64,000 bases of DNA from Thalassospira lucentensis (GTDB lineage Bacteria; Pseudomonadota; Alphaproteobacteria; Rhodospirillales; Thalassospiraceae): positions 4,440,501 through 4,504,500 of the forward strand of contig NZ_CP136684.1 in NCBI RefSeq assembly GCF_032921865.1, given 5' to 3'. The notes under the pieces were generated by a model. The model saw only the letters and a list, made by a program, of their open reading frames with translations, ran no database searches and had not been told where the DNA came from. Positions within the stretch are counted from its first letter, which is position 1. Each line of letters starts with the position of its first letter. This document shows, in pieces, positions 1 through 64,000 of the stretch. The position numbers and the translations under genes are program-made.

Positions 1-1275
1 CCCCATGCCCAGTTGATCGGGCACTTTGTTGCCAAGCGGCACATAGATCATGCCGAGGTCCTCGTCAGCACTCGACACCGACCAGCTATTGGGCGAATTG
101 GCGGTATAGGTCTGACCTTCGGGAATTGGTTCAGTCTGTTCCGGATTGCCGGAATCCCAATTCCAGATCAATTCCCCACTATCAACGTCATAAGCACGAA
201 TGACGCCAGACTGCGATTTGGTCGAATAATTGTCATTCACCGCCCCGCCAATAATGATCTTGCCATCGGCAATAACCGGCGGCGAGGTCGAATAATAGTA
301 TCCGGCCGGATTATAAGGCATGCCTTCTTCCAGATGCACGGTCCCCTGATTGCCAAAGTCCGGGCAAACCTCGCCGTTATTGGCATCAAGGGCAATCAGA
401 CGCGCATCCGATGTCGGCAGATACACCCGAGATGCGCAGGGGGCATCCGCAGCCATCGCGCTATCCTGATAATAAGTTACTCCTCGACATGTTTGATGCT
501 GTCGGTCCGTATTGTCGGGGACCTCTGGATTGAACCGCCATTTTTCCTGCCCGGTTTTGGCATCAATCGCTATTGCCCAGCTATGCGGTGTGCAAAGATA
601 AAGCGTGTCTTTGATCTTAAGTGGCGTCACCTGATAGGTTGTTTCAGGCACATCCTCGGATCGCCTTACATCGCCGGTCTGAAAGACCCAGGCCTGTTCA
701 AGGGTCGCAACGTTATCGGCATTGATCTGATCAAGTGGCGAATAACGTTGCCCATAAGGCGTACGTCCATATTGATGCCAATCGCCTGCCGGAACATCGC
801 CGCCCAGATCCGGGTTACTGACGACCGGGGTGTTATTAAGCTGGCCTTCGATCGCGTTGGGATTATTCATCATTGAATACACAGCAACGACAATTGCCAG
901 GACAACACTGCCTTCCAGAACGAATGATCGTGCCGGCTTGACTTCCGGCACCGGCTGTCCGACCGAAAGTGTCTTGCGATAGACCGGCATTGCCAGCCAC
1001 ACACCGATCAGGACGGTCAAACCACCACGCGGTCCCAATTGCCACCAGTCAAACCCGACTTCCCAAACAGCCCAGCCAAGGCTTGCAAGCATGAAGAGGG
1101 CGTAAAACGGTAAAACGACAGGGCGCTTTGCAAATGATAGGGCTGCGGCAATCAGAAACGCCAATCCGGCTAGCGCATAATACCAGCTACCGCCCAGCAA
1201 AATCAGCCAGACGCCACCTGCACCAAGCGCCAATCCGATCAAAGCCATCAACCCGGATGTCAGAATATTGATCAT
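1..1275 (-). CDS. gcd: Membrane-bound PQQ-dependent dehydrogenase, N-terminal part (glucose/quinate/shikimate type)
   Basis: The frame is open from an ATG at 1275 to the left edge, so only about 425 residues are present, roughly half of the usual ~800. The first ~130 residues are hydrophobic and form several membrane segments, as in the quinone-linked membrane anchor of this family. After a linker comes the start of the PQQ beta-propeller (GDWHQYGRTPYGQRYSPL and later GQEKWRF and IALDANNGEV blade motifs). Family members oxidise glucose or cyclic polyols in the periplasm and pass electrons to ubiquinone. The start is supported by GAGGA about 6 bases upstream. Substrate cannot be told from this half; glucose dehydrogenase is the default reading. 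Confidence 0.85.
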   Translation of the reverse strand, partial: MINILTSGLMALIGLALGAGGVWLILLGGSWYYALAGLAFLIAAALSFAKRPVVLPFYALFMLASLGWAVWEVGFDWWQLGPRGGLTVLIGVWLAMPVYRKTLSVGQPVPEVKPARSFVLEGSVVLAIVVAVYSMMNNPNAIEGQLNNTPVVSNPDLGGDVPAGDWHQYGRTPYGQRYSPLDQINADNVATLEQAWVFQTGDVRRSEDVPETTYQVTPLKIKDTLYLCTPHSWAIAIDAKTGQEKWRFNPEVPDNTDRQHQTCRGVTYYQDSAMAADAPCASRVYLPTSDARLIALDANNGEVCPDFGNQGTVHLEEGMPYNPAGYYYSTSPPVIADGKIIIGGAVNDNYSTKSQSGVIRAYDVDSGELIWNWDSGNPEQTEPIPEGQTYTANSPNSWSVSSADEDLGMIYVPLGNKVPDQLGMG

Positions 1276-1407
1276 GAGATTGTCCTCGTTGCACAAAAAG
1301 CGGGACATACCAACACAGCCTTTGGCCACAAGATGGCAGGCTAAAGGCAATATTGGCATTCATTCGGAAACGTGCAAACGCGCATCCCGGTTCCAACAAG
1401 CGTTTGG

Positions 1408-1447
1408 AAAAAAATAAAAAACCACCGGTTTGAATAAATCCGGTGGT
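1408..1447 (-). terminator. Rho-independent terminator of the fliN-like gene
   Basis: ACCACCGG at 1421-1428 pairs with CCGGTGGT at 1440-1447. Read on the minus strand the stem is followed by a T-rich run (the A-rich 1408-1420 on the plus strand). It lies just beyond the stop codon at 1480. Confidence 0.75.
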
Positions 1448-1479
1448 CAGCAGCCATTTGGAATTTGTCCGGAAAAGGC

Positions 1480-1782
1480 CTAGTGATGGGTCTCAATAAT
1501 AGTGCCGGACTTGACAACTTCGGTGATCGTTACGCCAAGGTTTTCATCAACAACGACAAGTTCGCCGCGCGCCACCAGCCGGTTGTTGACGTAAATATCA
1601 ACCGGTTCCCCGACCTTGCGATCCAGTTCAAGTACAGCACCACGGGTCAGGCGCATCAATTGCGCGACCTGTATCTGGCTTTTGCCGATCACCGTCGATA
1701 CGCGTACCGGCACATCATACGCCGCCCCGATTTCAGATGCGGCATGACGTTTGGCAAAGGGATCGTCGTCGTTATTGGCCAT
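1480..1782 (-). CDS. fliN: FliN-like flagellar motor switch / SpoA-domain protein
   Basis: A 100-residue protein made almost entirely of a SpoA (FliN C-terminal) domain: PVRVSTVIGKSQIQVAQLM, then the hydrophobic LELDRKVGEPVDIYVNNRLV and a C-terminal GVTITEVV strand. FliN forms the rim of the flagellar C-ring with FliM and FliG and takes part in torque switching and export. The length fits short alphaproteobacterial FliN. No other flagellar gene lies in the window, so this is a solitary copy; a non-flagellar SpoA protein is the alternative. The start at 1782 is chosen because an in-frame stop lies shortly upstream, although the ribosome site (GGGTGAT) is weak. It is transcribed alone, with its own terminator. 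Confidence 0.75.
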   Translation of the reverse strand: MANNDDDPFAKRHAASEIGAAYDVPVRVSTVIGKSQIQVAQLMRLTRGAVLELDRKVGEPVDIYVNNRLVARGELVVVDENLGVTITEVVKSGTIIETHH

Positions 1783-1966
1783 GGTAACCAGATCACCCAG
1801 ATAAAGTGGAAGAATTGTTAAACTCTATTCTAGAGGTTAGCTTTGAAAAAAGTGTTAGCAAGCTTATTCGTAAAATTTACGGTAGTTTTCTGTATAATAA
1901 TCGCCTACATCAAGAACCCTTCAACGATCCGCGTCACCAGCGCCAAACAGAAATACAGGACTTTTC

Positions 1967-3070
1967 ATGAGCTACGATCGCCAATGGGTGGCTGATGCCA
2001 TCAACATCATCGAAGCGGACTTCAACCGGTCTGCCGACACCCATCTGATCCGTCTTGATCTGCCGTCACTTGATGGCATAGGGCTTTACCTGAAGGATGA
2101 ATCGACCCATCCTTCCGGCAGCCTGAAACACCGTCTGGCGCGCTCGTTGTTCCTGTATGGCCTTTGCAATGGCTGGATATCCAAAGACACCCCGATCATC
2201 GAGGCATCAAGCGGCTCCACTGCCGTGTCCGAAGCCTATTTTGCCCGCCTTCTGGGGCTGCGCTTCATTGCCGTGATGCCTAAATCAACGTCGCAGCAGA
2301 AAATCGATCAGATCGCCTTTTATGGTGGCGAAAGCCACCTGGTCGATCACAGCGGTCAGATTTATGCCGAATCACAGCGCCTCGCGCGCGAGCTGGGCGG
2401 CCATTACATGGACCAGTTCACCTATGCCGAACGCGCAACCGATTGGCGAGGCAACAACAATATCGCCGAAAGTATCTTTGATCAGCTCAAACGCGAACCC
2501 CATCCGGTTCCGCGCTGGATCGTGGTCGGTGCCGGTACGGGCGGGACATCTTCAACCATCGGCCGCTATATCCGTTACGGACAAATCCTTGGCATGGGAT
2601 GCGAACTTTGCGTCGCCGACCCGGAGAACTCGGTTTTCTATGATGCCTACGAAACCGGTAAATGCGATATCACCGGGGAAAAGGCATCGCGCGTCGAAGG
2701 CATCGGCCGCCCCCGGGTCGAACCCAGTTTCAACCCGACTGTGGTTGATCACATGATCCGGGTGCCTGATGCTGGCAGTTTTGCCGCCCTGCAATATCTC
2801 GAAAGACACATGGGCCGTCGTTGTGGCGGGTCGACCGGCACTAACCTGATCGCCACCCTGTCACTGATCAGTCAGATGAAAAAGGCCGGTGAAACCGGAT
2901 CGGTCGTGACCCTGCTGTGTGATGGCGGTGACCGCTATCGCGACACCTATTACAACCCGGACTGGATCGCCAGACAGGGTATCGACCTTGCACCTTGGCA
3001 TGCGGCCCTCGAAGCCTTTGATAAAACCGGTGTGTTTGAAATGCCGATGGATTGCTGCACGGCTCACTGA
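1967..3070 (+). CDS. PLP-dependent cysteine synthase / cysteine desulfhydrase family protein
   Basis: A 367-residue fold-type II PLP enzyme. The PLP lysine is K54 in [10 protein letters not shown], the asparagine-loop equivalent is EASSGSTA (~residue 80), and the phosphate-binding glycine loop is GAGTGGTSS (~198). The family includes O-acetylserine sulfhydrylases and Cds1-type L-cysteine desulfhydrases, which release H2S, pyruvate and ammonia from cysteine; the length and the long C-terminal part favour the Cds1 group. It stands alone with AGGA upstream of its ATG. A TATAAT-like -10 lies at 1893-1898 but no convincing -35. Reaction direction (synthesis or breakdown of cysteine) is not decided by the sequence. 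Confidence 0.8.
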
Positions 3071-3091
3071 CCATCGCCATGTGACTGGAAA

Positions 3092-3121
3092 CAAAAAAGA
3101 CGGGCGGATTTCTCCGCCCGT
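3092..3121 (-). terminator. Terminator of hsp20 (minus strand)
   Basis: ACGGGCGGA (3100-3108) pairs with TCCGCCCGT (3113-3121) around a TTTC loop. The A-run at 3092-3098 becomes a U-run on the minus strand. It may also stop read-through from the plus-strand gene ending at 3070. Confidence 0.75.
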
Positions 3122-3151
3122 TCAGGTGCTTCATCAAGGTTGAGGCAAAAC

Positions 3152-3655
3152 TTAGCCCGAAATCGCGATCTTGCGCGGCTCCGGCTTCACTTCCGCTACT
3201 TTAGGGAGAGTGAGCGTCAGGACACCGTTCTTGAACGATGCCGCAATCTTGTCTGCATCGACGGTATCGGGCAGACGGAATGAACGTTTGAAGCTGCCAT
3301 AGGTGCGTTCGACAACGCGGGCACCATCATTGCTTTCACGGGTTGATTTCTTTTCACCCGTAATCGTCAGGACACCTTCAAGCACCGAGACATCAACATC
3401 GCCCTGTTCAACACCCGGGAGTTCGGCGGAAAGTTCGATATTGTCATCGGTCTCATGGACATCGATACGCGGGGTCAAAAGCTTTTGCGGCGCTTCATTG
3501 CCATTTGTATCGGCAGAATTCACAAGCCCGTCACGTCCAAAGATCGAGCCGATCATACGATCAAAATCACGTCCGAGAACACCAAACGGATCACCATATG
3601 CCGGACGCGAAACCAAACGACGAGCAGTACCATTTACAGTCTGAAGACCAGTCAT
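3152..3655 (-). CDS. Small heat-shock protein, Hsp20/IbpA family
   Basis: A 167-residue protein with an alpha-crystallin domain at about residues 55-160: PRIDVHETDDNIELSAELPG, a VLEGVLTITGEKK segment, and the diagnostic FKNGVLTLTLPK near the C-terminus. Small heat-shock proteins bind unfolding proteins without ATP and hand them to DnaK/ClpB. The ATG at 3655 is chosen over an upstream in-frame start at 3736 because AGGAGGG lies 6 bases before it. The N-terminus (AYGDPFGVLGRDFDRMIG) is the usual variable oligomerisation arm. A possible heat-shock promoter lies about 100 bases upstream. It is transcribed divergently from the Old Yellow Enzyme gene. Confidence 0.93.
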   Translation of the reverse strand: MTGLQTVNGTARRLVSRPAYGDPFGVLGRDFDRMIGSIFGRDGLVNSADTNGNEAPQKLLTPRIDVHETDDNIELSAELPGVEQGDVDVSVLEGVLTITGEKKSTRESNDGARVVERTYGSFKRSFRLPDTVDADKIAASFKNGVLTLTLPKVAEVKPEPRKIAISG

Positions 3656-3964
3656 AATTACCCTCCTAAACAGACAGGTAGTTCTTGCGCCGCAGGTCCA
3701 GTCATGCTGCAACCCTGACGCGTACAAGGCCACCATGGCCCTTCAATTCAACAAATAGATCAGGGCGATTTTTCCGCAAGTAGGCGCACGCATTTTTTTG
3801 AAAAAATTTTTGCACCTTACTTCACTATCCTCCCTGCCCTTATCTGCCCGATCATTCCACAAGACGGAAAACCCTTGGGTCCCTATGGCGCGAACAGCAA
3901 TTTCCAACTAGCTTCATGTCATTGTCGGCAGGAACCCCTGCCCCCACTGATACAGGACACCTCC
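3656..3964. other. Divergent intergenic region between hsp20 and the Old Yellow Enzyme gene
   Basis: 309 bases without a convincing gene. It carries the strong hsp20 ribosome site, the candidate heat-shock promoter at 3753-3780, and an AT-rich stretch around 3790-3830 likely to hold the rightward promoter. An in-frame ATG at 3875 could extend the rightward gene, but that extension does not resemble the enzyme family. Confidence 0.5.
3753..3780 (-). promoter_or_regulatory. Candidate RpoH-type promoter of hsp20
   Basis: On the minus strand CTTGCG (3780-3775) and CTATTT (3758-3753) are 16 bases apart. This resembles the CTTG...CTAT form of alphaproteobacterial heat-shock promoters. The match is partial and the distance to the ATG is about 100 bases. 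Confidence 0.4.
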
Positions 3965-5059
3965 ATGAGCCACCTTTTTACGCCGCTCTCCATTGGCAAG
4001 CTTGAACTGGAAAACCGCATTGTCATCGCACCGATGTGCCAGTATTCCGCCGCGAACGGAAAGTTTACCGCATGGCATGACATGCATCTGGGCAATTTGG
4101 CCCAATCAGGCGCCGGCCTTCTGATTATAGAAGCCACCGCAATCGAACCGGAAGGTCGCATTACCTATGGTGATGTTGGATTGTGGGATGATGAAACCGA
4201 AGCAGCTCTTGGCAAAACCATTACCGCTGTGCGCAGCCATTCCGACATGCCGATTGCCATTCAACTGGCCCATGCCGGACGCAAGGCATCCTGCGAAAAG
4301 CCCTGGGATGGCGGCGGCGCCATCGCGCCAGATCACAAAAATGGCTGGCAGGTTGTTGCACCGTCTACAGTTCCGTTCCGTGCAGGTGATCCAGAACCCG
4401 AAGCACTAAGCACGTCACGCATTCGAGAAATCGTTCAGAGCTTCGCGGACGCTACAAAGCGTGCGGATCGCCTTGGTATTGACGCGATCGAGGTTCATGC
4501 GGCACATGGCTATTTGCTGCATCAATTCCTGTCGCCGCATTCCAACAAACGTCAGGATGACTATGGCGGGTCGCTTGAAAACCGCATGCGGATCGTGATC
4601 GAGGTTTATGATGCAGTTCGCGCCGCGTTCGATCCTTCCAAACCGGTCGGCATTCGCATTTCGGCATCCGACTGGGTCGAGGGCGGCTGGGATATTGACC
4701 AAAGCGTCCAACTGGCACGCGTCCTCAAAGAACGCGGCTGCGATTTTATCGATGTATCATCCGGCGGTCTTCACATTGACCAGAAAATCCCCCTTGGTCC
4801 GAACTATCAGGTTCCCTTTGCGGAACGCATCAAATCGGAAACCGGCATGATCACCATCGCGGTTGGCCTGATCACGGAACCAGAACAGGCAGAAGCCATC
4901 GTCTTCACCGGTCAGGCCGATGCCATAGCGCTTGCGCGCGGCATACTCTATGACCCACGCTGGCCCTGGCATGCTGCTGCAGCACTTGGTGCCGAGGTCA
5001 AGGCTGCCAATCAGTATCTGCGCTGTCAGCCAAGAACGCTGAAAAAACTGTTCGGTTAA
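3965..5059 (+). CDS. NADH:flavin oxidoreductase, Old Yellow Enzyme family (YqjM-like)
   Basis: A 364-residue FMN-dependent TIM-barrel ene-reductase. Visible landmarks are C25 in APMCQYSA (the flavin-tuning cysteine of the YqjM subclass), QLAHAGRKA, the substrate-binding HAAHGYLLHQFLSP, YGGSLENR, and a C-terminal RTLKKLFG. Such enzymes reduce activated C=C bonds of enones, maleimides or nitro-esters using NAD(P)H; the natural substrate is usually unknown. The start at 3965 is chosen because family proteins begin with this MSHLFTPL strand and the upstream extension to 3875 has no family character. It is monocistronic, closed by a terminator at 5067-5103. Confidence 0.9.
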   Translation: MSHLFTPLSIGKLELENRIVIAPMCQYSAANGKFTAWHDMHLGNLAQSGAGLLIIEATAIEPEGRITYGDVGLWDDETEAALGKTITAVRSHSDMPIAIQLAHAGRKASCEKPWDGGGAIAPDHKNGWQVVAPSTVPFRAGDPEPEALSTSRIREIVQSFADATKRADRLGIDAIEVHAAHGYLLHQFLSPHSNKRQDDYGGSLENRMRIVIEVYDAVRAAFDPSKPVGIRISASDWVEGGWDIDQSVQLARVLKERGCDFIDVSSGGLHIDQKIPLGPNYQVPFAERIKSETGMITIAVGLITEPEQAEAIVFTGQADAIALARGILYDPRWPWHAAAALGAEVKAANQYLRCQPRTLKKLFG

Positions 5060-5066
5060 TCCGGAA

Positions 5067-5103
5067 AATCCCCGCATCTCATCTGGCTGCGGGGATTATT
5101 ATC
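5067..5103 (+). terminator. Terminator after the Old Yellow Enzyme gene
   Basis: AATCCCCGCA (5067-5076) pairs with TGCGGGGATT (5088-5097), followed by a T-rich stretch. Confidence 0.7.
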
Positions 5104-5118
5104 TCAATCGATACCGAA

Positions 5119-5150
5119 ACAAAAAAGGGCCTCGCAGTGCGAGGCCCTTT
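5119..5150 (-). terminator. groESL terminator
   Basis: AAAGGGCCTCGCA (5124-5136) and TGCGAGGCCCTTT (5138-5150) form a strong stem. The A-run at 5119-5126 reads as a U-run on the minus strand, just beyond the groEL stop. Confidence 0.85.
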
Positions 5151-5181
5151 CCGTAGTGAGAAGGTCGGTTGGTGGTAAAGC

Positions 5182-6852
<1,671 letters not shown>

Positions 6853-6896
6853 CTATGAGACGGATGAACGTGGATTTAAGTCACCAGAAGGCTGAC

Positions 6897-7184
6897 TTAT
6901 TCCATGATGCCCATAATGTCGGACTCTTTCATGATCAGCAGCTCTTCGCCATCGACCTTGACTTCGGTGCCCGACCATTTGCCGAACAGAACCTTGTCAC
7001 CAGCCTTGACGTCAAGCGCGACAAGCGAGCCGTCTTCTTTGCGAACACCGGAACCGACAGCGATGATCTCGCCTTCCTGCGGTTTTTCTTTCGCGGTATC
7101 CGGGATAATGATGCCACCGGCAGTCTTGGTGTCGGATTCGACACGACGCACCAGCACACGATCATGTAACGGACGGAACTTCAT
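6897..7184 (-). CDS. groES: Co-chaperonin GroES
   Basis: A 95-residue protein starting [16 protein letters not shown], with the mobile-loop region [17 protein letters not shown] (~22-38) and a C-terminal [14 protein letters not shown]. It is the heptameric lid of GroEL. The start at 7184 is fixed by homology; an upstream in-frame start at 7259 would place coding sequence over the CIRCE operator and is rejected. It is the first gene of groESL. Confidence 0.97.
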
Positions 7185-7248
7185 GTTAGACAACTCCGTG
7201 TTTAAGTATGGCTCGATTAAGTACAAAACTAACCGGGATGAGCCCGTA

Positions 7249-7275
7249 TTAGCACTCACCCCCGGCGAGTGCTAA
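7249..7275. promoter_or_regulatory. CIRCE operator (HrcA binding site)
   Basis: TTAGCACTC (7249-7257), 9 bases, GAGTGCTAA (7267-7275): an exact match to the classical CIRCE inverted repeat. HrcA binds it to repress groESL in the absence of heat stress; the repeat also sits in the leader mRNA. The hrcA gene itself is not in the window. Confidence 0.97.
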
Positions 7276-7642
7276 CAGCATGTATTGAAGCCATCGGAAT
7301 TTGTCAACAGAAGAGAGCAAAAGGACGCAAAAATGTCATGATTTCAGGGTTTTTCTCGCACTTGCGAGAATTAAATCGGTGCCCTTTGCCCGCGCACCGC
7401 GTCATGATCATTTCGGTGAAATATCTCTATCACGCGCGCAGTCTCATGACAAAGGGCAATATTGTGACGTCATTCCTCATATCTGTCATACCCACCCTGG
7501 TAGATGCTTTCCGAGATTTTGTTTCAACCAAGGTCCCAAGCATCTTTATAAGTTATGTTAAGTGAGATATTCGTATTGTTGAACATTGGCCCGACCGGAA
7601 CGCTGGCCTGCGGTTTGCCCCCCCTTCCAAAAAGGTGATTCT
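7276..7642. other. Long intergenic region between groES and rfbC
   Basis: About 370 bases with no supported gene; the open frames here lack ribosome sites and family-like sequence. It holds the groESL promoter, a palindrome at 7353-7370 (TTCTCGCA, 2 bases, TGCGAGAA), and a wider inverted arrangement: GCCCTTTG at 7381-7388 and GTCATGA at 7411-7417 against TCATGACAAAGGGC at 7444-7457. The rfbC promoter must lie in the right part, but no clear -35/-10 pair was seen. Confidence 0.4.
7279..7307 (-). promoter_or_regulatory. Candidate groESL promoter
   Basis: On the minus strand TTGACA (7307-7302), 17 bases, TACATG (7284-7279), directly upstream of CIRCE. The -35 is perfect and the -10 weak. Confidence 0.5.
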
Positions 7643-8194
7643 ATGAAGCTTGAATCTCTGGAAATCCCCGAGGTAAAATTGCTGTTCCCGAAAAAATTCG
7701 AAGACGAGCGGGGCTTCTTTTCTGAAACCTATAATCAAGACGTGTTTGCAAAAGCCGGGATTACCCAAGGCTTCGTCCAAGACAATCATTCGCTGTCAAA
7801 AACCGCCGGTGTTTTACGTGGCCTGCATTTTCAGCGCGAACCATTTTCCCAGGATAAACTCGTTCGGGTTTTGCGTGGCCGCATCCTTGATGTCGCGGTC
7901 GACATTCGCCCCAATTCGCCGACACTTGGCAAATCGGTTATTGCCGAAATCAACGCAGATGACTGGAACCAGATTTTTGTTCCGCGCGGCTTTGCCCACG
8001 GTTTTCTGACGCTCGCCCCCGATACAGAAGTTGTCTACAAGGTAAGTCGCCCTTACACCCCATCTGCGGAGCAGACCATTCTCTGGAACGATCCTGATCT
8101 TGCGATTGATTGGCCGATGGATGAAAGCCGGTTGGTACTTTCGGCCAAAGATGCCAATGCCATGTCGTTCAAGGACTACCTCAAAATGGTCTGA
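7643..8194 (+). CDS. rfbC: dTDP-4-dehydrorhamnose 3,5-epimerase
   Basis: A 183-residue cupin-fold epimerase (RmlC). Signature segments are RGLHFQ with the catalytic histidine (~63), VRVLRGRILDVAVDIR, FVPRGFAHGFLTL (~118) and YKVSRPYTPSAEQ. It converts dTDP-4-keto-6-deoxyglucose to dTDP-4-keto-rhamnose, the third step to dTDP-L-rhamnose for surface polysaccharide. The start at 7643 has AAGGTGAT upstream; an earlier in-frame start (7586) is not needed. It runs convergently into rfbA with only 20 bases between, so the four rhamnose genes are split over both strands. Confidence 0.95.
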   Translation: MKLESLEIPEVKLLFPKKFEDERGFFSETYNQDVFAKAGITQGFVQDNHSLSKTAGVLRGLHFQREPFSQDKLVRVLRGRILDVAVDIRPNSPTLGKSVIAEINADDWNQIFVPRGFAHGFLTLAPDTEVVYKVSRPYTPSAEQTILWNDPDLAIDWPMDESRLVLSAKDANAMSFKDYLKMV

Positions 8195-8214
8195 GACCGA
8201 AGCTAAACCCGGGA

Positions 8215-9096
8215 TTACATCCGATGCAGGCTGCGCAAAACGGATCGCAGATAGTCGCGATACGAACTGGCACCAAAAGCATCAATCAGCTTTTCAAATT
8301 GACCCTCATCAATTAGGCCTGTGCGTAATGCTATTTCTTCGGGGCAAGCAATTTTAAGGCTTTGCCGCTTTTCTACTGTTTCAACAAAGTTTGCGGCATC
8401 AAGCATCGCACCGTGGGTTCCAGTATCAAGCCAGGCATATCCGCGCCCCATCTTTTCCACCTGCAACTGCCCACGTTCCAGATACGCATTATTGACATCG
8501 GTAATTTCAAGCTCGCCACGCGCCGATGGTTTTATGGTTCTGGCGATTTCAACAACCTGCGCGTCATAGAAATACATCCCGGTCACGGCATAATTCGATT
8601 TCGGCTCTTTCGGTTTTTCCTCAATTCCCTTTGCCATTCCATTGTTATCAAATTCGACAACACCGTAGCGTTCCGGGTCCTGCACATAATAGGCAAAAAC
8701 CGTTGCACCGGCGGTCTGCCTCATCGCATTGCCCAAAAGCTCGGTCAAACCATGCCCGAAAAATATGTTATCCCCCAGAACCAAGCAGCACGGGTCGTTG
8801 CCTATAAAAGTTGCCCCGACCCTAAACGCGTCGGCAAGACCGCGAGGTTCTTCCTGTACCGCATATTCGATCTGGAGCCCCCACCTTTGACCATCGCCCA
8901 ACAGTTCGCGAAATAACGGCAAATCTCGCGGCGTACTGATCAAAAGAATTTCTCTGATTCCAGCCAACATCAACGTAGTCAGCGGGTAGTAAACCATTGG
9001 TTTATCGTAAACCGGCAAAAGCTGCTTTGACACAACCATCGTTGACGGGTGCAATCGCGATCCCGTTCCACCCGCTAGAATGATGCCTTTACGCAT
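8215..9096 (-). CDS. rfbA: Glucose-1-phosphate thymidylyltransferase
   Basis: A 293-residue nucleotidyltransferase (RmlA). The N-terminus [13 protein letters not shown] is the nucleotide-binding loop, followed by [17 protein letters not shown], the metal-binding [12 protein letters not shown] (~110), and [19 protein letters not shown]. It makes dTDP-glucose from dTTP and glucose-1-phosphate, the first and feedback-controlled step of dTDP-rhamnose synthesis. It is the last gene of glmU-glmS-rfbB-rfbD-rfbA and begins 3 bases after the rfbD stop codon. Confidence 0.96.
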
Positions 9097-9099
9097 TTT

Positions 9100-10005
9100 C
9101 TATCCGCCCGCTTCAAGATTGTTCAAACATGCCGGAAGGCTCTCCGAAATATCGGGCAGCCCATAACCGAAAGTATCGGTAAATTTTTGTGTCGACATTA
9201 TGGAATAGGCTGGACGCCTGGCAATCGTTGGAAAGGCATCAGAGCTTACCGGATCAATCCTGCAATTTCTTCCGGTCCAGTTTGCCCCAAACTGCTCAAC
9301 CGCAGCATCATGAATACGTTTGGCAAAATCAAACCACGTCATCTGATTACCGGCAACAAGATGGTAAGTCCCAAATCCGGAGAAAGCCGGATCAACTATC
9401 AACGGCAACAATCGCAATGTTGCATTCGCCAGATCAATTGCCGATGTCGGACATCCACGCTGATCATTCACGACCGTCAAGGCATCGCGTTGTGCCATCA
9501 ATCCCAGCATCGTTTTAACGAAATTCTTGCCAAACGGGCTGTAAACCCAGGCTGTACGGAAAATAAGGTGACGTTTAGCCGCAACCCTAACCGCGTTTTC
9601 GCCTGCCAGTTTGCTGGCACCGTAAACGCCAAGTGGCGCGACCGGATCATCTTCCCGATAAGGGTGGTTTGCCCCCCCATCAAAAACATAGTCGGTTGAA
9701 AAATGGATCAGTGGAATATGAAGATCGTCGGCAGCCCGGGCCATCATATCAACCGCATCGCAATTGACCTGATAGGCGTTCTCACGATCATTTTCGGCAA
9801 GATCAACAGCCGTATAAGCAGCAGCATTGATGACAACATGCGGCTGATTGTCCCGAATTGCCGAAGCAATTATCGACAGATCAGATAAATCACACTTGCT
9901 TCGATCCATGAGTATTAAACGGACTTGCGGGAAAGTCGCACCACATAGCGCCAGACTTCGTCCCAATTGGCCGTTTGCGCCAAAGACAAGTGCATTAATC
10001 ATCAC
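9100..10005 (-). CDS. rfbD: dTDP-4-dehydrorhamnose reductase
   Basis: A 301-residue short-chain dehydrogenase (RmlD). It has the Rossmann loop GANGQLGRSL at residues 9-18, NAAAYTAVDLAE, STDYVFDGG, the catalytic YGASKLAGE, and ISRPAYS-like RRPAYSIMS near the end. It performs the last NAD(P)H-dependent step to dTDP-L-rhamnose. The start is either GTG at 10005 or the next codon ATG at 10002. The GTG shares a base with the TAG of rfbB, indicating translational coupling. Confidence 0.95.
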   Translation of the reverse strand: MMINALVFGANGQLGRSLALCGATFPQVRLILMDRSKCDLSDLSIIASAIRDNQPHVVINAAAYTAVDLAENDRENAYQVNCDAVDMMARAADDLHIPLIHFSTDYVFDGGANHPYREDDPVAPLGVYGASKLAGENAVRVAAKRHLIFRTAWVYSPFGKNFVKTMLGLMAQRDALTVVNDQRGCPTSAIDLANATLRLLPLIVDPAFSGFGTYHLVAGNQMTWFDFAKRIHDAAVEQFGANWTGRNCRIDPVSSDAFPTIARRPAYSIMSTQKFTDTFGYGLPDISESLPACLNNLEAGG

Positions 10006-11060
10006 TATTTCACCGTTCCGAGCCGCTCACCTGCATATTTATCTTTCAGGATCGGCTCCCACCACGCCCGATTTGCCAGATACCATTTCACAGTCTGCTC
10101 CAGACCGCTTTCAAAGCTGTGTTTTGGTTCCCAGCCAAGCTCGTCGCGTATCTTCGATGGATCAATCGCATACCGCCAGTCATGCCCCGGGCGGTCAGTG
10201 ACAAACCGAACCTGTGCCTCGAAGTCACTTTTCACAGCGTCGAACTCGAAGCGAGTTACAACGTCAAAGATGCTGCGTACAACCTCAATATTTGCAACTT
10301 CGTTGCAACCACCGACATTGTATTTCTCGCCAATTCTGCCCTCAGTCAAAATGGTAAAAAGCGCATCAGCATGGTCTTCAACATGAAGCCAGTCCCGCGT
10401 ATTTTTACCATCGCCATAAACCGGCAATTCCTTGCCATGCAAAACATTCAGGATCATCAGAGGGATCAGCTTCTCGGGGAATTGATAGGGCCCGTAATTA
10501 TTCGAACAATTGCTGATAATCACCGGCAACCCATACGTATGATGCCAGGCGCGCACCAGGTGATCCGATCCCGCCTTGCTTGCAGAATATGGCGAATTGG
10601 GCGCATAGGGGGTTTCTTCTGTAAAAAGCCCCTCGTCCCCAAGCGAACCATATACCTCGTCAGTCGAAATATGGTGAAATCGAAATTTCGACCTCCTATC
10701 GGCAGATAAGCCGTTGAAATAATCCCGTGCTGCTTCCAGCAGTGTGAATGTGCCAACAAGGTTCGTCTGAATAAATTCAGACGGCCCATCAATCGAACGG
10801 TCTACGTGGCTTTCTGCCGCCAGATGCATCACAGCGTCGGGCTGAAAATCATCAAATATCCGGTCAAGTTCCGCCCGGTTGCAGATATCCTGCTTCACGA
10901 AACGATAGTTGGGTAACGAAGAAACACTTTCAACAGTGCGCAAATCGGCCGCATATGTCAGCTTATCAAGGTTGAGAACCTCGATCTTTTTCTGCCCGGC
11001 CAAAAGCCGGCAGACCGCCGACCCGATAAACCCTGCACCACCTGTCACAATGAGTTTCAT
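10005..11060 (-). CDS. rfbB: dTDP-glucose 4,6-dehydratase
   Basis: A 351-residue extended SDR (RmlB). It shows TGGAGFIGS at 6-14, [27 protein letters not shown], and the catalytic [15 protein letters not shown]. It converts dTDP-glucose to dTDP-4-keto-6-deoxyglucose with bound NAD+. It follows glmS after 44 bases and overlaps the rfbD start. Linkage to glmS-glmU puts hexosamine and rhamnose precursor synthesis into one transcription unit. Confidence 0.96.
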
Positions 11061-11104
11061 CAGCCCCGCCCGTTTGTCCGCCTTTGTCGCCCAAAATAAC
11101 GACT

Positions 11105-12928
11105 TTATTCCACCGTAACCGACTTGGCGAGGTTACGCGGCTGATCGACATCCGTCCCCTTGTGAACAGCCACATGATAGGCCAGCATCTGTACCGGAAT
11201 CGTATAAAGGATTGGCGCAACGAAATCGGCAACCTTTGGCAGTTCAACCGTGGCGGATGCCATATCACCAAGCTTCGCAAGCCCCTCTGCATCGGAAAGG
11301 AAAATCACCCGCCCGCCACGTGCAGCCGCTTCCTGCATGTTCGATGCAGTTTTTTCAAACAGCTCGTCGGACGGCGCAATCACGATGATCGGTACCGATT
11401 GATCGATCAGGGCAATCGGGCCATGCTTCATCTCGCCTGCAGCATATCCTTCGGCGTGGATATAGGAAATTTCCTTAAGCTTGAGCGCCCCTTCCATCGC
11501 AATCGGATAGCCAAGACCACGCCCCAGATAAAGCACATCGCGTGCATCTGCGATATTGATCGCAAGCTCGCGGATCTCATTGTCATGATGAAGAACTTCC
11601 GCCGCATGTTTTGGCACTTCGGTCAACGCATTGACAATGGCGGCCTCTTCGTCCTTGGCAAGCGTGCCGTTATCACGTCCGATCGTCACCGCAAGGCAGG
11701 CGAGAACGGTTAACTGCGTCGTGAATGCCTTGGTCGAAGCCACCCCGATTTCCGGACCGGCATAGGTCAGCAAGACCACATCGCTTTCGCGTGCAATCGT
11801 ACTTTCCGCCACATTGACAATGGAAACGATCTTCTGCCCCTTGGACTTGGCATAACGAAGGGCCGCCAGGGTATCAAGCGTCTCGCCAGACTGCGAAAGG
11901 AATAGCGCAACGCCCCCTTTGGGAAGCGGCGGGCAGCGATAGCGGAATTCAGACGCAATATCGATATCAACGCCCAGTCCGGCGTAACGTTCGATCCAGT
12001 GCTTTGCCACCATACCGGCATAGTAGGACGTGCCACACGCGACAATCGTCAACCGGCTGACATCATTAAACGAAAACGGCATATCAGGCAGTTTGATCGT
12101 GCGCGTCGCCGGATTGATGAAGGCATGGAGCGTATCGCCAATTACCGCAGGCTGTTCAAAAATTTCCTTCTGCATAAAATGGTTATAGTTACCCTTGCCC
12201 ATCATGGCCCCGGAAACAGCCGACAGCTTGGTTTCGCGGGTAACGTCATTGTCATGCTCGTCACGGACCTGAACGCCATCGCGGGTCACTTCGACCCAAT
12301 CACCTTCTTCAAGGTAAATCAGCTTGTTCGTCAGGTGCGACAGTGCCATGGCGTCCGATCCAAGATACATCTCGCCCTCGCCCAGACCAACCGCAAGCGG
12401 CGTACCACGGCGCGCACCGAAAATCACGTCATGCTGCCCGGCAATCATGATCACCAGTGCAAAGGCACCCTCGATGCGATGCAAGGTGGCGGCAACCGCA
12501 TCACGCGGCGATTTGCCCTGATCAAGGAATTCAGACACAAGATGAACGATAACCTCGGTATCGGTATCCGTGGCAAAAACCCGGCCCTTGCTGGAAAGCT
12601 CCGCCTTGATTTCCTGATAATTTTCGATGATGCCGTTATGCACCACTGCGACCTTGCCGTCAGTGTGCGGATGGGCATTGTTTTCAGTCGGCACACCATG
12701 CGTTGCCCAACGGGTGTGACCAATCCCGACATCGCCCGACAACGGTTGTTCAACAAGACGGTTGGCAAGATTGATCAGCTTGCCCTCGGCACGGCGACGG
12801 TCGATATGACCATTCACAAGCGTTGCAATCCCGGCACTGTCATAGCCACGATATTCAAGCCGCTTGAGCCCCTCAAGAATACGGTCGCTGACGCTGTTCT
12901 TGCCGATAATGCCGATAATGCCGCACAT
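11105..12928 (-). CDS. glmS: Glutamine--fructose-6-phosphate aminotransferase (isomerizing)
   Basis: A 607-residue enzyme. The N-terminal glutaminase begins MCGIIGIIG with the Cys2 nucleophile and contains GHTRWATHG. The C-terminal half has two SIS domains ([30 protein letters not shown]) and ends with the family-typical NLAKSVTVE. It makes glucosamine-6-phosphate, the entry to UDP-GlcNAc. glmU lies 61 bases upstream on the same strand. No glmS ribozyme is expected in proteobacteria and none was seen. Confidence 0.97.
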
Positions 12929-12989
12929 ATTACTGTCTTCCCCGTCGAAATTTTGCCCGTCGCGCGCAAATGCGGCGCGTCAATTACCG

Positions 12990-14333
12990 TTACTTGCCCA
13001 GAAGGGCCTTCATCTTTTCGCGAAATAGCTTGGCCCACCCCGGCTTATCAAGCCTTTGCGCACGCTCAATCACCAGAGCATCGGCCTCGACCGTGCCAGT
13101 AATCGTGCTGCCCGCACCAATAATGGCACCCTCGCCTATCGTTACAGGGGCAACCAATGCCGAATTGGAGCCGATAAATGCACCAGCCCCGATATCGGTA
13201 TGCTGTTTGCGGTATCCGTCGTAATTGCACGTGATGGTCCCGGCCCCGATATTGGCCTTTGCCCCGACCCGGGCATCACCGATATAGCTCAGGTGATTGA
13301 CCTTCGCCCCATCTTCAACAACAGCCTTTTTGATCTCGACAAAGTTGCCAACCCGGGCACCGGCACCAATTTCCGCCCCCGGCCGCAACCGGGCATAGGG
13401 ACCGATATCGGCCTTATCACCCACGACACAGCTTTCAAGATGGCTAAAGGCCTTGATCGTCACGTCATCGCCAACCGTAACACCCGGTCCAAAAACCACA
13501 TTTGGTTCGATAATCACATCACGGCCCAGTTTGGTGTCGCACGCCAGATAAACCGATCCCGGATCAATCAGCGTCGCACCATTGGCCATCGCCGCCTCCC
13601 GCAAGCGTTCCTGCATCAGCGCCTCGGCCACGGCAAGCTGGCTTCTGGAATTCACACCAAGTGTTTCTTCCTCGGCGACCTCGACGGCAACGCAACTGTT
13701 TCCGTTGGCACGCGCCACCTCGACTGCGTCGGTCAGGTAATATTCGCCCTTGGCATTGGCATTTCCAATTGCTTCAAGGGTTTCAATCATGCTTTCCGCC
13801 CTAAAGCACATCACACCGGAATTGCAAAAATTGATCGCACGTTGCGTTTCGTCACATTCCTTGTCTTCAACAATCGCCAGCAACTCGCCATTTCCCGGGT
13901 CGGTCACAAGGCGCCCGTAGCCCGTTGGATCTTCCGGGCGAAAGCCCAGAACCGCAACCGCGTGATCGCCATCCTCACGCGCGGCAACAAGGCGCGACAA
14001 GGTTTCGGCGGTAAAAAGCGGGCTATCGGCATAAAGCACAAGCACATTGCCCATAAGGCCACGAAGGGCCTCTTTGGCGGCAAGCACCGCATGCGCGGTT
14101 CCAAGCCGATCCGTTTGTTCGAATGTCGGATGCGGGGAAACGGCTTCAATCAGCTTGGGCATATCGGGGCCGACAACAACCATGGTTTTGGTTGCATTCA
14201 GGTTTGCCGCCGTATCAATTACATGATTGACCATCGGCTTGCCTGCAACCTTGTGCATGACCTTCGGAAGCGCACTTTTCATTCGCGTTCCCATACCCGC
14301 AGCCAGAACCACCACACTTAATTCACGCGACAT
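12990..14333 (-). CDS. glmU: Bifunctional GlcN-1-P acetyltransferase / GlcNAc-1-P uridylyltransferase
   Basis: A 447-residue protein. The N-terminal pyrophosphorylase has VVLAAGMGTRMKSALPKV (8-25), LVLYADSPL and GYGRLV. The C-terminal left-handed beta-helix has hexapeptide repeats (IGPYARLRPGAEIG, VGNFVEIKKA, HLSYIGDARVG, IGAGTITCNYDG). It makes UDP-GlcNAc for peptidoglycan and lipid A. It is the first gene of the minus-strand operon continuing to rfbA, and is divergent from the HAD gene at 14579 across 245 bases. Confidence 0.97.
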   Translation of the reverse strand: MSRELSVVVLAAGMGTRMKSALPKVMHKVAGKPMVNHVIDTAANLNATKTMVVVGPDMPKLIEAVSPHPTFEQTDRLGTAHAVLAAKEALRGLMGNVLVLYADSPLFTAETLSRLVAAREDGDHAVAVLGFRPEDPTGYGRLVTDPGNGELLAIVEDKECDETQRAINFCNSGVMCFRAESMIETLEAIGNANAKGEYYLTDAVEVARANGNSCVAVEVAEEETLGVNSRSQLAVAEALMQERLREAAMANGATLIDPGSVYLACDTKLGRDVIIEPNVVFGPGVTVGDDVTIKAFSHLESCVVGDKADIGPYARLRPGAEIGAGARVGNFVEIKKAVVEDGAKVNHLSYIGDARVGAKANIGAGTITCNYDGYRKQHTDIGAGAFIGSNSALVAPVTIGEGAIIGAGSTITGTVEADALVIERAQRLDKPGWAKLFREKMKALLGK

Positions 14334-14578
14334 GCTTTAACCCTTTAGTGCCATGCGTTGCACGGCGTCCCCTTTTGTTTCGATCCGACCACAATATGCT
14401 CGTCCAAACCTGCCACAACCGATTTGAAGCAACTCCTAACCTATAATCCCCAAAGGCAAAAGCCCCGAAAGAATCACGTTTTGTTACTTCGTGTTAGCAG
14501 ATGTTACCGTTTGTTAATGGCACCATTTCGGTTAAGGTCCGATAAACTGGTATTCGTTTTCAAAGGCAGCATCGCAAA

Positions 14579-15262
14579 ATGGCAAAATTCATCCTGTTCG
14601 ATCTTGACGGCACCCTGATTGACGGGGTGGATGATCTGCTGTTTGCGATGAACGAAACCCTTGCCGCCCACGACCTTGCGCCACTCGCCCGTCCCGAGCT
14701 CGAAGCCATGCTGGGCGATGGCACCAAAATGCTGACCAAACGCGCGTTTGATGCGCGTGGGCTCACGATTGATGGTCAACAACTTGATGACTACGAAGCC
14801 GATTTCACCACGCGTTATATCAGCACCGACTATGCCCATACCCGGCTGTTTGAAAATGCCGAAGCAACCCTTCGCAATCTGGCGTCCGATGGCTGGATCA
14901 TCGGTCTGGCATCAAACAAGCCCACAGCCCCCTGCAAACGCATTCTTGAAAGGCTGGGTGTGTCCGATCTGTTTGCCGTGATTGCGGGGGGTGATGCAAC
15001 GGACGTTAAAAAGCCCGATGGCGGCCATTTGACATTCGCCCTTGATCAAGCCGGATATGATCGGGCACGGGGTGATATTGCCATCATGGTTGGCGATCAC
15101 GCCAATGATGTGAATGCCGCGCGCGATTTTGGCATTCCGGCCATTGCGGTTGCCTTTGAAGTCGATGATACACATGCAAAAAATCTGGGCGCGGACGGGG
15201 TTGTTACTGCATTTGAAACTCTGCCGGACGTGATCGGAAAAATCGTCAAACAGGCTGCTTGA
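14579..15262 (+). CDS. gph: HAD-family phosphatase, phosphoglycolate phosphatase-like
   Basis: A 227-residue HAD hydrolase: motif I FDLDGTLIDG at 7-16 (D8 nucleophile, D10 acid), a helical cap containing EAMLGDGTKMLTKRA, motif II LASNKP, motif III lysine in VKKPDGG, and motif IV MVGDHANDVNAARD. The arrangement matches Gph/PGP enzymes that remove the phosphate of 2-phosphoglycolate formed by oxidative damage or RuBisCO. Substrate is inferred from family only. It is monocistronic, with tRNA-Val 80 bases downstream, and divergent from glmU. Confidence 0.8.
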   Translation: MAKFILFDLDGTLIDGVDDLLFAMNETLAAHDLAPLARPELEAMLGDGTKMLTKRAFDARGLTIDGQQLDDYEADFTTRYISTDYAHTRLFENAEATLRNLASDGWIIGLASNKPTAPCKRILERLGVSDLFAVIAGGDATDVKKPDGGHLTFALDQAGYDRARGDIAIMVGDHANDVNAARDFGIPAIAVAFEVDDTHAKNLGADGVVTAFETLPDVIGKIVKQAA

Positions 15263-15341
15263 CACCCCCGGATCACCTCCTTATAACCCCGCGCTACCGA
15301 CGGAAAACAAGCCACCCAACCGGGCCGCGATTTCCGAATTC

Positions 15342-15418
15342 GGGCGTATAGCTCAGTTGGTTAGAGCGTTCCCTTCACACGGGAGAGGTCACAAGTTCGA
15401 ATCTTGTTACGCCCACCA
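15342..15418 (+). tRNA. tRNA-Val (anticodon CAC)
   Basis: A complete 77-base cloverleaf: acceptor GGGCGTA/TACGCCC, D-stem GCTC/GAGC, anticodon stem TTCCC/GGGAG around loop TTCACAC (anticodon CAC, reading GTG), T-arm ACAAG-TTCGAAT-CTTGT, and encoded CCA at 15416-15418. Confidence 0.97.
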
Positions 15419-15502
15419 TTTTCCCAAACAATCGATCCTTTCACATAATTGCCCGCGCAATCCACCCGCGGGGAAACTGACCGTCTTTATTATGTGTGAA
15501 GA

Positions 15503-15537
15503 ACAAAAAACCGGTCAGCAGTTTCCTGCCGACCGGT
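15503..15537 (-). terminator. Terminator of the sugar-acid dehydratase operon
   Basis: ACCGGTC (15510-15516) pairs with GACCGGT (15531-15537), extended by GCA/TGC inside. The A-run at 15504-15510 gives the U-run on the minus strand. Confidence 0.8.
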
Positions 15538-15581
15538 CGGAGTGCGCAATCAACGCTATCGCGTCTTGCGGGAGATTTGAT

Positions 15582-17330
15582 CTAGTGGCTGTCTTTCGGA
15601 ATTTCCTTGCCACGATGACCGACGAGGAAGTCGAAATCGGCCCCCTTGTCCGCTCCAATAACGCTTTTGTAATACAGGTACGCATAGCCACTTTCGGGTA
15701 CCGGCACCGTTGATTTCCAGTTATCAAGGCGCTTTTTAAGCTCCTCGTCACTGATATCGAGATGCAGTTTGCGGTTTGGCACATCCAGCTCGATCATGTC
15801 GCCATTCTGCACCACCGCCAACGGGCCACCAGCAGCAGCTTCGGGGGATGTATGAAGGACAACCGTGCCATAGGCCGTGCCGCTCATGCGGGCATCGGAA
15901 ATACGCACCATGTCGGTAATGCCCTTGCGCAGTACTTTGGGCGGTAGCCCCATATTGCCGACTTCGGCCATCCCCGGATAGCCTTTCGGCCCGCAGTTTT
16001 TCAGGACCATGATGCAGTTTTCATCGATATCAAGGTTCTCGTCATAGATCTTGGCCTTGTAATCATCGATGTCTTCAAACACCACCGCACGACCGCGATG
16101 GGTCAGGAGCGCCGGTGTTGCCGCCGACGGTTTCAAAACCGCACCATTGGGCGCAAGGTTGCCTTTGACAACCGCGATGCCGCCGCTTTGGGTCAGGGCC
16201 TTTTCGAACGGGCGAATGACATCGTCATTCCAGTTCTGCACATCCTTGACCTGATCCCACATGGTGTCGCCCGAAACGGTCAGTGCATCATTATGCAGCT
16301 TGCCCGCCTCGCCCAGCGCCTTGATCACGACGGGCAAACCACCAGCATAGAAGAATTCCTCCATCAGGTATTTGCCCGATGGCTGCAGATTCACAATCGT
16401 CGGAATATCACGGCCCAGACGGTCCCAATCATCAAGTGTCAGGTCGATGCCAACACGCCCGGCAATGGCGAGCAAATGGATCACCGCATTGGTCGAACCG
16501 CCAATCGCACCATTGACCCGGATCGCGTTTTCAAACGCTTCCTTGGTCATGACGTCCGATGGTTTCAGATCATCCTTGACCATCTGCACGATCCGGCGGC
16601 CCGTCACATGCGCCATCACGCGGCGGCGGCTATCCACGGCTGGGATCGCGGCATTGCCCGAAAGCGCCATGCCCAATGCCTCGGCCATGCTGGCCATGGT
16701 GGATGCGGTGCCCATCGTGTTGCACGAACCGGGCGAACGCGACATGGCGATTTCGGCTTCAAGGAAATCCTCGGTGCTGATCTTGCCAGCCTTGCGGTCT
16801 TCGGAAAGCTGCCAAAGCGACGTGCCCGAACCGATATCCTGCCCGCGCCATTTACCGTTCAGCATCGGCCCGCCGGTAACCACGATCGCCGGGATATCAA
16901 CGCTGGCAGCCCCCATCAGAAGTGCCGGGGTGGTTTTGTCACAGCCCACCATCAGAACCACACCGTCAAGCGGCGTTCCGCGCAGCGCTTCTTCAACATC
17001 CATGGCCGCAAGGTTGCGGAACATCATGGCGGTCGGGCGCAATGTGCTCTCACCCGCCGAGAAAACCGGGAATTCAAGCGGCAAGCCACCGGCTTCGTAA
17101 ATGCCGTGCTTGACGCGCTCCGCCAGATCGCGCAAATGCGCGTTGCAGGGGGTCAATTGCGACCAGGTATTGCAAATCCCGATCACCGGACGACCGTCAA
17201 ACAAATCGGACGGCAGGCCCTGATTCTTCATCCAGCTACGGTGATAGATATTGTCCTTGCTGGTTCCACCGAACCAGCCTTCCTGCGAGCGCAGGACACG
17301 CGGCCATGCCGCCGGTTTGAACTTCGTCAT
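15582..17330 (-). CDS. IlvD/Edd-family dehydratase, probable L-arabinonate dehydratase
   Basis: A 582-residue Fe-S dehydratase. Three cluster cysteines are visible: GICNTWSQ, VGCDKTTPA and SPGSCNTMGTAS. RLSDARMSG-type phosphate-loop sequence appears as ISDARMSGTAYG. The N-terminal SQEGWFGGTSKDN and the neighbourhood point to the sugar-acid branch (L-arabinonate, D-xylonate or D-fuconate dehydratase) rather than to branched-chain dihydroxy-acid dehydratase. The gene lies downstream of a ChvE-GguAB importer, the usual carrier of L-arabinose and galactose, so L-arabinonate is the best guess. Other enzymes of the non-phosphorylative pathway are not in the window. Confidence 0.8.
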   Translation of the reverse strand: MTKFKPAAWPRVLRSQEGWFGGTSKDNIYHRSWMKNQGLPSDLFDGRPVIGICNTWSQLTPCNAHLRDLAERVKHGIYEAGGLPLEFPVFSAGESTLRPTAMMFRNLAAMDVEEALRGTPLDGVVLMVGCDKTTPALLMGAASVDIPAIVVTGGPMLNGKWRGQDIGSGTSLWQLSEDRKAGKISTEDFLEAEIAMSRSPGSCNTMGTASTMASMAEALGMALSGNAAIPAVDSRRRVMAHVTGRRIVQMVKDDLKPSDVMTKEAFENAIRVNGAIGGSTNAVIHLLAIAGRVGIDLTLDDWDRLGRDIPTIVNLQPSGKYLMEEFFYAGGLPVVIKALGEAGKLHNDALTVSGDTMWDQVKDVQNWNDDVIRPFEKALTQSGGIAVVKGNLAPNGAVLKPSAATPALLTHRGRAVVFEDIDDYKAKIYDENLDIDENCIMVLKNCGPKGYPGMAEVGNMGLPPKVLRKGITDMVRISDARMSGTAYGTVVLHTSPEAAAGGPLAVVQNGDMIELDVPNRKLHLDISDEELKKRLDNWKSTVPVPESGYAYLYYKSVIGADKGADFDFLVGHRGKEIPKDSH

Positions 17331-17371
17331 GCCCGTTCTCCTTTATGAGTTTTTATCGAGACGGGTCCGAT

Positions 17372-17399
17372 CCCATATGGATGTGGCATTCCATATGGG
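17372..17399. repeat. Perfect 10-bp inverted repeat between gguB and the dehydratase gene
   Basis: CCCATATGGA (17372-17381), 8 bases, TCCATATGGG (17390-17399). No T-run follows on either strand, so an operator or a structured intercistronic RNA is as likely as a terminator. Confidence 0.6.
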
Positions 17400-17406
17400 G
17401 GACTTT

Positions 17407-17469
17407 GAACGGCACGGCTTTGCAATTACCTGACCCCAGACAATTGATCCTGACCGAACCGTGCCGTTC
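17407..17469. repeat. 11-bp inverted repeat spanning the gguB-dehydratase spacer
   Basis: GAACGGCACGG (17407-17417) and CCGTGCCGTTC (17459-17469) are exact complements 41 bases apart, immediately downstream of the gguB stop on the minus strand. In RNA this would close a large hairpin next to the 17372-17399 stem. Confidence 0.6.
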
Positions 17470-17484
17470 CTCGTCTGCATGTTG

Positions 17485-18687
17485 TTACGCTTTGTTCTTG
17501 TTATAAACGTCAAAGATCACGGCGGCGAGCAGCACCAGGCCCTTGATAACCTGCTGCCAGTCGATACCGACGCCGATGATCGACATACCGTTATTCATGA
17601 CACCCATGATCAGCGCGCCAACCACGGCACCGATCACCTTGCCAACCCCGCCAGACATTGACGCACCACCGATAAACACGGCCGCAATCACATCAAGCTC
17701 GAACGCAAGACCGGCTTTCGGTGTTGCTGTGTTCAAGCGCGCGGCAAACACCAGCCCGGCGAGTGCGGCAAGCATGCCCATATTGGCAAAGGTCAGGAAG
17801 GTCAGGCGCTTGGTATTGATGCCCGAAAGCTTGGCCGCCTTTTCATTCCCGCCCAGCGCATAAATACGGCGCCCAAGAGTCGTGCTGTTGGTGATGAAGG
17901 TAAAGATCGCAATCAGAAGCGCCATCACGATCAGAACGTTCGGCAAACCGCGATAGGTCGACAGAAGATAGGTGACATAAAGGATCGCAAGACCCGCAAT
18001 CGCATGTTTGGCGGCAAAGAATGCCATCGGCTCTTCGACTTCGGCAAACTTCGCCTGTTTGGCACGGGCCCGCAGACCAAGAACCGGCAGGATCACGGCA
18101 ATCGCAACACCAAGAACCATCGAAAAGACGTTAAACCGGCCTTCAATCAAACCGGCAAAGAAGTCCGGAAGGAAGCCAGACGACATCCCCTGGAAGCTGT
18201 CCGGGAACGGCCCGACAGATGCCCCACCCAGAAGGGCTAGCGTCAGCCCCTTGAACACCAGCATGCCCGCAAGGGTCACGATAAAGGACGGAATACGCCA
18301 ATAGGCCACCCAGTATCCCTGTGCGGCACCGATCACCGCACCGACGATCAGACAGGCCGGGATCACAATAACCGTCGGCAAGTCCCAATGGACAATCATC
18401 ACCGCAGCAAGCGCGCCGATAAAGCCAACGACCGAGCCGACCGAAAGATCGATATGGCCACCGACAATCACCAGCAGCATGCCCACTGCCATGATGATGA
18501 TATAGCTGTTCTGAAGGAACAGGTTGGTCAGGTTGACCGGTTTGAGCATCACGCCATCGGTCATCACCTGGAAGAAGGCCAGAATCGCGATCAGCGCGAT
18601 CACCATGCCGTATTCGCGCATATGCGTGCGCAGGTAATAACCCATTGATTTGCTGCTAGAAGTATCCGTCATTGTCTGCTTCCTCAC
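17485..18687 (-). CDS. gguB: Sugar ABC transporter permease (GguB/MmsB type)
   Basis: A 400-residue inner-membrane permease with ~10 hydrophobic segments, including [19 protein letters not shown] and the family motif [18 protein letters not shown] near residue 280. It is the single permease of multiple-monosaccharide importers, working as a homodimer with GguA and ChvE. Its ATG overlaps the gguA stop by 4 bases (ATGA), showing coupled translation. The [15 protein letters not shown] loop is a large cytoplasmic insertion usual in this subgroup. Confidence 0.92.
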
Positions 18688-20207
18688 GCTTTCAGGATCA
18701 TGCGCATGATTTTTTCCTGGCTGGCATCGTTTGCCGCCAGTTGCCCTTTGATCTCACCCTCGTTCATCACGTAGATGCGATCGCACATGCCCAGAAGCTC
18801 CGGCATTTCCGACGAGATCATGATGACCCCCTTACCGTCGGCTGCCAGCTGGTTGATAATCGTATAAATCTCGTATTTCGCACCCACATCGATACCACGC
18901 GTGGGCTCGTCCAGAATAAGGACCTCCGGCCCGGCAAACAGCCATTTCGCCAGAACGACTTTCTGCTGGTTACCACCCGAAAGATTGACCGCCTTTTGCG
19001 CGACATTCGGGGTGCGGATATTGATTTTGCTGCGGTATTCCTCGGCCACCTGACGTTCGGCGCCTTCATTGATGACACCGCGTTCGGCAACACCGTCAAG
19101 ATTGGCGAGCGTAATATTGGTCGTGATGCTTTCTTCAAGCACCAGTCCCATTTCCTTGCGGTCCTCGGTCACATAGGCAAGACCCGACGCAATCGCCTTT
19201 TCGACGGTCGTTACATCCGCAAGCTTGCCATTGATCAGGACTTCGCCGCTGATATCCGCGCCATAGGCGCGGCCAAAGATGCTCATGGCAAGTTCGGTTC
19301 GCCCGGCCCCCATCAGACCGGCAATCCCGACAACCTCGCCCGCCGCAACATCGATATTGACGTTTTTGACAACCTTGCGTTCAGGATGCAGCGGATGGGT
19401 CACATTCCAGTTGCGGACTTCCATCAGCTTGGCCGTACCGATATTTGGCGTACGATCCGGATAGCGGTGCGCCATATCGCGCCCGACCATATCCTTTACG
19501 ATATCGTCCTCGGTAATTTTGCCGCCGCGCGCATCTAGGGTCGAAATCGCCTTGCCATCGCGAATGATCGTGATGCGGTCCGCAACGCGATTGATCTCGT
19601 TCAGTTTGTGCGAAATCAGGATCGACGTAATGCCCTGCGCCTTGAATTCCAGCAACAGGTCCAAAAGCTTCTGGCTATCATTTTCCTGCAAACTTGCCGT
19701 GGGCTCGTCAAGGATCAGAAGCTTAACCTTTTTCGAAAGCGCCTTGGCAATTTCAACAAGCTGCTGCTTGCCGACACCGATATTCGTAATCAGTTCGCTG
19801 GGTGTTTCGCGAAGGCCGACCTTTTTCAAAAGCTCACCGGTGCGCGCAAAGGTCGCCGGCCAGTTGATCACACCATTTTCACAAATCTCGTTGCCCAGAA
19901 AGATGTTTTCGGCAATCGAAAGCAACGGCACAAGTGCCAGTTCCTGGTGAATGATGATGATGCCGCGCTCTTCGCTGTCGCGGATATCCTTGAATTCCTG
20001 CACATCCCCGTCATAAAGGATGTCACCTTCATAGCTACCGATCGGGTAAACGCCACTCAGTACCTTCATCAGGGTCGATTTACCGGCCCCGTTTTCGCCG
20101 CAAAGGGCGTGGATTTCGCCACGTTCCACCTTCAGGCTGACATCGTCCAGCGCCTTCACCCCCGGAAAGGTTTTGGTGATGTTGCGCATTTCCAGGATGG
20201 TATCCAT
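18684..20207 (-). CDS. gguA: Sugar ABC transporter ATP-binding protein (GguA/MmsA type)
   Basis: A 507-residue protein with two tandem ATPase cassettes. The first has [14 protein letters not shown] (Walker A, ~36), a divergent signature region ([14 protein letters not shown]) and [11 protein letters not shown]. The second has a degenerate Walker A ([13 protein letters not shown], ~290), [15 protein letters not shown] and [13 protein letters not shown]. This layout is diagnostic of carbohydrate uptake ATPases such as MglA, XylG and GguA. It sits between chvE and gguB, separated from chvE by an attenuator-like hairpin. Confidence 0.95.
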
Positions 20208-20296
20208 CCGGTCCTCCCACTGCCGATGCTATTACAACGGCCATATTCTCGGTCGCAGTCTTGTTTACCTGCAACTGTCCATTTTCGGCAGCACAG

Positions 20297-20332
20297 GAAA
20301 AAGGCGGGCCAGCATTCAAGAGCGAGCCCGCC
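20297..20332 (-). terminator. Attenuator-like hairpin between chvE and gguA
   Basis: On the minus strand GGCGGGC and GCCCGCC (20303-20309 with 20326-20332) form a stem followed by TTTTT. Its place inside the operon suggests partial termination, giving more binding protein than membrane components. Confidence 0.75.
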
Positions 20333-20356
20333 CTTTGTCACGTTCAGCTCAGCAAA

Positions 20357-21436
20357 TTACTGAACCTGATCCTTTTCGTAGTAGCCCGAACCGACCAGGA
20401 TTTCTTCCCAGTTGGATTTGTCGACCATGACCGGTTCCAGCAGATAGGACGGCACAACCTTGACACCGTTGTCATAGGTTTTGGTGTCATTGATGGTCGG
20501 TTCTTTACCGGCAAGAACGGCATCAACCATCGAAACGGTGACACGTGCAAGTTCACGGGTATCCTTGAAGATTGTGGAATACTGTTCACCGGCAAGGATC
20601 GACTTGACCGACGGCAGTTCCGCATCCTGACCGGTTACAACCGGCATTTTCATGTCGCCAGAACCATAACCAACGCCCTTAAGCGACGACAGGATACCGA
20701 TCGAAAGACCGTCATAGGGCGACAGGACACCATCAACCTGATCGTCAGTGTAATAAGCCGACAGCAGGTTATCCATACGGGCCTGTGCAACCGCACCGTC
20801 CCAGCGAAGGGTACCGACCTTGTCCATGCCCATCTGGCCGGATTTGATCACAACCGTGCCCTCATCGATCAACGGCTGCAGAACCGACATTGCGCCGTTA
20901 TAGAAGAAGTAAGCGTTGTTATCGTCCGGCGATCCACCGAACAGTTCAACGTTGAACGGCGGTTCGCCCTGCGCCAGAAGACCGTCAACAAGCGAGGTTG
21001 CCTGCTGCACGCCGACCTGGAAGTTATCAAAGGTCGAATAATAATCGACATTGGCACTTTCGCGGATCAGGCGGTCATAGGCGAAAACCTTGATCCCGGC
21101 AGCCTTGGCATTTTCAAGTGCATTCGAAAGCGTGGTGCCGTCGATTGCAGCAATCACAAGGACATCGACGCCCTTGACGATCATGTTTTCAATCTGGGAA
21201 AGCTGGTTGGGAATATCGTCTTCTGCATATTGCAGATCGGTTTTGTAACCGGCGTCTTCAAACTGCTTAACCATGGACTCGCCGTCCGAAATCCAGCGTG
21301 CCGAGGATTTGGTGGGCATCGCGATCCCGACATATCCTTTTTCATCGGCATGTGCATAACTGCCAGAAATCATCGGGCTCATCATTGCGGCCGCGCCAAA
21401 GGCGACCCCTGCCATTACGGCACTGAGACGTTTCAT
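20357..21436 (-). CDS. chvE: Periplasmic sugar-binding protein ChvE (multiple monosaccharides)
   Basis: A 359-residue type I periplasmic binding protein. The signal peptide runs to about residue 30 ([21 protein letters not shown], cleaved after AHA). The mature part begins [20 protein letters not shown], followed by [18 protein letters not shown] and [16 protein letters not shown], all typical of ChvE/MmsA-system proteins that bind arabinose, galactose, glucose or xylose. In Agrobacterium, ChvE also presents sugars to the VirA sensor; nothing here suggests that role. AGGGAGGA precedes the ATG. It is the first gene of chvE-gguA-gguB, divergent from the LysR gene. Confidence 0.93.
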
Positions 21437-21615
21437 ATCTTTCCTCCCTAAAAGACACGGCCTTTACAGCCTTTTGCCCGACTTTCCAGGCAAAGCTGCC
21501 TGTATGCGCCGCGTCTTTGTTTTTCGCTTGGTGATGCATCCCGTTTTCCCGCGGGATGCGGCGCCATTATTCCGAGGCCAGACATAACAATCAAATAAGG
21601 AATTTCGAAACTTGC

Positions 21616-21631
21616 ATATCAAAAATGATAT
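21616..21631. promoter_or_regulatory. Candidate operator between chvE and its LysR regulator
   Basis: ATATCA (21616-21621), AAAA, TGATAT (21626-21631): a perfect AT-rich palindrome in the divergent spacer, 30 bases before the LysR ATG. Position and symmetry suit a LysR-type site. Confidence 0.5.
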
Positions 21632-21660
21632 ATTAAACTTGCCCGGCAAGGAGAATCATC

Positions 21661-22647
21661 ATGACCGACCCCGCCAAGACGCTGCCGCTCAGTTCCGCAA
21701 AATCCCTGCTGTTTCGATCCGGCAATCTGTTTCAACGTGGCCTGAAGCTTAGCCATCTGCGCATGATCGTCGCGATGGAGGAAACCGGGCAGATCAGCCA
21801 GGCCGCAGACATGTTGCAAACATCGCAGCCCGCGGCATCGCGTCTGTTGTCGGAAATGGAAACCATTCTTGAAGCCCGACTGTGCGTGCGCGGATCACGC
21901 GGTATTGAAATGACCAATGCCGGTCGAGCCCTTGCCCGACGTGCGCGCAGCATGCTGATTGAAATCCGCGAGGCCGAACGCGAGATCGAGGATATCAAAC
22001 ATGGCGGCGGCACGGTTTTTATCGGTGCGGTGACCGCCGCGGCAGTCGATCTGGTCGTGCCCGCGATCCGAACCGTACAGTCGATCAATGCCCTGCTTGA
22101 AGCCCATGTTTCGGTCGGGCCATCGCATTTGCTGATCAAGGATCTGCTGGCGGGCGATCATGATTTTGTCATTGGCCGCGTGCCCGAGGACATGGACCCG
22201 CGCCAGTTCAATATCCGCGAAATCCGAAGCGAGAAAATCCGTCTGATGGTCCGCGCCGGGCACCCATTGCTTGCCGAAAACAAAGCGGTATCCCTTGCCC
22301 GTCTTGCCAAGTTCGAATGGATTTTACCGCCACCGGGCAACCTGATGCGCCGTACGATCGAAGATGTCTTCATCTCACGCCATTTGCCTTTGCCGCATTC
22401 CAGCCTGAATTCCGCGTCACTTCTGGTCACCCTTTCCACCCTGTCGGGCACGGATGCCATTGCGCCAATGGCCGAAGAAGTCACATCGCTTCTGAGTATC
22501 GGGGGCATGATTGCCGAACTGCCATTTGACGATGCGATTGAAATCAAGCCCTACAGCCTGATTACCGCGCGCGGGCATCGTCTGTCGCCATCGGCACAAC
22601 TTGTTTCGGATCATATTCTGGCCCGTATCGAAAAGCCCGCTCCATAA
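21661..22647 (+). CDS. gbpR: LysR-type regulator of the ChvE sugar locus (GbpR-like)
   Basis: A 328-residue LysR protein. The winged-helix HTH spans about residues 28-87 (LKLSHLRMIVAMEETGQIS, AADMLQTSQPAASRLLSEME). The rest is the periplasmic-binding-like effector domain. The ~25-residue N-terminal extension before the HTH and the divergent placement next to chvE match GbpR, the regulator of galactose/arabinose-binding protein genes in Agrobacterium and Azospirillum. AAGGAG precedes the ATG. Expected effectors are the transported sugars or their lactones (inference). Confidence 0.82.
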   Translation: MTDPAKTLPLSSAKSLLFRSGNLFQRGLKLSHLRMIVAMEETGQISQAADMLQTSQPAASRLLSEMETILEARLCVRGSRGIEMTNAGRALARRARSMLIEIREAEREIEDIKHGGGTVFIGAVTAAAVDLVVPAIRTVQSINALLEAHVSVGPSHLLIKDLLAGDHDFVIGRVPEDMDPRQFNIREIRSEKIRLMVRAGHPLLAENKAVSLARLAKFEWILPPPGNLMRRTIEDVFISRHLPLPHSSLNSASLLVTLSTLSGTDAIAPMAEEVTSLLSIGGMIAELPFDDAIEIKPYSLITARGHRLSPSAQLVSDHILARIEKPAP

Positions 22648-22749
22648 TTTTGTGCCGCTGTCCCGGCCCCTACCAAATGCGAGTGGCGCAATGGCATATG
22701 TTTCGCATAAGATTTTGACACAAATACAGAACATTTCACCGGACACGTA

Positions 22750-23805
22750 ATGCGACCTGTAACACTTGCAGTTTTGACAGTTTTGACAGTTTTGACAACC
22801 GGACTGGCTCATTTTCCCGCCACAGGCTTTGCGCAGGAAAATGCTGCCGAGATGCCGGTGGCCGATCCCTACGTCCTGTTTGACCTGCGCGACGATTTTG
22901 TCTGGAACCTGACGCATTACCAGATCCTCAACCCCGACGAGGATGTTGTAAGAACCCTGATCGCCGAAGCCGATCAGGGTCAGATGATTTTTGACATGGT
23001 CCTGCGTGATACAGTCCCGCCCTATTGCGAATTGCGGTTTGATCCGACGATTTGTGATGATCGTGGCACCCCGGTCGACTGGTATAGCGACCTTCCACAG
23101 ACGATCTGCATGGATATTCCGGCCAATGTTACCTTTGACCATGCCGACCGGTTAAAGGGGGCAAAGTACCTGTGTCTTGAACCACGTGAACGACTTCTGT
23201 TGCCCGAAAGCTGGCAAAGCAGACAATCGGGTGCGCAAACCTATCTGTCGCAGCGGATCGAACCTGGGGCTGTTACGGTCCGCGACGATATCGCCACCAT
23301 CGATATCCTTGTCCTTGATGCCATAAACACCCCGCTTTCGACATTGACACCCGAAGGATATGGTGACGCCAAAACTGGCATGACCGAGGATGAAGTTCGT
23401 GCTGCCATGATCGAACCGATGACATCAACCCGCGAAGGGACCGAGGATGCCGAATGCTATCACCTGCAATCGGCTGGCGGCCCGACGGGGCTTGGCTTTA
23501 TGATGGTCGATAGCAAACTGGCCCGCATTTCGGTCTATGCCGACGAATATGACATCGCCACCAGCCTGATCCGAACTGGCCGCGCCATTCAGGTCGGCGA
23601 TACCATTGATGACGTGCGCGCCGCCTATGGCGATGGCCTGATCGAGGAAGAACACGAATATGACGGCCCCGATGGCCGTTATCTGACATGGTGGGCAAAT
23701 GATGCCAAAACATCGGGCATCCGCTTTGAAACCGGGCGGGACGGCACCGTAACCGCCATCCATGCGGGGACCGGCTCTATCGCCCGCTCCGAAAGCTGCT
23801 ACTAG
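22750..23805 (+). CDS. Exported hypothetical protein with two BamE-like repeats
   Basis: 351 residues. A signal peptide ends near residue 28 (GFA before QENAAEM). The middle is rich in paired cysteines (PPYCELRFDPTICDD, TICMDI, KYLCLE). The C-terminal ~170 residues hold two similar motifs, TGMTEDEVRAAM and VGDTIDDVRAAYGD, each followed by a strand-rich segment; this resembles the SmpA/OmlA-BamE fold. No enzyme motif is seen. It may be an envelope protein; function unknown. The h-region of the signal is encoded by three perfect 9-base repeats. Confidence 0.6.
   Translation: MRPVTLAVLTVLTVLTTGLAHFPATGFAQENAAEMPVADPYVLFDLRDDFVWNLTHYQILNPDEDVVRTLIAEADQGQMIFDMVLRDTVPPYCELRFDPTICDDRGTPVDWYSDLPQTICMDIPANVTFDHADRLKGAKYLCLEPRERLLLPESWQSRQSGAQTYLSQRIEPGAVTVRDDIATIDILVLDAINTPLSTLTPEGYGDAKTGMTEDEVRAAMIEPMTSTREGTEDAECYHLQSAGGPTGLGFMMVDSKLARISVYADEYDIATSLIRTGRAIQVGDTIDDVRAAYGDGLIEEEHEYDGPDGRYLTWWANDAKTSGIRFETGRDGTVTAIHAGTGSIARSESCY
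22771..22797 (+). repeat. Three tandem copies of GTTTTGACA in a signal-peptide coding region
   Basis: GTTTTGACA repeats exactly at 22771, 22780 and 22789. In frame it encodes the hydrophobic VLTVLTVLT of the signal peptide, so unit gain or loss changes length by three residues without a frameshift. Confidence 0.9.
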
Positions 23806-23963
23806 GCGTCCATCTCTGTATTGACAGCCTTTCGCCAGCGGATTAATGCCCTGCGTCTCCCTGCCTTGCGGGCGTCCTGCCCCAAAGGCCCAAACAATCA
23901 TTTTTACGCCATCAGCTTGCCGCAAAGCGCTTTCATATCGTGCGCCTTGTGCAGGAAATACGA

Positions 23964-24518
23964 ATGCAATCGCCTTATCCATCCAATCTTGTTGTTATCA
24001 CCGGCGGGCCCGGTGCCGGCAAAACCACATTGATCAATTATCTTCACGAACGCGGCTATGAAATCAGCCGCGAAGTCGCGCGTGCCGTGATCGAGGAACA
24101 GCAGGAACGCGGCGGCAATGCCCTGCCCTGGGGCGATAACGAAGCCTATGCCGGGTTAATGACGCGCGGTTCGATCCGAGCCTGGCAACATGGCATGGGT
24201 CAGGACCCGCAAACGGTTTTCTTTGATCGCGGCCTGCCCGATACGCTCGCCCACCGGGAACTTTCCGGCCTACCCGATGATCCCGGGCTAAAACGCGCCA
24301 TTGAAACCTATCGCTATCGCAGAACGGTTTTCATCCTGCCGCCATGGTCGGAAATCTACAAAAACGACAATGCGCGAACACAAAGCTTCTCTGAGGCCGT
24401 CAGAACATATGTCGTTCTGTATCGCACCTATCTGCAATGCGGTTATGAGCCGGTTGAAATCCGTAAAGGTCCCGTCGAACAACGCGCCGCCCAGATTCTT
24501 GCCCGCCTGAAACTTTAA
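23964..24518 (+). CDS. Predicted ATPase / kinase-like P-loop protein (AAA_28 type)
   Basis: A 184-residue P-loop NTPase. Walker A is ITGGPGAGKTTLINYL at 10-25, then REVARAVIEEQQERGG, FFDRGLPDT (~residue 85, Walker B-like with a catalytic Asp) and a RYRRTVFILPPW segment, as in small predicted ATPases related to nucleoside or thymidylate kinases. Substrate unknown. The ATG at 23964 is preferred to one at 23940 because AGGAA lies 8 bases before it. It stands just upstream of the nuclease gene on the same strand. Confidence 0.7.
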   Translation: MQSPYPSNLVVITGGPGAGKTTLINYLHERGYEISREVARAVIEEQQERGGNALPWGDNEAYAGLMTRGSIRAWQHGMGQDPQTVFFDRGLPDTLAHRELSGLPDDPGLKRAIETYRYRRTVFILPPWSEIYKNDNARTQSFSEAVRTYVVLYRTYLQCGYEPVEIRKGPVEQRAAQILARLKL

Positions 24519-24549
24519 TCCGCCTTAGACAAGTCAAAAGAACACGCCT

Positions 24550-25014
24550 ATGCCCCGACGGTCCGTCCCTCACAAGATCATGACTTCGCTCCTCGTTACT
24601 CTCCTATCGCCATTCGCCCCTATCGCTGCCAACGCCACCTGCTATGACTGGCCGCTTCGTGAACGTCAGGGCGAATATGCCTATGACGGCGACACCATCT
24701 ATGTGAATATCCCCGGCCTTCCCGGCGAAATTGCCGAAATGTCGGTACGTGTGCGTGGGGTGGATACGCCCGAAATCCGTGGCAAATGCGAAACCGAAAA
24801 ATCCCTTGCCGGCAAAGCCCGCGATTTCGCGCGTCAAAGCCTGAGATCGGCCAAACGCGTTGAATTCTGCGAACCTGAATGGGGGCGTTATGGTGGGCGT
24901 GTCGTTGCATCGGTGCGCATTGACGGCAAGGCACTTGATCAGGAACTGATCAATCAGGGTTTCGCCCGCCCTTATGACGGCAAAACAAAGCGCCAGCCGT
25001 GGTGCCAAGGGTGA
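24550..25014 (+). CDS. Exported thermonuclease-like (SNase) protein
   Basis: 154 residues with a signal peptide cleaved near residue 30 (IAANA before TCYDW). The SNase OB-fold core shows YDGDTIYV (calcium-binding Asp), VRGVDTPEIRGKC (catalytic Arg and Glu), and WGRYGGRVVASV (second Arg). The family cuts DNA or RNA phosphodiesters and can be exported; the short length and the cysteine pairs fit a periplasmic form. The C-terminus overlaps a small frame that continues toward msrB. Confidence 0.75.
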   Translation: MPRRSVPHKIMTSLLVTLLSPFAPIAANATCYDWPLRERQGEYAYDGDTIYVNIPGLPGEIAEMSVRVRGVDTPEIRGKCETEKSLAGKARDFARQSLRSAKRVEFCEPEWGRYGGRVVASVRIDGKALDQELINQGFARPYDGKTKRQPWCQG

Positions 25015-25114
25015 ACAAGCCACCAAAATCCATAACTTTGCCGTGAAGGCACTGGACATTGCGGCCAATCCGACCATCTTCGGAAGCATGACCAAATCAC
25101 GCCTGCCGGAGTAA
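24974..25114 (+). CDS. Possible 46-residue small protein between the nuclease and msrB
   Basis: A frame starting ATG at 24974, inside the nuclease 3' end in the +1 frame, runs 46 codons to TAA at 25112, two bases before the msrB ATG. Its second half ([19 protein letters not shown]) has the codon and residue character of a real protein, and the tight spacing suggests coupling to msrB. There is no good ribosome site, so the start is uncertain. A lost frameshift extension of the nuclease is an alternative. No family recognised. Confidence 0.35.
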
Positions 25115-25116
25115 CC

Positions 25117-25557
25117 ATGACGAAATACACCAAGAACCCGGACGCAATCAAAGCCCTTGACGCCAACCAGTATCACATCACGCAAAACAGCGGCACCGAA
25201 CCACCGTTTCGCAATGAATTCTGGGATCACAAGGAAGATGGGCTTTATGTCGATATCGTCTCGGGCGAGCCATTATTCACATCCCGCGACAAGTTTGATT
25301 CCGGCTGCGGCTGGCCAAGCTTCACCCGCCCGGTCGAAACCGATCATGTCGTCGCCCGCGAAGACAATACGCACGGCATGCGTCGGATTGAAGTCCGCTC
25401 CAAACATGGCGACAGCCATCTGGGCCATGTCTTCCCCGACGGCCCCAAAGAAGCCGGTGGCCTGCGTTACTGCATCAATTCCGCATCGCTTCGCTTTATC
25501 CCGGTCAGTAACCTTGAGGCCGAGGGATACGGAGACTACAAACCGCTTTTCGATTAA
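25117..25557 (+). CDS. msrB: Peptide-methionine (R)-S-oxide reductase MsrB
   Basis: A 146-residue SelR-domain protein: [43 protein letters not shown], and the catalytic cysteine in [13 protein letters not shown] (~residue 127). It reduces methionine-R-sulfoxide in proteins using thioredoxin. The usual zinc CXXC pairs are absent, as in the metal-free subgroup. GGAG precedes the ATG. A terminator follows directly. Confidence 0.95.
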
Positions 25558-25563
25558 AACGAC

Positions 25564-25592
25564 AAAGACCGGCAAATTGCCGGTCTTTTTCT
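25564..25592 (+). terminator. Terminator of msrB
   Basis: AAAGACCGGCAA and TTGCCGGTCTTT (25564-25575 with 25577-25588) followed by T's. The near-perfect symmetry means it may also serve the convergent operon ending at 25601. Confidence 0.85.
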
Positions 25593-25600
25593 TTACGGGC

Positions 25601-26095
25601 CTAAAAATCCCCCGGTGCGCATTGCAGACAGGTCAGCCCCATATCGCGCCATTTATCCACCACCCGCTTGCGATCATCGACCACCAGCCATGGGTTAAAA
25701 CCATCCGCCCGGATTTGTGCCAGAAGGTCTTCCTTGACTTCCTCGTCCGTGCGGTGATCGGCATCTTCTGGGCGCAGATACATGCCGTCAAACGGAATGC
25801 CATGCGCACGAAGCCATGCTTCGGAGCGGTGCTGCCACCCAGCCGGGCGGCCCGAACAGATCACAATCGCCTGCCCGGATTGATGCAAAACCCGCAAAAG
25901 CCGTTCGATATCTGCAATCGGGGCGGCCCTGTCCATTTCATCGAAAAACGCATCCCAGTGCTTTTCCACCCCATGCACCAGATGCCCCAATTCATCAGCA
26001 TCGAAATGGGCCAATGTGCCATCCATATCAAACACCACCGCATCACGAACGGACGATATGTTTACCCCTGAAGTACTGGTTGTGGGTTGGCTCAC
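25601..26095 (-). CDS. HAD-family phosphatase resembling the 3'-phosphatase domain of polynucleotide kinase
   Basis: 164 residues. Motif I is VVFDMDGTLAHF (D23, D25), motif II ICSGRPAGWQ, then WLVVDDRKRVVDKW (motif IV acids) and the ending LTCLQCAPGDF. The spacing and the C-terminal LQxAPGDF are those of T4 Pnkp-type phosphatase domains, which act on 3'-phosphates of nucleotides or nucleic acid ends. No kinase domain is attached. It is the last gene of a six-gene operon with an ABC importer, and its ATG overlaps the preceding stop by 4 bases. Actual substrate unknown. Confidence 0.75.
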   Translation of the reverse strand: MSQPTTSTSGVNISSVRDAVVFDMDGTLAHFDADELGHLVHGVEKHWDAFFDEMDRAAPIADIERLLRVLHQSGQAIVICSGRPAGWQHRSEAWLRAHGIPFDGMYLRPEDADHRTDEEVKEDLLAQIRADGFNPWLVVDDRKRVVDKWRDMGLTCLQCAPGDF

Positions 26096-26682
26096 GCGGA
26101 AATCTCCCTGATCAAATCTTCGGTCAAATTTTCATATCCCCATCCCATTGCCGTCGGACGAAACAGGATCGGTGTTGCATTGGCAATGCGCGGGCCTTCG
26201 GCATCAAAACCGGTCATATAAAGAATGCAGCGCCCGACACCCGAATGGGCTACCACCACGGTCAGGCGATCACTGACCTCGGCCAGCGCGGTCTGCATGG
26301 CAAACGACACGCGCTGGCACATGGCATCAAATCCCTCGCCATTGGGCGGGGTATCGAACCGCGAACACACTTCGGAAATCGGGCGCCCTTCAAGGTCACC
26401 CCAATGGCGCTCGCGCAACCCGTCAAGAATGTGCAATTCATAATCGGGCAAAACCAGTTCGGCTGTTTTGCGCGCCCTGTCCTGCGGGCTGACATAGACC
26501 GCCTGCCATTTTCCCATCGCCATCAATGGTGCAATCGCACGCGCCTGTTCGCGGCCCGCATTGTTCAATGGCGGCTCGCTTGACCCGGCGATGATTTCGG
26601 CCTTGTTGGCATCGGTTTCCCCGTGCCGGATAAACACAAACGGCACTTTCGGAAAATCGAACGTCTTTGCAGGATAAATCAT
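26092..26682 (-). CDS. Histidine phosphatase family protein (phosphoglycerate mutase-like)
   Basis: 196 residues. The catalytic RHG motif is FVFIRHGETDANK (~16-28), followed by NNAGREQARAIAP, a helical part with GLRERHWGDLEG, and the second catalytic histidine in VVVAHSGVGR (~147). These enzymes remove phosphate from small metabolites. It lies 17 bases after the MBL-fold gene and overlaps the HAD gene, so two different phosphatases are co-expressed with one importer. This suggests sequential handling of a phosphorylated import substrate (inference). Confidence 0.8.
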   Translation of the reverse strand: MIYPAKTFDFPKVPFVFIRHGETDANKAEIIAGSSEPPLNNAGREQARAIAPLMAMGKWQAVYVSPQDRARKTAELVLPDYELHILDGLRERHWGDLEGRPISEVCSRFDTPPNGEGFDAMCQRVSFAMQTALAEVSDRLTVVVAHSGVGRCILYMTGFDAEGPRIANATPILFRPTAMGWGYENLTEDLIREISA

Positions 26683-26699
26683 GTCTGGTTTTCGCCCAT

Positions 26700-27788
26700 T
26701 TACAGATAAAACCGATCCGAAAGCTGTAACCGCCCGTCAAAGCCATCGACAAGGGCAAAGTCCTCCGGACGGCCATTAAACAGCGGCACGATCTGCATCG
26801 CGTGGCAGTCATTGGCCATCGCAACCACATCGTCAAATAGCGGATGCACGTTCCAGCGCCGGAAATGCGCATGGCCCTTTTCAACCATCCTGCGCGCCTC
26901 GACCGGCATGAAGCCGGTAAAGATCACATGCGCATCACGGCCAAGCCGACCTTCCTGTTCCCATTTTTCAATCAGTTCGCCCGCCGTACCATATGTCCCG
27001 CATGGGGCGTGACACAAAAGCAATCTGGCATCCGGGTTAAAATCGCGCGCCTTATCCTTAAGATCGCGCAATTTACGGATCGCATCAAACGACACATAGT
27101 CCGATCCCCCGTCGCCCAGAACCTGTTTAACGCGCCCATAGCACCGCGCATCCATCGACCAGTCGGCCATGCCGTGTTTTTCAAACAGCAACGCCATTTC
27201 AGCCGCCCGCCCGCTCGGCGGTACAGGAAACAGGATCTGGCCATCAAGTTTGGACATCTTGGTCAAAAGCCCATCGATCCGCACCTGCTGTGTCAGGCGC
27301 TCCATACCATAGGACGCGTCCATCAAAACCGTCGCCGCGTCGGGCGGCGTGTCATACAGGAAGTAATCAAACTCCTTGCAGAAATCGCCGGTGTAAAGCA
27401 CCCCGCCACCCAGTTCAAAATGCAGCCATACTCCGCCAAAGGCATGCCCGGTCCTCCCGGTCGTAACCGTCACACCGTCAACCTGGATTTCCCCATAAGG
27501 TGGCAGGATAATCACATTCGCACCGGCGGGTAATGACCGTGCCGTGACTTCGGTACAATAAATCGGCAGGCCTGCCGCAATAACTTCGGCCGCGGCCCCA
27601 ATATGATCGACATGATCATGGGTAATGAAAACAGCGTTAACTTTATTGAGCCATGCCGGGTCAAAACCGCTGTCATTTTCCGGACCGACCCCGCAATCAA
27701 GCAGCCAGCGCCGGTTGAAAAACTCCAGCCGCAGACAGGCCGGGCCCTTTTCACCAAGTCCCGATAAAACACGCATCCGGGCAGACAT
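26700..27788 (-). CDS. Metallo-beta-lactamase-fold hydrolase in the importer operon
   Basis: 362 residues. The metal-binding motif is FITHDHVDHIGAA (~54-66), with further ligands in GRTGHAFGG, YTGDFCKEFD and a late histidine (CHAPCGTYG). The long C-terminal half (residues ~180-360) may be a cap or beta-CASP-like insert but no exact family is recognised. MBL enzymes of this kind hydrolyse phosphodiesters, cyclic phosphodiesters or thioesters. Its ATG overlaps the ABC ATPase stop (TGATG). A phosphodiesterase step before the two phosphatases would make a coherent pathway; this is inference. Confidence 0.7.
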   Translation of the reverse strand: MSARMRVLSGLGEKGPACLRLEFFNRRWLLDCGVGPENDSGFDPAWLNKVNAVFITHDHVDHIGAAAEVIAAGLPIYCTEVTARSLPAGANVIILPPYGEIQVDGVTVTTGRTGHAFGGVWLHFELGGGVLYTGDFCKEFDYFLYDTPPDAATVLMDASYGMERLTQQVRIDGLLTKMSKLDGQILFPVPPSGRAAEMALLFEKHGMADWSMDARCYGRVKQVLGDGGSDYVSFDAIRKLRDLKDKARDFNPDARLLLCHAPCGTYGTAGELIEKWEQEGRLGRDAHVIFTGFMPVEARRMVEKGHAHFRRWNVHPLFDDVVAMANDCHAMQIVPLFNGRPEDFALVDGFDGRLQLSDRFYL

Positions 27789-28870
27789 CAGGCGGCCTCA
27801 CCTTCTGAACGGTCAAAGACCCAGCCGTCGGAAATCACAAGCCCGACCGTCTCACCAATCCGTGCCCGTCTGGTTGCGTAAACCGGCAGGATCTGATCGG
27901 CACCGACCCTCACCTGAAGCCGGAACCGACCGCCCAGATAAACGCAATCCTCGACCGAACCGCGCAATGTCCCGGCTTCATCGACCCAGACATCTTCGGG
28001 CCGCAGGCAAAGACCAAGGTCCTGCCCGTCGCTGTTATTTGCCGCCTTCTGGCAAATCCGCGCATGGATCGCCGCCTCGCCCAACCGAACAGAACACCGC
28101 CCGGTTCCCCGCATGGAAACATCGCCAATCGGCAACACTGCCCCGGCCCCGACAAAGCCTGCGACCATATGATCGGCCGGTTCCCGGTAAAGGGTTTCCG
28201 GGGCCGCCACCTGACGAATGCGGCCCTTGTCCATCACGGCAATTCTGTCGGCCATTGCCATAGCTTCGGCCTGATCGTGGGTGACGTAAATCATCGTCGC
28301 CCCGGTCCGGCGATGAAAATCCAGAAACGCCTGCTGCATGGTTTCGCGCAAGTGAACGTCAAGGTTAGCAAGCGGCTCATCAAGCAACACCGCACGCGGC
28401 TCCATCACTAGACAGCGCGCCAGTGCCACCCGCTGTCGTTGCCCACCCGAAAGTTCCGTCGGGCTGCGATCGGCACAGGGTTCAAGAGCGACAATCGACA
28501 ATGCCTCGGCAATTTTCGCATCGCGTTCCGCCCGGCCAAGCCCGCGGACCTCCAGCGGGTAACCGACATTTCGCGCGACCGACATATGCGGCCAAAGCGC
28601 ATAGGACTGAAACACGATGCCAAGGTTGCGTGCTTCGGGATTGACCATCACCCCGTTGGCCGGATCGGCAACCGCCTGCCCGCCCAACGATATGGTGCCA
28701 TGATCGGGCTCCTCGAACCCGGCCAGAAGACGCAGCAATGTCGTCTTGCCGCATCCTGATGGTCCCAAAAGGGCAACAAATTCGCCATCCTTGATATCAA
28801 GCGACACCTGATTGACCGCACGGTAATCGCCAAACGATTTGGTAATCCGCGAAAGATTTATGTCTGCCAT
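27788..28870 (-). CDS. ABC transporter ATP-binding protein (FbpC/AfuC/PotA type)
   Basis: 360 residues. Walker A LLGPSGCGKTTLLRLL (35-50), Q-loop FQSYALWPH, signature LSGGQRQRVALARC, Walker B VLLDEPLANLD and switch VTHDQAEAM. The C-terminal ~110 residues form a TOBE-like regulatory domain. It energises uptake with the fused permease upstream; its start overlaps the permease stop by 13 bases. Members of this family import ferric iron, hexose phosphates, phosphonates or polyamines. Confidence 0.93.
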   Translation of the reverse strand: MADINLSRITKSFGDYRAVNQVSLDIKDGEFVALLGPSGCGKTTLLRLLAGFEEPDHGTISLGGQAVADPANGVMVNPEARNLGIVFQSYALWPHMSVARNVGYPLEVRGLGRAERDAKIAEALSIVALEPCADRSPTELSGGQRQRVALARCLVMEPRAVLLDEPLANLDVHLRETMQQAFLDFHRRTGATMIYVTHDQAEAMAMADRIAVMDKGRIRQVAAPETLYREPADHMVAGFVGAGAVLPIGDVSMRGTGRCSVRLGEAAIHARICQKAANNSDGQDLGLCLRPEDVWVDEAGTLRGSVEDCVYLGGRFRLQVRVGADQILPVYATRRARIGETVGLVISDGWVFDRSEGEAA

Positions 28871-30594
28871 GGCACAACTCCCTTGGGCAAACGGCGTGAT
28901 GCCAGTTGAAAACAGGACATCAACGCAATAACGACCAGCACAACCAAAACCGCCACGGCCGAGGCTAGAACGGTGTCGCCACTGTCATCGAGATTGAAGA
29001 TCAAAACACCCAGCGTCTCGTTCCCGGCCGACCACAAAAGGGCCGAAACCGTCAATTCGTTAAACGCTGTCAAAAACACAAGTAACGCGCCGGCTGCCGC
29101 CGACGGTGCCGCCAATGGCAGCAGGATATCGCGCAACCGGCGGCCAAGCCCGGCACCACATGCCTGTGCGGCTTCTTCTAATGCCGGATCAAGCTGGGAA
29201 AAACTGTTCATCACCGGGCGCAGTGCAATCACCAGGAACCGCGCCAGATAGGCGACAAAAATGATCGCGAGCGTGCCATAGAGACTGACATCAATCACCG
29301 GAATGCGGATGAACAGAAGAATGCAGGCAATCGCCAAAACCACACCGGGCAAGGCATAGGGCACCTCGACCAGAAGATTGACCATATGGGTCAACCGGGT
29401 TGGCCGCCGGACAATCACATAAGCCAGCGGCAAACAGATCGCGACCAGCGTCACCGCCGCCCCAACCGACAACATGAAACTGTTATGGAACGCGCGGATG
29501 GTCGATGGCTGAACAAACAGAACTTCGTAAAACGCATCGAAACTGTAATTGGCAAGGCTCAGCTTCACCCCGAATGCCGGAACCAGTGCGGTCGCAATAA
29601 GTGCCATCAATGGGATCACCAGAATGGCCATCAAAACCGCCCAAAGCACCGCTTCAACCAATGTCCGCCGCTGGCCCAACCGGATGTCAAGCGGCCGCCC
29701 AACCATCCCCATCAGACGATAATCGCGCTTGCCCAGTAACCGGTGATGCAACGCCACACCGCAAATCGCAATCGCCCCGATCAGCATCGCCAAGACCGAT
29801 ACCTCGCCCAGAACCGACGGACCAAATCCGGCCAGTTTCTGATAAATCAGGGTCGGCAATGTCGAATAATTGGCCGGTATCCCCAGCATTGCCGGAATAC
29901 CGAAATTGCCAAGGGCCGTGACAAACGCCATCGCCGTTCCGGCAATCAAACCGGGGCTGGTCAGCGGCAGGATGATCTGCCACCACAACCGACCGCCACG
30001 CGCCCCCGCCAGACGGGCGGCTTCGATCTGTTCGCGCGGCAGCAGGCGCAAATTGGCCCGAAGGGTCAGAAACACGATCGATGCATGCTGAATCCCCAGC
30101 AACAGCGCAATCCCCTCTGCCGAATAGAACGGCTGGGGCGATCCCATCGCCGGTGCCATGCCCAGCGCATTCAAAAGAGCACTGCTCGGCCCGGTCAATT
30201 GCACCCATGCCAATGCCGTAATCTGCGGCGGGATCATCATCGGGATCATGAAACAGAAAACCAGAACCGCCTTGGCGCGGATATCTGTCAATGCGACCAG
30301 AAAGGCAAACGCCCCCCCGATCAGAAGCGAGATAATCGTGCCAAGCCCTGCGGTATAAAGACTGTTGACGGTCGCCCGCCAGGTCGTCGAACTGCCCAGC
30401 ACATCGCGGATATAATCCGCACTTGGCACACCACCGATAAACACGCCCTCAATCGCAAGGCGCACAATCGGTAAAATCGAAATCACGAACACCGGCAATA
30501 AAAGCCATGGCAGCAACCGGTCCGAAGACCGGTTGCCAACCGTCGGGCTTGCAAAGCCGGGCATGAAGCCGCGAAGGCGACTTGCAGCCTGCAT
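28858..30594 (-). CDS. ABC transporter permease, two fused membrane domains (FbpB/AfuB type)
   Basis: 578 residues with about 12 membrane segments. Two EAA-type loops are visible, one per half: EAARLAGARGGRLWWQIILP (~200) and EAAQACGAGLGRRLRDILLP (~490), showing a tandem fusion of two permease domains, as in FbpB, AfuB and PhnU/V-like systems. The ATG is in TAATG overlap with the binding-protein stop. The substrate is not decided by the permease. Confidence 0.92.
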   Translation of the reverse strand: MQAASRLRGFMPGFASPTVGNRSSDRLLPWLLLPVFVISILPIVRLAIEGVFIGGVPSADYIRDVLGSSTTWRATVNSLYTAGLGTIISLLIGGAFAFLVALTDIRAKAVLVFCFMIPMMIPPQITALAWVQLTGPSSALLNALGMAPAMGSPQPFYSAEGIALLLGIQHASIVFLTLRANLRLLPREQIEAARLAGARGGRLWWQIILPLTSPGLIAGTAMAFVTALGNFGIPAMLGIPANYSTLPTLIYQKLAGFGPSVLGEVSVLAMLIGAIAICGVALHHRLLGKRDYRLMGMVGRPLDIRLGQRRTLVEAVLWAVLMAILVIPLMALIATALVPAFGVKLSLANYSFDAFYEVLFVQPSTIRAFHNSFMLSVGAAVTLVAICLPLAYVIVRRPTRLTHMVNLLVEVPYALPGVVLAIACILLFIRIPVIDVSLYGTLAIIFVAYLARFLVIALRPVMNSFSQLDPALEEAAQACGAGLGRRLRDILLPLAAPSAAAGALLVFLTAFNELTVSALLWSAGNETLGVLIFNLDDSGDTVLASAVAVLVVLVVIALMSCFQLASRRLPKGVVPWQT

Positions 30595-31577
30595 TATTCA
30601 GCCCCGAAAATGTCCGCGAACTTTTTCTTGTTCGCTTCTGCCTGTTCGAGTGCCACTGCCGGATTGAAATCCATCAGCTTGATGTCACTGCGTGCCGGGA
30701 AACCATCCGGAAGCGCCATATCGCCGCGTGCTGGGACATAACCCATATCCAGAACCAGTTCCTGCCCCTTGCTCGACAGAACGAAATCAACAAACTTGTG
30801 CGCCGCATCGACGTTTTTGGCGTCTTTCATGATCGCAACCGGCTCGGTCACATAGGTAACACCCTCGGTCGGAAAGACGAAATCAACCGGCGAACCTTCA
30901 GCCTTGCCACGGATCGCAAGGAAGTCGACAACCACGCCATACGGCTTTTCGCCCGACGCCACAGCCTTGAACACGCCGCCATTACCGCCCTGTGCGCGTG
31001 CTTCGTTGGCGGCCAGTGCCTGGTAATAATCCCAACCCAGTTCCTTGTTTTCCGTCAGGGTCGACAGGTGAATAAGCGCTGCACCGGAATAAAGCGGGCT
31101 TGGCATCACGACCTGATTTTTCATCGCCGGATCGGAAAGGTCCTTCCAGCTTTTCGGGGCTTTTTCAACACCGGTATTATAAACGATACCGGTCGTGATC
31201 AGCTTGGTGGAATAGTAATAGCCATCCGCATCATAAAGGGCGGCTTCATAGGCCGAGGCTTCGGGCGATTTATACGCCTGCAAAAGACCTTCGCCTTTCA
31301 TGCCTTCCAGTGTCACGGTATCGGCAATCAGCAAAACATCCGGGCGCGGATCGCCAGCGGCGATCTCGGCGCGCAGCTTTGCCATCAGCTTGGTGGTGCC
31401 GTCACGCACCCATTCGACTTCAACATCCGGATAGGCGGCCTTGAAGGCATCGACGGTGGTCTGGGCATCCTGATTTGGCTGGCTGGTATAAAGAACCAGT
31501 TTCTCGGCAGACTGACCAACAACCGGCAGCATCATCGCCGCAGTTACCACGGCAGCAAGAAGAACGTTACGCATCAT
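30594..31577 (-). CDS. Periplasmic binding protein of the phosphatase-linked importer (AfuA/FbpA type)
   Basis: About 327 residues. A signal peptide (NVLLAAVVTAAMMLPVVGQSA, cleaved near 25) precedes KLVLYTSQPNQDAQTTVDAF, the start typical of type II binding proteins of the FbpA/AfuA/phosphonate group. It lacks the paired tyrosines of classical ferric-binding proteins near the C-terminus, as far as can be seen. Three clustered ATGs exist; the one at 31577 fits AAGGG 6 bases upstream best (the first is 31583). It opens the operon opposite a DeoR-type regulator with shared operators. Confidence 0.85.
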   Translation of the reverse strand: MMRNVLLAAVVTAAMMLPVVGQSAEKLVLYTSQPNQDAQTTVDAFKAAYPDVEVEWVRDGTTKLMAKLRAEIAAGDPRPDVLLIADTVTLEGMKGEGLLQAYKSPEASAYEAALYDADGYYYSTKLITTGIVYNTGVEKAPKSWKDLSDPAMKNQVVMPSPLYSGAALIHLSTLTENKELGWDYYQALAANEARAQGGNGGVFKAVASGEKPYGVVVDFLAIRGKAEGSPVDFVFPTEGVTYVTEPVAIMKDAKNVDAAHKFVDFVLSSKGQELVLDMGYVPARGDMALPDGFPARSDIKLMDFNPAVALEQAEANKKKFADIFGAE

Positions 31578-31626
31578 CCACATCCCTTGATTGCGTGGGG
31601 CGTACCGTTTGCGGCCACCCCGAAGG

Positions 31627-31638
31627 TTTCGTTCGAAA
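31627..31638. promoter_or_regulatory. DeoR-family operator copy 1 (importer side)
   Basis: TTTCGTTCGAAA, the exact reverse complement of the copy at 31777-31788. It lies about 45 bases before the binding-protein start. Confidence 0.75.
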
Positions 31639-31775
31639 ACAATCCGACGGGGACGCTATATGGATTTCGATTTCAGTTGTGTGACAAAGCAAAGAATTAA
31701 ATGTTTCAACAAGTCTACCGGGCTTTTCAGGCATAGATAACCCTGTTTATACTTCCTGATATCGCGAAACACATA

Positions 31776-31789
31776 CTTTCGAACGAAAG
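31776..31789. promoter_or_regulatory. DeoR-family operator copy 2 (regulator side)
   Basis: CTTTCGAACGAAAG: TTTCG and CGAAA half-sites around AA, 17 bases before the regulator ATG. Copy 1 sits 150 bases away in opposite orientation, an arrangement suited to repression of both promoters or looping. Confidence 0.75.
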
Positions 31790-31806
31790 AATATCAAAGG
31801 AAACCA

Positions 31807-32580
31807 ATGTCTGATCCAGTGCCTCTTGACCGCCGTCGCGACCGGATTGTCGCCCTTGTCAAATCCTGCGGCTTCATGGCGGTCGAGGAACTGGCACGCC
31901 GCTTTAACGTCTCGGTCCAGACAATCCGGACCGATCTGCGCGATTTGCAGGAACAGGGCCGGATTTTCCGCCGTCACGGGCTTGCTGGGCCAGCCCCCGA
32001 TCCGGATAACTCGGCCTATGAAAAGCGTGAAGTCTGGAACCGCAGCGGCAAACGCGCCCTTGCCACAAAAATCGCCGACATCATCCCCGAGGGATGCACA
32101 ATCGCCATTGGCACCGGCACCACCGCCGAACTGGCGGCCCAAAGCCTGGCTTCACACCGCAATCTTACGGTGCTGACCAATAATATCCATGTCGTGCTGA
32201 CATTGCAGAACGCACCCAACGTCACGCTGCGCTTGGCAGGCGGAACCATTCGCACCCGCGATCTTGATATTATCGGGGCCGACAGCGCGGAATTTTTTGG
32301 CTCCTACCGCGCAGATTTCGGGATTGTCAGTGTCGGGGGGATGTCGGAAACCGGCGACCTTATGGACTTCAACATGGACGAAGTCCGCGCGCGGCGCGCC
32401 CTTGTCGCCTGCTGCGATCACCCGATCCTTCTGGTCGATGAAAAAAAAGTCGGTCGCAAGGCCCTTTGCCGGGATGGCCATGCATCAGATTTCAAAACCG
32501 TGCTGCTCAACACCGCCCCGGGCGATATCCTGCAGCAGCAACTGGTTCGAGGTCGATCACAGGTGATCGTCGCGAACTAG
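31807..32580 (+). CDS. DeoR/GlpR-family transcriptional regulator
   Basis: 257 residues. The DeoR HTH occupies residues ~8-62 (RRRDRIVALVKSCGFMAVEEL, RRFNVSVQTIRTDLRDL). The DeoR C-terminal sensor has AIGTGTTAELAAQSL, LTNNIHVV, LRLAGGTIRTRDLDIIG and LVDEKKVGRKAL, the usual sugar-phosphate-binding pattern. AAAGGA precedes the ATG. Divergence from the importer operon and matching operators on both sides make it the likely local repressor. DeoR proteins usually respond to phosphorylated sugars, which agrees with the two phosphatases of the operon. Confidence 0.88.
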   Translation: MSDPVPLDRRRDRIVALVKSCGFMAVEELARRFNVSVQTIRTDLRDLQEQGRIFRRHGLAGPAPDPDNSAYEKREVWNRSGKRALATKIADIIPEGCTIAIGTGTTAELAAQSLASHRNLTVLTNNIHVVLTLQNAPNVTLRLAGGTIRTRDLDIIGADSAEFFGSYRADFGIVSVGGMSETGDLMDFNMDEVRARRALVACCDHPILLVDEKKVGRKALCRDGHASDFKTVLLNTAPGDILQQQLVRGRSQVIVAN

Positions 32581-32582
32581 GG

Positions 32583-33377
32583 TTACGCTGCGCCCAAACA
32601 CCCCGTCGCCGACAGTGTCGGCTCTTCGCAGACATTCAGATCGCGGCAAACATGCAGGGTATGGTTCGGTGCCACCGCGATCCAGCTATCACTTTCGGTA
32701 TCAAGCGGCTCGGACACGACAATCACATGATCCCCGCGCTTGCGCCAGTAAAGCGATGGCGGCTTGTCATCGCTAGCATGACGGATGGCACAAACGCTTT
32801 CGCCATTTGACAGGCATGCGGTAAAGCGGAAGGGGGCGGTTGCCCCGCGGTCTTTCATTTCACGTTCGACAACCTCAATGGTTTTGCGGATCGCGCGATG
32901 CGGATCAGTGCGCAAACCGAATGTCAGCATCAGACAGAAAATCAGCTCGCTATCGGTCGTGCCATGGCGGGTTGCGTAAAATTCGTCATCAATCATCGCT
33001 TCGAGCACACGCCGCACCAGCGGATAATCGCCGATCTGGCCGTTATGCATGAAAAGGTAATTTTCATGCGCAAACGGGTGGCAGTTCGTGCGGCTGGTTT
33101 CAGTTCCCGTCGATGCCCGGACATGGGCGAAAAACATGCCCGATCGGATATGATGCGCAAGCGACCGAAGGTTCGGATCGTTCCAGGCTGGCAGGATTTC
33201 ACGATAAAGGCCGGGTGTTTTGCGTTCGTCATACCAGCCGATGCCAAACCCATCGCCATTGGTCGGCGTCTTGGCCTGTTCGGCATGCAGGCTTTGCTCA
33301 ACAAGGGAATGGCGTGGCTCGAACACCAGTTTTTCAAGATAAACCGGATCTCCGATATAGCTTAGCCAGCGGCACAT
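32583..33377 (-). CDS. Class II glutamine amidotransferase (YafJ-like)
   Basis: 264 residues starting MCRWLSYIGDP with Cys2 as N-terminal nucleophile, then NGDGFGIGWY, FFAHVRASTG, NCHPFAHENYLFMHNGQIG: a stand-alone glutaminase domain of the GATase_6/YafJ family. It lacks any attached synthase domain. The family includes gamma-glutamyl-hercynylcysteine sulfoxide hydrolases (EgtC), but that role cannot be assigned here since no ergothioneine genes are near. It converges on the DeoR gene with 2 bases between. Confidence 0.8.
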   Translation of the reverse strand: MCRWLSYIGDPVYLEKLVFEPRHSLVEQSLHAEQAKTPTNGDGFGIGWYDERKTPGLYREILPAWNDPNLRSLAHHIRSGMFFAHVRASTGTETSRTNCHPFAHENYLFMHNGQIGDYPLVRRVLEAMIDDEFYATRHGTTDSELIFCLMLTFGLRTDPHRAIRKTIEVVEREMKDRGATAPFRFTACLSNGESVCAIRHASDDKPPSLYWRKRGDHVIVVSEPLDTESDSWIAVAPNHTLHVCRDLNVCEEPTLSATGCLGAA

Positions 33378-33597
33378 ATGACTTCCCTTGGTTGACGTTA
33401 CGGCATGAAGCAGCGCGACGCGTTATCTATGCCGGGGAACTACATTACGGTCAATGTGATATTTACGGTTTTGGTCGATCTTCCTGACACCCTGCACAAT
33501 CTTCCGGATACAGTTGGGGATGGATGATAAAAAGAACAATAAAGCACTTGCCAACCGGGGGGATTATCCGTATTTTCCGCGCCACAAAATGAATCGT

Positions 33598-33673
33598 GCT
33601 GATGTAGCTCAGCTGGTAGAGCGGCGCATTCGTAATGCGTAGGTCGTAGGTTCAAATCCTATCATCAGCACCA
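33598..33673 (+). tRNA. tRNA-Thr (anticodon CGT)
   Basis: A complete 76-base cloverleaf: acceptor GCTGATG/CATCAGC, D-stem GCTC/GAGC, anticodon stem GCGCA/TGCGT around TTCGTAA (anticodon CGT, reading ACG), T-arm GTAGG-TTCAAAT-CCTAT, and encoded CCA. Confidence 0.97.
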
Positions 33674-33678
33674 CTATA

Positions 33679-33713
33679 ACCCCGTCGGGCGAATAGCCCT
33701 GCGGGGTTTTTTG
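33679..33713 (+). terminator. Terminator of tRNA-Thr
   Basis: ACCCCG (33679-33684) pairs with CGGGGT (33702-33707) with an inner GGGC/GCCC helix, followed by TTTTTT. It separates the tRNA from the R-body locus. Confidence 0.85.
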
Positions 33714-33746
33714 TTGTCTTTCCCTGCACGCGATTTGACGTTTTTT

Positions 33747-33771
33747 GTCACAACCTCCGGTGCTCCCCGTC
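33747..33771 (+). promoter_or_regulatory. ECF-type promoter, R-body regulon site 1
   Basis: GTCACAA (33747-33753), 14 bases, CGTC (33768-33771), 99 bases before the ATG at 33871. Same two-box sequence as five other sites in the locus. Confidence 0.8.
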
Positions 33772-33870
33772 CTTCTGGCATGTGAACCGTCGCAATCCTT
33801 GTGAAATCCGGTTCGGCGCAGGCATGCACCTTCCGCAGCGTTTCGCAAGTGCAACCAGGGGATTGTCAGC

Positions 33871-35673
33871 ATGACCGACAAAGACCACCAGCCCAACAGC
33901 ACTGTAAATGGCACCGCCAGCACCGATAACGGCAATAGTAATCCCCCCAAAAGCCCCTCCGTCGATAACTGGCCATGGGCGCATGTACTGGGTTTCGACA
34001 CGGCAAAGGAATGGGGGCTTGATGCCGTTATTCCCCGCCCGTCTCCGGCATCTCCAAACCCTGATCCGTCCAACACTGCGGCTGGCGGCGACAATCCCGG
34101 TCCGCTTGACGGGCTGTCAGGCCATACGCCATTGGCGGGGCAGAACCTGATTGAGTACGCCATGCAGAAAATTGAACAGGCCTTGGGGCAGCCGATGCAG
34201 GCGGTTCCGCCTCTCTCATCCTATGGCTATGACGAATATGGCAACCTGACCACGACTGCGGGGTCGGCTTCACCGGTACCGGCATCTGCGCCTACGACGC
34301 CCCCCGCGACAGAAAACACGGCACCGAACACATCAACTGCCATACCAACGGACGAAGCTCCAACGGACACAGATGGCAGCATCAATGATCTGGCGAATGA
34401 AGAATTACCACGTGGTTTTGTGGCCCCCGGAGATACGACTGTCTCACCTGCCTCCCCGACCCGCGGGATGTCCAGCACCTCCGGCCCGCAATCCTATCGC
34501 GTCGATCTGATCCGCGAAGACGGCCGCACAACGCGGCTTGAAGGCATTGTAACTTATGGCGATCTGTATCGTCCGCTTTTGCCCGAACTTTCCGGCAATA
34601 CACAGAATGCCGACATATCCGACTGGTCGATCACGCTTGATCAATTACCCAATCCCGGCCCCAGCGGCAGCGACACGGATGCCATTGTCACAGCCCGGCT
34701 TGATGCCGCCGAAATTCCGGCCGACATCCGGCAATGGTCTTTGTCGGTCGGGCCACAAAATATCAATACTGCGCGGCTGGCAATCGATATCCCCGCCACC
34801 CTGCCGTCACTGACGCGTGCCAGCATCATTGGCGGATTACCATCCAGCGAATGGCACATGGTCGCTGCAACACTTGCCGCGGGCGCTGAAAGCACGGACA
34901 CCGGCACCCCGATCCAGGAAAGTACCGAACCCGTCGCCCCGGCAAGCCTTGGCATGGATCAGCAGCTTGGCAGCCCCGACAGCACGCAGGAACCCTACAT
35001 CGCCACCCTGCGCATCACATCAGCGATCACCAGCACCCCGGCGTCGATCCCGGTCCAACTGCAATATACCGGCACCCTGCCAAGCCCGATCCTGCAGGGC
35101 GATGTGCCCCTCACGACGGAAAGCAGCCTGTCACTTCGCATGCAGGTCATCGCACCAACCGATGGCAAATCGGGTGCAACCCTTGTTGCACTGATCCTGC
35201 GCGGGGCTGCGTCGGGCTTCTCAGTCACGGCACAGTTGCGCGGTGATCAGAAAATCTCGACCCCGACCGCGATGCTCGGTTGCGTTGATCCGGGGCAGGA
35301 TACCGAATGCCGTGCCGAAAGCATGATCGCCAATGCGACCTCCAGCCTGCAAACCAGCCTGATCAGTATCACCGATGCCCCCGATGATGACGGGCTCGCC
35401 GCCTATGGCTTCGTCCTGCCCGCCCCGTCGGGTGACGACGACACCGACAACACCGTCCAGGCAGCAAAATCCGCCAAAGCGGATGATCCGGCGCCGACAC
35501 CCCCGGCCAAAACGCCCCCGGCAAAAGGCAAGAGCAAGGCCGTGACTCCAGACACCACCACCGCCACAGACGACACAGACGGTGCCAAGAATGCTGACGA
35601 TGCCGGAGGGACCGATGACACCAGCGGCACCACCGACAACAACACTGGAAAACCGGACAAGGGAGCCTCCTGA
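33871..35673 (+). CDS. Large hypothetical protein of the R-body locus
   Basis: 600 residues with no recognised domain. Residues 1-210 are Pro/Ser/Thr/Asn-rich low complexity with short amphipathic islands (WPWAHVLGFDTAKEWGL; NLIEYAMQKIEQALG). The middle 215-520 is regular and strand-rich (YRVDLIREDGRTTRLEGIV and similar), suggesting a beta-sandwich fold. The last 80 residues are acidic, Lys/Ala/Pro/Asp/Thr low complexity. No signal peptide, so cytoplasmic. AGGGGA precedes the ATG, and an R-body-type ECF promoter lies upstream. TGATG overlap with the next gene shows coupling. It may be a regulator, scaffold or end-cap of R-bodies; function unknown. Confidence 0.7.
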   Translation: MTDKDHQPNSTVNGTASTDNGNSNPPKSPSVDNWPWAHVLGFDTAKEWGLDAVIPRPSPASPNPDPSNTAAGGDNPGPLDGLSGHTPLAGQNLIEYAMQKIEQALGQPMQAVPPLSSYGYDEYGNLTTTAGSASPVPASAPTTPPATENTAPNTSTAIPTDEAPTDTDGSINDLANEELPRGFVAPGDTTVSPASPTRGMSSTSGPQSYRVDLIREDGRTTRLEGIVTYGDLYRPLLPELSGNTQNADISDWSITLDQLPNPGPSGSDTDAIVTARLDAAEIPADIRQWSLSVGPQNINTARLAIDIPATLPSLTRASIIGGLPSSEWHMVAATLAAGAESTDTGTPIQESTEPVAPASLGMDQQLGSPDSTQEPYIATLRITSAITSTPASIPVQLQYTGTLPSPILQGDVPLTTESSLSLRMQVIAPTDGKSGATLVALILRGAASGFSVTAQLRGDQKISTPTAMLGCVDPGQDTECRAESMIANATSSLQTSLISITDAPDDDGLAAYGFVLPAPSGDDDTDNTVQAAKSAKADDPAPTPPAKTPPAKGKSKAVTPDTTTATDDTDGAKNADDAGGTDDTSGTTDNNTGKPDKGAS

Positions 35674-36239
35674 TGACAAGCGGCCCGAACTTTCCCGGCG
35701 TCGAAACGGCAAGCAGCAAAAAGGATGCGGTGAAAAAGGCCTTCAATCAGGAATATCAGGCTACCATGAAGGCAATGGCAAATGCCGCTGATCGCGCCCG
35801 CGCCCAAATTCTTGATCAAAAGCTTGCCGCGGCCAGCCATTCCAGGTCAACACAGGATGCCAAGGCTGCAGTCGCGCAATCCCCATCATCCGGTCAAAGC
35901 CCCGCCAAATCAGGCGGCGCAACAGGCAGCACGCCCCCGTCCGATCCCGGCGCGATGGTTATGATCGAAATCGCCAATGAACTGCGTCGAATCATCGTCG
36001 CGGAAATCGACATGCGCATGAACCATCTCGCCAGACAGGTCGAAGAGGCAATTGCAAGCTCGCTTTCCGCCACGCCAGAGGATGCGACATCGTCGCCGGT
36101 CAAAACCGATGATCAGGTCCCGACCGACACCGCCGCAGACACCTCGGCGAAGCCTGATACCTCAGCCACACCCCTGGCTCAAACGGAACCAGCATTGCCC
36201 GAAAGCTCCCCGGATCCCCAACCACCGGAAAAGGAATGA
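35673..36239 (+). CDS. Small hypothetical protein coupled to the 600-residue R-body-locus protein
   Basis: 188 residues. Two likely amphipathic helices, about 15-60 (VKKAFNQEYQATMKAMANAA) and 100-135 (IEIANELRRIIVAEIDMRMN), are separated by Ser/Gly/Pro-rich linkers and followed by an acidic Pro/Thr tail. Composition and linker style match the upstream protein, so the two probably act together. Its ATG shares a base with the upstream stop. No domain recognised. Confidence 0.65.
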   Translation: MTSGPNFPGVETASSKKDAVKKAFNQEYQATMKAMANAADRARAQILDQKLAAASHSRSTQDAKAAVAQSPSSGQSPAKSGGATGSTPPSDPGAMVMIEIANELRRIIVAEIDMRMNHLARQVEEAIASSLSATPEDATSSPVKTDDQVPTDTAADTSAKPDTSATPLAQTEPALPESSPDPQPPEKE

Positions 36240-36413
36240 TTCGGCATTTTGCCAAAAGTTGCAAAACACCTCTCCGACACGCCACCAGAAGAAGGGGCAC
36301 ACTACCCCAACGGGAATGCAGATAAAGCGGATAAAAAACAATAACTTGAAATAAAAGTGATGCAATTTTTCATCTCGAGAATACAACAACTTTAGATTGC
36401 ATTTTTCTTTTTA

Positions 36414-36438
36414 TTCACAATTCAAACTGCACACCGTC
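36414..36438 (+). promoter_or_regulatory. ECF-type promoter, R-body regulon site 2 (sigma gene autoregulation)
   Basis: TTCACAA (36414-36420), 14 bases, CGTC (36435-36438), 61 bases before the GTG start of the sigma gene. One mismatch to the other sites, in the first base only. Confidence 0.7.
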
Positions 36439-36499
36439 ATAATAGTCGCGAGAGACCTAAACAGCCTTTGGTTGTAATCTTTCTGAGGAGGGGTCCGAA

Positions 36500-37648
36500 G
36501 TGCAGTACGAAAAAAATAGCGAACCGGGACGATCGGAATTATCGGAGAACGAAATCACGTTCGCCAAATCACTAGATGATGCCTTGGAAAGGGCATTAGG
36601 GACAGGAGACAATGTAACATCCATCTGGTCGCATCTCAAAGACGAGCAACGCGCCAGACTGGCTGCGGACTACCTGGCCGCCCTTGATAACAATTCACGT
36701 AAAAGTTGTAATTTCGAGAATACGACCCAACCAGATCCTACCCCGCAGGAACCGCAGGCCGCCACAGAGCCCCCCGCCATTCCCCGCGGATATCCGGCAA
36801 ACTTCAATCCTTTGGCCGGCTTACCAGGGCTGGAGCCATCATCCAACGGACCGAGCCCGACCGATATCATTGCAGGCAGTCTCGGCAACTTTGGCGGCAT
36901 GCCCGGCATGAACGGATTTGCCGGATTAAACGGTCTGGCTGCCCCCGGAAACCCGATGAACCAGATGCAGCGATCCTTGCAGGATGCAATGTCGCTACTG
37001 GGCGATCTCGGTTTCGAACAACCCGCCCCCTGCCAACCACTTGGCACACCGCAATCTTCCCCCGCCCATGCAAGATCATGGCAACCCGATCCATTCGAAA
37101 ACGCAGACGCCTCCGGCATGGAACCGGCTGCCCCAAATTTCTGGCCGCTCTGGATGGATCAACAGGACAGCCTTCTGAAACAATGCCTGAAACTGATGTC
37201 GGGCAATATGGACGACGCGCAGGATGCATTGTCGGAAGCCATGCTCAAGGCATCGGTCAAGTTCGAAGATTCCATGGACGAAATCCGCAATCACCGCGCC
37301 TGGCTTTCCCGGATCGTACATAATGCCTGCATCGATCTGCACCGCCAGAACCGACGCAAGGCGGAATACAAGGAAGAAAACCACGGCACCGCGGATGCCG
37401 CCCTCCCGCCGATTTCCGGTCGCAACGAACCCAGCCCCGAGGAATCCTTCCTCGCGACCGAAATGTTCGACCACCTTGAACGCGCCTTGCGCGCCCTTCC
37501 CGAAAAATTGCGCAAGCCACTTCTGATGCGATGTGTCGAAGACCGCAGCTATGACGATATCGCGGACAATCTCGGACTAAGCAACTGCGCCGTTCGTAAA
37601 CGCGTCCAGCTTGCCCGCGATCATCTGCGCGGTGCCGGTATTCAGTAA
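36500..37648 (+). CDS. ECF-type sigma factor with long N-terminal extension
   Basis: 382 residues beginning at GTG with AGGAGGGG 6 bases upstream. Residues ~1-212 are not sigma-like: an initial charged helix region, then Pro/Asn/Gly-rich linker (FNPLAGLPGLEP, MPGMNGFAGLNGLAAPG). Sigma region 2 lies at ~218-288 (DDAQDALSEAMLKAS, RAWLSRIVHNACIDLHRQNRR) and region 4 at ~325-378 (LPEKLRKPLLMRCVEDRSYD, IADNLGLSNCAVRKRVQLAR). Ordinary ECF factors are ~170-200 residues, so the extension doubles the length. No anti-sigma gene is adjacent; the extension could take its role. It lies between the hypothetical pair and the rebB array and has an ECF-like promoter of its own, so it is the likely master regulator. 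Confidence 0.85.
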   Translation: MQYEKNSEPGRSELSENEITFAKSLDDALERALGTGDNVTSIWSHLKDEQRARLAADYLAALDNNSRKSCNFENTTQPDPTPQEPQAATEPPAIPRGYPANFNPLAGLPGLEPSSNGPSPTDIIAGSLGNFGGMPGMNGFAGLNGLAAPGNPMNQMQRSLQDAMSLLGDLGFEQPAPCQPLGTPQSSPAHARSWQPDPFENADASGMEPAAPNFWPLWMDQQDSLLKQCLKLMSGNMDDAQDALSEAMLKASVKFEDSMDEIRNHRAWLSRIVHNACIDLHRQNRRKAEYKEENHGTADAALPPISGRNEPSPEESFLATEMFDHLERALRALPEKLRKPLLMRCVEDRSYDDIADNLGLSNCAVRKRVQLARDHLRGAGIQ

Positions 37649-37668
37649 CCGCACCCTGATCCGCAACC

Positions 37669-37703
37669 CGGGCAGAAGGGCAAATGCCGTTCTGCCCGTT
37701 TTA
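37669..37703 (+). terminator. Terminator of the sigma gene
   Basis: CGGGCAGAA (37669-37677) pairs with TTCTGCCCG (37690-37698), extended by GGCA/TGCC, followed by TTTT. A second stem, GGCCTGA/TCAGGCC, follows at 37709-37727. Confidence 0.8.
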
Positions 37704-37777
37704 AGACCGGCCTGAAAATGTCAGGCCTCCAAAAGACTTATCAAAGCCTTTTGCTGGCAAAAAAATTCACCCGTCCC

Positions 37778-37802
37778 GTCACAAGCCCGAATTGCCAGCG
37801 TC
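37778..37802 (+). promoter_or_regulatory. ECF-type promoter, R-body regulon site 3
   Basis: GTCACAA (37778-37784), 14 bases, CGTC (37799-37802), upstream of the first rebB copy (ATG 37875). Confidence 0.85.
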
Positions 37803-37874
37803 GATAGGATGAATTCGGGACGGAGAAACCCCGTCAGGATTTCCACCGCAAGCAGCATACGAAGGAGTTTTGAA

Positions 37875-38198
37875 ATGGCGATTCCGACCCCGGTAAACGG
37901 TCAAATCACCGATGCCGTCACCCAGGCAAACGTCAAGGTGCTCGGTGATGCCCCTGCTATGGCCATGGGCTCTATCTTCCAGTCTCTGGCACATTCCACG
38001 GGCATTCTCTATGAAAATGCCGTCAGCGCCCAGCAGCAGCTTGGTATTGCATCCCAGGCCGCCACCAACCAGGGCGTCATCCAGATCTATTCGGTCGACA
38101 CCATGGCCGATGCCGTCGCGACCTCGAAAATCGCGCAAAGCGATGTCCCCGACAACATGCTTTCGCTTCTGACCACGCTTCAGGCTGTCAAAAGCTAA
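37875..38198 (+). CDS. rebB: RebB-family R-body structural protein, copy 1
   Basis: 107 residues. Signature QITDAVTQANVKVLGDAPAM at 10-29, then an alanine/glutamine-rich helical stretch and the C-terminal GVIQIYSVDTMADAVAT block. RebB homologues build R-bodies, rolled protein ribbons first known from Caedibacter killer symbionts, which unroll abruptly on a pH change. GAAGGAG precedes the ATG at 37875; an upstream in-frame start (37809) would run through the promoter. It is very similar to copy 2 (about four of five residues), so one is a recent duplicate. Confidence 0.93.
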   Translation: MAIPTPVNGQITDAVTQANVKVLGDAPAMAMGSIFQSLAHSTGILYENAVSAQQQLGIASQAATNQGVIQIYSVDTMADAVATSKIAQSDVPDNMLSLLTTLQAVKS

Positions 38199-38222
38199 GC
38201 CGCTTCCTCGAAGACCTCCCCG

Positions 38223-38263
38223 ATTGGGCGGCCCGTTTTCCGACCGGCCGCCCAATATCGTTT
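38223..38263 (+). terminator. Terminator-like hairpin after rebB copy 1
   Basis: ATTGGGCGGCC (38223-38233) pairs exactly with GGCCGCCCAAT (38246-38256), followed by ATCGTTT. The U-run is short. Confidence 0.65.
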
Positions 38264-38299
38264 CCCGGTAATTTTGCCCGCAGTTTTTGGCGGTTTGGC

Positions 38300-38324
38300 G
38301 TCACAAAGGCCCATCGTCCCCGTC
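38300..38324 (+). promoter_or_regulatory. ECF-type promoter, R-body regulon site 4
   Basis: GTCACAA (38300-38306), 14 bases, CGTC (38321-38324), upstream of rebB copy 2 (ATG 38401). Confidence 0.85.
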
Positions 38325-38400
38325 AAATGACTGATCGCCGCGCACCACGCGGAACGGGCCGGTTTCCGGCATATTTTTCCAGGCAACCAGGAGACAGATT

Positions 38401-38736
38401 ATGGCTGATAATACCCCGGTCAATGGCATGATTACCGATGCAGTGACCCAGGCCAATGTCAAAGTACTGGGCGATGCACCGGCCATGGCCATGGGCTCGC
38501 TGTTTCAGTCGCTGGCACATTCCCACGGCATTCTCTATGAAAATGCCGTCAGCACCCAGCAGCAGGTCGGCATCTCGTCGCAGGCTGCAACCAACCAGGG
38601 CGTCATTCAGGTCTATTCCGTCGACACCATGGCTGGTGCCGTCGCAACGCAGAAAATCGCCACCAGCGATGTTCCGGACAACATGCTTGCATTGCTGTCC
38701 GCCCTGAAGGCAACCACCGGCACCGCAGTGTCGTAA
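38401..38736 (+). CDS. rebB: RebB-family R-body structural protein, copy 2
   Basis: 111 residues with the same plan as copy 1: TPVNGMITDAVTQANVKVLG, a helical Ala/Gln-rich middle, and GVIQVYSVDTMAGAVATQK. It differs mainly at the N-terminus (MADN instead of MAIP) and in a short Thr/Ala tail. GGAG lies 8 bases before the ATG. It has its own ECF-type promoter and a strong terminator, so it forms a single-gene transcription unit. Confidence 0.93.
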   Translation: MADNTPVNGMITDAVTQANVKVLGDAPAMAMGSLFQSLAHSHGILYENAVSTQQQVGISSQAATNQGVIQVYSVDTMAGAVATQKIATSDVPDNMLALLSALKATTGTAVS

Positions 38737-38764
38737 TCCTTCATTGGTTTCGCCGCCCGAACCG

Positions 38765-38797
38765 GCCCGGCATGCAAAAGCTTGCCGGGCTTTTTTT
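38765..38797 (+). terminator. Terminator after rebB copy 2
   Basis: GCCCGGCA (38765-38772) pairs with TGCCGGGC (38783-38790), followed by seven T's. The next ECF-type promoter starts three bases later. Confidence 0.9.
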
Positions 38798-38799
38798 GC

Positions 38800-38824
38800 G
38801 TCACAAATTTCGTCCTTCACCGTC
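38800..38824 (+). promoter_or_regulatory. ECF-type promoter, R-body regulon site 5
   Basis: GTCACAA (38800-38806), 14 bases, CGTC (38821-38824), upstream of the 99-residue reb-like gene (ATG 38863). Confidence 0.85.
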
Positions 38825-38862
38825 ATTGCGGTGTAATCCACGCGCCAGCCAAGGAGACCGTG

Positions 38863-39162
38863 ATGGCACCGGCAAAAACCGACCCGTCCGACACCAATCC
38901 CGACGCAACCAAAATCGCCGACGCGATGATCAACCTGCAGGATGAGGTATCCCACCAGATCAGTGATGCTGTCAGTCTGGTCAACGTTGGCACCATCGGC
39001 ATCGGCCCGGCTTACGCCACCCTGCAGGCCATGCTGGCCCAGTCACAGGCGCAGGGTGTTCTGATGGCCAATATGGTTTCCGGTCAACGGCAGCTCTCGA
39101 TGACTGGCATGGCGACCCTGACCAAAAGCATCGAACAGATGATGTCGCGTCCTAACCGATAA
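38863..39162 (+). CDS. Divergent RebB-like protein, sub-family B (99 residues)
   Basis: Residues 1-35 are a charged lead (DPSDTNPDATKIADAMINL). Then QISDAVSLVNVGTIGIGPAY replaces the usual ITDAVTQ block, followed by AMLAQSQAQGVLMANMVSGQ. The Gln/Ala pattern and the ISDAV start mark it as a diverged RebB relative. It lacks the YSVDTM block. AAGGAG precedes the ATG at 38863. It pairs with the next gene, which shares the AQAQGVL.ANMV segment and lies 11 bases downstream, so they are co-transcribed. Confidence 0.75.
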   Translation: MAPAKTDPSDTNPDATKIADAMINLQDEVSHQISDAVSLVNVGTIGIGPAYATLQAMLAQSQAQGVLMANMVSGQRQLSMTGMATLTKSIEQMMSRPNR

Positions 39163-39173
39163 GGATCAAAACG

Positions 39174-39419
39174 ATGAGCTCTCCGCGCGAAGTCGACGAA
39201 CAGATCACCGATGGCGTGACCCAGACCAACACTACCGTCATTGGCACCGCGCCGGCCATGGGAACCATGCAGACCTACCTGTCGCAGGCACAGGCACAGG
39301 GCGTACTGTTTGCCAACATGGTCAACGAACAGCAACAGCTTGCGGTGGCCAGCCTGGCAACCACCATGGAATGCGCCCGCAATACGCTGGCCATCGGAGA
39401 CAAGGGCCCAAAGTCCTAA
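39174..39419 (+). CDS. Divergent RebB-like protein, sub-family B (81 residues)
   Basis: 81 residues: EQITDGVTQTNTTVIGTAPAM (the RebB block), then MQTYLSQAQAQGVLFANMVN and a short tail. It shares the AQAQGVL.ANMV segment with the preceding gene. AAGGAT precedes the ATG. No promoter of its own. A possible frameshifted small gene starts just after its stop. Confidence 0.78.
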   Translation: MSSPREVDEQITDGVTQTNTTVIGTAPAMGTMQTYLSQAQAQGVLFANMVNEQQQLAVASLATTMECARNTLAIGDKGPKS

Positions 39420-39425
39420 GGGGGG

Positions 39426-39586
39426 ATGACAGCGGGACAGCAAAGCGCCCCCCCACCCTCAAGAGCGCACCGCCCCCCGCCCCCGTACCACCACCGGAAG
39501 ATCCCGACAAACATGTCGAGCTGACCGACGAGGAACTCAAACGTCAGCAGGAAGAATACGAAAAACAGAGACAGGCCCAGCAATAG
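39426..39586 (+). pseudogene. Small Pro-rich/acidic gene apparently split by a -1 shift at a C7 tract
   Basis: An ATG at 39426, preceded by AAGG and G's, opens MTAGQQSAPPP and reaches seven C's at 39448-39454. Staying in that frame gives nonsense ending after 32 codons. Shifting back one base at the tract gives a plausible protein with PPPEDPDKHVELTDEELKRQ and a charged helix ending at TAG 39584-39586. The second frame alone would have to start at ATG 39371 inside the preceding gene without a ribosome site. Possible explanations are slippage-based phase variation, programmed -1 shift, or a sequencing error in the C run. Confidence 0.45.
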
Positions 39587-39595
39587 GAACATTTT

Positions 39596-39611
39596 AACCG
39601 GCGCGCCGGTT
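39596..39611. repeat. Perfect 16-bp palindrome before the 75-residue reb gene
   Basis: AACCGGCGCGCCGGTT, preceded by TTTT and without a following T-run. It could be a protein binding site or a hairpin with a minimal loop. Confidence 0.6.
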
Positions 39612-39656
39612 CTGATCGTGCCTGCGGGCACCCATCCAAGGCAAAGGCATGATGTC

Positions 39657-39884
39657 ATGAGCGATATCGTCAATCCGCAAATCACCGATGCCGTGACACA
39701 GACCAACGTCAAGGTGCTGGGCGAAAGTCCTGCACAGGCGGTATCGATCGCCCTGCAATCGCATTCCCATGCAACGGGTCTGGCCATGGAAAACGCCACC
39801 CTGACACAGGGAAACATGCAACAGGTCGCCAATACCGCAACTTCGAAGCTGGTGGCAATGATCACCGCCCAGGCCGGTGGCTAA
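39657..39884 (+). CDS. Short RebB-family protein, sub-family C (75 residues)
   Basis: 75 residues: PQITDAVTQTNVKVLGESPA, then a Gln/Ala-rich helical stretch ending AMITAQAGG. It lacks the C-terminal YSVDTM block of the full-length copies. The closest relative is the 85-residue copy at 40358. The ATG at 39657 is chosen so that the protein begins at the family start; AAAGG lies 12 bases upstream. A weak hairpin follows, then the next ECF-type promoter. Confidence 0.85.
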   Translation: MSDIVNPQITDAVTQTNVKVLGESPAQAVSIALQSHSHATGLAMENATLTQGNMQQVANTATSKLVAMITAQAGG

Positions 39885-39907
39885 GGAACGCCCCGTTCGG
39901 GAATTTT

Positions 39908-39932
39908 GTCACAAAGATCAATCATCTGCGTC
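39908..39932 (+). promoter_or_regulatory. ECF-type promoter, R-body regulon site 6
   Basis: GTCACAA (39908-39914), 14 bases, CGTC (39929-39932), upstream of the third full-length rebB (ATG 39975). Confidence 0.85.
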
Positions 39933-39974
39933 AAAACGGGTACGGTCATCGTGACCGCCAAATCGGAGGAAGAA

Positions 39975-40298
39975 ATGGCTATTCCAACCCCAGTGAACGG
40001 TCAGATCACAGATGCGGTGACCCAGACATCGGTCAGCGTTCTCGGCTCGGCCCCGGCGAACGCCATGGGCATGATCTATCAAAGTGCCGCCCACTCGACA
40101 TCGATCCTGTTCCAGAATGCCATTCAGGCCCAGCAACAGGCTTCCATGTGCTCGCAGGCTGCCACCAATATGGGTGTCATGCAGCTTTATTCGGTCAATA
40201 CCATGGCCGGGGCACAGGCAACCGCCAAGATGTCGCGATCGGACAACAGCAATACACTTCTGACCCTTTTGGTCATTTTGGCAGCAACTCGCCGTTAG
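39975..40298 (+). CDS. rebB: RebB-family R-body structural protein, copy 3 (full length)
   Basis: 107 residues starting MAIPTPVNGQITDAVTQTS, the same first ten residues as copy 1, but clearly diverged later: IYQSAAHSTSILFQNAIQAQ and GVMQLYSVNTMAGAQAT. It keeps all three blocks of full-length RebB. GGAGGA lies 5 bases before the ATG. It probably heads a short operon with the 85-residue copy and the 194-residue protein, since those have no ECF-type site of their own. Confidence 0.92.
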   Translation: MAIPTPVNGQITDAVTQTSVSVLGSAPANAMGMIYQSAAHSTSILFQNAIQAQQQASMCSQAATNMGVMQLYSVNTMAGAQATAKMSRSDNSNTLLTLLVILAATRR

Positions 40299-40357
40299 GC
40301 AGAATTCGGATGTCACGCGCCGTGCGTGTTATCCGAAGATTTCAGTGAGGGCGTGAC

Positions 40358-40615
40358 ATGGCAGACAACACCCCGGTTAATTCCCAGATTACGGACGCGG
40401 TCACACAGACCAACGTCAAGGTTCTGGGCGAAGCTCCGGCACAGGCAATGGGGCTCGTGTATCAGACGATGGCACATTCCATCAGTCTTTCGATGCAGAA
40501 CGCCATGCAAACCCAGGGCGGCCTGCAACAGATTGGCAACGCCGTAACTTCCAGCGCGTGTCGCATGATCCTCGACAGCACCGGTGGCGGCATGGGTGGC
40601 GGCGGAAAAACCTGA
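40358..40615 (+). CDS. Short RebB-family protein, sub-family C (85 residues)
   Basis: 85 residues: TPVNSQITDAVTQTNVKVLG, then a Met/Gln-rich middle (MAHSISLSMQNAMQTQG) and a glycine-rich end (GGGMGGGGKT). Like the 75-residue copy it lacks the YSVDTM block. GAGGG lies 6 bases before the ATG. Confidence 0.87.
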   Translation: MADNTPVNSQITDAVTQTNVKVLGEAPAQAMGLVYQTMAHSISLSMQNAMQTQGGLQQIGNAVTSSACRMILDSTGGGMGGGGKT

Positions 40616-40702
40616 CGCTGCCAACATACGCACCACGCCCGAATACCCGGAAAGTTTACGCCCTGAATTTGAAAATGCCCCGTTAACGCAATGAGGCCCG
40701 TC

Positions 40703-41287
40703 ATGGCAGATGATACCGATCCCAACGCATCCAATACGGCTGATAGCAGCACCCCGCCCGCCGCCGGTGCGGACAGTTCGACGGATACCTCCACAGACGG
40801 CTCACCGGGAAGTTCGGCAGCAAGCCCCTCTTCGGATGGGGCGTCGAGCCCGGGATCCTCTGGGGCATCGGGTGAATCTTTCGATAGCCCGTCTTCGACC
40901 AACAATCCCCCGTCGGGTGGCGGCGGCACCAGTTCACCCCCACTTAGCACCGCCCTTAATCCGCAAATCGTCCAGGCGGTCGGCACGACAAATCATGCCG
41001 TACTGAACGGTGCTGGTCCGGGCGCAAACGGGATTGCCTATCAAAAGGTCGCACAGGCCGCCGCCTATGCCGTACAGGACAGCACCGATTACATGCGCAA
41101 CATCATGTCGATGGCATCCGCCACAACCGGTGTGGCCCTGCAAAAAATGCTGGTGGAAAAGAAGACCGATCCCTACGCCGATATCATCAAGGCAGCGACA
41201 CAGGCTGTCACCGACGCCCAGCAGACATTTACCAGCGTCGGCACCGCTTCAAGCAGCGTGGTCAAGGATTTCGACAGTATGGCGTAA
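40703..41287 (+). CDS. Long RebB-like protein with Ser/Gly/Pro-rich N-terminus
   Basis: 194 residues. Residues 1-80 are low complexity Ser/Gly/Asp/Pro/Thr. Residues ~83-140 resemble the RebB block (NPQIVQAVGTTNHAVLNGAG) followed by an Ala-rich helix (YQKVAQAAAYAVQDS). The last 50 residues are a further Ala/Thr helix. The ATG at 40703 is preferred to 40691 because GAGG lies 6 bases before it and it restores the MAD- start of other copies. A hairpin overlaps its stop codon. It may correspond to a larger accessory R-body component. Confidence 0.75.
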   Translation: MADDTDPNASNTADSSTPPAAGADSSTDTSTDGSPGSSAASPSSDGASSPGSSGASGESFDSPSSTNNPPSGGGGTSSPPLSTALNPQIVQAVGTTNHAVLNGAGPGANGIAYQKVAQAAAYAVQDSTDYMRNIMSMASATTGVALQKMLVEKKTDPYADIIKAATQAVTDAQQTFTSVGTASSSVVKDFDSMA

Positions 41288-41302
41288 GCTTTGGCTTACG
41301 CC
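41281..41302. terminator. Hairpin over the stop codon of the last reb gene
   Basis: GGCGTAAGC (41281-41289) pairs with GCTTACGCC (41294-41302) around TTTG. There is no U-run; it lies exactly between two convergent genes. Confidence 0.45.
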
Positions 41303-41311
41303 CAAAGGAAA

Positions 41312-42616
41312 TCACCCGGCCTGCATCAACTGGATGCGTTCGCAGGCTTCCTTGAAGTCGGGCGCAAACAGTTTCAGGCTCAAACCTGTTCCCTGAAGCT
41401 CGAATGCACCCATTTCCTCTGTCGGACAGGAAATGAATTTTGCCACCTGATGGCTGACCAGAACCCGCTTGTTAAGCTGCTTGGTCAGTTGCTCGATCCG
41501 GGCGGCCTCGTTGGCCGCTTGCCCGATCACGGTAAAGTCGACACGATCAGGCACGCCGACATTGCCGTAAATCACATCACCGACATGCATGCCAAGGCCA
41601 TAGTCAAAGGCGGGTAAACCGCTTTCTTCGCGCTGACTGTTCAATTGATCAATATTGATCTGTGCTTCGGCCGCGGCATAAACCGCCGCCGTACAGGCCT
41701 GCTCCAGATCCTGTTCATCCTCGCGGATCGGGAAAATCGCCAATGTCGCATCCCCGATATAACGCAAAACCTGCCCGCCATGTTTCAGGACCGCACCGGC
41801 AGTCGCGGCAAAGAAATCGTTCATTTCGCCGAGAAATGCGTCATCGCCGACGCTGGCGGCAACCGATGTCGAATTTCGCATATCCGAAAACCAGATCACC
41901 GCACGCGTCTTCGTACTGTCGCCCAGTTTGATCTGCCCATCACGCACCCGCTGCCCGGCGTCCGACCCCAGATAGGTCTGAAGAATGGTTTTGGTTTCTT
42001 CATGCATGATCCGCATCTTGCACGACACGGCAAAACGGCGCTGGATCGCCGACAGGATCGCCAGATCCTCGTCGGTAAAGCCACTCGGGCGGCGCGTCAT
42101 ATAGGTCATGAAGATACGGTTCGTACCAAGCGTGCTGTCACGATCCGTAGTGAACGGCGTCATCAGCGCCAGATAATCCGTCCCGCCGGTTTTGCGGAAA
42201 GTCTGCAAAACATTGAAATCAAGGATCGCACCGGGCCCGATCAGATGTCGGCGCATGAATGTGACATCGTTGTCCGACATCCACTTCATCGGACTTTCAA
42301 GCCAGTCGGGGTTCTTTTCGCGCACATCAAGATGTAGCGACCGCTCGACCCGCCCCTGATCCTTTGACCAGATATAGGAAACCCCTTCATACAGCGGATG
42401 CAGGGTCTTGAACCCGACCATGACGCGTTCGATCGGAATACCCGCCGCGACAAGTCGTGACACCATGCCTTCGACAATCGCGTCAATATCGGTATCTTCC
42501 AACGCACGTTCCATCAGCCAGTCATTGACCGCCCGCACAAAACCGCCGCCTGACAGGGCACTGTTCGTCCCCGGCAGCGATGTAACATTGTTCGTGGGTT
42601 TCGCGTTTTCCGACAT
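41312..42616 (-). CDS. Class III adenylate/guanylate cyclase with N-terminal sensor region
   Basis: 434 residues. The catalytic domain spans ~245-425, with metal-binding aspartates in VIWFSDMRNSTS and YIGDATLAIFP, then MHVGDVIYGNVGVPDRVDFTVIGQAANEAARIE. The N-terminal ~200 residues look GAF-like (no transmembrane segment), so it is probably a soluble signal-responsive cyclase. It makes cAMP (guanylate cyclase is less likely). It converges on the R-body cluster; no reb-type promoter precedes it, so a functional link is not shown. Confidence 0.85.
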   Translation of the reverse strand: MSENAKPTNNVTSLPGTNSALSGGGFVRAVNDWLMERALEDTDIDAIVEGMVSRLVAAGIPIERVMVGFKTLHPLYEGVSYIWSKDQGRVERSLHLDVREKNPDWLESPMKWMSDNDVTFMRRHLIGPGAILDFNVLQTFRKTGGTDYLALMTPFTTDRDSTLGTNRIFMTYMTRRPSGFTDEDLAILSAIQRRFAVSCKMRIMHEETKTILQTYLGSDAGQRVRDGQIKLGDSTKTRAVIWFSDMRNSTSVAASVGDDAFLGEMNDFFAATAGAVLKHGGQVLRYIGDATLAIFPIREDEQDLEQACTAAVYAAAEAQINIDQLNSQREESGLPAFDYGLGMHVGDVIYGNVGVPDRVDFTVIGQAANEAARIEQLTKQLNKRVLVSHQVAKFISCPTEEMGAFELQGTGLSLKLFAPDFKEACERIQLMQAG

Positions 42617-42773
42617 GACGGGCTCCGTCCAATTCTTACGCTAATATGACACCGCATAAATGGGACAGGCTTGCGATTTCGCAATCGCAAAATCGCAAAA
42701 ACTGCTCTGACCGGTATTATTCCTGACAAAATCGGGGCAAGCCAGCGAAACCTTAGTTACCTGCGATAAAGAA

Positions 42774-44348
42774 TTAATGGGCAATCGGCGGTAGATAAAT
42801 CCGGGCCAAAAGCCCACCAGACGGCGCATCTTCAAGATAAATTTCGCCACCATGGGCCCGGATGGCGGTGCGGGCAATCGCAAGTCCAAGCCCGATACCG
42901 CCCGTTTCACGATTGCGCGAGGATTTAAGCCGGAAGAACGGCTCGAACACCTGATCGCGCTGATCGGACGGGATACCCGGCCCGTCGTCACTGACTTCAA
43001 TCCATATGCCACCATCATCGGCGGGCTTTAGCAACACTTCGACCTGATCGCCAAATGTCAGGGCATTTGAAATCAGATTGCCAAGGGCGCGCTTGATCGA
43101 AAGCGGACGACACGGATAAACCCGCGGCTCGCCATCACCAAGGAATTGGATCGGGCGACCGGTTTCAGCCAGATCCTCGACCGCCGCCTCTATCAGGGCA
43201 GCGATATCAATCTTGCGGGTCGCTTCGTTGGCCGTTTCCTCGCGGGCAAAGGTCATTGCCGCTTCGACCATCTGTTCCATTTCGTTTAGCGTTTCGATGA
43301 TCCGCGACCGGTTTTCGGCATCCTCGACAAATTCCGCCCGCAGGCGCAGGGACGTGATCGGGGTGCGCAAATCGTGCGAAATCGCCGCCAGCATCCGGGT
43401 ACGATCCTCGACAAAGCGCTTCAGCCTTGCGGTCATACGGTTAAATGCCTTTGCCGCACGGCGGATTTCAATCGGGCCGTTTTCCGGAACCGGTTCGGGA
43501 TAATCGCCGCGTCCTACCCGGTCGGCTGCCTGCGCCAGAACCGCCCAGGACCGCGTCATGCGGCGCGCCAGGAAGAACGCGATAAATCCGATCAGGATCG
43601 CGGAAATCGTAATCCGCAAGATATTTTGCAACACTACGCGCGGCGGCGGAGCCACTCCGTTAATTCGCGCCTCCAGCCAGACAACAGGTTGCGCCGCGCC
43701 GGATGCCGATGCTGTCGGCCCTGCACCGTTTGCACCACCATCTGCCGTCACCCCCACCGGGAAAATTGGAACGCTGATCTGCATTAACGGTGCGGCGACA
43801 CAATCCAGATGATCAAAGAAGCGCGGGCCGACATGACCTTGGCGATAATATCCATTTTCCTTGCGCCAATCCTTGCCGCGATCCCTTTCCTTGCCACCAT
43901 CGTCGTCATCATGATGTTTTTTGCGGTTCTTTTTCTCGCGCTCCTCGACCGCGTGACAGTCATCCTCCGACAGGATATGAACACGCGCCGGCACCGCCGG
44001 CCCGTCAAGCGCCTGATTAAGCCGCTCGCTCAGCGTATAACTGATATCTGACATCGGCAGACTGTTATCGGGATTATCAACCAGACGCATGATGCTTTGC
44101 GGCGACTGACCGACTTTCAAGACATCGCGCCAGTTCTCCGATGGCGTTGCCGCCAGAATGCGCGAAATCGCTGCCACCCGCGCCAATGCCCCGCCGCGCC
44201 GTTCGCTCAGCAATGCGTCGCGACGCTCTTCCGCCAAAAGCAGTCCCAGAACAACATGGGTAAGAACCACGGCACCAAGGATCAGCAAAACCAGTTGCCC
44301 GACCAGCGTCTGCGGCCACAAACGGGAGATGAAACTGCGCCGTTTCAT
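42774..44348 (-). CDS. EnvZ-type sensor histidine kinase with charged periplasmic domain
   Basis: 524 residues. TM1 at ~15-40, a periplasmic domain to ~245, TM2 ~255-275, HAMP ~275-325, then HisKA with MLAAISHDLRTPITSLR (phospho-His ~335) and HATPase (NLISNALTFGD, DDGPGIPSDQ, GGIGLGLAIAR). The periplasmic part holds a striking Lys/His/Asp run (KKHHDDDDGGKERDRGKD), which could bind cations or react to pH. It overlaps the response regulator stop by 4 bases, so the two are coupled. A metal or acid stimulus is inference. Confidence 0.92.
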   Translation of the reverse strand: MKRRSFISRLWPQTLVGQLVLLILGAVVLTHVVLGLLLAEERRDALLSERRGGALARVAAISRILAATPSENWRDVLKVGQSPQSIMRLVDNPDNSLPMSDISYTLSERLNQALDGPAVPARVHILSEDDCHAVEEREKKNRKKHHDDDDGGKERDRGKDWRKENGYYRQGHVGPRFFDHLDCVAAPLMQISVPIFPVGVTADGGANGAGPTASASGAAQPVVWLEARINGVAPPPRVVLQNILRITISAILIGFIAFFLARRMTRSWAVLAQAADRVGRGDYPEPVPENGPIEIRRAAKAFNRMTARLKRFVEDRTRMLAAISHDLRTPITSLRLRAEFVEDAENRSRIIETLNEMEQMVEAAMTFAREETANEATRKIDIAALIEAAVEDLAETGRPIQFLGDGEPRVYPCRPLSIKRALGNLISNALTFGDQVEVLLKPADDGGIWIEVSDDGPGIPSDQRDQVFEPFFRLKSSRNRETGGIGLGLAIARTAIRAHGGEIYLEDAPSGGLLARIYLPPIAH

Positions 44349-45070
44349 TTCTTCACCACATCGCAGGTAAACATATATCCCCCGCCCCAGACGGTTTTGA
44401 TCAGGGTCGGGTTTTTGGGATCGGGTTCGATCTTTTTGCGCAGGCGGCTGACCTGATTATCGATGCTGCGGTCAAACGGAATGGCCTCACGCCCCTTGGT
44501 CAGGTCCAGCAACTGGTCGCGGTTAAGCACCATATTGTGGTGATCGACAAAGGCACATAGCAGGGCAAACTCACCGGCACTAAGCGGCACCACAACATCG
44601 TTCTCGTCACGCAATTCATGCCGCGTACGATCCAGTATCCAGCGATCAAAACTGATTTCACCCCCGGCCTTCTGGCCGCGCCGCCCGCTTGGCAAACTTT
44701 GCGCCCGCCGAAGAACCGCCTTGATCCGTGCGAGCAATTCACGCGGGTTGAACGGCTTTGCCAGATAATCATCAGCCCCCATTTCAAGGCCGATGATACG
44801 GTCGGTTTCCTCGCCAAGAGCGGTCAGCATCACGACCGGCACATCATAATTCTCGCGCAGCCACCGGCAGAGGCTCAACCCGTCTTCGCCAGGCATCATC
44901 AGATCCAGAACGATCAGATCAGGCAAAACATTTTCGCCCATCAGCTTGCGCAGTTCACGCCCGTCGGACGCCAGCGTCACGCGATATTCGTGCTGGCGCA
45001 AATAACGCCCCAGCAGATCGCGAATATCGCGGTGGTCATCAACGACAAGAATATGGGCCGGATCACTCAT
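44345..45070 (-). CDS. OmpR-family response regulator
   Basis: 241 residues. Receiver domain with D11-D12, phospho-acceptor D56 in IVLDLMMPG, and the lysine in DDYLAKPFNPREL. The C-terminal winged helix includes LSAGEFALLCAFVDHHNMVL and SRLRKKIEPDPKNPTLIKTV. It partners the kinase directly downstream. Its likely target is the divergent exported-protein gene at 45282. Confidence 0.95.
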   Translation of the reverse strand: MSDPAHILVVDDHRDIRDLLGRYLRQHEYRVTLASDGRELRKLMGENVLPDLIVLDLMMPGEDGLSLCRWLRENYDVPVVMLTALGEETDRIIGLEMGADDYLAKPFNPRELLARIKAVLRRAQSLPSGRRGQKAGGEISFDRWILDRTRHELRDENDVVVPLSAGEFALLCAFVDHHNMVLNRDQLLDLTKGREAIPFDRSIDNQVSRLRKKIEPDPKNPTLIKTVWGGGYMFTCDVVKK

Positions 45071-45152
45071 TAAGCTGTGCCTGTGTTTTCGATAATCTCT
45101 GATCGCAGCTTATCGCGCCGGATGTCCCATCAAAAACAGCAATTTGTATCAG

Positions 45153-45225
45153 ATTGTCGCAAAAACCCGTTTTGGTAGACATTGCGACCATTTCCCCGGT
45201 TTACCGGGATCATTTCGCGACAAAT
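45153..45225. promoter_or_regulatory. Candidate regulator-binding region between the two-component system and its divergent neighbour
   Basis: ATTGTCGC (45153-45160) and GCGACAAAT (45217-45225) are inverted copies, with GCGAC again at 45184-45188 and a CCCGGT/ACCGGG palindrome at 45195-45208 between them. Confidence 0.35.
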
Positions 45226-45281
45226 CAGCGTCATAAAGGCCTCAGCCAAACAAAACGTCCCCCAACGAAAAGAGGCCCCCA

Positions 45282-45932
45282 TTGACCCGTAACAGCAAAC
45301 TTAAAATCGCATCCCTTCTGATCGCGACCAGCATTGTCGCAACCCCGTTTGCAACTGCCATTGCATCGGGCGGCGATCATCGCCCCTGGCAGATGAGTGA
45401 CGATGACCGCGGCGATGGTCCGAAATTTGGTAAACATGACGGCGACCATCACAAGGGCATGTACAGCAAACACGGCATGCGCCGCACCACCCCGCTGACC
45501 ATTGACGAGGCCCGTATTCTGGTCGATGCAATGCTGCTGCGTCGTGGCGCCACCGATCTTAAAACCGGCGATGTCGAACTGGTCGATGACGGCAAGGAAA
45601 TCGAAATTACCCTGCTGAATACCAATGGCGATGTCATCGATACCGTAACCTTCGATGCCAAATCGGGTCGCCCGGATCGTGGCGAGATGCGCGACATGCA
45701 TCGCATGATGCCCAAACCCGACCGTGAAGATCGCTTTGACCGTCGCTTCACCACCGAACAGATGACCCTTCTTGCCAGTGCCATGGTGATCCGGTTTGGC
45801 GGCGGCGAACTGACACTGGGCGAAATCAAGGAAACACCACGTGGCACCTATATGGCGACCGTCACCAACAAAGCTGGCGATATCGTGCGCGAAATGGAAC
45901 TCAGCCGCGTAACCGGCCGCCCGATCAGCTAA
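45282..45932 (+). CDS. Exported protein with two PepSY-like repeats, TTG start
   Basis: 216 residues. The start is TTG at 45282 with AGAGG 6 bases upstream; the next Met would lose the signal peptide (LKIASLLIATSIVATPFATAIA, cleaved near 29). The mature N-terminus is His/Asp/Lys-rich (DDDRGDGPKFGKHDGDHHKG). Two repeats follow, one from LTIDEARILVDAMLLRRGA and one from FTTEQMTLLASAMVIRFGG; both end in a GRP motif after a strand pair, like PepSY domains. Divergent from an OmpR/EnvZ-type pair, it is the obvious candidate target and may bind metal or protect the envelope. Confidence 0.7.
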   Translation: MTRNSKLKIASLLIATSIVATPFATAIASGGDHRPWQMSDDDRGDGPKFGKHDGDHHKGMYSKHGMRRTTPLTIDEARILVDAMLLRRGATDLKTGDVELVDDGKEIEITLLNTNGDVIDTVTFDAKSGRPDRGEMRDMHRMMPKPDREDRFDRRFTTEQMTLLASAMVIRFGGGELTLGEIKETPRGTYMATVTNKAGDIVREMELSRVTGRPIS

Positions 45933-46255
45933 CCGCGGTCGGCCCGAACGGTCCGAACTGTTCCTTAGAATTCCTTCGCCCCAACTCCCTTTGTCCGGGT
46001 TCGTCCCCCACCCAACCGATAGCCCGGACAACACTGGCGCCCCCAACATTCCCCCGGGGGCGCCACTTTTTTGGGCCACCTGTCGATCTGCCGACCGGCC
46101 ATACCCATTCCTTTCCCGCTTTCACTGCCCCGATCAATCGACACTCTGATTTGATGCCTCAAACATCTCCGATACCGCCATTTCGCATCAATTTTGGTTT
46201 GACGCGCTTCAGATCCCTGATCATTCTGCGTTTTTAGAAACCAAGAAGCTGCGTC
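45933..46255. other. Intergenic region before the GNAT gene
   Basis: About 320 bases with no supported gene on either strand. It contains the terminator at 46036-46072; the remainder (46073-46255) must hold the acetyltransferase promoter, but no clear boxes were seen. Confidence 0.5.
46036..46072 (+). terminator. Terminator of the exported PepSY-like gene
   Basis: GGCGCCCCC (46036-46044) pairs with GGGGGCGCC (46056-46064), followed by ACTTTTTT. Confidence 0.85.
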
Positions 46256-46708
46256 ATGATCGCCACCAACCTTTTGCCCATCCCACGTACCGCACTTGAA
46301 ACCGACATTCCCGCGATCACAAAACTTTGGCAGGAAACCGGGCTTTATCGCCCCTATAATCCGCCGGAATGGGATGTGCGTTTTGCGCTTTCGGATCGCA
46401 ATTCGACCCTGATGGTATGGGAAGATATCAACAATACTATCATCGCCACCGTGATGGTCGGCCATGACGGGCATCGCGGCTGGATTTATTATCTGGCCGT
46501 CGCGCCGAGCCATCAGAAAACCGGGCTTGGCAAAAAGCTGGTTGCCATCGGCGAGGACTGGCTGCGTAACCGTGGGGTCTGGCGGATGCAGTTGATGGTG
46601 CGATCAGAAAACAGCACGATGCAGGATTTCTATCGCCATCTTGGCTATCGCGCACTTGATGTCACCGTCATGCAAAAAGATATCGACATCCCGCCCGCTG
46701 ACCGCTGA
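46256..46708 (+). CDS. GNAT-family N-acetyltransferase (YpeA-like)
   Basis: 150 residues of a single GNAT domain. ALETDIPAITKLWQETGL is the N-terminal strand-helix, and GWIYYLAVAPSHQKTGLGKK (~80-99) carries the acetyl-CoA pyrophosphate loop. FYRHLGYRA is the usual C-terminal motif. Substrate unknown; the YpeA group is uncharacterised. No strong ribosome site. It converges on the Na/Pi transporter gene. Confidence 0.85.
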   Translation: MIATNLLPIPRTALETDIPAITKLWQETGLYRPYNPPEWDVRFALSDRNSTLMVWEDINNTIIATVMVGHDGHRGWIYYLAVAPSHQKTGLGKKLVAIGEDWLRNRGVWRMQLMVRSENSTMQDFYRHLGYRALDVTVMQKDIDIPPADR

Positions 46709-46724
46709 GAAAAAGAAACAGCTG

Positions 46725-48554
46725 TTAAGGTGCCACCGGCTGCCCGTGCGGCGTTCGTTCAGGGCTGTTACTGTTGTCGCCTCGATCATCGCGCGTAATT
46801 GCCAGTGACGCCCGCGCAATGCGGCGTGCACGTTCATATAAGCGGTTGATACGCTCGACCAGCGCAACTTCTGTGCGGTAACGGCGGATATCGGCATCTC
46901 TTGGGCCGATCTCGTCGCTGATGCGGCGCAGGGTAACATCCATTTTTTCGATGAACTCGCCCTTGCGGGCCAACACACGATTGGCGGCTTCGACATCATC
47001 ACTGGCAAAGGCCGTCAGTGCCTGTTTAAGGCATTCTTCAGAAAAAGTGAATAATTCGGACATTTTTTCACGGCTATCTAATAATGGCAGATTGCGTTCG
47101 GCTAACAATCTGCCAACCAGCTCGGTCATTTCCTCGCTGATAATATCGCCGATAGCCTCCAGATGATTGCTGATCGCAAGCTTGTTTAACAGCCGGTTCT
47201 GATCCGATGGCAGCAATTCCGAATGGCGCAGTTTTCCGGCGAACCGCGCAATCGCATCCTGAAGGCTGTCAACCCCGTCATCAAGTTCGGCAATCTTTTC
47301 AAGTTTCTCAAGTGTCGGGTTTTGCATGGTTTCACGCCCACGCCTTACAACATCGCACACGATATCGCCCATATGCATGACCTCGTTACGCAGCAGCATC
47401 AGCGCGGCAGACGGGGTATCGGCGATGTCGTCGACCAGAAATTTTGGCGCAGGATCAAGCGGGGGTTCAAACACATCGTGCACTGGCACGCATTTTTCGA
47501 TCAACCGTGCAATCCATGGCACGAAACCGATCATGATTACCACATTGGCAATGTTGAAAATGCTGTGCGCATTGGCAATTTCACGCGCAATATCAACCTG
47601 CCCACCGTTTTCACCCAGCGATATGACACGCACGATATCGGCCAGTTGCGGAATAAACGGCAACCAGACCAACACCCCGACCACGTTAAAGAACACATGC
47701 CCAAGGGCGGTACGCATCGCATCGCGGTTCTTGCCGATTGTCACCAGAAGCGCTGTGACACAGGTACCGATATTGGCCCCGAAAATCAGCGCAATCCCGC
47801 CTTCCAGCGGCACCAGTCCCTGCCCGGCCAGCACAATGACAATACCGGTCGTCGCCGCGCTTGATTGCACCAGTGCGGTAAAAAGTGCCGCAATCATGAT
47901 CCCGATCAGCGGATTGGTCATTTGCGCCATCAGATCAATGAAGGGCGCATAGGTGCGAAGCGGTTCCATCGCATCGCTCATCATGCCCATGCCAAAGAAC
48001 AAAAGCCCCGTTCCCAGCAACGCCCGCCCGGCAAGCGACCAGCCACGATGGGGAACGAAGCTCATGACGCCAAAACCGACCGCAATCATCAGCGGTGCGA
48101 TTGCATCAATCCGAAAGGCAATAATCTGTGCGGTCAGCGTACTGCCGACATTCGCCCCCATGATCACCGCAATCGATTGCCCGAACCCCATCAACCCGGC
48201 CGACACAAAACCGACCACCAGAACGGTGGTAACACTGGAAGACTGGACAAGTCCGGTCATCGCCGCACCGGAAAGGGCCGCCATAAACCGGTTTCGCGTC
48301 ATTTTCGCAAGGATCGCGCGCAATCTCCCCCCAGCCAGCGTTTTAAGCGCTGTCGCCAGATGATCCATGCCATACAGGAAAAGGGCAAGCCCGCCCAAAA
48401 GACCAATCGCCATCCAGCCCGGATGCAATTCCGACACCGCGGGATCATTGGCTGCCGCAAGAATGCCGTGCATCGGAAGAACGGCCAGCAGAACTGTCAG
48501 AACGGATAAAAAGGCAGATAAGCGAAGGAATGACATCGGCACGGAACCTGCCAT
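46725..48554 (-). CDS. Na/Pi cotransporter family protein with C-terminal PhoU-like domain
   Basis: 609 residues. The membrane half (~45-390) contains two QSS repeats: GAAMTGLVQSSSVTTVLVVG (~95) and AALFTALVQSSAATTGIVIV (~225), the hallmark of the NptA/YjbB family that moves phosphate with sodium. Residues ~410-590 form a helical PhoU-like regulatory domain. In E. coli YjbB exports phosphate. The start may be 48554 or the next Met at 48536; both lead into the same signal/TM segment. Confidence 0.9.
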   Translation of the reverse strand: MAGSVPMSFLRLSAFLSVLTVLLAVLPMHGILAAANDPAVSELHPGWMAIGLLGGLALFLYGMDHLATALKTLAGGRLRAILAKMTRNRFMAALSGAAMTGLVQSSSVTTVLVVGFVSAGLMGFGQSIAVIMGANVGSTLTAQIIAFRIDAIAPLMIAVGFGVMSFVPHRGWSLAGRALLGTGLLFFGMGMMSDAMEPLRTYAPFIDLMAQMTNPLIGIMIAALFTALVQSSAATTGIVIVLAGQGLVPLEGGIALIFGANIGTCVTALLVTIGKNRDAMRTALGHVFFNVVGVLVWLPFIPQLADIVRVISLGENGGQVDIAREIANAHSIFNIANVVIMIGFVPWIARLIEKCVPVHDVFEPPLDPAPKFLVDDIADTPSAALMLLRNEVMHMGDIVCDVVRRGRETMQNPTLEKLEKIAELDDGVDSLQDAIARFAGKLRHSELLPSDQNRLLNKLAISNHLEAIGDIISEEMTELVGRLLAERNLPLLDSREKMSELFTFSEECLKQALTAFASDDVEAANRVLARKGEFIEKMDVTLRRISDEIGPRDADIRRYRTEVALVERINRLYERARRIARASLAITRDDRGDNSNSPERTPHGQPVAP

Positions 48555-48618
48555 AAACTATTGATATGCCATCATAGCACACAGAAATCCCGCGTATAGA
48601 TCAGACTGGATTACCCCG

Positions 48619-48738
48619 ATGTGCCCGCCCCGAACTGGCACGAAAGGATGCGCATATCGGCACGACATTATCCCATCGCGCAAACAGGAATTCCGCGATT
48701 TACTGGCGCAGTTACGCAGTGAAATCGCGGAACGATAA
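48619..48738 (+). CDS. Possible 39-residue small ORF
   Basis: ATG at 48619 to TAA at 48736-48738. The second half (RKQEFRDLLAQLRSEIAER) reads as a clean amphipathic helix, but the first half is Cys/Pro-rich and there is no ribosome site. It could be the end of a decayed gene; the frame is closed upstream by TGA at 48562. Confidence 0.22.
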   Translation: MCPPRTGTKGCAYRHDIIPSRKQEFRDLLAQLRSEIAER

Positions 48739-48748
48739 TTCCTGCAGA

Positions 48749-50287
48749 TTATTGTGCCGCAATCCGATCCGATTTTACCGATGCCAGACGTTTGCGCAGC
48801 ACGGCAATCTGATCTTCTGTCAGGCGCAAACCAAGTTTCGAACGACGCCAGACAAGGTCTTCGACGCCACGCACCCATTCCTGATCAATCAGGTAACGGA
48901 CTTCGGCTTCATACAAATCATGACCATAACAAACGCCAAGGTCAGCGATGCTGTTGCAACCATCAAGCAGCTTTTCGATCCGGCTGCCATAGGCGCGAAC
49001 CAATCGTTTCAGGGTTGCGGCTGGCAACCAGTCATAACGGATACCATAGGATTTCAGGGCCTTTTCAAAGGATCTATCGGGCAAATCACCACCGGGCAGA
49101 ACCTCGCCCGAAGTCCAGGGACGATCGGCCACGCCAAGCTGTTTTGAAATCAGTTGCAAGGCATGTTCGGCCAGTTTGCGATAGGTGGTGATTTTACCGC
49201 CGAACACATGCAGCGCCGGGGCTTTGCCCCGCCCGGATTCAAGTTTCAGCGTATAATCGCGCGAGACTTTCGAGGCGTTGGTAACTTCGCCGTCTCCCGC
49301 ATACAGCGGGCGCACACCGGAATAGGACCAGACAACATCCATCGGTGAAATCGGCGTTTCGAAATAATCACCAGCCAGCTTGCATAGGTAATCGACTTCG
49401 TCAGCACTGATTTCAACCTTGGCCGGGTCGCCGGTAAAATCGACATCGGTGGTACCGATCAGGGTAAAATCATCCTGATAGGGAATGGCGAAAACGATGC
49501 GGCCATCCGGGTTCTGGAAAATGTAGCAATGATCATGATCGAACAGTTTCGGAACCACGATATGGCTCCCCTTGACCAAACGGATGTTCGCCTTGGTTTC
49601 GGCCTTAACCACACCGTTTTCAGGATCGATCAGCGAAGCACACCACGGCCCGGCGGCATTGATCAGCATCTTGCCACCAACAATGCGCTCGGCACCGCTA
49701 TCGCGATCATGCAGGATCACCTGCCATTTGCCATCCTGCTGGGTTGCACCGACACATCGGGTGCGTGTCAGGATTTCGGCACCGCATTCGCGGGCATCCA
49801 TGGCGTTCAGGACCACAAGCCGCGCATCATCGACCCAGCAATCGGAATAGACAAATGCCTTTTCCATCCCGGTCTTGAGCGGCTGCCCCGCAACGTGCTT
49901 GCGCAGGGAGATACCTTCGCTTCCCGGCAGTTTTTTACGGCCACCAAGATGATCATACAAAAACAGGCCAAGGCGGATCATCCATGCCGGGCGCAGGCCG
50001 GGAACATGAGGCAGAACAAACCGCAACGGCCAGATGATATGCGGCGCATTGCCCAAAAGGACTTCGCGTTCGCTCAGCGCCTCGCGTACCAGACGGAATT
50101 CATAATGCTCAAGATAACGCAGGCCGCCATGGATCAGCTTGGTACTGGCCGAAGACGTGGCACTTGCGAGATCGCTCATTTCGCACAGCAGGACCTTCAG
50201 CCCGCGACCGGCCGCATCACGGGCGATCCCCGCCCCGTTGATTCCGCCGCCGACGATGATCAGATCATATTCCGAATGGTTCTGCAT
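48749..50287 (-). CDS. glpD: Aerobic glycerol-3-phosphate dehydrogenase
   Basis: 512 residues. FAD-binding IIVGGGINGAGIARDAAGRG at 10-29, then ATSSASTKLIHGGLRYLEHY, SGVRPLYAGDG and the C-terminal helical DAO_C region. This peripheral membrane flavoenzyme oxidises glycerol-3-phosphate to dihydroxyacetone phosphate and feeds ubiquinone. The glycerol kinase and facilitator genes are not adjacent. AT-rich palindromes upstream may be GlpR-type operators. Confidence 0.96.
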   Translation of the reverse strand: MQNHSEYDLIIVGGGINGAGIARDAAGRGLKVLLCEMSDLASATSSASTKLIHGGLRYLEHYEFRLVREALSEREVLLGNAPHIIWPLRFVLPHVPGLRPAWMIRLGLFLYDHLGGRKKLPGSEGISLRKHVAGQPLKTGMEKAFVYSDCWVDDARLVVLNAMDARECGAEILTRTRCVGATQQDGKWQVILHDRDSGAERIVGGKMLINAAGPWCASLIDPENGVVKAETKANIRLVKGSHIVVPKLFDHDHCYIFQNPDGRIVFAIPYQDDFTLIGTTDVDFTGDPAKVEISADEVDYLCKLAGDYFETPISPMDVVWSYSGVRPLYAGDGEVTNASKVSRDYTLKLESGRGKAPALHVFGGKITTYRKLAEHALQLISKQLGVADRPWTSGEVLPGGDLPDRSFEKALKSYGIRYDWLPAATLKRLVRAYGSRIEKLLDGCNSIADLGVCYGHDLYEAEVRYLIDQEWVRGVEDLVWRRSKLGLRLTEDQIAVLRKRLASVKSDRIAAQ

Positions 50288-50334
50288 GGCATGAATTCCG
50301 CGCTTTAGTTTCGATATTAACCATAAAATATTTC

Positions 50335-50346
50335 ATTTTCGAAAAT
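50335..50346. promoter_or_regulatory. Candidate GlpR-type operator upstream of glpD
   Basis: ATTTTCGAAAAT, a perfect 12-bp palindrome 48 bases before the ATG, with further TTTCG half-sites at 50309 and 50437. Confidence 0.4.
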
Positions 50347-50361
50347 TTTCAAGCACTGAAT

Positions 50362-50381
50362 TGTGACAATTTGTAGTCACA
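50362..50381. promoter_or_regulatory. TGTGAC/GTCACA inverted repeat upstream of glpD
   Basis: TGTGAC (50362-50367), 8 bases, GTCACA (50376-50381). The half-sites look CRP-like but the spacing (10 between TGTGA and TCACA) is not the CRP spacing. Confidence 0.35.
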
Positions 50382-50480
50382 TGATACCTGACGCCACAGT
50401 TACTCCTCTTAAACATCGGGAGAATTTACGCAAAAATTTCGATTTTGAAAAATATGAACAGATTTATTTGCGGCACATAC

Positions 50481-50509
50481 GAAAACACCCCGCCAGAGGA
50501 CGGGGTGTT
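50481..50509 (-). terminator. Terminator of asnB
   Basis: AACACCCCG (50484-50492) pairs with CGGGGTGTT (50501-50509). On the minus strand TTTTC follows, 35 bases beyond the asnB stop. Confidence 0.7.
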
Positions 50510-50543
50510 GGGATGCTTCAGAAGCCGGAATATGAAGACGGAA

Positions 50544-52484
50544 TCAGGAAAGCCAGCGACGCTGCCAGTCAGACAGCATGGCAATCGCCCAAAGCTGATG
50601 CGACCAATTGCGCCGTCCTGAGACGTGCTCGTTAAAGCGCTTGTCGATTTCCGCACGGTTCAGGCCAAGATCAGAATATAGCGCATCGCGTGCCAGAAGG
50701 TCCCCCACCCATTCCTTAAGCGGCCCGCGTAACCATTCGGCCAGTGGAACGCCAAAACCGGTTTTGGGACGGTCGATCAGTTCGCGCGGAACATATTTGT
50801 AAAGGATTTTGCGAAGGGCGACCTTGCCGACCGCCCCATCCAGCTTAAGGTGGGTCGGCATACGCCAGCCAAATTCGATGACGCGATGATCAATCAAAGG
50901 CACACGAACTTCAAGCGAGCTTGCCATTGATGCCCGGTCGACCTTGGTCAGAACATCATCCACCATATACATCATCGTATCCATGACCTGCATCGAGGAC
51001 ACATAATCAAGATTGCGGTTACGGCAGAACTTTTCGCCCGGAACGCGGAATTTCTTATGAGCTTTACCCGGTCGATCAGCCATCAGGACATCGGGGTCCC
51101 AAAGCGACAGCAACACCTGATAACGATCCAGATCATCGCGGATCGACAGAAGTGGTGCGACCTTGTAAATCTTGTCGCCCAATGCCGTCGTCCCGCGCTT
51201 GCCGGGCAAAAGACCGATCAGCGCATCCCATTGTCCGGGCGACAGCGCCGTAAGCCCCTTGGACACCAGCGACGACCCAAATGGGATATTTTTAGCGACG
51301 TTGCTGATCTGGCGCGCCCACAGATACCGATTATAACCACCAAAGGTTTCATCCCCGCCATCCCCCGAAAGGGCAACCGTAACTTCCTTGCGGGTCAGGG
51401 TCGAAATCAGGCTGGTCGGGATGGATGAACTGTCAAAGAACGGCTCATCATAGATTTCCGAAAGGCGCGGCACCAGATCAAGCGCATCCTGCGCAGTGAC
51501 GTAAAGTTCGGTATGGTCGGTACCAAGATGCTTGGCGACTTCACCGGCAAAAGCCGCCTCGTTATAGGCATCATGATCGAAACCGATGGAATATGTTTTG
51601 ACCGGCTGGTCTGAAATCGATTGCATTAGGGCAACGATTGTCGAGGAGTCGATACCGCCCGAAAGAAACGCCCCCAGGGGCACATCGGCAATCATGCGCC
51701 GTTCAACGGCATCGCGCAGCAAATCTTCAAGCGCGTCAATCGCACTTTGATCATCGCCACTCCAATGATGGTTCTGACCGCTTAGAACCGCATCTTCGAC
51801 CGACCAATATGCAAATTCCGACGCATGTCCTTCATCCGCAATTTCAAGGATGTGTCCCGGCTGCAACATTTTGGCATGGGCATAGATCGAATGCCCTGAT
51901 GGCACATAGCCAAACCGCAAATAGGCATCAAGGGCCGTCCGATTGACTTCGCGCGAAATGACATTTCCGCCAATCAGGCCCTTAAGCTCTGACGCAAAAG
52001 CGATATTGCCGTCAAAACGCGACCAGTAAAGCGGCTTGATCCCCAAACGGTCACGCACCAGCGTCAGCTTGCCGGTCTTTTTATCCCAAAGGGCGATGGC
52101 GAACATGCCAATCAAGCGCTTGACCGTATCGCGCACGCCCCAGCGCGCCATGCATTCAAGGATCACTTCACTGTCGGAATGGCCACGCCACGCGATATTT
52201 TCACCGGCCAGTTTGGCACGCAGGTCTTCGGCGTTATAGACCTCGCCATTATAGACCATGACATAACGGCCATCGGCCGAATGCATCGGCTGTTTTCCGG
52301 CATCGGAAAGATCAATGATTGCAAGGCGACGCTGCCCCAGTGCCAGTCCGGCATCGCTATCGCACCAGACATCGCCGCCATCGGGCCCGCGATGAAGCAA
52401 TGCATCGGTCATGCGCGTAATGGTGTCGCGCAATTTATCGCCGTCGCTATTGCGACCGAGCCACAGACCGGTGATGCCGCACAT
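50544..52484 (-). CDS. asnB: Asparagine synthase (glutamine-hydrolysing)
   Basis: 646 residues. The N-terminal class II glutaminase starts MCGITGLWLG (Cys2) with LLHRGPDGGD and VYNGEVYN. The synthetase domain has the ATP pyrophosphatase loop GAFLSGGIDSSTIVAL (~255) and VALSGDGGDETFGGYNRY. It makes asparagine from aspartate and glutamine, but members of this length (~640) are often found in polysaccharide or secondary-metabolite loci where they amidate other acids. The genomic neighbour is an Lrp/AsnC regulator, divergently transcribed. AAGGGA precedes the ATG. Confidence 0.88.
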   Translation of the reverse strand: MCGITGLWLGRNSDGDKLRDTITRMTDALLHRGPDGGDVWCDSDAGLALGQRRLAIIDLSDAGKQPMHSADGRYVMVYNGEVYNAEDLRAKLAGENIAWRGHSDSEVILECMARWGVRDTVKRLIGMFAIALWDKKTGKLTLVRDRLGIKPLYWSRFDGNIAFASELKGLIGGNVISREVNRTALDAYLRFGYVPSGHSIYAHAKMLQPGHILEIADEGHASEFAYWSVEDAVLSGQNHHWSGDDQSAIDALEDLLRDAVERRMIADVPLGAFLSGGIDSSTIVALMQSISDQPVKTYSIGFDHDAYNEAAFAGEVAKHLGTDHTELYVTAQDALDLVPRLSEIYDEPFFDSSSIPTSLISTLTRKEVTVALSGDGGDETFGGYNRYLWARQISNVAKNIPFGSSLVSKGLTALSPGQWDALIGLLPGKRGTTALGDKIYKVAPLLSIRDDLDRYQVLLSLWDPDVLMADRPGKAHKKFRVPGEKFCRNRNLDYVSSMQVMDTMMYMVDDVLTKVDRASMASSLEVRVPLIDHRVIEFGWRMPTHLKLDGAVGKVALRKILYKYVPRELIDRPKTGFGVPLAEWLRGPLKEWVGDLLARDALYSDLGLNRAEIDKRFNEHVSGRRNWSHQLWAIAMLSDWQRRWLS

Positions 52485-52647
52485 GAAAATATCCCTTTAT
52501 TATTTGCCCCTACTTAAAAACGATCCGGACGCGTTCGACAATCAAAATCATGGGCTTGCCGACACGGATTTGCAGTTTGTTTCGGGGATTTTGGTCGCAT
52601 GCAATGGCAAGCGGTGATAAACAGGCAGCATTGCCCATCAAGCTGGA

Positions 52648-53160
52648 ATGACCATGCTGAAACTGGATCGACTGTTCATCAAAATCCTGCAGGTTTTGCA
52701 AACCAACGGCCGGATTTCGAACCTTGATCTTTCAGAAGAGGTCAACCTGTCACCATCACCCTGTCTGGAACGGGTGCGCAAGCTTGAAGAAGCCGGGCTG
52801 ATCACGCAGTATCTGGCGGAAATCGACCTTGATAAAATCGGCGCCAACCTGCACATCATGGCAGAAATCACGTTGGGCAATCATCTGGTTGACGATTTCA
52901 AACGGTTCGAAGCCGCGATCACCGACGTCCCCGAAGTCATATCATGCTACAAAATCGCCGGTCCGTTCGATTACACGATGGATATGATCTGCCGCGATAT
53001 CGCGCATTTCAATCAGCTGAAAGAAAAGCTTCTGGCCGCCAAAATCGGGATCGAACATTTCCGCGGCCATGTGGTGATGGAACGCACCAAAACATTTTCG
53101 GGCTATCCGCTCGAAAGCCTGACCGCGCCCTCGCCACTTGACGGCGTGCTTAAGGGCTAG
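52648..53160 (+). CDS. Lrp/AsnC-family transcriptional regulator
   Basis: 170 residues. The HTH covers ~5-65 (ILQVLQTNGRISNLDLSEEV, LSPSPCLERVRKLEEAGLI), and the RAM ligand-binding domain follows (PEVISCYKIAGPFDYTMDM). Such proteins sense amino acids. The divergent position next to asnB suggests control of that gene (inference). The start may be 52648 or the next Met at 52654, for which TGGA lies at better distance. Confidence 0.9.
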   Translation: MTMLKLDRLFIKILQVLQTNGRISNLDLSEEVNLSPSPCLERVRKLEEAGLITQYLAEIDLDKIGANLHIMAEITLGNHLVDDFKRFEAAITDVPEVISCYKIAGPFDYTMDMICRDIAHFNQLKEKLLAAKIGIEHFRGHVVMERTKTFSGYPLESLTAPSPLDGVLKG

Positions 53161-55079
53161 GCTTCACGCCTTATATCGAACCGATCCATCTTGCGATAAA
53201 GCGTATTGCGACTGATGCCGAGCGCCTTGGCGGTTTTGCTGATATGCCAGCGGTGCTCATCAAGCACCTGACGCAATGCATCGGCTTCAGCCCGCTTCAG
53301 GATCGATCCGGCAGGGGCCGGGTCGCGCGTAACGGTTTCGTGGAAATCATCGGGCAGGTGCGACCTCAGGATCAAACCACCCTCGGCAAAGACGCAGGCA
53401 TATTGCAAGACATTAACTAGTTCGCGGATGTTGCCCGGCCAGTCATGGCGTGACAGCAATTCAAGAACATCGTCCGAACAACGAACATCCCCCGCCATAT
53501 CGCCAGAAATACCGCGAAGAAGCCGGGCGATGAGATCGGGCAGATCGGACCGTTCGCGAAGCGCTGGCAGGGAAAGCCGCGCCCCTTTGATCCGGTAAAG
53601 CAGATCTTCGCGGAATTTGCCATCCGCCACCGCACGGGTCAGATCGACATTGCTGGCACAAATCAGACGGAAATTGACCGGCACGGACTTGGTACTGCCC
53701 AGCGGCTCAACCGTGCGCTGCTCAAGCACGCGCAAAAGCCGTCCCTGTGCCGATAACGGCATATCGCCGATTTCATCCAGAAACAGCGTCCCGCTATCCG
53801 CCTGTTTGATCCGCCCGCCAAAACCATCACGCGCCGCCCCGGTAAAGGCACCACCGGCATGACCAAACAATTCGCTCTCGATCAGGCTTTCGGGAAGGGC
53901 CGCGCAATTGATCGCGACAAAGGGTTTGCGCGCACCAACAGACGCCGCATGGATGGCACGCGCCATATGTTCCTTGCCGCTGCCGGTTTCGCCCGACATC
54001 AGAACATTGATACGGTTGGTCAGAAGCTTGCTGCCGACCTTGTAAAGACGACGGATTGCCGGGTCCTGATCGGGGATGTCACCGGTTTCGTTCGCCGCTA
54101 AACGCGCAGACGAACGCGATACTGGTGCGGGCCGCATCGAAATGAATTTGCGGCGCTGCTTTTCGGGCAAGGTCACCCGCCCGAACAAAAGCCCCCCACC
54201 ATTAACCGGCAGGGCCTTGGCCGATCCCGAAGTCGACGTTTCCTCGCCCACGCCAAGGGTCGTGATCAGACCATCAAGATCAAAACCGAACATCGATTGC
54301 ACATCGCGCGCATTGTCCGCCGCTGCCAGCAAACGGCGCGCGGTTGAGGTCGCCCCGCGGATGTTGCCATCCGGGCCAATCGAAATCAGGGCGTCACGGG
54401 TCGATCCGACATGCTGGGCATCGGGATGAAGATGCAGGACCAGATCAGACGCACATTCATCAAAGAACAGAATGCGTTCAAGCGCATCGGCATAATCGGC
54501 AATCAGGCTTCGGACCCGCAAACAATCCGTACGTTTGATGTCGTCGCGCACGGCAGAAACATCAAGGACCGAACAAACCTGCCCTTCAGGGTCAAACACC
54601 GGTGCCGCCGTACAGGTCAGCACCGCATGTTGCGCCAGAAAATGTTCGTCCTTGTGGATGGTGATCGGACGACCTTCGACGATACAGGTGCCAATACCAT
54701 TGGTCCCCTCGCGTTCCTCGCTCCAGACGGCACCGGGCAAAAGGCCGTTGGTGCGAAACGACGGCAGCAGCGTGTGGGCCGCCACACTGTCAAGGATCAC
54801 ACCGTCATTATCGGTCAGGAAAACCGCATAGCCCGATGCATCAATCTTGCGATAAAGGGTGCGCACCAGATCATGGGCATGATGATAAAGCCGCCCGCTG
54901 CGGTCACGACGCTGCCGGGTTTGGCTTTCGGGCATGACTTCCGGACGGCGTAGCGTGTCATGGGCAAGGCCAAAGCGCTGTTCGCAACGTTGCCAGCTTT
55001 CAAGAACGGCGCGATTTTGGGCGACGCCACTTAACTGCAACGCAGCTTCGATCCGTCCACCATGATGGTTTCCAGACAT
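53157..55079 (-). CDS. acoR: Sigma-54-dependent activator, AcoR-like
   Basis: 640 residues. N-terminal GAF-type sensor region (~60-190, with RDIIHHAH-like HHAHDLVRTLYRKIDASGYAV), then the AAA+ domain at ~335-560 with Walker A MSGETGSGKEHMARAI, the sigma-54 contact GAFTGA, and DSGTLFLDEIGDMPLSAQGR. A Fis-type HTH ends the protein (ISKTAKALGISRNTLYRKM). AcoR relatives activate acetoin, ethanol or acetaldehyde catabolism genes. The adjacent divergent aldehyde dehydrogenase has an exact sigma-54 promoter. Its stop overlaps the end of the Lrp gene by 4 bases. Confidence 0.92.
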   Translation of the reverse strand: MSGNHHGGRIEAALQLSGVAQNRAVLESWQRCEQRFGLAHDTLRRPEVMPESQTRQRRDRSGRLYHHAHDLVRTLYRKIDASGYAVFLTDNDGVILDSVAAHTLLPSFRTNGLLPGAVWSEEREGTNGIGTCIVEGRPITIHKDEHFLAQHAVLTCTAAPVFDPEGQVCSVLDVSAVRDDIKRTDCLRVRSLIADYADALERILFFDECASDLVLHLHPDAQHVGSTRDALISIGPDGNIRGATSTARRLLAAADNARDVQSMFGFDLDGLITTLGVGEETSTSGSAKALPVNGGGLLFGRVTLPEKQRRKFISMRPAPVSRSSARLAANETGDIPDQDPAIRRLYKVGSKLLTNRINVLMSGETGSGKEHMARAIHAASVGARKPFVAINCAALPESLIESELFGHAGGAFTGAARDGFGGRIKQADSGTLFLDEIGDMPLSAQGRLLRVLEQRTVEPLGSTKSVPVNFRLICASNVDLTRAVADGKFREDLLYRIKGARLSLPALRERSDLPDLIARLLRGISGDMAGDVRCSDDVLELLSRHDWPGNIRELVNVLQYACVFAEGGLILRSHLPDDFHETVTRDPAPAGSILKRAEADALRQVLDEHRWHISKTAKALGISRNTLYRKMDRFDIRREA

Positions 55080-55237
55080 AAGACGTTATCTCCCTTGTGC
55101 CGGTGTTTTATCGGGAATGCGTTCTGGCATCGCCCGGCTTGCGGATTTGTCCGCGTCCGATCACAGGCAGGATCGTAACACACCAAAGCCCCGAAACGCC
55201 AAAAGGTTTCACGGCAAATCCGCGGCATAATCGGGAG

Positions 55238-55255
55238 TGTCACGAATATGGGACA
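55238..55255. promoter_or_regulatory. Candidate upstream activator site for the AcoR-like protein
   Basis: TGTC (55238-55241), 10 bases, GACA (55252-55255); a looser TGTG...CACA pair follows about 30 bases later. Confidence 0.4.
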
Positions 55256-55384
55256 GTTTGTATCACCTGTGCCACCGTCGGGAACGGAATGACACAATCG
55301 CTCCTGATCACCGCCCTCCTCCAACCGATTGTTAAAAGACGAAAAAACGGATCATTCGATCATCTGGCACGGGATTTTACTAAT

Positions 55385-55399
55385 TGGCACGGGCTTTGC
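55385..55399 (+). promoter_or_regulatory. Sigma-54 (-24/-12) promoter of the aldehyde dehydrogenase operon
   Basis: TGGCAC (55385-55390), 5 bases, TTGC (55396-55399): GG and GC 10 bases apart, an exact consensus. It lies 65 bases before the ATG. Confidence 0.9.
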
Positions 55400-55464
55400 G
55401 GAAATGTCAGGGCCAAAACCAAAAACAGGTGGCAAAGCCGCCTTCCGATCATGGAGGATCCAAG

Positions 55465-56985
55465 ATGATTTACAAGAATCCGGGCGACGCGGGCAGCGTC
55501 GTTGCATTCAAATCCCGTTATGACAACTATATCGGTGGCGAATGGACCGCCCCGGTCAAGGGCCAGTATTTCGAAAATGTCTCGCCGGTGAATGGCAAGC
55601 CGTTCTGCGAAATCGCACGATCCAGTTCGGAAGATATCGAAAAGGCACTTGATGCCGCCCACGCTGCAGCAGAAGCATGGGGCAAAACATCGGTCACCGA
55701 ACGCGCCAATATCCTCAATAAAATCGCCGACCGCATGGAACAGAACCTTGAAATGCTGGCGGTTGCCGAGACATGGGATAATGGCAAGGCGGTGCGTGAA
55801 ACGCTGGCCGCCGACATTCCGCTGGCGATTGATCATTTCCGGTATTTTGCCGGTGCGATCCGCGCACAGGAAGGATCGCTTGGCGAGATTGACGACAACA
55901 CCGTCGCCTATCACTTCCACGAACCGCTTGGCGTTGTCGGGCAGATCATCCCATGGAACTTCCCGATCCTGATGGCAGTCTGGAAACTCGCCCCGGCACT
56001 CGCGGCTGGCAACTGCGTTGTCCTGAAACCGGCCGAACAGACCCCGGCATCAATTTGCGTGCTGCTGGAACTGGTTGGTGATCTTCTTCCGGCTGGCGTG
56101 CTGAACGTTGTGCAGGGCTTCGGGGTCGAAGCAGGCAAACCATTGGCACAAAGCAACCGGGTCGCCAAGGTCGCCTTTACCGGTGAAACCACCACCGGCC
56201 GCCTGATCATGCAATATGCCAGTGAAAACATCATTCCGGTCACGCTGGAACTGGGTGGCAAATCGCCGAACATCTTCTTTGATGACGTGATGGCACAGGA
56301 TGACGATTTCCGTCAGAAAGCCGCCGAAGGCCTGACCATGTTCGCGCTCAACCAGGGCGAGGTCTGCACCTGCCCGTCGCGCGCACTTATTCAGGAAAAT
56401 ATCTATGACAAGTTCATGGATGGCGTGCTTTCACGCGTGGCCCACATCAAGCAGGGCAACCCGCTTGATAGTGAAACCATGATCGGCGCGCAGGCATCGA
56501 CCGAACAAATGGAAAAAATCCTGTCCTACCTTGATATCGGCAAGCAGGAAGGTGCCGAAGTCCTTTGCGGCGGTGGCAAGGCGGAACTGGGTGGTGATCT
56601 TTCGACCGGGTTCTATATCCAGCCAACCATCTTCAAGGGCCATAACCGGATGCGGATTTTCCAGGAGGAAATCTTTGGCCCGGTTGTTTCGGCCACGACC
56701 TTCAAGGACGAGGCAGAGGCGCTTAAAATCGCCAACGATACGCTTTATGGCCTTGGTGCCGGTGTCTGGACCCGTGATGGCACACGCGCCTACCGGTTTG
56801 GCCGCAATATCAAGGCCGGTCGCGTCTGGACCAATTGCTATCACCTCTATCCGGCACATGCGGCCTTTGGCGGCTACAAGCAATCGGGCATCGGACGTGA
56901 AAACCACAAGATGATGCTGAACCATTATCAGCAGACCAAGAACCTGCTGGTTTCCTATGATCCGAAACCGATGGGCTTCTTCTGA
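55465..56985 (+). CDS. Acetaldehyde/aldehyde dehydrogenase (ExaC/AcoD type)
   Basis: 506 residues, the exact length of ExaC-type NAD-dependent aldehyde dehydrogenases. It has [20 protein letters not shown], the NAD loop [13 protein letters not shown], the general-base [12 protein letters not shown], and the catalytic cysteine in [13 protein letters not shown] (~302). It oxidises acetaldehyde to acetate in ethanol or acetoin catabolism. The ATG at 55465 has GGAGG 9 bases upstream; an in-frame ATG at 55384 would lie inside the sigma-54 promoter. It is followed by a DUF779 gene in the same operon. Confidence 0.95.
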
Positions 56986-57047
56986 TCGGAATGTTCTGGC
57001 CGGGGTCCTGTTCATCCCCGGCCCTTCCCGATACAGAGGAGGTTGTC

Positions 57048-57461
57048 ATGACAACAGACCAAATTCCGGTAAGGGTCACAGCCACCGATGCGGCCATAGC
57101 CCTGATCCGGAAGCTCAAGGACATTCACGGACCGCTGATGTTTCATCAGTCAGGTGGATGCTGCGACGGCAGTGCACCGATGTGCTTTCCGAATGGGGAA
57201 TTCAAAACCGGCGATCAGGACGTGTTGCTGGGCGAGATTGAAGGCAGCCCGTTTTATATCGGACGCGCGCAATTCGAATATTGGCGTCACACACAGCTGA
57301 TCATTGACGTCGTGGATGGACGCGGCGGGATGTTTTCGCTTGAGGGACCCGAAGGCAAACGCTTTCTGACCCGATCACGCATCTTCACCGATGACGAATG
57401 GAATGCACTGAAACACGCCAAACAAGGAAACGAGCAATCTAAAACAGAAGCAAGAACGTAA
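57048..57461 (+). CDS. DUF779 protein of the acetaldehyde dehydrogenase operon
   Basis: 137 residues. The conserved core is LMFHQSGGCCDGSAPMC (~30-46), with three cysteines, followed by RAQFEYWRHTQLIIDVVDG and GRGGMFSLEGPEG. DUF779 proteins are regularly encoded next to ExaC/AcoD-type dehydrogenases, but their role is unknown; the Cys cluster suggests metal binding. GAGGAGG lies 6 bases before the ATG. Confidence 0.92.
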   Translation: MTTDQIPVRVTATDAAIALIRKLKDIHGPLMFHQSGGCCDGSAPMCFPNGEFKTGDQDVLLGEIEGSPFYIGRAQFEYWRHTQLIIDVVDGRGGMFSLEGPEGKRFLTRSRIFTDDEWNALKHAKQGNEQSKTEART

Positions 57462-57562
57462 AGAAGATTACCAACGCAGATCTACCCGTGACATTGCGCG
57501 ATCCCTGCCTCCCAAAGAGTCTGCTCCGCAATGTCTGAAGATGCCGGACGCATCTTCCCCTT

Positions 57563-57603
57563 GCCCGTCGCCATCCCCCCCGAACAGGCGACGGGCTTTT
57601 TTT
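57563..57603 (+). terminator. Terminator of the aldehyde dehydrogenase operon
   Basis: GCCCGTCGCC (57563-57572) pairs with GGCGACGGGC (57587-57596), followed by seven T's. Confidence 0.9.
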
Positions 57604-57740
57604 ATCCCTATCGAAGCCATTAAAATTATTGCGAAAAAATCTGGAACAACGTCCCTACTGCATGTGTTCTGCAATTGGAAAGCGACCCCGGGACGCAAAG
57701 CGCCCGGAACTGAATTCCAACACAAAAGGAGCATCACATT

Positions 57741-58439
57741 ATGCGACGCTCAATGATTACACTGACCGCCCTTTCCGCTATTGCCATGGGGACAGCCCCC
57801 GCGATGGCAGCAGAGCAGCAGAAAGAAAATCCGCAACTTCCCGAAACGACGCAGCAGTCGACGCAGAAAAATCCTGCGATCCTTAACGAAGCGGAATCGG
57901 TGCATCTTTCGGGGATGGTAAAAGAAATTACCGATAACCAGTTCACCATGAACTACGGCAATGGCGAAATTGCCGTCGATATGACCGATTACACCTGGTT
58001 CGACCAAGGCTTCATCAAAGCTGGCGACAAGGTCCGCGTTAATGGTGAAGTTTCCGAAGGGTTCTTCACCGACAAGATGGTTGTCGCGACGTCGATCTTC
58101 CTCCCGGAACGCGGCGCCTATTACACCAATGGCGAGGATCGCACCGGCTTTGTGAACAATAGCGGCCTTGCAACAGGCGACGAATGGGTGACATTCACCG
58201 GCGAGGTCACGGAAATCCGCGAAGATGAAATTGCCCTGAATACCGGCAATACATCAATCACTGTCGATACCAGTGATGTGCCGGAAAACAGTGCCGATGG
58301 ACAGACCTATCAGAAAATCAAAACCGGGGATCGGGTTTCGGTCGCCGGGGAGATGGATGCAGCCGGCCTGTTTACCGACCGGGAGCTTGTTGCATCGTCG
58401 ATTGTCGTCATGAATGACAGCGACACCTACATGCAGTAA
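57741..58439 (+). CDS. Exported protein with two OB-fold-like repeats
   Basis: 232 residues. Signal peptide to ~24 (AMAA before EQQKEN), then a Gln/Pro/Asn linker. Two repeats follow: VHLSGMVKEITDNQFTM (~54) and VTFTGEVTEIREDEIAL (~152). Each continues with GDKVRV or GDRVSV and ends FTDKMVVATSI or FTDRELVASSI, the pattern of bacterial OB-fold (BOF) periplasmic proteins. Function unknown; stress or envelope roles are known for such proteins. AAAGGAG precedes the ATG. Confidence 0.68.
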   Translation: MRRSMITLTALSAIAMGTAPAMAAEQQKENPQLPETTQQSTQKNPAILNEAESVHLSGMVKEITDNQFTMNYGNGEIAVDMTDYTWFDQGFIKAGDKVRVNGEVSEGFFTDKMVVATSIFLPERGAYYTNGEDRTGFVNNSGLATGDEWVTFTGEVTEIREDEIALNTGNTSITVDTSDVPENSADGQTYQKIKTGDRVSVAGEMDAAGLFTDRELVASSIVVMNDSDTYMQ

Positions 58440-58470
58440 CCCGTTAAAGATAACCGTTACCTGAAGATAT

Positions 58471-58507
58471 AAAAATGGCCGACGCCGGGAAACTGGCGTC
58501 GGCTTTT
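58471..58507. terminator. Bidirectional terminator between the OB-fold gene and yeiH
   Basis: GCCGACGCC (58478-58486) pairs with GGCGTCGGC (58495-58503), with A's on the left and TTTT on the right, so it can serve both convergent genes. Confidence 0.85.
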
Positions 58508-58517
58508 CTGTTCAGGA

Positions 58518-59522
58518 TCAGGCCAAAATCACCAGAACCAGAAATCCCAGCGCGCACAGCACCAGAAGCGATAGAAGGGCCGCGGCAATCACCCGCCCTC
58601 CGACATGCATGAAGCTTCGGATATCGACACTTAACCCCAGTGCCGCCATGGCAAGGATGGTCAGGAAGGATGATATCGTGCGCATCGGTTCCAGCGCGAT
58701 TTCGGGGATCAGACCAAACGAACGGGCTGCCATCATGGCCACGAACCCGACAATGAACCACGGCACCATCTGGGTCAGAGGCAGGCGAACCTCGCGTTTG
58801 CGCCCGCCCATCAGGGCAAGCGTAAAGATCACCGGGCCAAGCATCAGAACGCGGATCAGCTTGACCAGGGTGCCGACCTGCACGGCCAAGGCTCCTGCCG
58901 GGGCGGTCGCGGCCAGAACCTGCGGGACGGCATAAACCGTCAGCCCGGAAAAGATACCATATTGCGCGGCACTCAGGCCCAGACCGACATGCACCAGCGG
59001 CAAAACAAAGACAAAAAGAACCCCCAAAACGGCAGTAAAGGCGATGGAGGCCGCAACATCATCGGATTTTGCCGAAATCACCGGGGCGGTGGCGGCAATC
59101 GCCGAATTGCCGCAGATCGAATTGCCGCACGCCACCAGCATCGACAAATGCTTCGACAGGCCAAGTGCCCGCCCGATATGGAAGCTTAAAAACAGGCTGG
59201 CACAAACCACCAGAACGATGGCCGCAATCAGGCCAAAGCCCGCCTGCCCCAGGGCCTGCGCACTGATTGAGGCACCCAGAAAGACAATCGCAATTTCAAG
59301 CACCGTCTTGCCACAAAACCGCACACCGTCATGAAACGGCTTGGCAAGGCCGAACACGGATCGCACCACTACCCCCAGAAGGATCGCAAAAACCAGACTT
59401 TCGATCCAGCCATGCCCCAGAAGGCTACGCTCCGCCTGCTCGACCAGTTTCGCGATCAACGCAATCGCCGTGGTCAGGAACAGACCGGGCAAAAGAGATT
59501 TCAGGTGCGCTTTAAAAAACAT
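58518..59522 (-). CDS. YeiH/UPF0324-family putative sulfate exporter
   Basis: 334 residues, about ten membrane segments. The family signature ACGNSICGNSAIAATAPVI lies at ~131-150, and LSMLVACG precedes it. YeiH homologues are proposed to export sulfate or sulfonate breakdown products; transport is inferred from family only. It is divergent from a LysR gene, the standard arrangement for yeiH-yeiE pairs. Confidence 0.88.
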   Translation of the reverse strand: MFFKAHLKSLLPGLFLTTAIALIAKLVEQAERSLLGHGWIESLVFAILLGVVVRSVFGLAKPFHDGVRFCGKTVLEIAIVFLGASISAQALGQAGFGLIAAIVLVVCASLFLSFHIGRALGLSKHLSMLVACGNSICGNSAIAATAPVISAKSDDVAASIAFTAVLGVLFVFVLPLVHVGLGLSAAQYGIFSGLTVYAVPQVLAATAPAGALAVQVGTLVKLIRVLMLGPVIFTLALMGGRKREVRLPLTQMVPWFIVGFVAMMAARSFGLIPEIALEPMRTISSFLTILAMAALGLSVDIRSFMHVGGRVIAAALLSLLVLCALGFLVLVILA

Positions 59523-59573
59523 GATTTGCCTGTGAAATGTGACAGGCAGAAAATCACACGATCAATCATTTAC

Positions 59574-59594
59574 ATCCATCGAATAAAAATGGAT
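59574..59594. promoter_or_regulatory. Inverted repeat upstream of the LysR gene, site A
   Basis: ATCCAT (59574-59579) and ATGGAT (59589-59594), 9 bases apart. Confidence 0.4.
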
Positions 59595-59598
59595 ATTT

Positions 59599-59617
59599 CA
59601 TTCGATATTTTCGAATG
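59599..59617. promoter_or_regulatory. Perfect palindrome upstream of the LysR gene, site B
   Basis: CATTCGA (59599-59605), TATTT, TCGAATG (59611-59617). A strong candidate LysR site in the yeiH-lysR spacer. Confidence 0.55.
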
Positions 59618-59634
59618 ATTTATGGATAGACGCC

Positions 59635-60528
59635 ATGATGACGCTTGAGCAACTCGCCATCTTTGTTGCCGTGGCCGAACGCGAACATCTGACAAAGGCC
59701 GCCGATGCAATCGGCCTGACCCCCTCCGCGGTCAGTTCGGCGATCAAGAACCTCGAAGGGTTTTATGGCGTTGCATTGTTCCATCGGGTCGGACGACGGA
59801 TCGAGCTTAGCGAAACCGGGCGGCTGTTTTTAAACGAGGCCAAGGCGACCCTGGCACGCGCACGCGCCGCCGAACTGACACTGGCCGAACTTGGCGGCTT
59901 GCTGCGTGGTGAACTTAACGTCTATGCCAGCCAGACAATTGCCAGTTATTGGCTGCCGCCCTTCTTGATGCAGTTTCATGACCAGTATCCCGGTATTGCC
60001 ATCAATCTTACGATTGGCAATACCAAGACCGTGGCCGATGCCGTCCGTGGTGGTGCCGCCGATATCGGCTTTATCGAAGGCGACGTAAATGAACCCGTCC
60101 TTGCCATGCGCGAAGTCGCCGAAGACGCCCTGGTGATCGTGGTCGGGCCCAAGCATCCATGGGCCGATGGAAGGCCGCTAAGCGCGCAGGACCTTACAAC
60201 CCAAAGCAGCTGGGTGCTCCGCGAAGCCGGTTCCGGCACAAGGTCTGAATTTGAAAATGCCCTGCGCCAGTCGGGCGTTGATCCGCAAAAACTTAAAATT
60301 GCCCTGACATTACCGGCAAACGAGGCAGTGATCACCGCGGTTGAAACCGGCATCAGCGCCACCGCCGTTTCAAGCTTTGCCGTCAGTTCCCTGATCGCGC
60401 AGGGGCGGCTTTTCCGTGCGGCATTTCACATCCGCCCGCGCAAATTCATGATGCTGCGCCACGAGGAACGCCGCCAGACGCAAAGTTCGCTGGCGCTGGA
60501 AAAGCTTTGCCTTTCAACAAACGCATAA
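59635..60528 (+). CDS. LysR-type regulator divergent from yeiH (YeiE-like)
   Basis: 297 residues. HTH at 2-62 (TLEQLAIFVAVAEREHLTKA, LTPSAVSSAIKNLEG), followed by a CysB-like effector domain (LNVYASQTIASYWLPPFLMQ, GFIEGDVNEPVL, VLREAGSGTRSEFENAL). The latter is of the YeiE/CbbR subgroup. GGATAG precedes the first of two adjacent ATG codons. It probably controls yeiH. Confidence 0.92.
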   Translation: MMTLEQLAIFVAVAEREHLTKAADAIGLTPSAVSSAIKNLEGFYGVALFHRVGRRIELSETGRLFLNEAKATLARARAAELTLAELGGLLRGELNVYASQTIASYWLPPFLMQFHDQYPGIAINLTIGNTKTVADAVRGGAADIGFIEGDVNEPVLAMREVAEDALVIVVGPKHPWADGRPLSAQDLTTQSSWVLREAGSGTRSEFENALRQSGVDPQKLKIALTLPANEAVITAVETGISATAVSSFAVSSLIAQGRLFRAAFHIRPRKFMMLRHEERRQTQSSLALEKLCLSTNA

Positions 60529-60548
60529 TCGAATTTTTCCAGATCAAA

Positions 60549-60564
60549 ATTGCGAATACGCAAT
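60549..60564. promoter_or_regulatory. FNR/FixK-like palindrome upstream of cioAB
   Basis: ATTGCG (60549-60554), AATA, CGCAAT (60559-60564). The core TTGCG-N4-CGCAA has FNR-family symmetry and spacing but differs from TTGAT-N4-ATCAA. Confidence 0.45.
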
Positions 60565-60647
60565 GCACAATGCATGCGGGAACTTTATCTAATTGTCCTT
60601 ATGAACACGGCCTCTGATCCTTTGCTTTCATCGGATCAGGTCATGTA

Positions 60648-60728
60648 ATGAGCGATTTCGCGTTGCAGCGAAAAACGCGGCCGGACAGGAAGGCTTTGCC
60701 TGACAAAAGGACCAACGCCAATGTTTGA
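60648..60728 (+). CDS. Possible 26-codon leader ORF overlapping the cioA start
   Basis: ATG at 60648, then a Lys/Arg-rich frame ending TGA at 60726-60728, inside the first codons of cioA. AGG lies 9 bases before the ATG. Hairpins CTGATCC/GGATCAG (60614-60639) and TTTCGC/GCGAAA (60656-60673) flank its beginning. Confidence 0.3.
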   Translation: MSDFALQRKTRPDRKALPDKRTNANV

Positions 60729-62106
60729 TCCCGATATATTGGCCCGCATACAATTCGCGTTCACCATCTCGTTCCACATCATTTTTCCGTCTTTTACCAT
60801 TGGATTGGCCAGTTTCCTTTTCGTGCTCGAAGCACTTTGGCTGCGCACGCGCGATGATACCTATCTGGCGCTGTATAAATTCTGGCTGAAAATCTTTGCG
60901 CTGGCCTTTGGCATGGGCGTGGTTTCGGGCATTGTGATGTCCTATCAGTTCGGAACGAACTGGGGGCCGTTTTCCGAATTTACCGGCGGGGTTCTGGGGC
61001 CGCTTATGGCCTATGAAGTGCTAAGCGCCTTTTTCCTCGAAGCCGGTTTCCTAGGCATCATGTTGTTTGGCCTTAACCGTGTCGGACCGAAATTGCATTT
61101 CACCGCGACCACCATGGTTGCGATCGGCACCCTGTTTTCGGCCTTCTGGATTTTGTCGGCCAATAGCTGGATGCAAACACCCACCGGCCATATCATCGAA
61201 AATGGCCGGGCGGTTGTCGAAAGCTGGTGGGATGTGGTGTTCAATCCAAGCTTCCCGTACCGGCTTGTCCATATGGTTCTGGCGGCATTTCTGACCACCG
61301 CACTTGTTGTCGGTGCCGTCGGTGCGTGGCATTTGCTGCGTGATCGGGAAAACCGCGCGGCACGGATCATGTTTTCCATGGCAATGTGGATGGCGGCCAT
61401 TGTCGCCCCGGTCCAGATCGTCGCCGGTGACATGCACGGGCTTAATACCCTTGAATATCAACCGGCCAAGGTCGCCGCGATGGAAGGCCATTTTGAGACG
61501 CAGAATGGTGCCCCGCTGATCCTGTTTGGCTGGCCCGACATGGCGGCAGAGGAAACAAAATATGCCGTCGAAATCCCGAAACTGGGATCGATGATCCTGA
61601 CACATGACTGGGATGGCAGGATCACCGGATTAAAGGATTTCGCCCCCGAAGACCGCCCGAATGCGACCATCGTATTCTGGACATTCCGCATCATGGTCGG
61701 GCTGGGCCTTTTGATGGCGTTACTCGGCATTGCCAGCCTGTTCGCCCGGTGGCGCAAATCGATTTATAGCTGTACGTGGCTGCATCGCTTTGCCCTGATC
61801 ATGGGGCCAAGCGGCTTTATCGCCATTCTGGCCGGGTGGTTCACCACCGAAATCGGGCGTCAGCCATGGGTGGTTTACGGATTGATGCGCACATCCGAAG
61901 CCGGATCACCGGTCGCCCCGGCCGCGATTGCCGGATCGCTTGCCGCATTCGTTATTGTCTATACCATCGTTTTCGGGGTTGGCACCGCCTATATCATCCG
62001 CGCGATGAACAGGGACCCGCGCTTTGCCCATTCGCCCAAGGGTGAAGTGCTGCGCGCCGGTAGCCGTCCGGTTGCCGATCCCACCTTCCCGCAGGCAGGA
62101 GAATGA
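60721..62106 (+). CDS. cioA: Cytochrome bd-type (cyanide-insensitive) ubiquinol oxidase subunit I
   Basis: 461 residues, about nine membrane segments. Haem ligands are visible in IQFAFTISFHIIFPSFTIGL (H18), PLMAYEVLSAFFLEAGFLG (conserved Glu), and IVAPVQIVAGDMHGLNTLEYQP. The short quinol loop and overall length fit the CIO group rather than E. coli CydA (~520). It reduces O2 to water with quinol electrons, resists cyanide and does not pump protons. AAAGGA precedes the ATG. cioB follows with 2 bases between. Confidence 0.95.
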   Translation: MFDPDILARIQFAFTISFHIIFPSFTIGLASFLFVLEALWLRTRDDTYLALYKFWLKIFALAFGMGVVSGIVMSYQFGTNWGPFSEFTGGVLGPLMAYEVLSAFFLEAGFLGIMLFGLNRVGPKLHFTATTMVAIGTLFSAFWILSANSWMQTPTGHIIENGRAVVESWWDVVFNPSFPYRLVHMVLAAFLTTALVVGAVGAWHLLRDRENRAARIMFSMAMWMAAIVAPVQIVAGDMHGLNTLEYQPAKVAAMEGHFETQNGAPLILFGWPDMAAEETKYAVEIPKLGSMILTHDWDGRITGLKDFAPEDRPNATIVFWTFRIMVGLGLLMALLGIASLFARWRKSIYSCTWLHRFALIMGPSGFIAILAGWFTTEIGRQPWVVYGLMRTSEAGSPVAPAAIAGSLAAFVIVYTIVFGVGTAYIIRAMNRDPRFAHSPKGEVLRAGSRPVADPTFPQAGE

Positions 62107-62108
62107 TC

Positions 62109-63101
62109 ATGGATTATCAACTGATCTGGGCCCTGCTGATTGCGGTTGCCGTTTTTGCCTATGTCACGCTTGATGGCTTTGATCTTGGCATCGGCATTCT
62201 GTTTCCCTTTATCAAGGACCCTGCCAAACGCGGCAGGATGATGAATACGGTTGCCCCTGTGTGGGATGGCAATGAAACCTGGCTGGTGCTGGGCGGTGGC
62301 GGGCTTTATGCCGCCTTCCCGCTGGCCTATTCATTGCTGATGACCGCGTTTTACATTCCGGTTTTCACCATGCTTCTGGCCCTTGTGTTTCGCGGGGTCG
62401 CGTTCGAATTCCGGTTCAAAAGCCGCGATCACCAAAAACACTGGGACTTTGCCTTTTCCGCCGGGTCGATCATTGCCGCCGCGATGCAGGGTGCGATGCT
62501 GGGCGCCTTTATTGAAGGGATTGTGGTTGAAAATGCCAAATTCGTTGGCGGCCCGTTTGACTGGCTAAGCCCGTTTTCGGTGTTCTGCGCATCCGCCGTT
62601 GTGGTCGGCTATGCCCTGCTTGGCACTGGCTGGCTGATCATGAAGATGGAAGGCAATTTTCAGGGACGTTTGCGTGGCCTTGCCAAGCCTGCGGTCATCT
62701 GGATGGCGGCCAATCTTGGTGTGGTGTCGCTGATGACAAGCTATATCCACCCGGCTTATGCGGCGCGCTGGTTTGATATGCCAAACCTGTTTTTCCTGGC
62801 CCCGATCCCGATTGTCACGGCCGGTCTGCTTTTCTGGCTCTGGCATGCGGTAAAGCACCGCGAAAAGACGGTATTTGGCATTACACTTGGAATTTTCTTC
62901 CTGTGTTATGCCGGGTTCGGCATCACGCTTTATCCCAATATCGTCCCGCCGATGATTGATTTCAGGACCGCCGCCGCACCGGATAACAGCCTGTCCTTCA
63001 TGCTGGTCGGTGCTGCCATCCTGATCCCGATCATCCTGGCCTATACCGCCTATGCCTATTGGGTATTCCGGGGCAAGGTCGGGGATGAAGGATATCACTG
63101 A
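62109..63101 (+). CDS. cioB: Cytochrome bd-type ubiquinol oxidase subunit II
   Basis: 330 residues with eight or nine membrane segments. MDYQLIWALLIAVAVFAYVT begins the protein, then LDGFDLGIGILFPF and VAPVWDGNETWLVLGGGGLY, both characteristic of CydB/CioB. It partners CioA. The start at 62109 is preferred to 62103 because AGGAGA ends 6 bases before it. Its stop overlaps the next ATG (TGATG). Confidence 0.95.
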   Translation: MDYQLIWALLIAVAVFAYVTLDGFDLGIGILFPFIKDPAKRGRMMNTVAPVWDGNETWLVLGGGGLYAAFPLAYSLLMTAFYIPVFTMLLALVFRGVAFEFRFKSRDHQKHWDFAFSAGSIIAAAMQGAMLGAFIEGIVVENAKFVGGPFDWLSPFSVFCASAVVVGYALLGTGWLIMKMEGNFQGRLRGLAKPAVIWMAANLGVVSLMTSYIHPAYAARWFDMPNLFFLAPIPIVTAGLLFWLWHAVKHREKTVFGITLGIFFLCYAGFGITLYPNIVPPMIDFRTAAAPDNSLSFMLVGAAILIPIILAYTAYAYWVFRGKVGDEGYH

Positions 63102-63226
63102 TGTCCTTAGCACCATCCCCAAAAATCCGGCGTGTTCTTTGGTTTATCGGGCTCTATGCCGGGGGCATCCTTGTGATCGGGGCCTTGTCGCTTTTGCTGC
63201 GCAGCCTGATCACCGGGATTTCCTGA
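63101..63226 (+). CDS. Small membrane subunit of the bd-type oxidase (DUF2474 type)
   Basis: 41 residues beginning MSLAPSPKIRRVLWFIGLYA: a short basic N-terminus followed by one transmembrane helix. The ATG shares a base with the cioB stop, so it is translationally coupled. Position, size and a single helix match DUF2474/CydX-like accessory subunits that stabilise bd oxidases. It is too short for usual gene calling. Confidence 0.8.
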   Translation: MSLAPSPKIRRVLWFIGLYAGGILVIGALSLLLRSLITGIS

Positions 63227-63235
63227 AAGGACCCG

Positions 63236-63260
63236 GTCACAAATACCGGATGTAACCGTC
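63236..63260 (+). promoter_or_regulatory. ECF-type promoter identical in both boxes and spacing to the R-body sites
   Basis: GTCACAA (63236-63242), 14 bases, CGTC (63257-63260). It lies after the oxidase operon and points at a hairpin plus terminator instead of a gene. Confidence 0.6.
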
Positions 63261-63265
63261 TACCT

Positions 63266-63327
63266 GCTGACACTTGTCAGCAACTCCGGCCCGGCAGAAA
63301 GGTCCCCCACCCCTGCCGGGCTTTTTT
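63266..63327 (+). ncRNA. Predicted ~60-nt small RNA
   Basis: From the expected start site the transcript would open with a hairpin (GCTGACA at 63266-63272, TGTCAGC at 63275-63281). It then has a short single strand and ends in the terminator at 63289-63327, whose loop is C-rich (GGTCCCCCACCCC). No reading frame is present. C-rich loops pair with ribosome binding sites in several alphaproteobacterial small RNAs. Expression is not shown. Confidence 0.45.
63289..63327 (+). terminator. Rho-independent terminator
   Basis: GCCCGGCAG (63289-63297) pairs with CTGCCGGGC (63313-63321), followed by six T's. It ends both the cio operon and the predicted small RNA. Confidence 0.9.
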
Positions 63328-63342
63328 ATTCGGGTCTACTGA

Positions 63343-63741
63343 TCATTGGCCCAGATAATCGCTGTCCTCGACCTTTTCCAGCCAGTCGACCAGCGATCCG
63401 TTGACGGATTCCGCAATTGCGATATGGGTCATCGCGGTTTTATCGGTCGCCCCATGCCAATGCTTTTCCCCCGGTTCGAACCAGACGATATCGCCGGGGC
63501 GGATTTCTTCGCGGGGCCCGCCTTCACGCTGCGCCCAGCCAAGGCCGCTTGTGATGATCACGGTCTGGCCTAGCGGATGGGTGTGCCATGCGGTGCGGGC
63601 ACCCGGTTCAAACGTTACGATGGCACCGCCGACGCGCGCCGGATCGGTGGTTTGAAACGGACTGTCGATCCGGACCGTACCGGTAAAGTAATCCAGCGAT
63701 CCCTTGGTCGATGCCTTTGATGCGTTGCGTTGGATGTTCAT
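63343..63741 (-). CDS. Cupin-domain protein
   Basis: 132 residues of one cupin barrel. Motif 1 [20 protein letters not shown] carries two metal-binding histidines, and motif 2 is [19 protein letters not shown]. Proteins of this type include mandelonitrile-lyase-like and decarboxylase-associated cupins; function unknown. It lies upstream of the terminator on the other strand and 32 bases downstream of the partial aminotransferase gene, so they may form one operon. Confidence 0.85.
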
Positions 63742-63773
63742 GGTGATCCTTCGGCTGTGTTTCGCAATACGCC

Positions 63774-64000
63774 TTACTGATTGTGCACCCGCCGGATCAG
63801 CAAGGCCAGACGTTCGATGCCATCGCGAATGCGATCGGCCTTTTCCGTCGCGAAGCTGAGGCGCGCTGTATTACGGCCCGTGTGGTCACAGAAAAAGGCC
63901 TGACCGGGGACGAAGGCGACCTTGGCGTCGTGCAGGGCCTGTTCCAGCAACTGGCGACTATCGATATTTTCCGGCAGGGTCAGCCAGATGAACATCCCGC
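63774..64000 (-). CDS. PLP-dependent aminotransferase, C-terminal fragment (cut by right edge)
   Basis: About 75 residues remain, ending at the stop at 63774. The frame [30 protein letters not shown] and [20 protein letters not shown] is the standard C-terminal domain of class I/II aminotransferases related to LysN / 2-aminoadipate transaminase or MocR regulators. The start lies outside the window. Confidence 0.8.

Follow-up and report, generated by a model that had tools for sequence, protein, structure and literature searches.

R-bodies are large coiled polymers of protein ribbon that are linked to the killing of eukaryotic cells, and only for a few species is it understood how their genes are activated. 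In P. aeruginosa PA14, the sigma factor FecI2, whose gene lies within the reb cluster, is described as required for the activity of the rebP1 promoter, as is the transcription factor RcgA (PMC8322103), and only a small fraction of the cells express a reb reporter (PMC8322103, PMC4362757). For FecI2, Schulz et al. 2015 gave a promoter logo derived de novo (Fig. 2 of PMC4362757), so that a promoter motif for another reb-cluster sigma factor is already in print; as far as the partial texts of the open-licence literature go, we saw no other motif for an R-body sigma factor. In Rhodospirillum centenum, the sigma factor RC1_2001, which by locus number adjoins the R-body operon RC1_1993-1999, is activated by cGMP-CgrA and reportedly needed for encystment, and both the sigma factor and the operon rise during cyst formation (PMC4340629, PMC4681086). 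A sigma-like gene, HP2.3, is often associated with the Group 2 reb loci and was suggested to be a regulator, in a paper whose main text does not use the word promoter (PMC3583457).

The stretch analysed here (the window, 64,000 nucleotides of Thalassospira lucentensis) contains an R-body locus in which a sigma gene likewise adjoins the reb genes (Table 1); the likeness to FecI2 and RC1_2001 is one of description. The seven genes scanned all exceed the RebB cut-off and the genome holds seven RebB matches, whereas the profile search found no family for the two genes upstream of the sigma gene, hyp1 and hyp2.

Table 1. Features of the R-body locus and the exact motif copy near the end of the window; distances are counted from CGTC to the start codon
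Feature	Position	Strand	Description
P1	33747-33771	+	exact GTCACAA-N14-CGTC, downstream of tRNA-Thr, 99 nt upstream of hyp1
hyp1	33871-35673	+	600 aa, no family match
hyp2	35673-36239	+	188 aa, start overlaps hyp1 end, no family match
P2	36414-36443	+	predicted promoter of the sigma gene, TTCACAA-N14-CGTC with overlapping sigma70-like TTCACA-N18-CATAAT, 61 nt upstream
sigma	36500-37648	+	ECF-type sigma factor, 382 aa, GTG start
P3	37778-37802	+	exact, 72 nt upstream of reb1, the first reb gene
reb1	37875-38198	+	RebB domain
P4	38300-38324	+	exact, 76 nt upstream of reb2
reb2	38401-38736	+	RebB domain
P5	38800-38824	+	exact, directly after hairpin and T-run, 38 nt upstream of reb3
reb3	38863-39162	+	RebB domain
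reb4	39174-39419		RebB, after reb3, without own site
reb5	39657-39884		RebB, after reb4, without own site
P6	39908-39932	+	exact, 42 nt upstream of reb6
reb6	39975-40298	+	RebB domain
reb7	40358-40615		RebB, after reb6, without site
last locus gene	40691-41287	+	198 aa, without Pfam match or own site
copy at 63236	63236-63260	+	sixth exact GTCACAA-N14-CGTC, after cyd gene set, before hairpins

The sequence-only reading had placed five exact copies of the motif (P1 and P3 to P6) and one copy with a single mismatch (P2) on the plus strand, 39-100 bases before gene starts. Each of them is present, and the distance is correct, with 38-99 bases counted between CGTC and the start codon. The additional statement that three sites directly follow terminator-like hairpins held only in part: the plus-strand scan returned one such hairpin (33695-33708, 38 bases upstream of P1), a stem CCCGGCA/TGCCGGG with seven T immediately upstream of P5 is clear by eye, its loop not falling within the limits of the scan, and the hairpin before P6 is weak by eye. 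The core TCACAA-N14-CGTC matches seven times in the window, compared with 0.15 matches expected, and none of 100 shuffles reached this number. In the genome-wide scan, 17 core sites were found, six of them within the single 6.2-kb interval of this locus (P about 6e-14 if sites are uniform), while the 11 others compare with 8.5 expected for the whole genome from base composition; the motif is not common outside the locus. If two mismatches are allowed, the 11-base motif matches 27 times in the window versus 17.5 expected, and loose matches therefore carry little meaning. A one-mismatch copy that had not been noticed before lies at 42137, inside a cyclase gene on the other strand.

The sigma factor consists of an N-terminal extension of about 220 aa followed by sigma2 and sigma4. 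Matches over the cut-off to Sigma70_r2 (residues 225-286) and Sigma70_r4_2 (326-376), with no sigma3 family listed, assign it to the ECF (group 4) sigma factors, and TIGR02937 also exceeds its cut-off. Its scores are far below the cut-offs of the FecI-type NCBIfam models (45.6 bits versus 260 for NF041727, 48.2 versus 185 for NF007232). Fifteen aligned orthologues from three families share the region-4 stretch G[LM][ST]NC[AT]VRKR[VI]QLAR; an AlphaFold model (11 sequences) had a mean pLDDT of 44 and was left unused. It had been proposed that a CGTC -10 box with a GTCACA-like -35 box is a known ECF promoter type, and this is correct, the type being ECF41 (PMC3426412). According to the accessible part of that paper, the ECF41 promoter is TGTCACA-N16(+/-1)-CGTC, the sigma factor carries a SnoaL-type C-terminal extension and the target is a COE gene. 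The present promoters have TCACA and CGTC in common with it, and their spacing, counted from TGTCACA, is 15 and inside this range. However, the TG is not conserved (the base preceding TCACAA in 129 exact-core sites is G in 56%, A in 22% and T in 22%), and the protein itself differs from ECF41: it has the N-terminal extension, ends 6 residues past the sigma4 match with no SnoaL family listed, and is associated with sites of the form TCACAA-N14.

We consider it very probable (roughly 0.88) that the sigma factor of the locus reads TCACAA-N14-CGTC and activates its own gene, hyp1-hyp2 and four reb units as one private regulon. This was essentially the earlier proposal for the gene at 36500, and both the genome scan and the promoters of other genomes argue for it. 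The sigma factor would itself direct RNA polymerase to promoters in which 14 bases separate TCACAA (-35 box) from CGTC (-10 box). Besides the sigma gene, the targets would be hyp1-hyp2 and the predicted transcription units reb1, reb2, reb3-reb5 and reb6 onward. A motif site of its own was found for hyp2 in none of the 24 reb-bearing Thalassospira genomes. P2 might have a second reader. In a consensus scan of the window it fits a sigma70 promoter in 10 of 12 positions, while no sigma70-like promoter was found at P1 or P3 to P6, and ATA[AC]T follows CGTC at the sigma gene's own site in 29/29 genomes but at none of 100 reb-side sites. Judged by this consensus, the housekeeping sigma factor may also read the promoter via the overlapping TTCACA-N18-CATA[AC]T. 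It would then supply a basal level of the locus sigma factor, which would be amplified by the latter on its own promoter, and the reb promoters would be silent until enough sigma factor accumulates.

Boxes, spacing and positions are conserved and are inherited together with the sigma gene, which all 29 Thalassospira genomes searched carry, 24 of them along with reb genes. In the 24 reb-bearing loci, the core at spacer 14 occurs 127 times in sense and never in antisense orientation, and all other spacers from 8 to 22 pooled give 4 sense and 1 antisense matches. All 127 sense sites precede a locus gene, 124 according to a gene-by-gene assignment, the remaining three, before the sigma gene (2) and reb3 (1), having been placed separately. 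The comparison with other genomes, suggested earlier as a check, thus recovered the same promoters in 24/24 reb-bearing genomes, the weakest being that before hyp1. There, the core is exact in 7, has one mismatch in 12 and is missing in 5, and for the one-mismatch cases mostly several hundred bases were searched, because the hyp1 N-terminus failed to align. P3, P4 and P6 are exact in every one of the 24 genomes, P6 with an identical distance to reb6 in 23; P5 is exact in 22, has one mismatch in one and is unscored in another, which has an exact core at L082:10334. A site of its own precedes the sigma gene in all 29 genomes, exactly in 25 and with a single mismatch in 4. Over all pairs of orthologous sites (sigma, r1, r2, r3, r6), identity is 95-100% in the -35 box and 100% in the -10 box, compared to 39-52% in the spacer and 36-56% upstream, although the rows compared were those that deviate from the core at no more than one base, a choice that favours the boxes.

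Judged by sequence, the code recurs, unchanged or almost so, in two further bacterial families in which the sigma factor is present. In one of them (f22, sigma 46-52% identical), the reb genes lie on the strand opposite to the sigma gene, and five genomes have 21 N14 sites on the reb strand, i.e. the motif moves with the reb genes. Upstream of the sigma gene, five of six f22 genomes have TCACAA-N15-CGTC and the sixth TCACAG-N14-CGTC; the other family (f15, sigma 44% identical) has TCACAA-N15-CGTC. The spacer of 15 instead of 14 in most of these sigma promoters counts against the proposed explanation. Outside the order, seven reb loci were fetched from six genomes, leaving out G374, whose single match was below the cut-off and contained stops. 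Six of the seven lack such a site, and one (G312) has an exact site. When the search for the sigma factor was run again alongside positive controls, none of the seven loci gave an orthologue, and in G312 no recognisable one lies within 19 kb. The code is therefore not general for R-bodies, and its generality across the phylum was rejected, sites being found in G312 only among the 7 loci of 6 genomes.

An ECF41-type sigma factor encoded elsewhere might read these promoters, with the neighbouring sigma gene being a coincidence. The genome encodes two such proteins with weak SnoaL_2 extensions, a relative is present in 29/29 Thalassospira genomes, and P1 and P6 match the published ECF41 promoter (PMC3426412, as far as accessible), so that these two sites could in principle be read by them. 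However, many sites read CGTCACAA, ATTCACAA or GATCACAA and thus lack the TG found in TGTCACA, the motif precedes the locus sigma gene itself in all 29 genomes, and an ECF41-type relative was detected in only one of six f22 genomes and not in the f15 genome, though the motif is present in both families (E<=1e-25, one of the two proteins as query; one f22 genome is 67% complete). We regard this explanation as improbable.

About as improbable is a reading in which a DNA-binding regulator occupies the two boxes, which would then be no promoter, the reb genes being transcribed by the housekeeping polymerase. The sigma70-like fit of P2 would agree with this, and other reb clusters are described as using RebR and PraR (PMC5527310) or RcgA beside FecI2 (PMC8322103). 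Several observations speak against it: the spacing is rigid at 14 bases, the orientation is invariably sense, the sites of the window lie 38-99 nt upstream of starts, every locus includes an ECF sigma gene, and the scan shows no sigma70-like promoter at P1 or P3 to P6. That the reb units share the motif only through recent duplication is very unlikely indeed: the reb genes are paralogues, but the same boxes stand before the non-reb genes sigma and hyp1 and at an unlinked site, and they are fixed while spacers and flanks vary between units and species.

Core sites outside the locus were compared as well. The copy at 63236, absent from the sequence-only reading, is followed by two hairpins and a T-run. 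The corresponding stretch was fetched from 20 of 28 relatives, with cydB visible in 19; an exact core follows cydB in four of these (G007, G028, G018, G027), all close to the genome of the window, and in none of the other 15; in G014, which is among these 15, a match with a single mismatch lies immediately behind cydB. Being found only in five close genomes, it was rejected as a second target and is probably due to chance, or else confined to the close clade. An unlinked promoter-like site downstream of a response-regulator gene, with no recognised product, is kept throughout the genus, and a DnaA-type box lies 16-17 bases after its -10 box in 23/29 genomes. A small RNA was rejected here, since Rfam gave nothing at gathering strength (the best match, E 0.013, is below the cut-off and, by our reading, on the strand opposite to that of the site); no conserved ORF was seen by eye, and the downstream sequence is not conserved. 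Outside the genus, 24 genomes were searched, four without a match, and none of the 20 response-regulator loci has the core with 0 or 1 mismatch within 400 bases after the gene. Another core site (L129) begins 41 bases upstream of a 167-aa ORF and has a near-identical copy in G027, but a similar spacer in none of the other five genomes compared. Most other core sites were placed relative to neighbouring ORFs only.

Five Thalassospira genomes form a clade in which no reb gene was found, and they have kept the sigma gene with an exact site of its own. As for the earlier description as an R-body sigma regulon, the assignment of the reb promoters is supported, but the name is probably too narrow, because the sigma factor and its promoter persist in these five genomes and a conserved site exists elsewhere in the chromosome.

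The use by a sigma factor of different architecture of a -35 element described as specific to ECF41, as the sequences suggest, is one implication of these results. The composite promoter logic, in which the housekeeping sigma factor seeds and the locus sigma factor amplifies itself, is a proposal open to testing at the level of single bases. A further output beyond R-bodies is suggested by the retention of the sigma factor in reb-less genomes and by the conserved unlinked site. A tentative and rather doubtful extension is that the sigma factor, instead of being chiefly an R-body sigma factor, is a self-amplifying conserved switch that mainly drives its own gene and the unlinked promoter, with R-bodies as an accessory lost in one Thalassospira clade and built in few cells owing to a bistable dual-read promoter, perhaps in connection with the cell cycle or with dormancy. 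In environmental marine bacteria, the two-box code, readable from sequence, makes it possible to test directly whether a gene is part of the programme.

The sequence-only reading had placed five exact copies of GTCACAA-N14-CGTC and one TTCACAA copy in the R-body (reb) locus, and all six are present (see table). Each precedes a gene start, that of hyp1, the sigma gene, reb1, reb2, reb3 or reb6, by 38 to 99 bases. The 382-aa protein contains sigma2 and sigma4 in a Pfam scan, and the seven scanned reb genes carry a RebB domain above the Pfam cut-off. The core TCACAA-N14-CGTC is found seven times in the window vs. 0.15 times in shuffles, and 17 times in the whole genome (4.73 Mb), with six of these matches inside a 6.2-kb stretch at the reb locus. 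The base composition of the window predicts 8.5 matches over the entire genome, so the 11 matches outside the locus are near background and the core is not common genome-wide; the reversed pattern, used as a control, gave two matches. When a single mismatch within the 11 motif bases is tolerated, 71 matches barely exceed the 63 of the control, so that loose matches carry little meaning. Downstream of a further exact copy, close to the end of the window, lie a perfect hairpin, TGCTGACACTTGTCAGCA, and then a terminator-like hairpin, an arrangement seen in the close clade only.

Motif copies and associated features (window coordinates unless a contig is named)
Feature	Position	Strand	Remark
tRNA-Thr gene (anticodon CGT)	33598-33673		directly precedes the reb locus
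P1	33747		before hyp1
P2	36414-36443	+	sigma promoter; overlaps sigma70-like -10 CATA[AC]T in 29/29 genomes
Sigma N-terminal extension	36500-37140		contains SPTDIIAGSL
P3	37778		before reb1
reb1 early leader	37803-37874		
P4	38300		before reb2
P5	38800		before reb3
P6	39908		before reb6
reb6 early leader	39933-39974		
Exact motif with two hairpins	63236-63330		close clade only
Unlinked core site	contig C2:1514431 (loci L120, L164); L163-L191		downstream of response-regulator gene

The sigma factor is encoded in all 29 Thalassospira genomes searched, and 24 of these also possess RebB genes, while none were found in the other five. In the 24 reb loci, trimmed to the segment from -3.5 to +5.5 kb relative to the sigma match, TCACAA and CGTC are separated by 14 bases 127 times in sense and never in antisense orientation, whereas the fourteen remaining spacers from 8 to 22 together account for four sense and one antisense match. 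Every locus has four to six core sites. The exact core precedes reb1, reb2 and reb6 in 24/24 genomes and reb3 in 22, with one mismatch in one genome and one genome unscored, in which an exact core was seen separately; three of the extra reb copies present in some genomes have a one-mismatch site. The sigma gene has its own site in 29/29 genomes (25 exact, four with one mismatch), including two that the unit-by-unit table left unscored as the match spanned just part of the protein. The promoters recur in the reb loci of other Thalassospira genomes, most weakly at hyp1 (exact in 7/24, one mismatch in 12, mostly within a long search stretch, and absent in five). The same search of the 24 genomes revealed no site before hyp2, r4, r7 or r8, and before r5 a one-mismatch match in a single genome. 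Over all pairs of orthologous sites (sigma, r1, r2, r3, r6), identity is 100% in the -10 box, 95-100% in the -35 box, 39-52% in the spacer and 36-56% in the upstream flank, with a bias toward the boxes as only rows with zero or one mismatch were used. Taken as sequence evidence, the comparison strongly supports the motif as a real regulon signature. ARAGORN detected the tRNA-Thr(CGT) in 8/8 relatives' loci scanned. The early leaders of reb1 and reb6 are more conserved (75% and 69%, all pairs) than the DNA before the promoters (45% and 36%), and translational control of these leaders is possible.

The five reb-less genomes (no RebB match) retain the sigma gene with its exact own site, and in four of them the place of P1, between tRNA-Thr and sigma, is still occupied by a site. 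Because they form one clade nested among reb-bearing genomes in a single-gene tree, loss of reb would be the simplest history. A site unlinked to the reb locus is present in 29/29 Thalassospira genomes (20 exact, eight with one mismatch, one with two). It lies downstream of a response-regulator gene that we label OmpR-type and, in the loci inspected, points toward the 3' end of a yggS-like gene. Its identities, taken from the best match per genome without a mismatch filter, are 100% (-10 box), 91% (-35 box), 35% (spacer) and 45% (upstream). In 23/29 genomes, none of them reb-less, CGTC is followed after 16 (15 genomes) or 17 bases (eight genomes) by TTATCCACA, which we take to be the DnaA-box consensus. 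Neither protein nor RNA families could be assigned to this site, and 0/20 response-regulator loci outside the genus contain it.

A sample of 297 genomes of the order, the 29 Thalassospira included, yielded sigma orthologues (E<=1e-22) in seven further genomes, six from one family (f22; 46-52% identical) and one from another (f15; 44%). In f22 the reb genes run in the opposite direction to sigma, and the motif moves with them: the strand that carries reb has a total of 21 N14 sites in five genomes, with the first base 45-111 bases from the next in-frame start codon of the downstream ORF, and the sixth, whose contig piece ends early, has none there. Upstream of the f22 sigma gene we found TCACAA-N15-CGTC in five genomes and TCACAG-N14-CGTC in one, and 5/6 have an extra N14 site farther upstream, 2.1-2.4 kb from the sigma match and before a short ORF. 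The f15 genome has N15 sites before the sigma gene and before an upstream ORF; no reb gene was found within the 11.5 kb at hand. For spacers of 10-20 bases, these seven loci contain, besides 14 and 15, just three matches, all with spacer 11. The region-4 stretch G[LM][ST]NC[AT]VRKR[VI]QLAR is kept in 15 aligned orthologues, which would fit a single recognition helix that reads a single -35 box. The motif does not extend to R-body loci in general, since among seven reb loci fetched from six genomes beyond the order only G312 (locus L220) has sites, including an exact GTCACAA-N14-CGTC some 178 nt ahead of a reb start; no sigma orthologue was found in its 19 kb, and positive controls were recovered.

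The motif promoters might also be read by an ECF41-type sigma factor, since one study describes TGTCACA/CGTC as ECF41-specific in its -35 (PMC3426412). Two such sigmas, with SnoaL_2 below the Pfam cut-off, are present in this genome, and a relative of one of them occurs in 29/29 Thalassospira. However, at E<=1e-25 such a relative was detected in only 1/6 f22 genomes and not in the f15 genome, yet the motif occurs there, so that an ECF41 reader is probably not needed. Cross-talk is possible at P1 and P6, which both read TGTCACA. Control of reb genes by a sigma factor as such is known in kind. A promoter logo for one such sigma, FecI2, is in print (PMC4362757). The literature passages searched contain neither the code of this sigma, its three-family spread and the composite promoter nor the reb-independent sites.

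A cyclase gene (Guanylate_cyc) follows the reb locus on the opposite strand, and a cyclase-like ORF, judged by eye, still lies beside sigma in the five reb-less genomes. In Rhodospirillum centenum, cGMP-CgrA is reported to activate a sigma factor whose gene number adjoins those of the R-body operon, and sigma and operon alike rise in cyst formation (PMC4340629, PMC4681086). Given the adjoining gene and this parallel, a cyclic-nucleotide input to the Thalassospira sigma is plausible.

ATA[AC]T follows CGTC in 29/29 sigma promoters vs. 0/100 exact reb-side sites. In the window, P2 can be read on the same DNA as TTCACA-N18-CATAAT, with 10/12 sigma70-like matches. The bases following CGTC do not form CATAAT at the f22 sigma genes, and the composite promoter appears, as far as seen, to be a Thalassospira trait. 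The N-terminal extension of sigma diverges except for the short motif in the table (SPADIIARSL in f22, weaker in f15), which is not evident in two aligned reb-less sequences (L084, L086); family searches recognised none for hyp1 and hyp2. In P. aeruginosa PA14, a reb reporter is reported to be on in 0.26% of cells and to depend on FecI2 and RcgA (PMC8322103). For Thalassospira we propose that the housekeeping polymerase would supply basal sigma, which would then amplify its own gene and fire the reb units. As the reb promoters have no sigma70-like second reading, basal supply together with self-amplification would yield a threshold switch.
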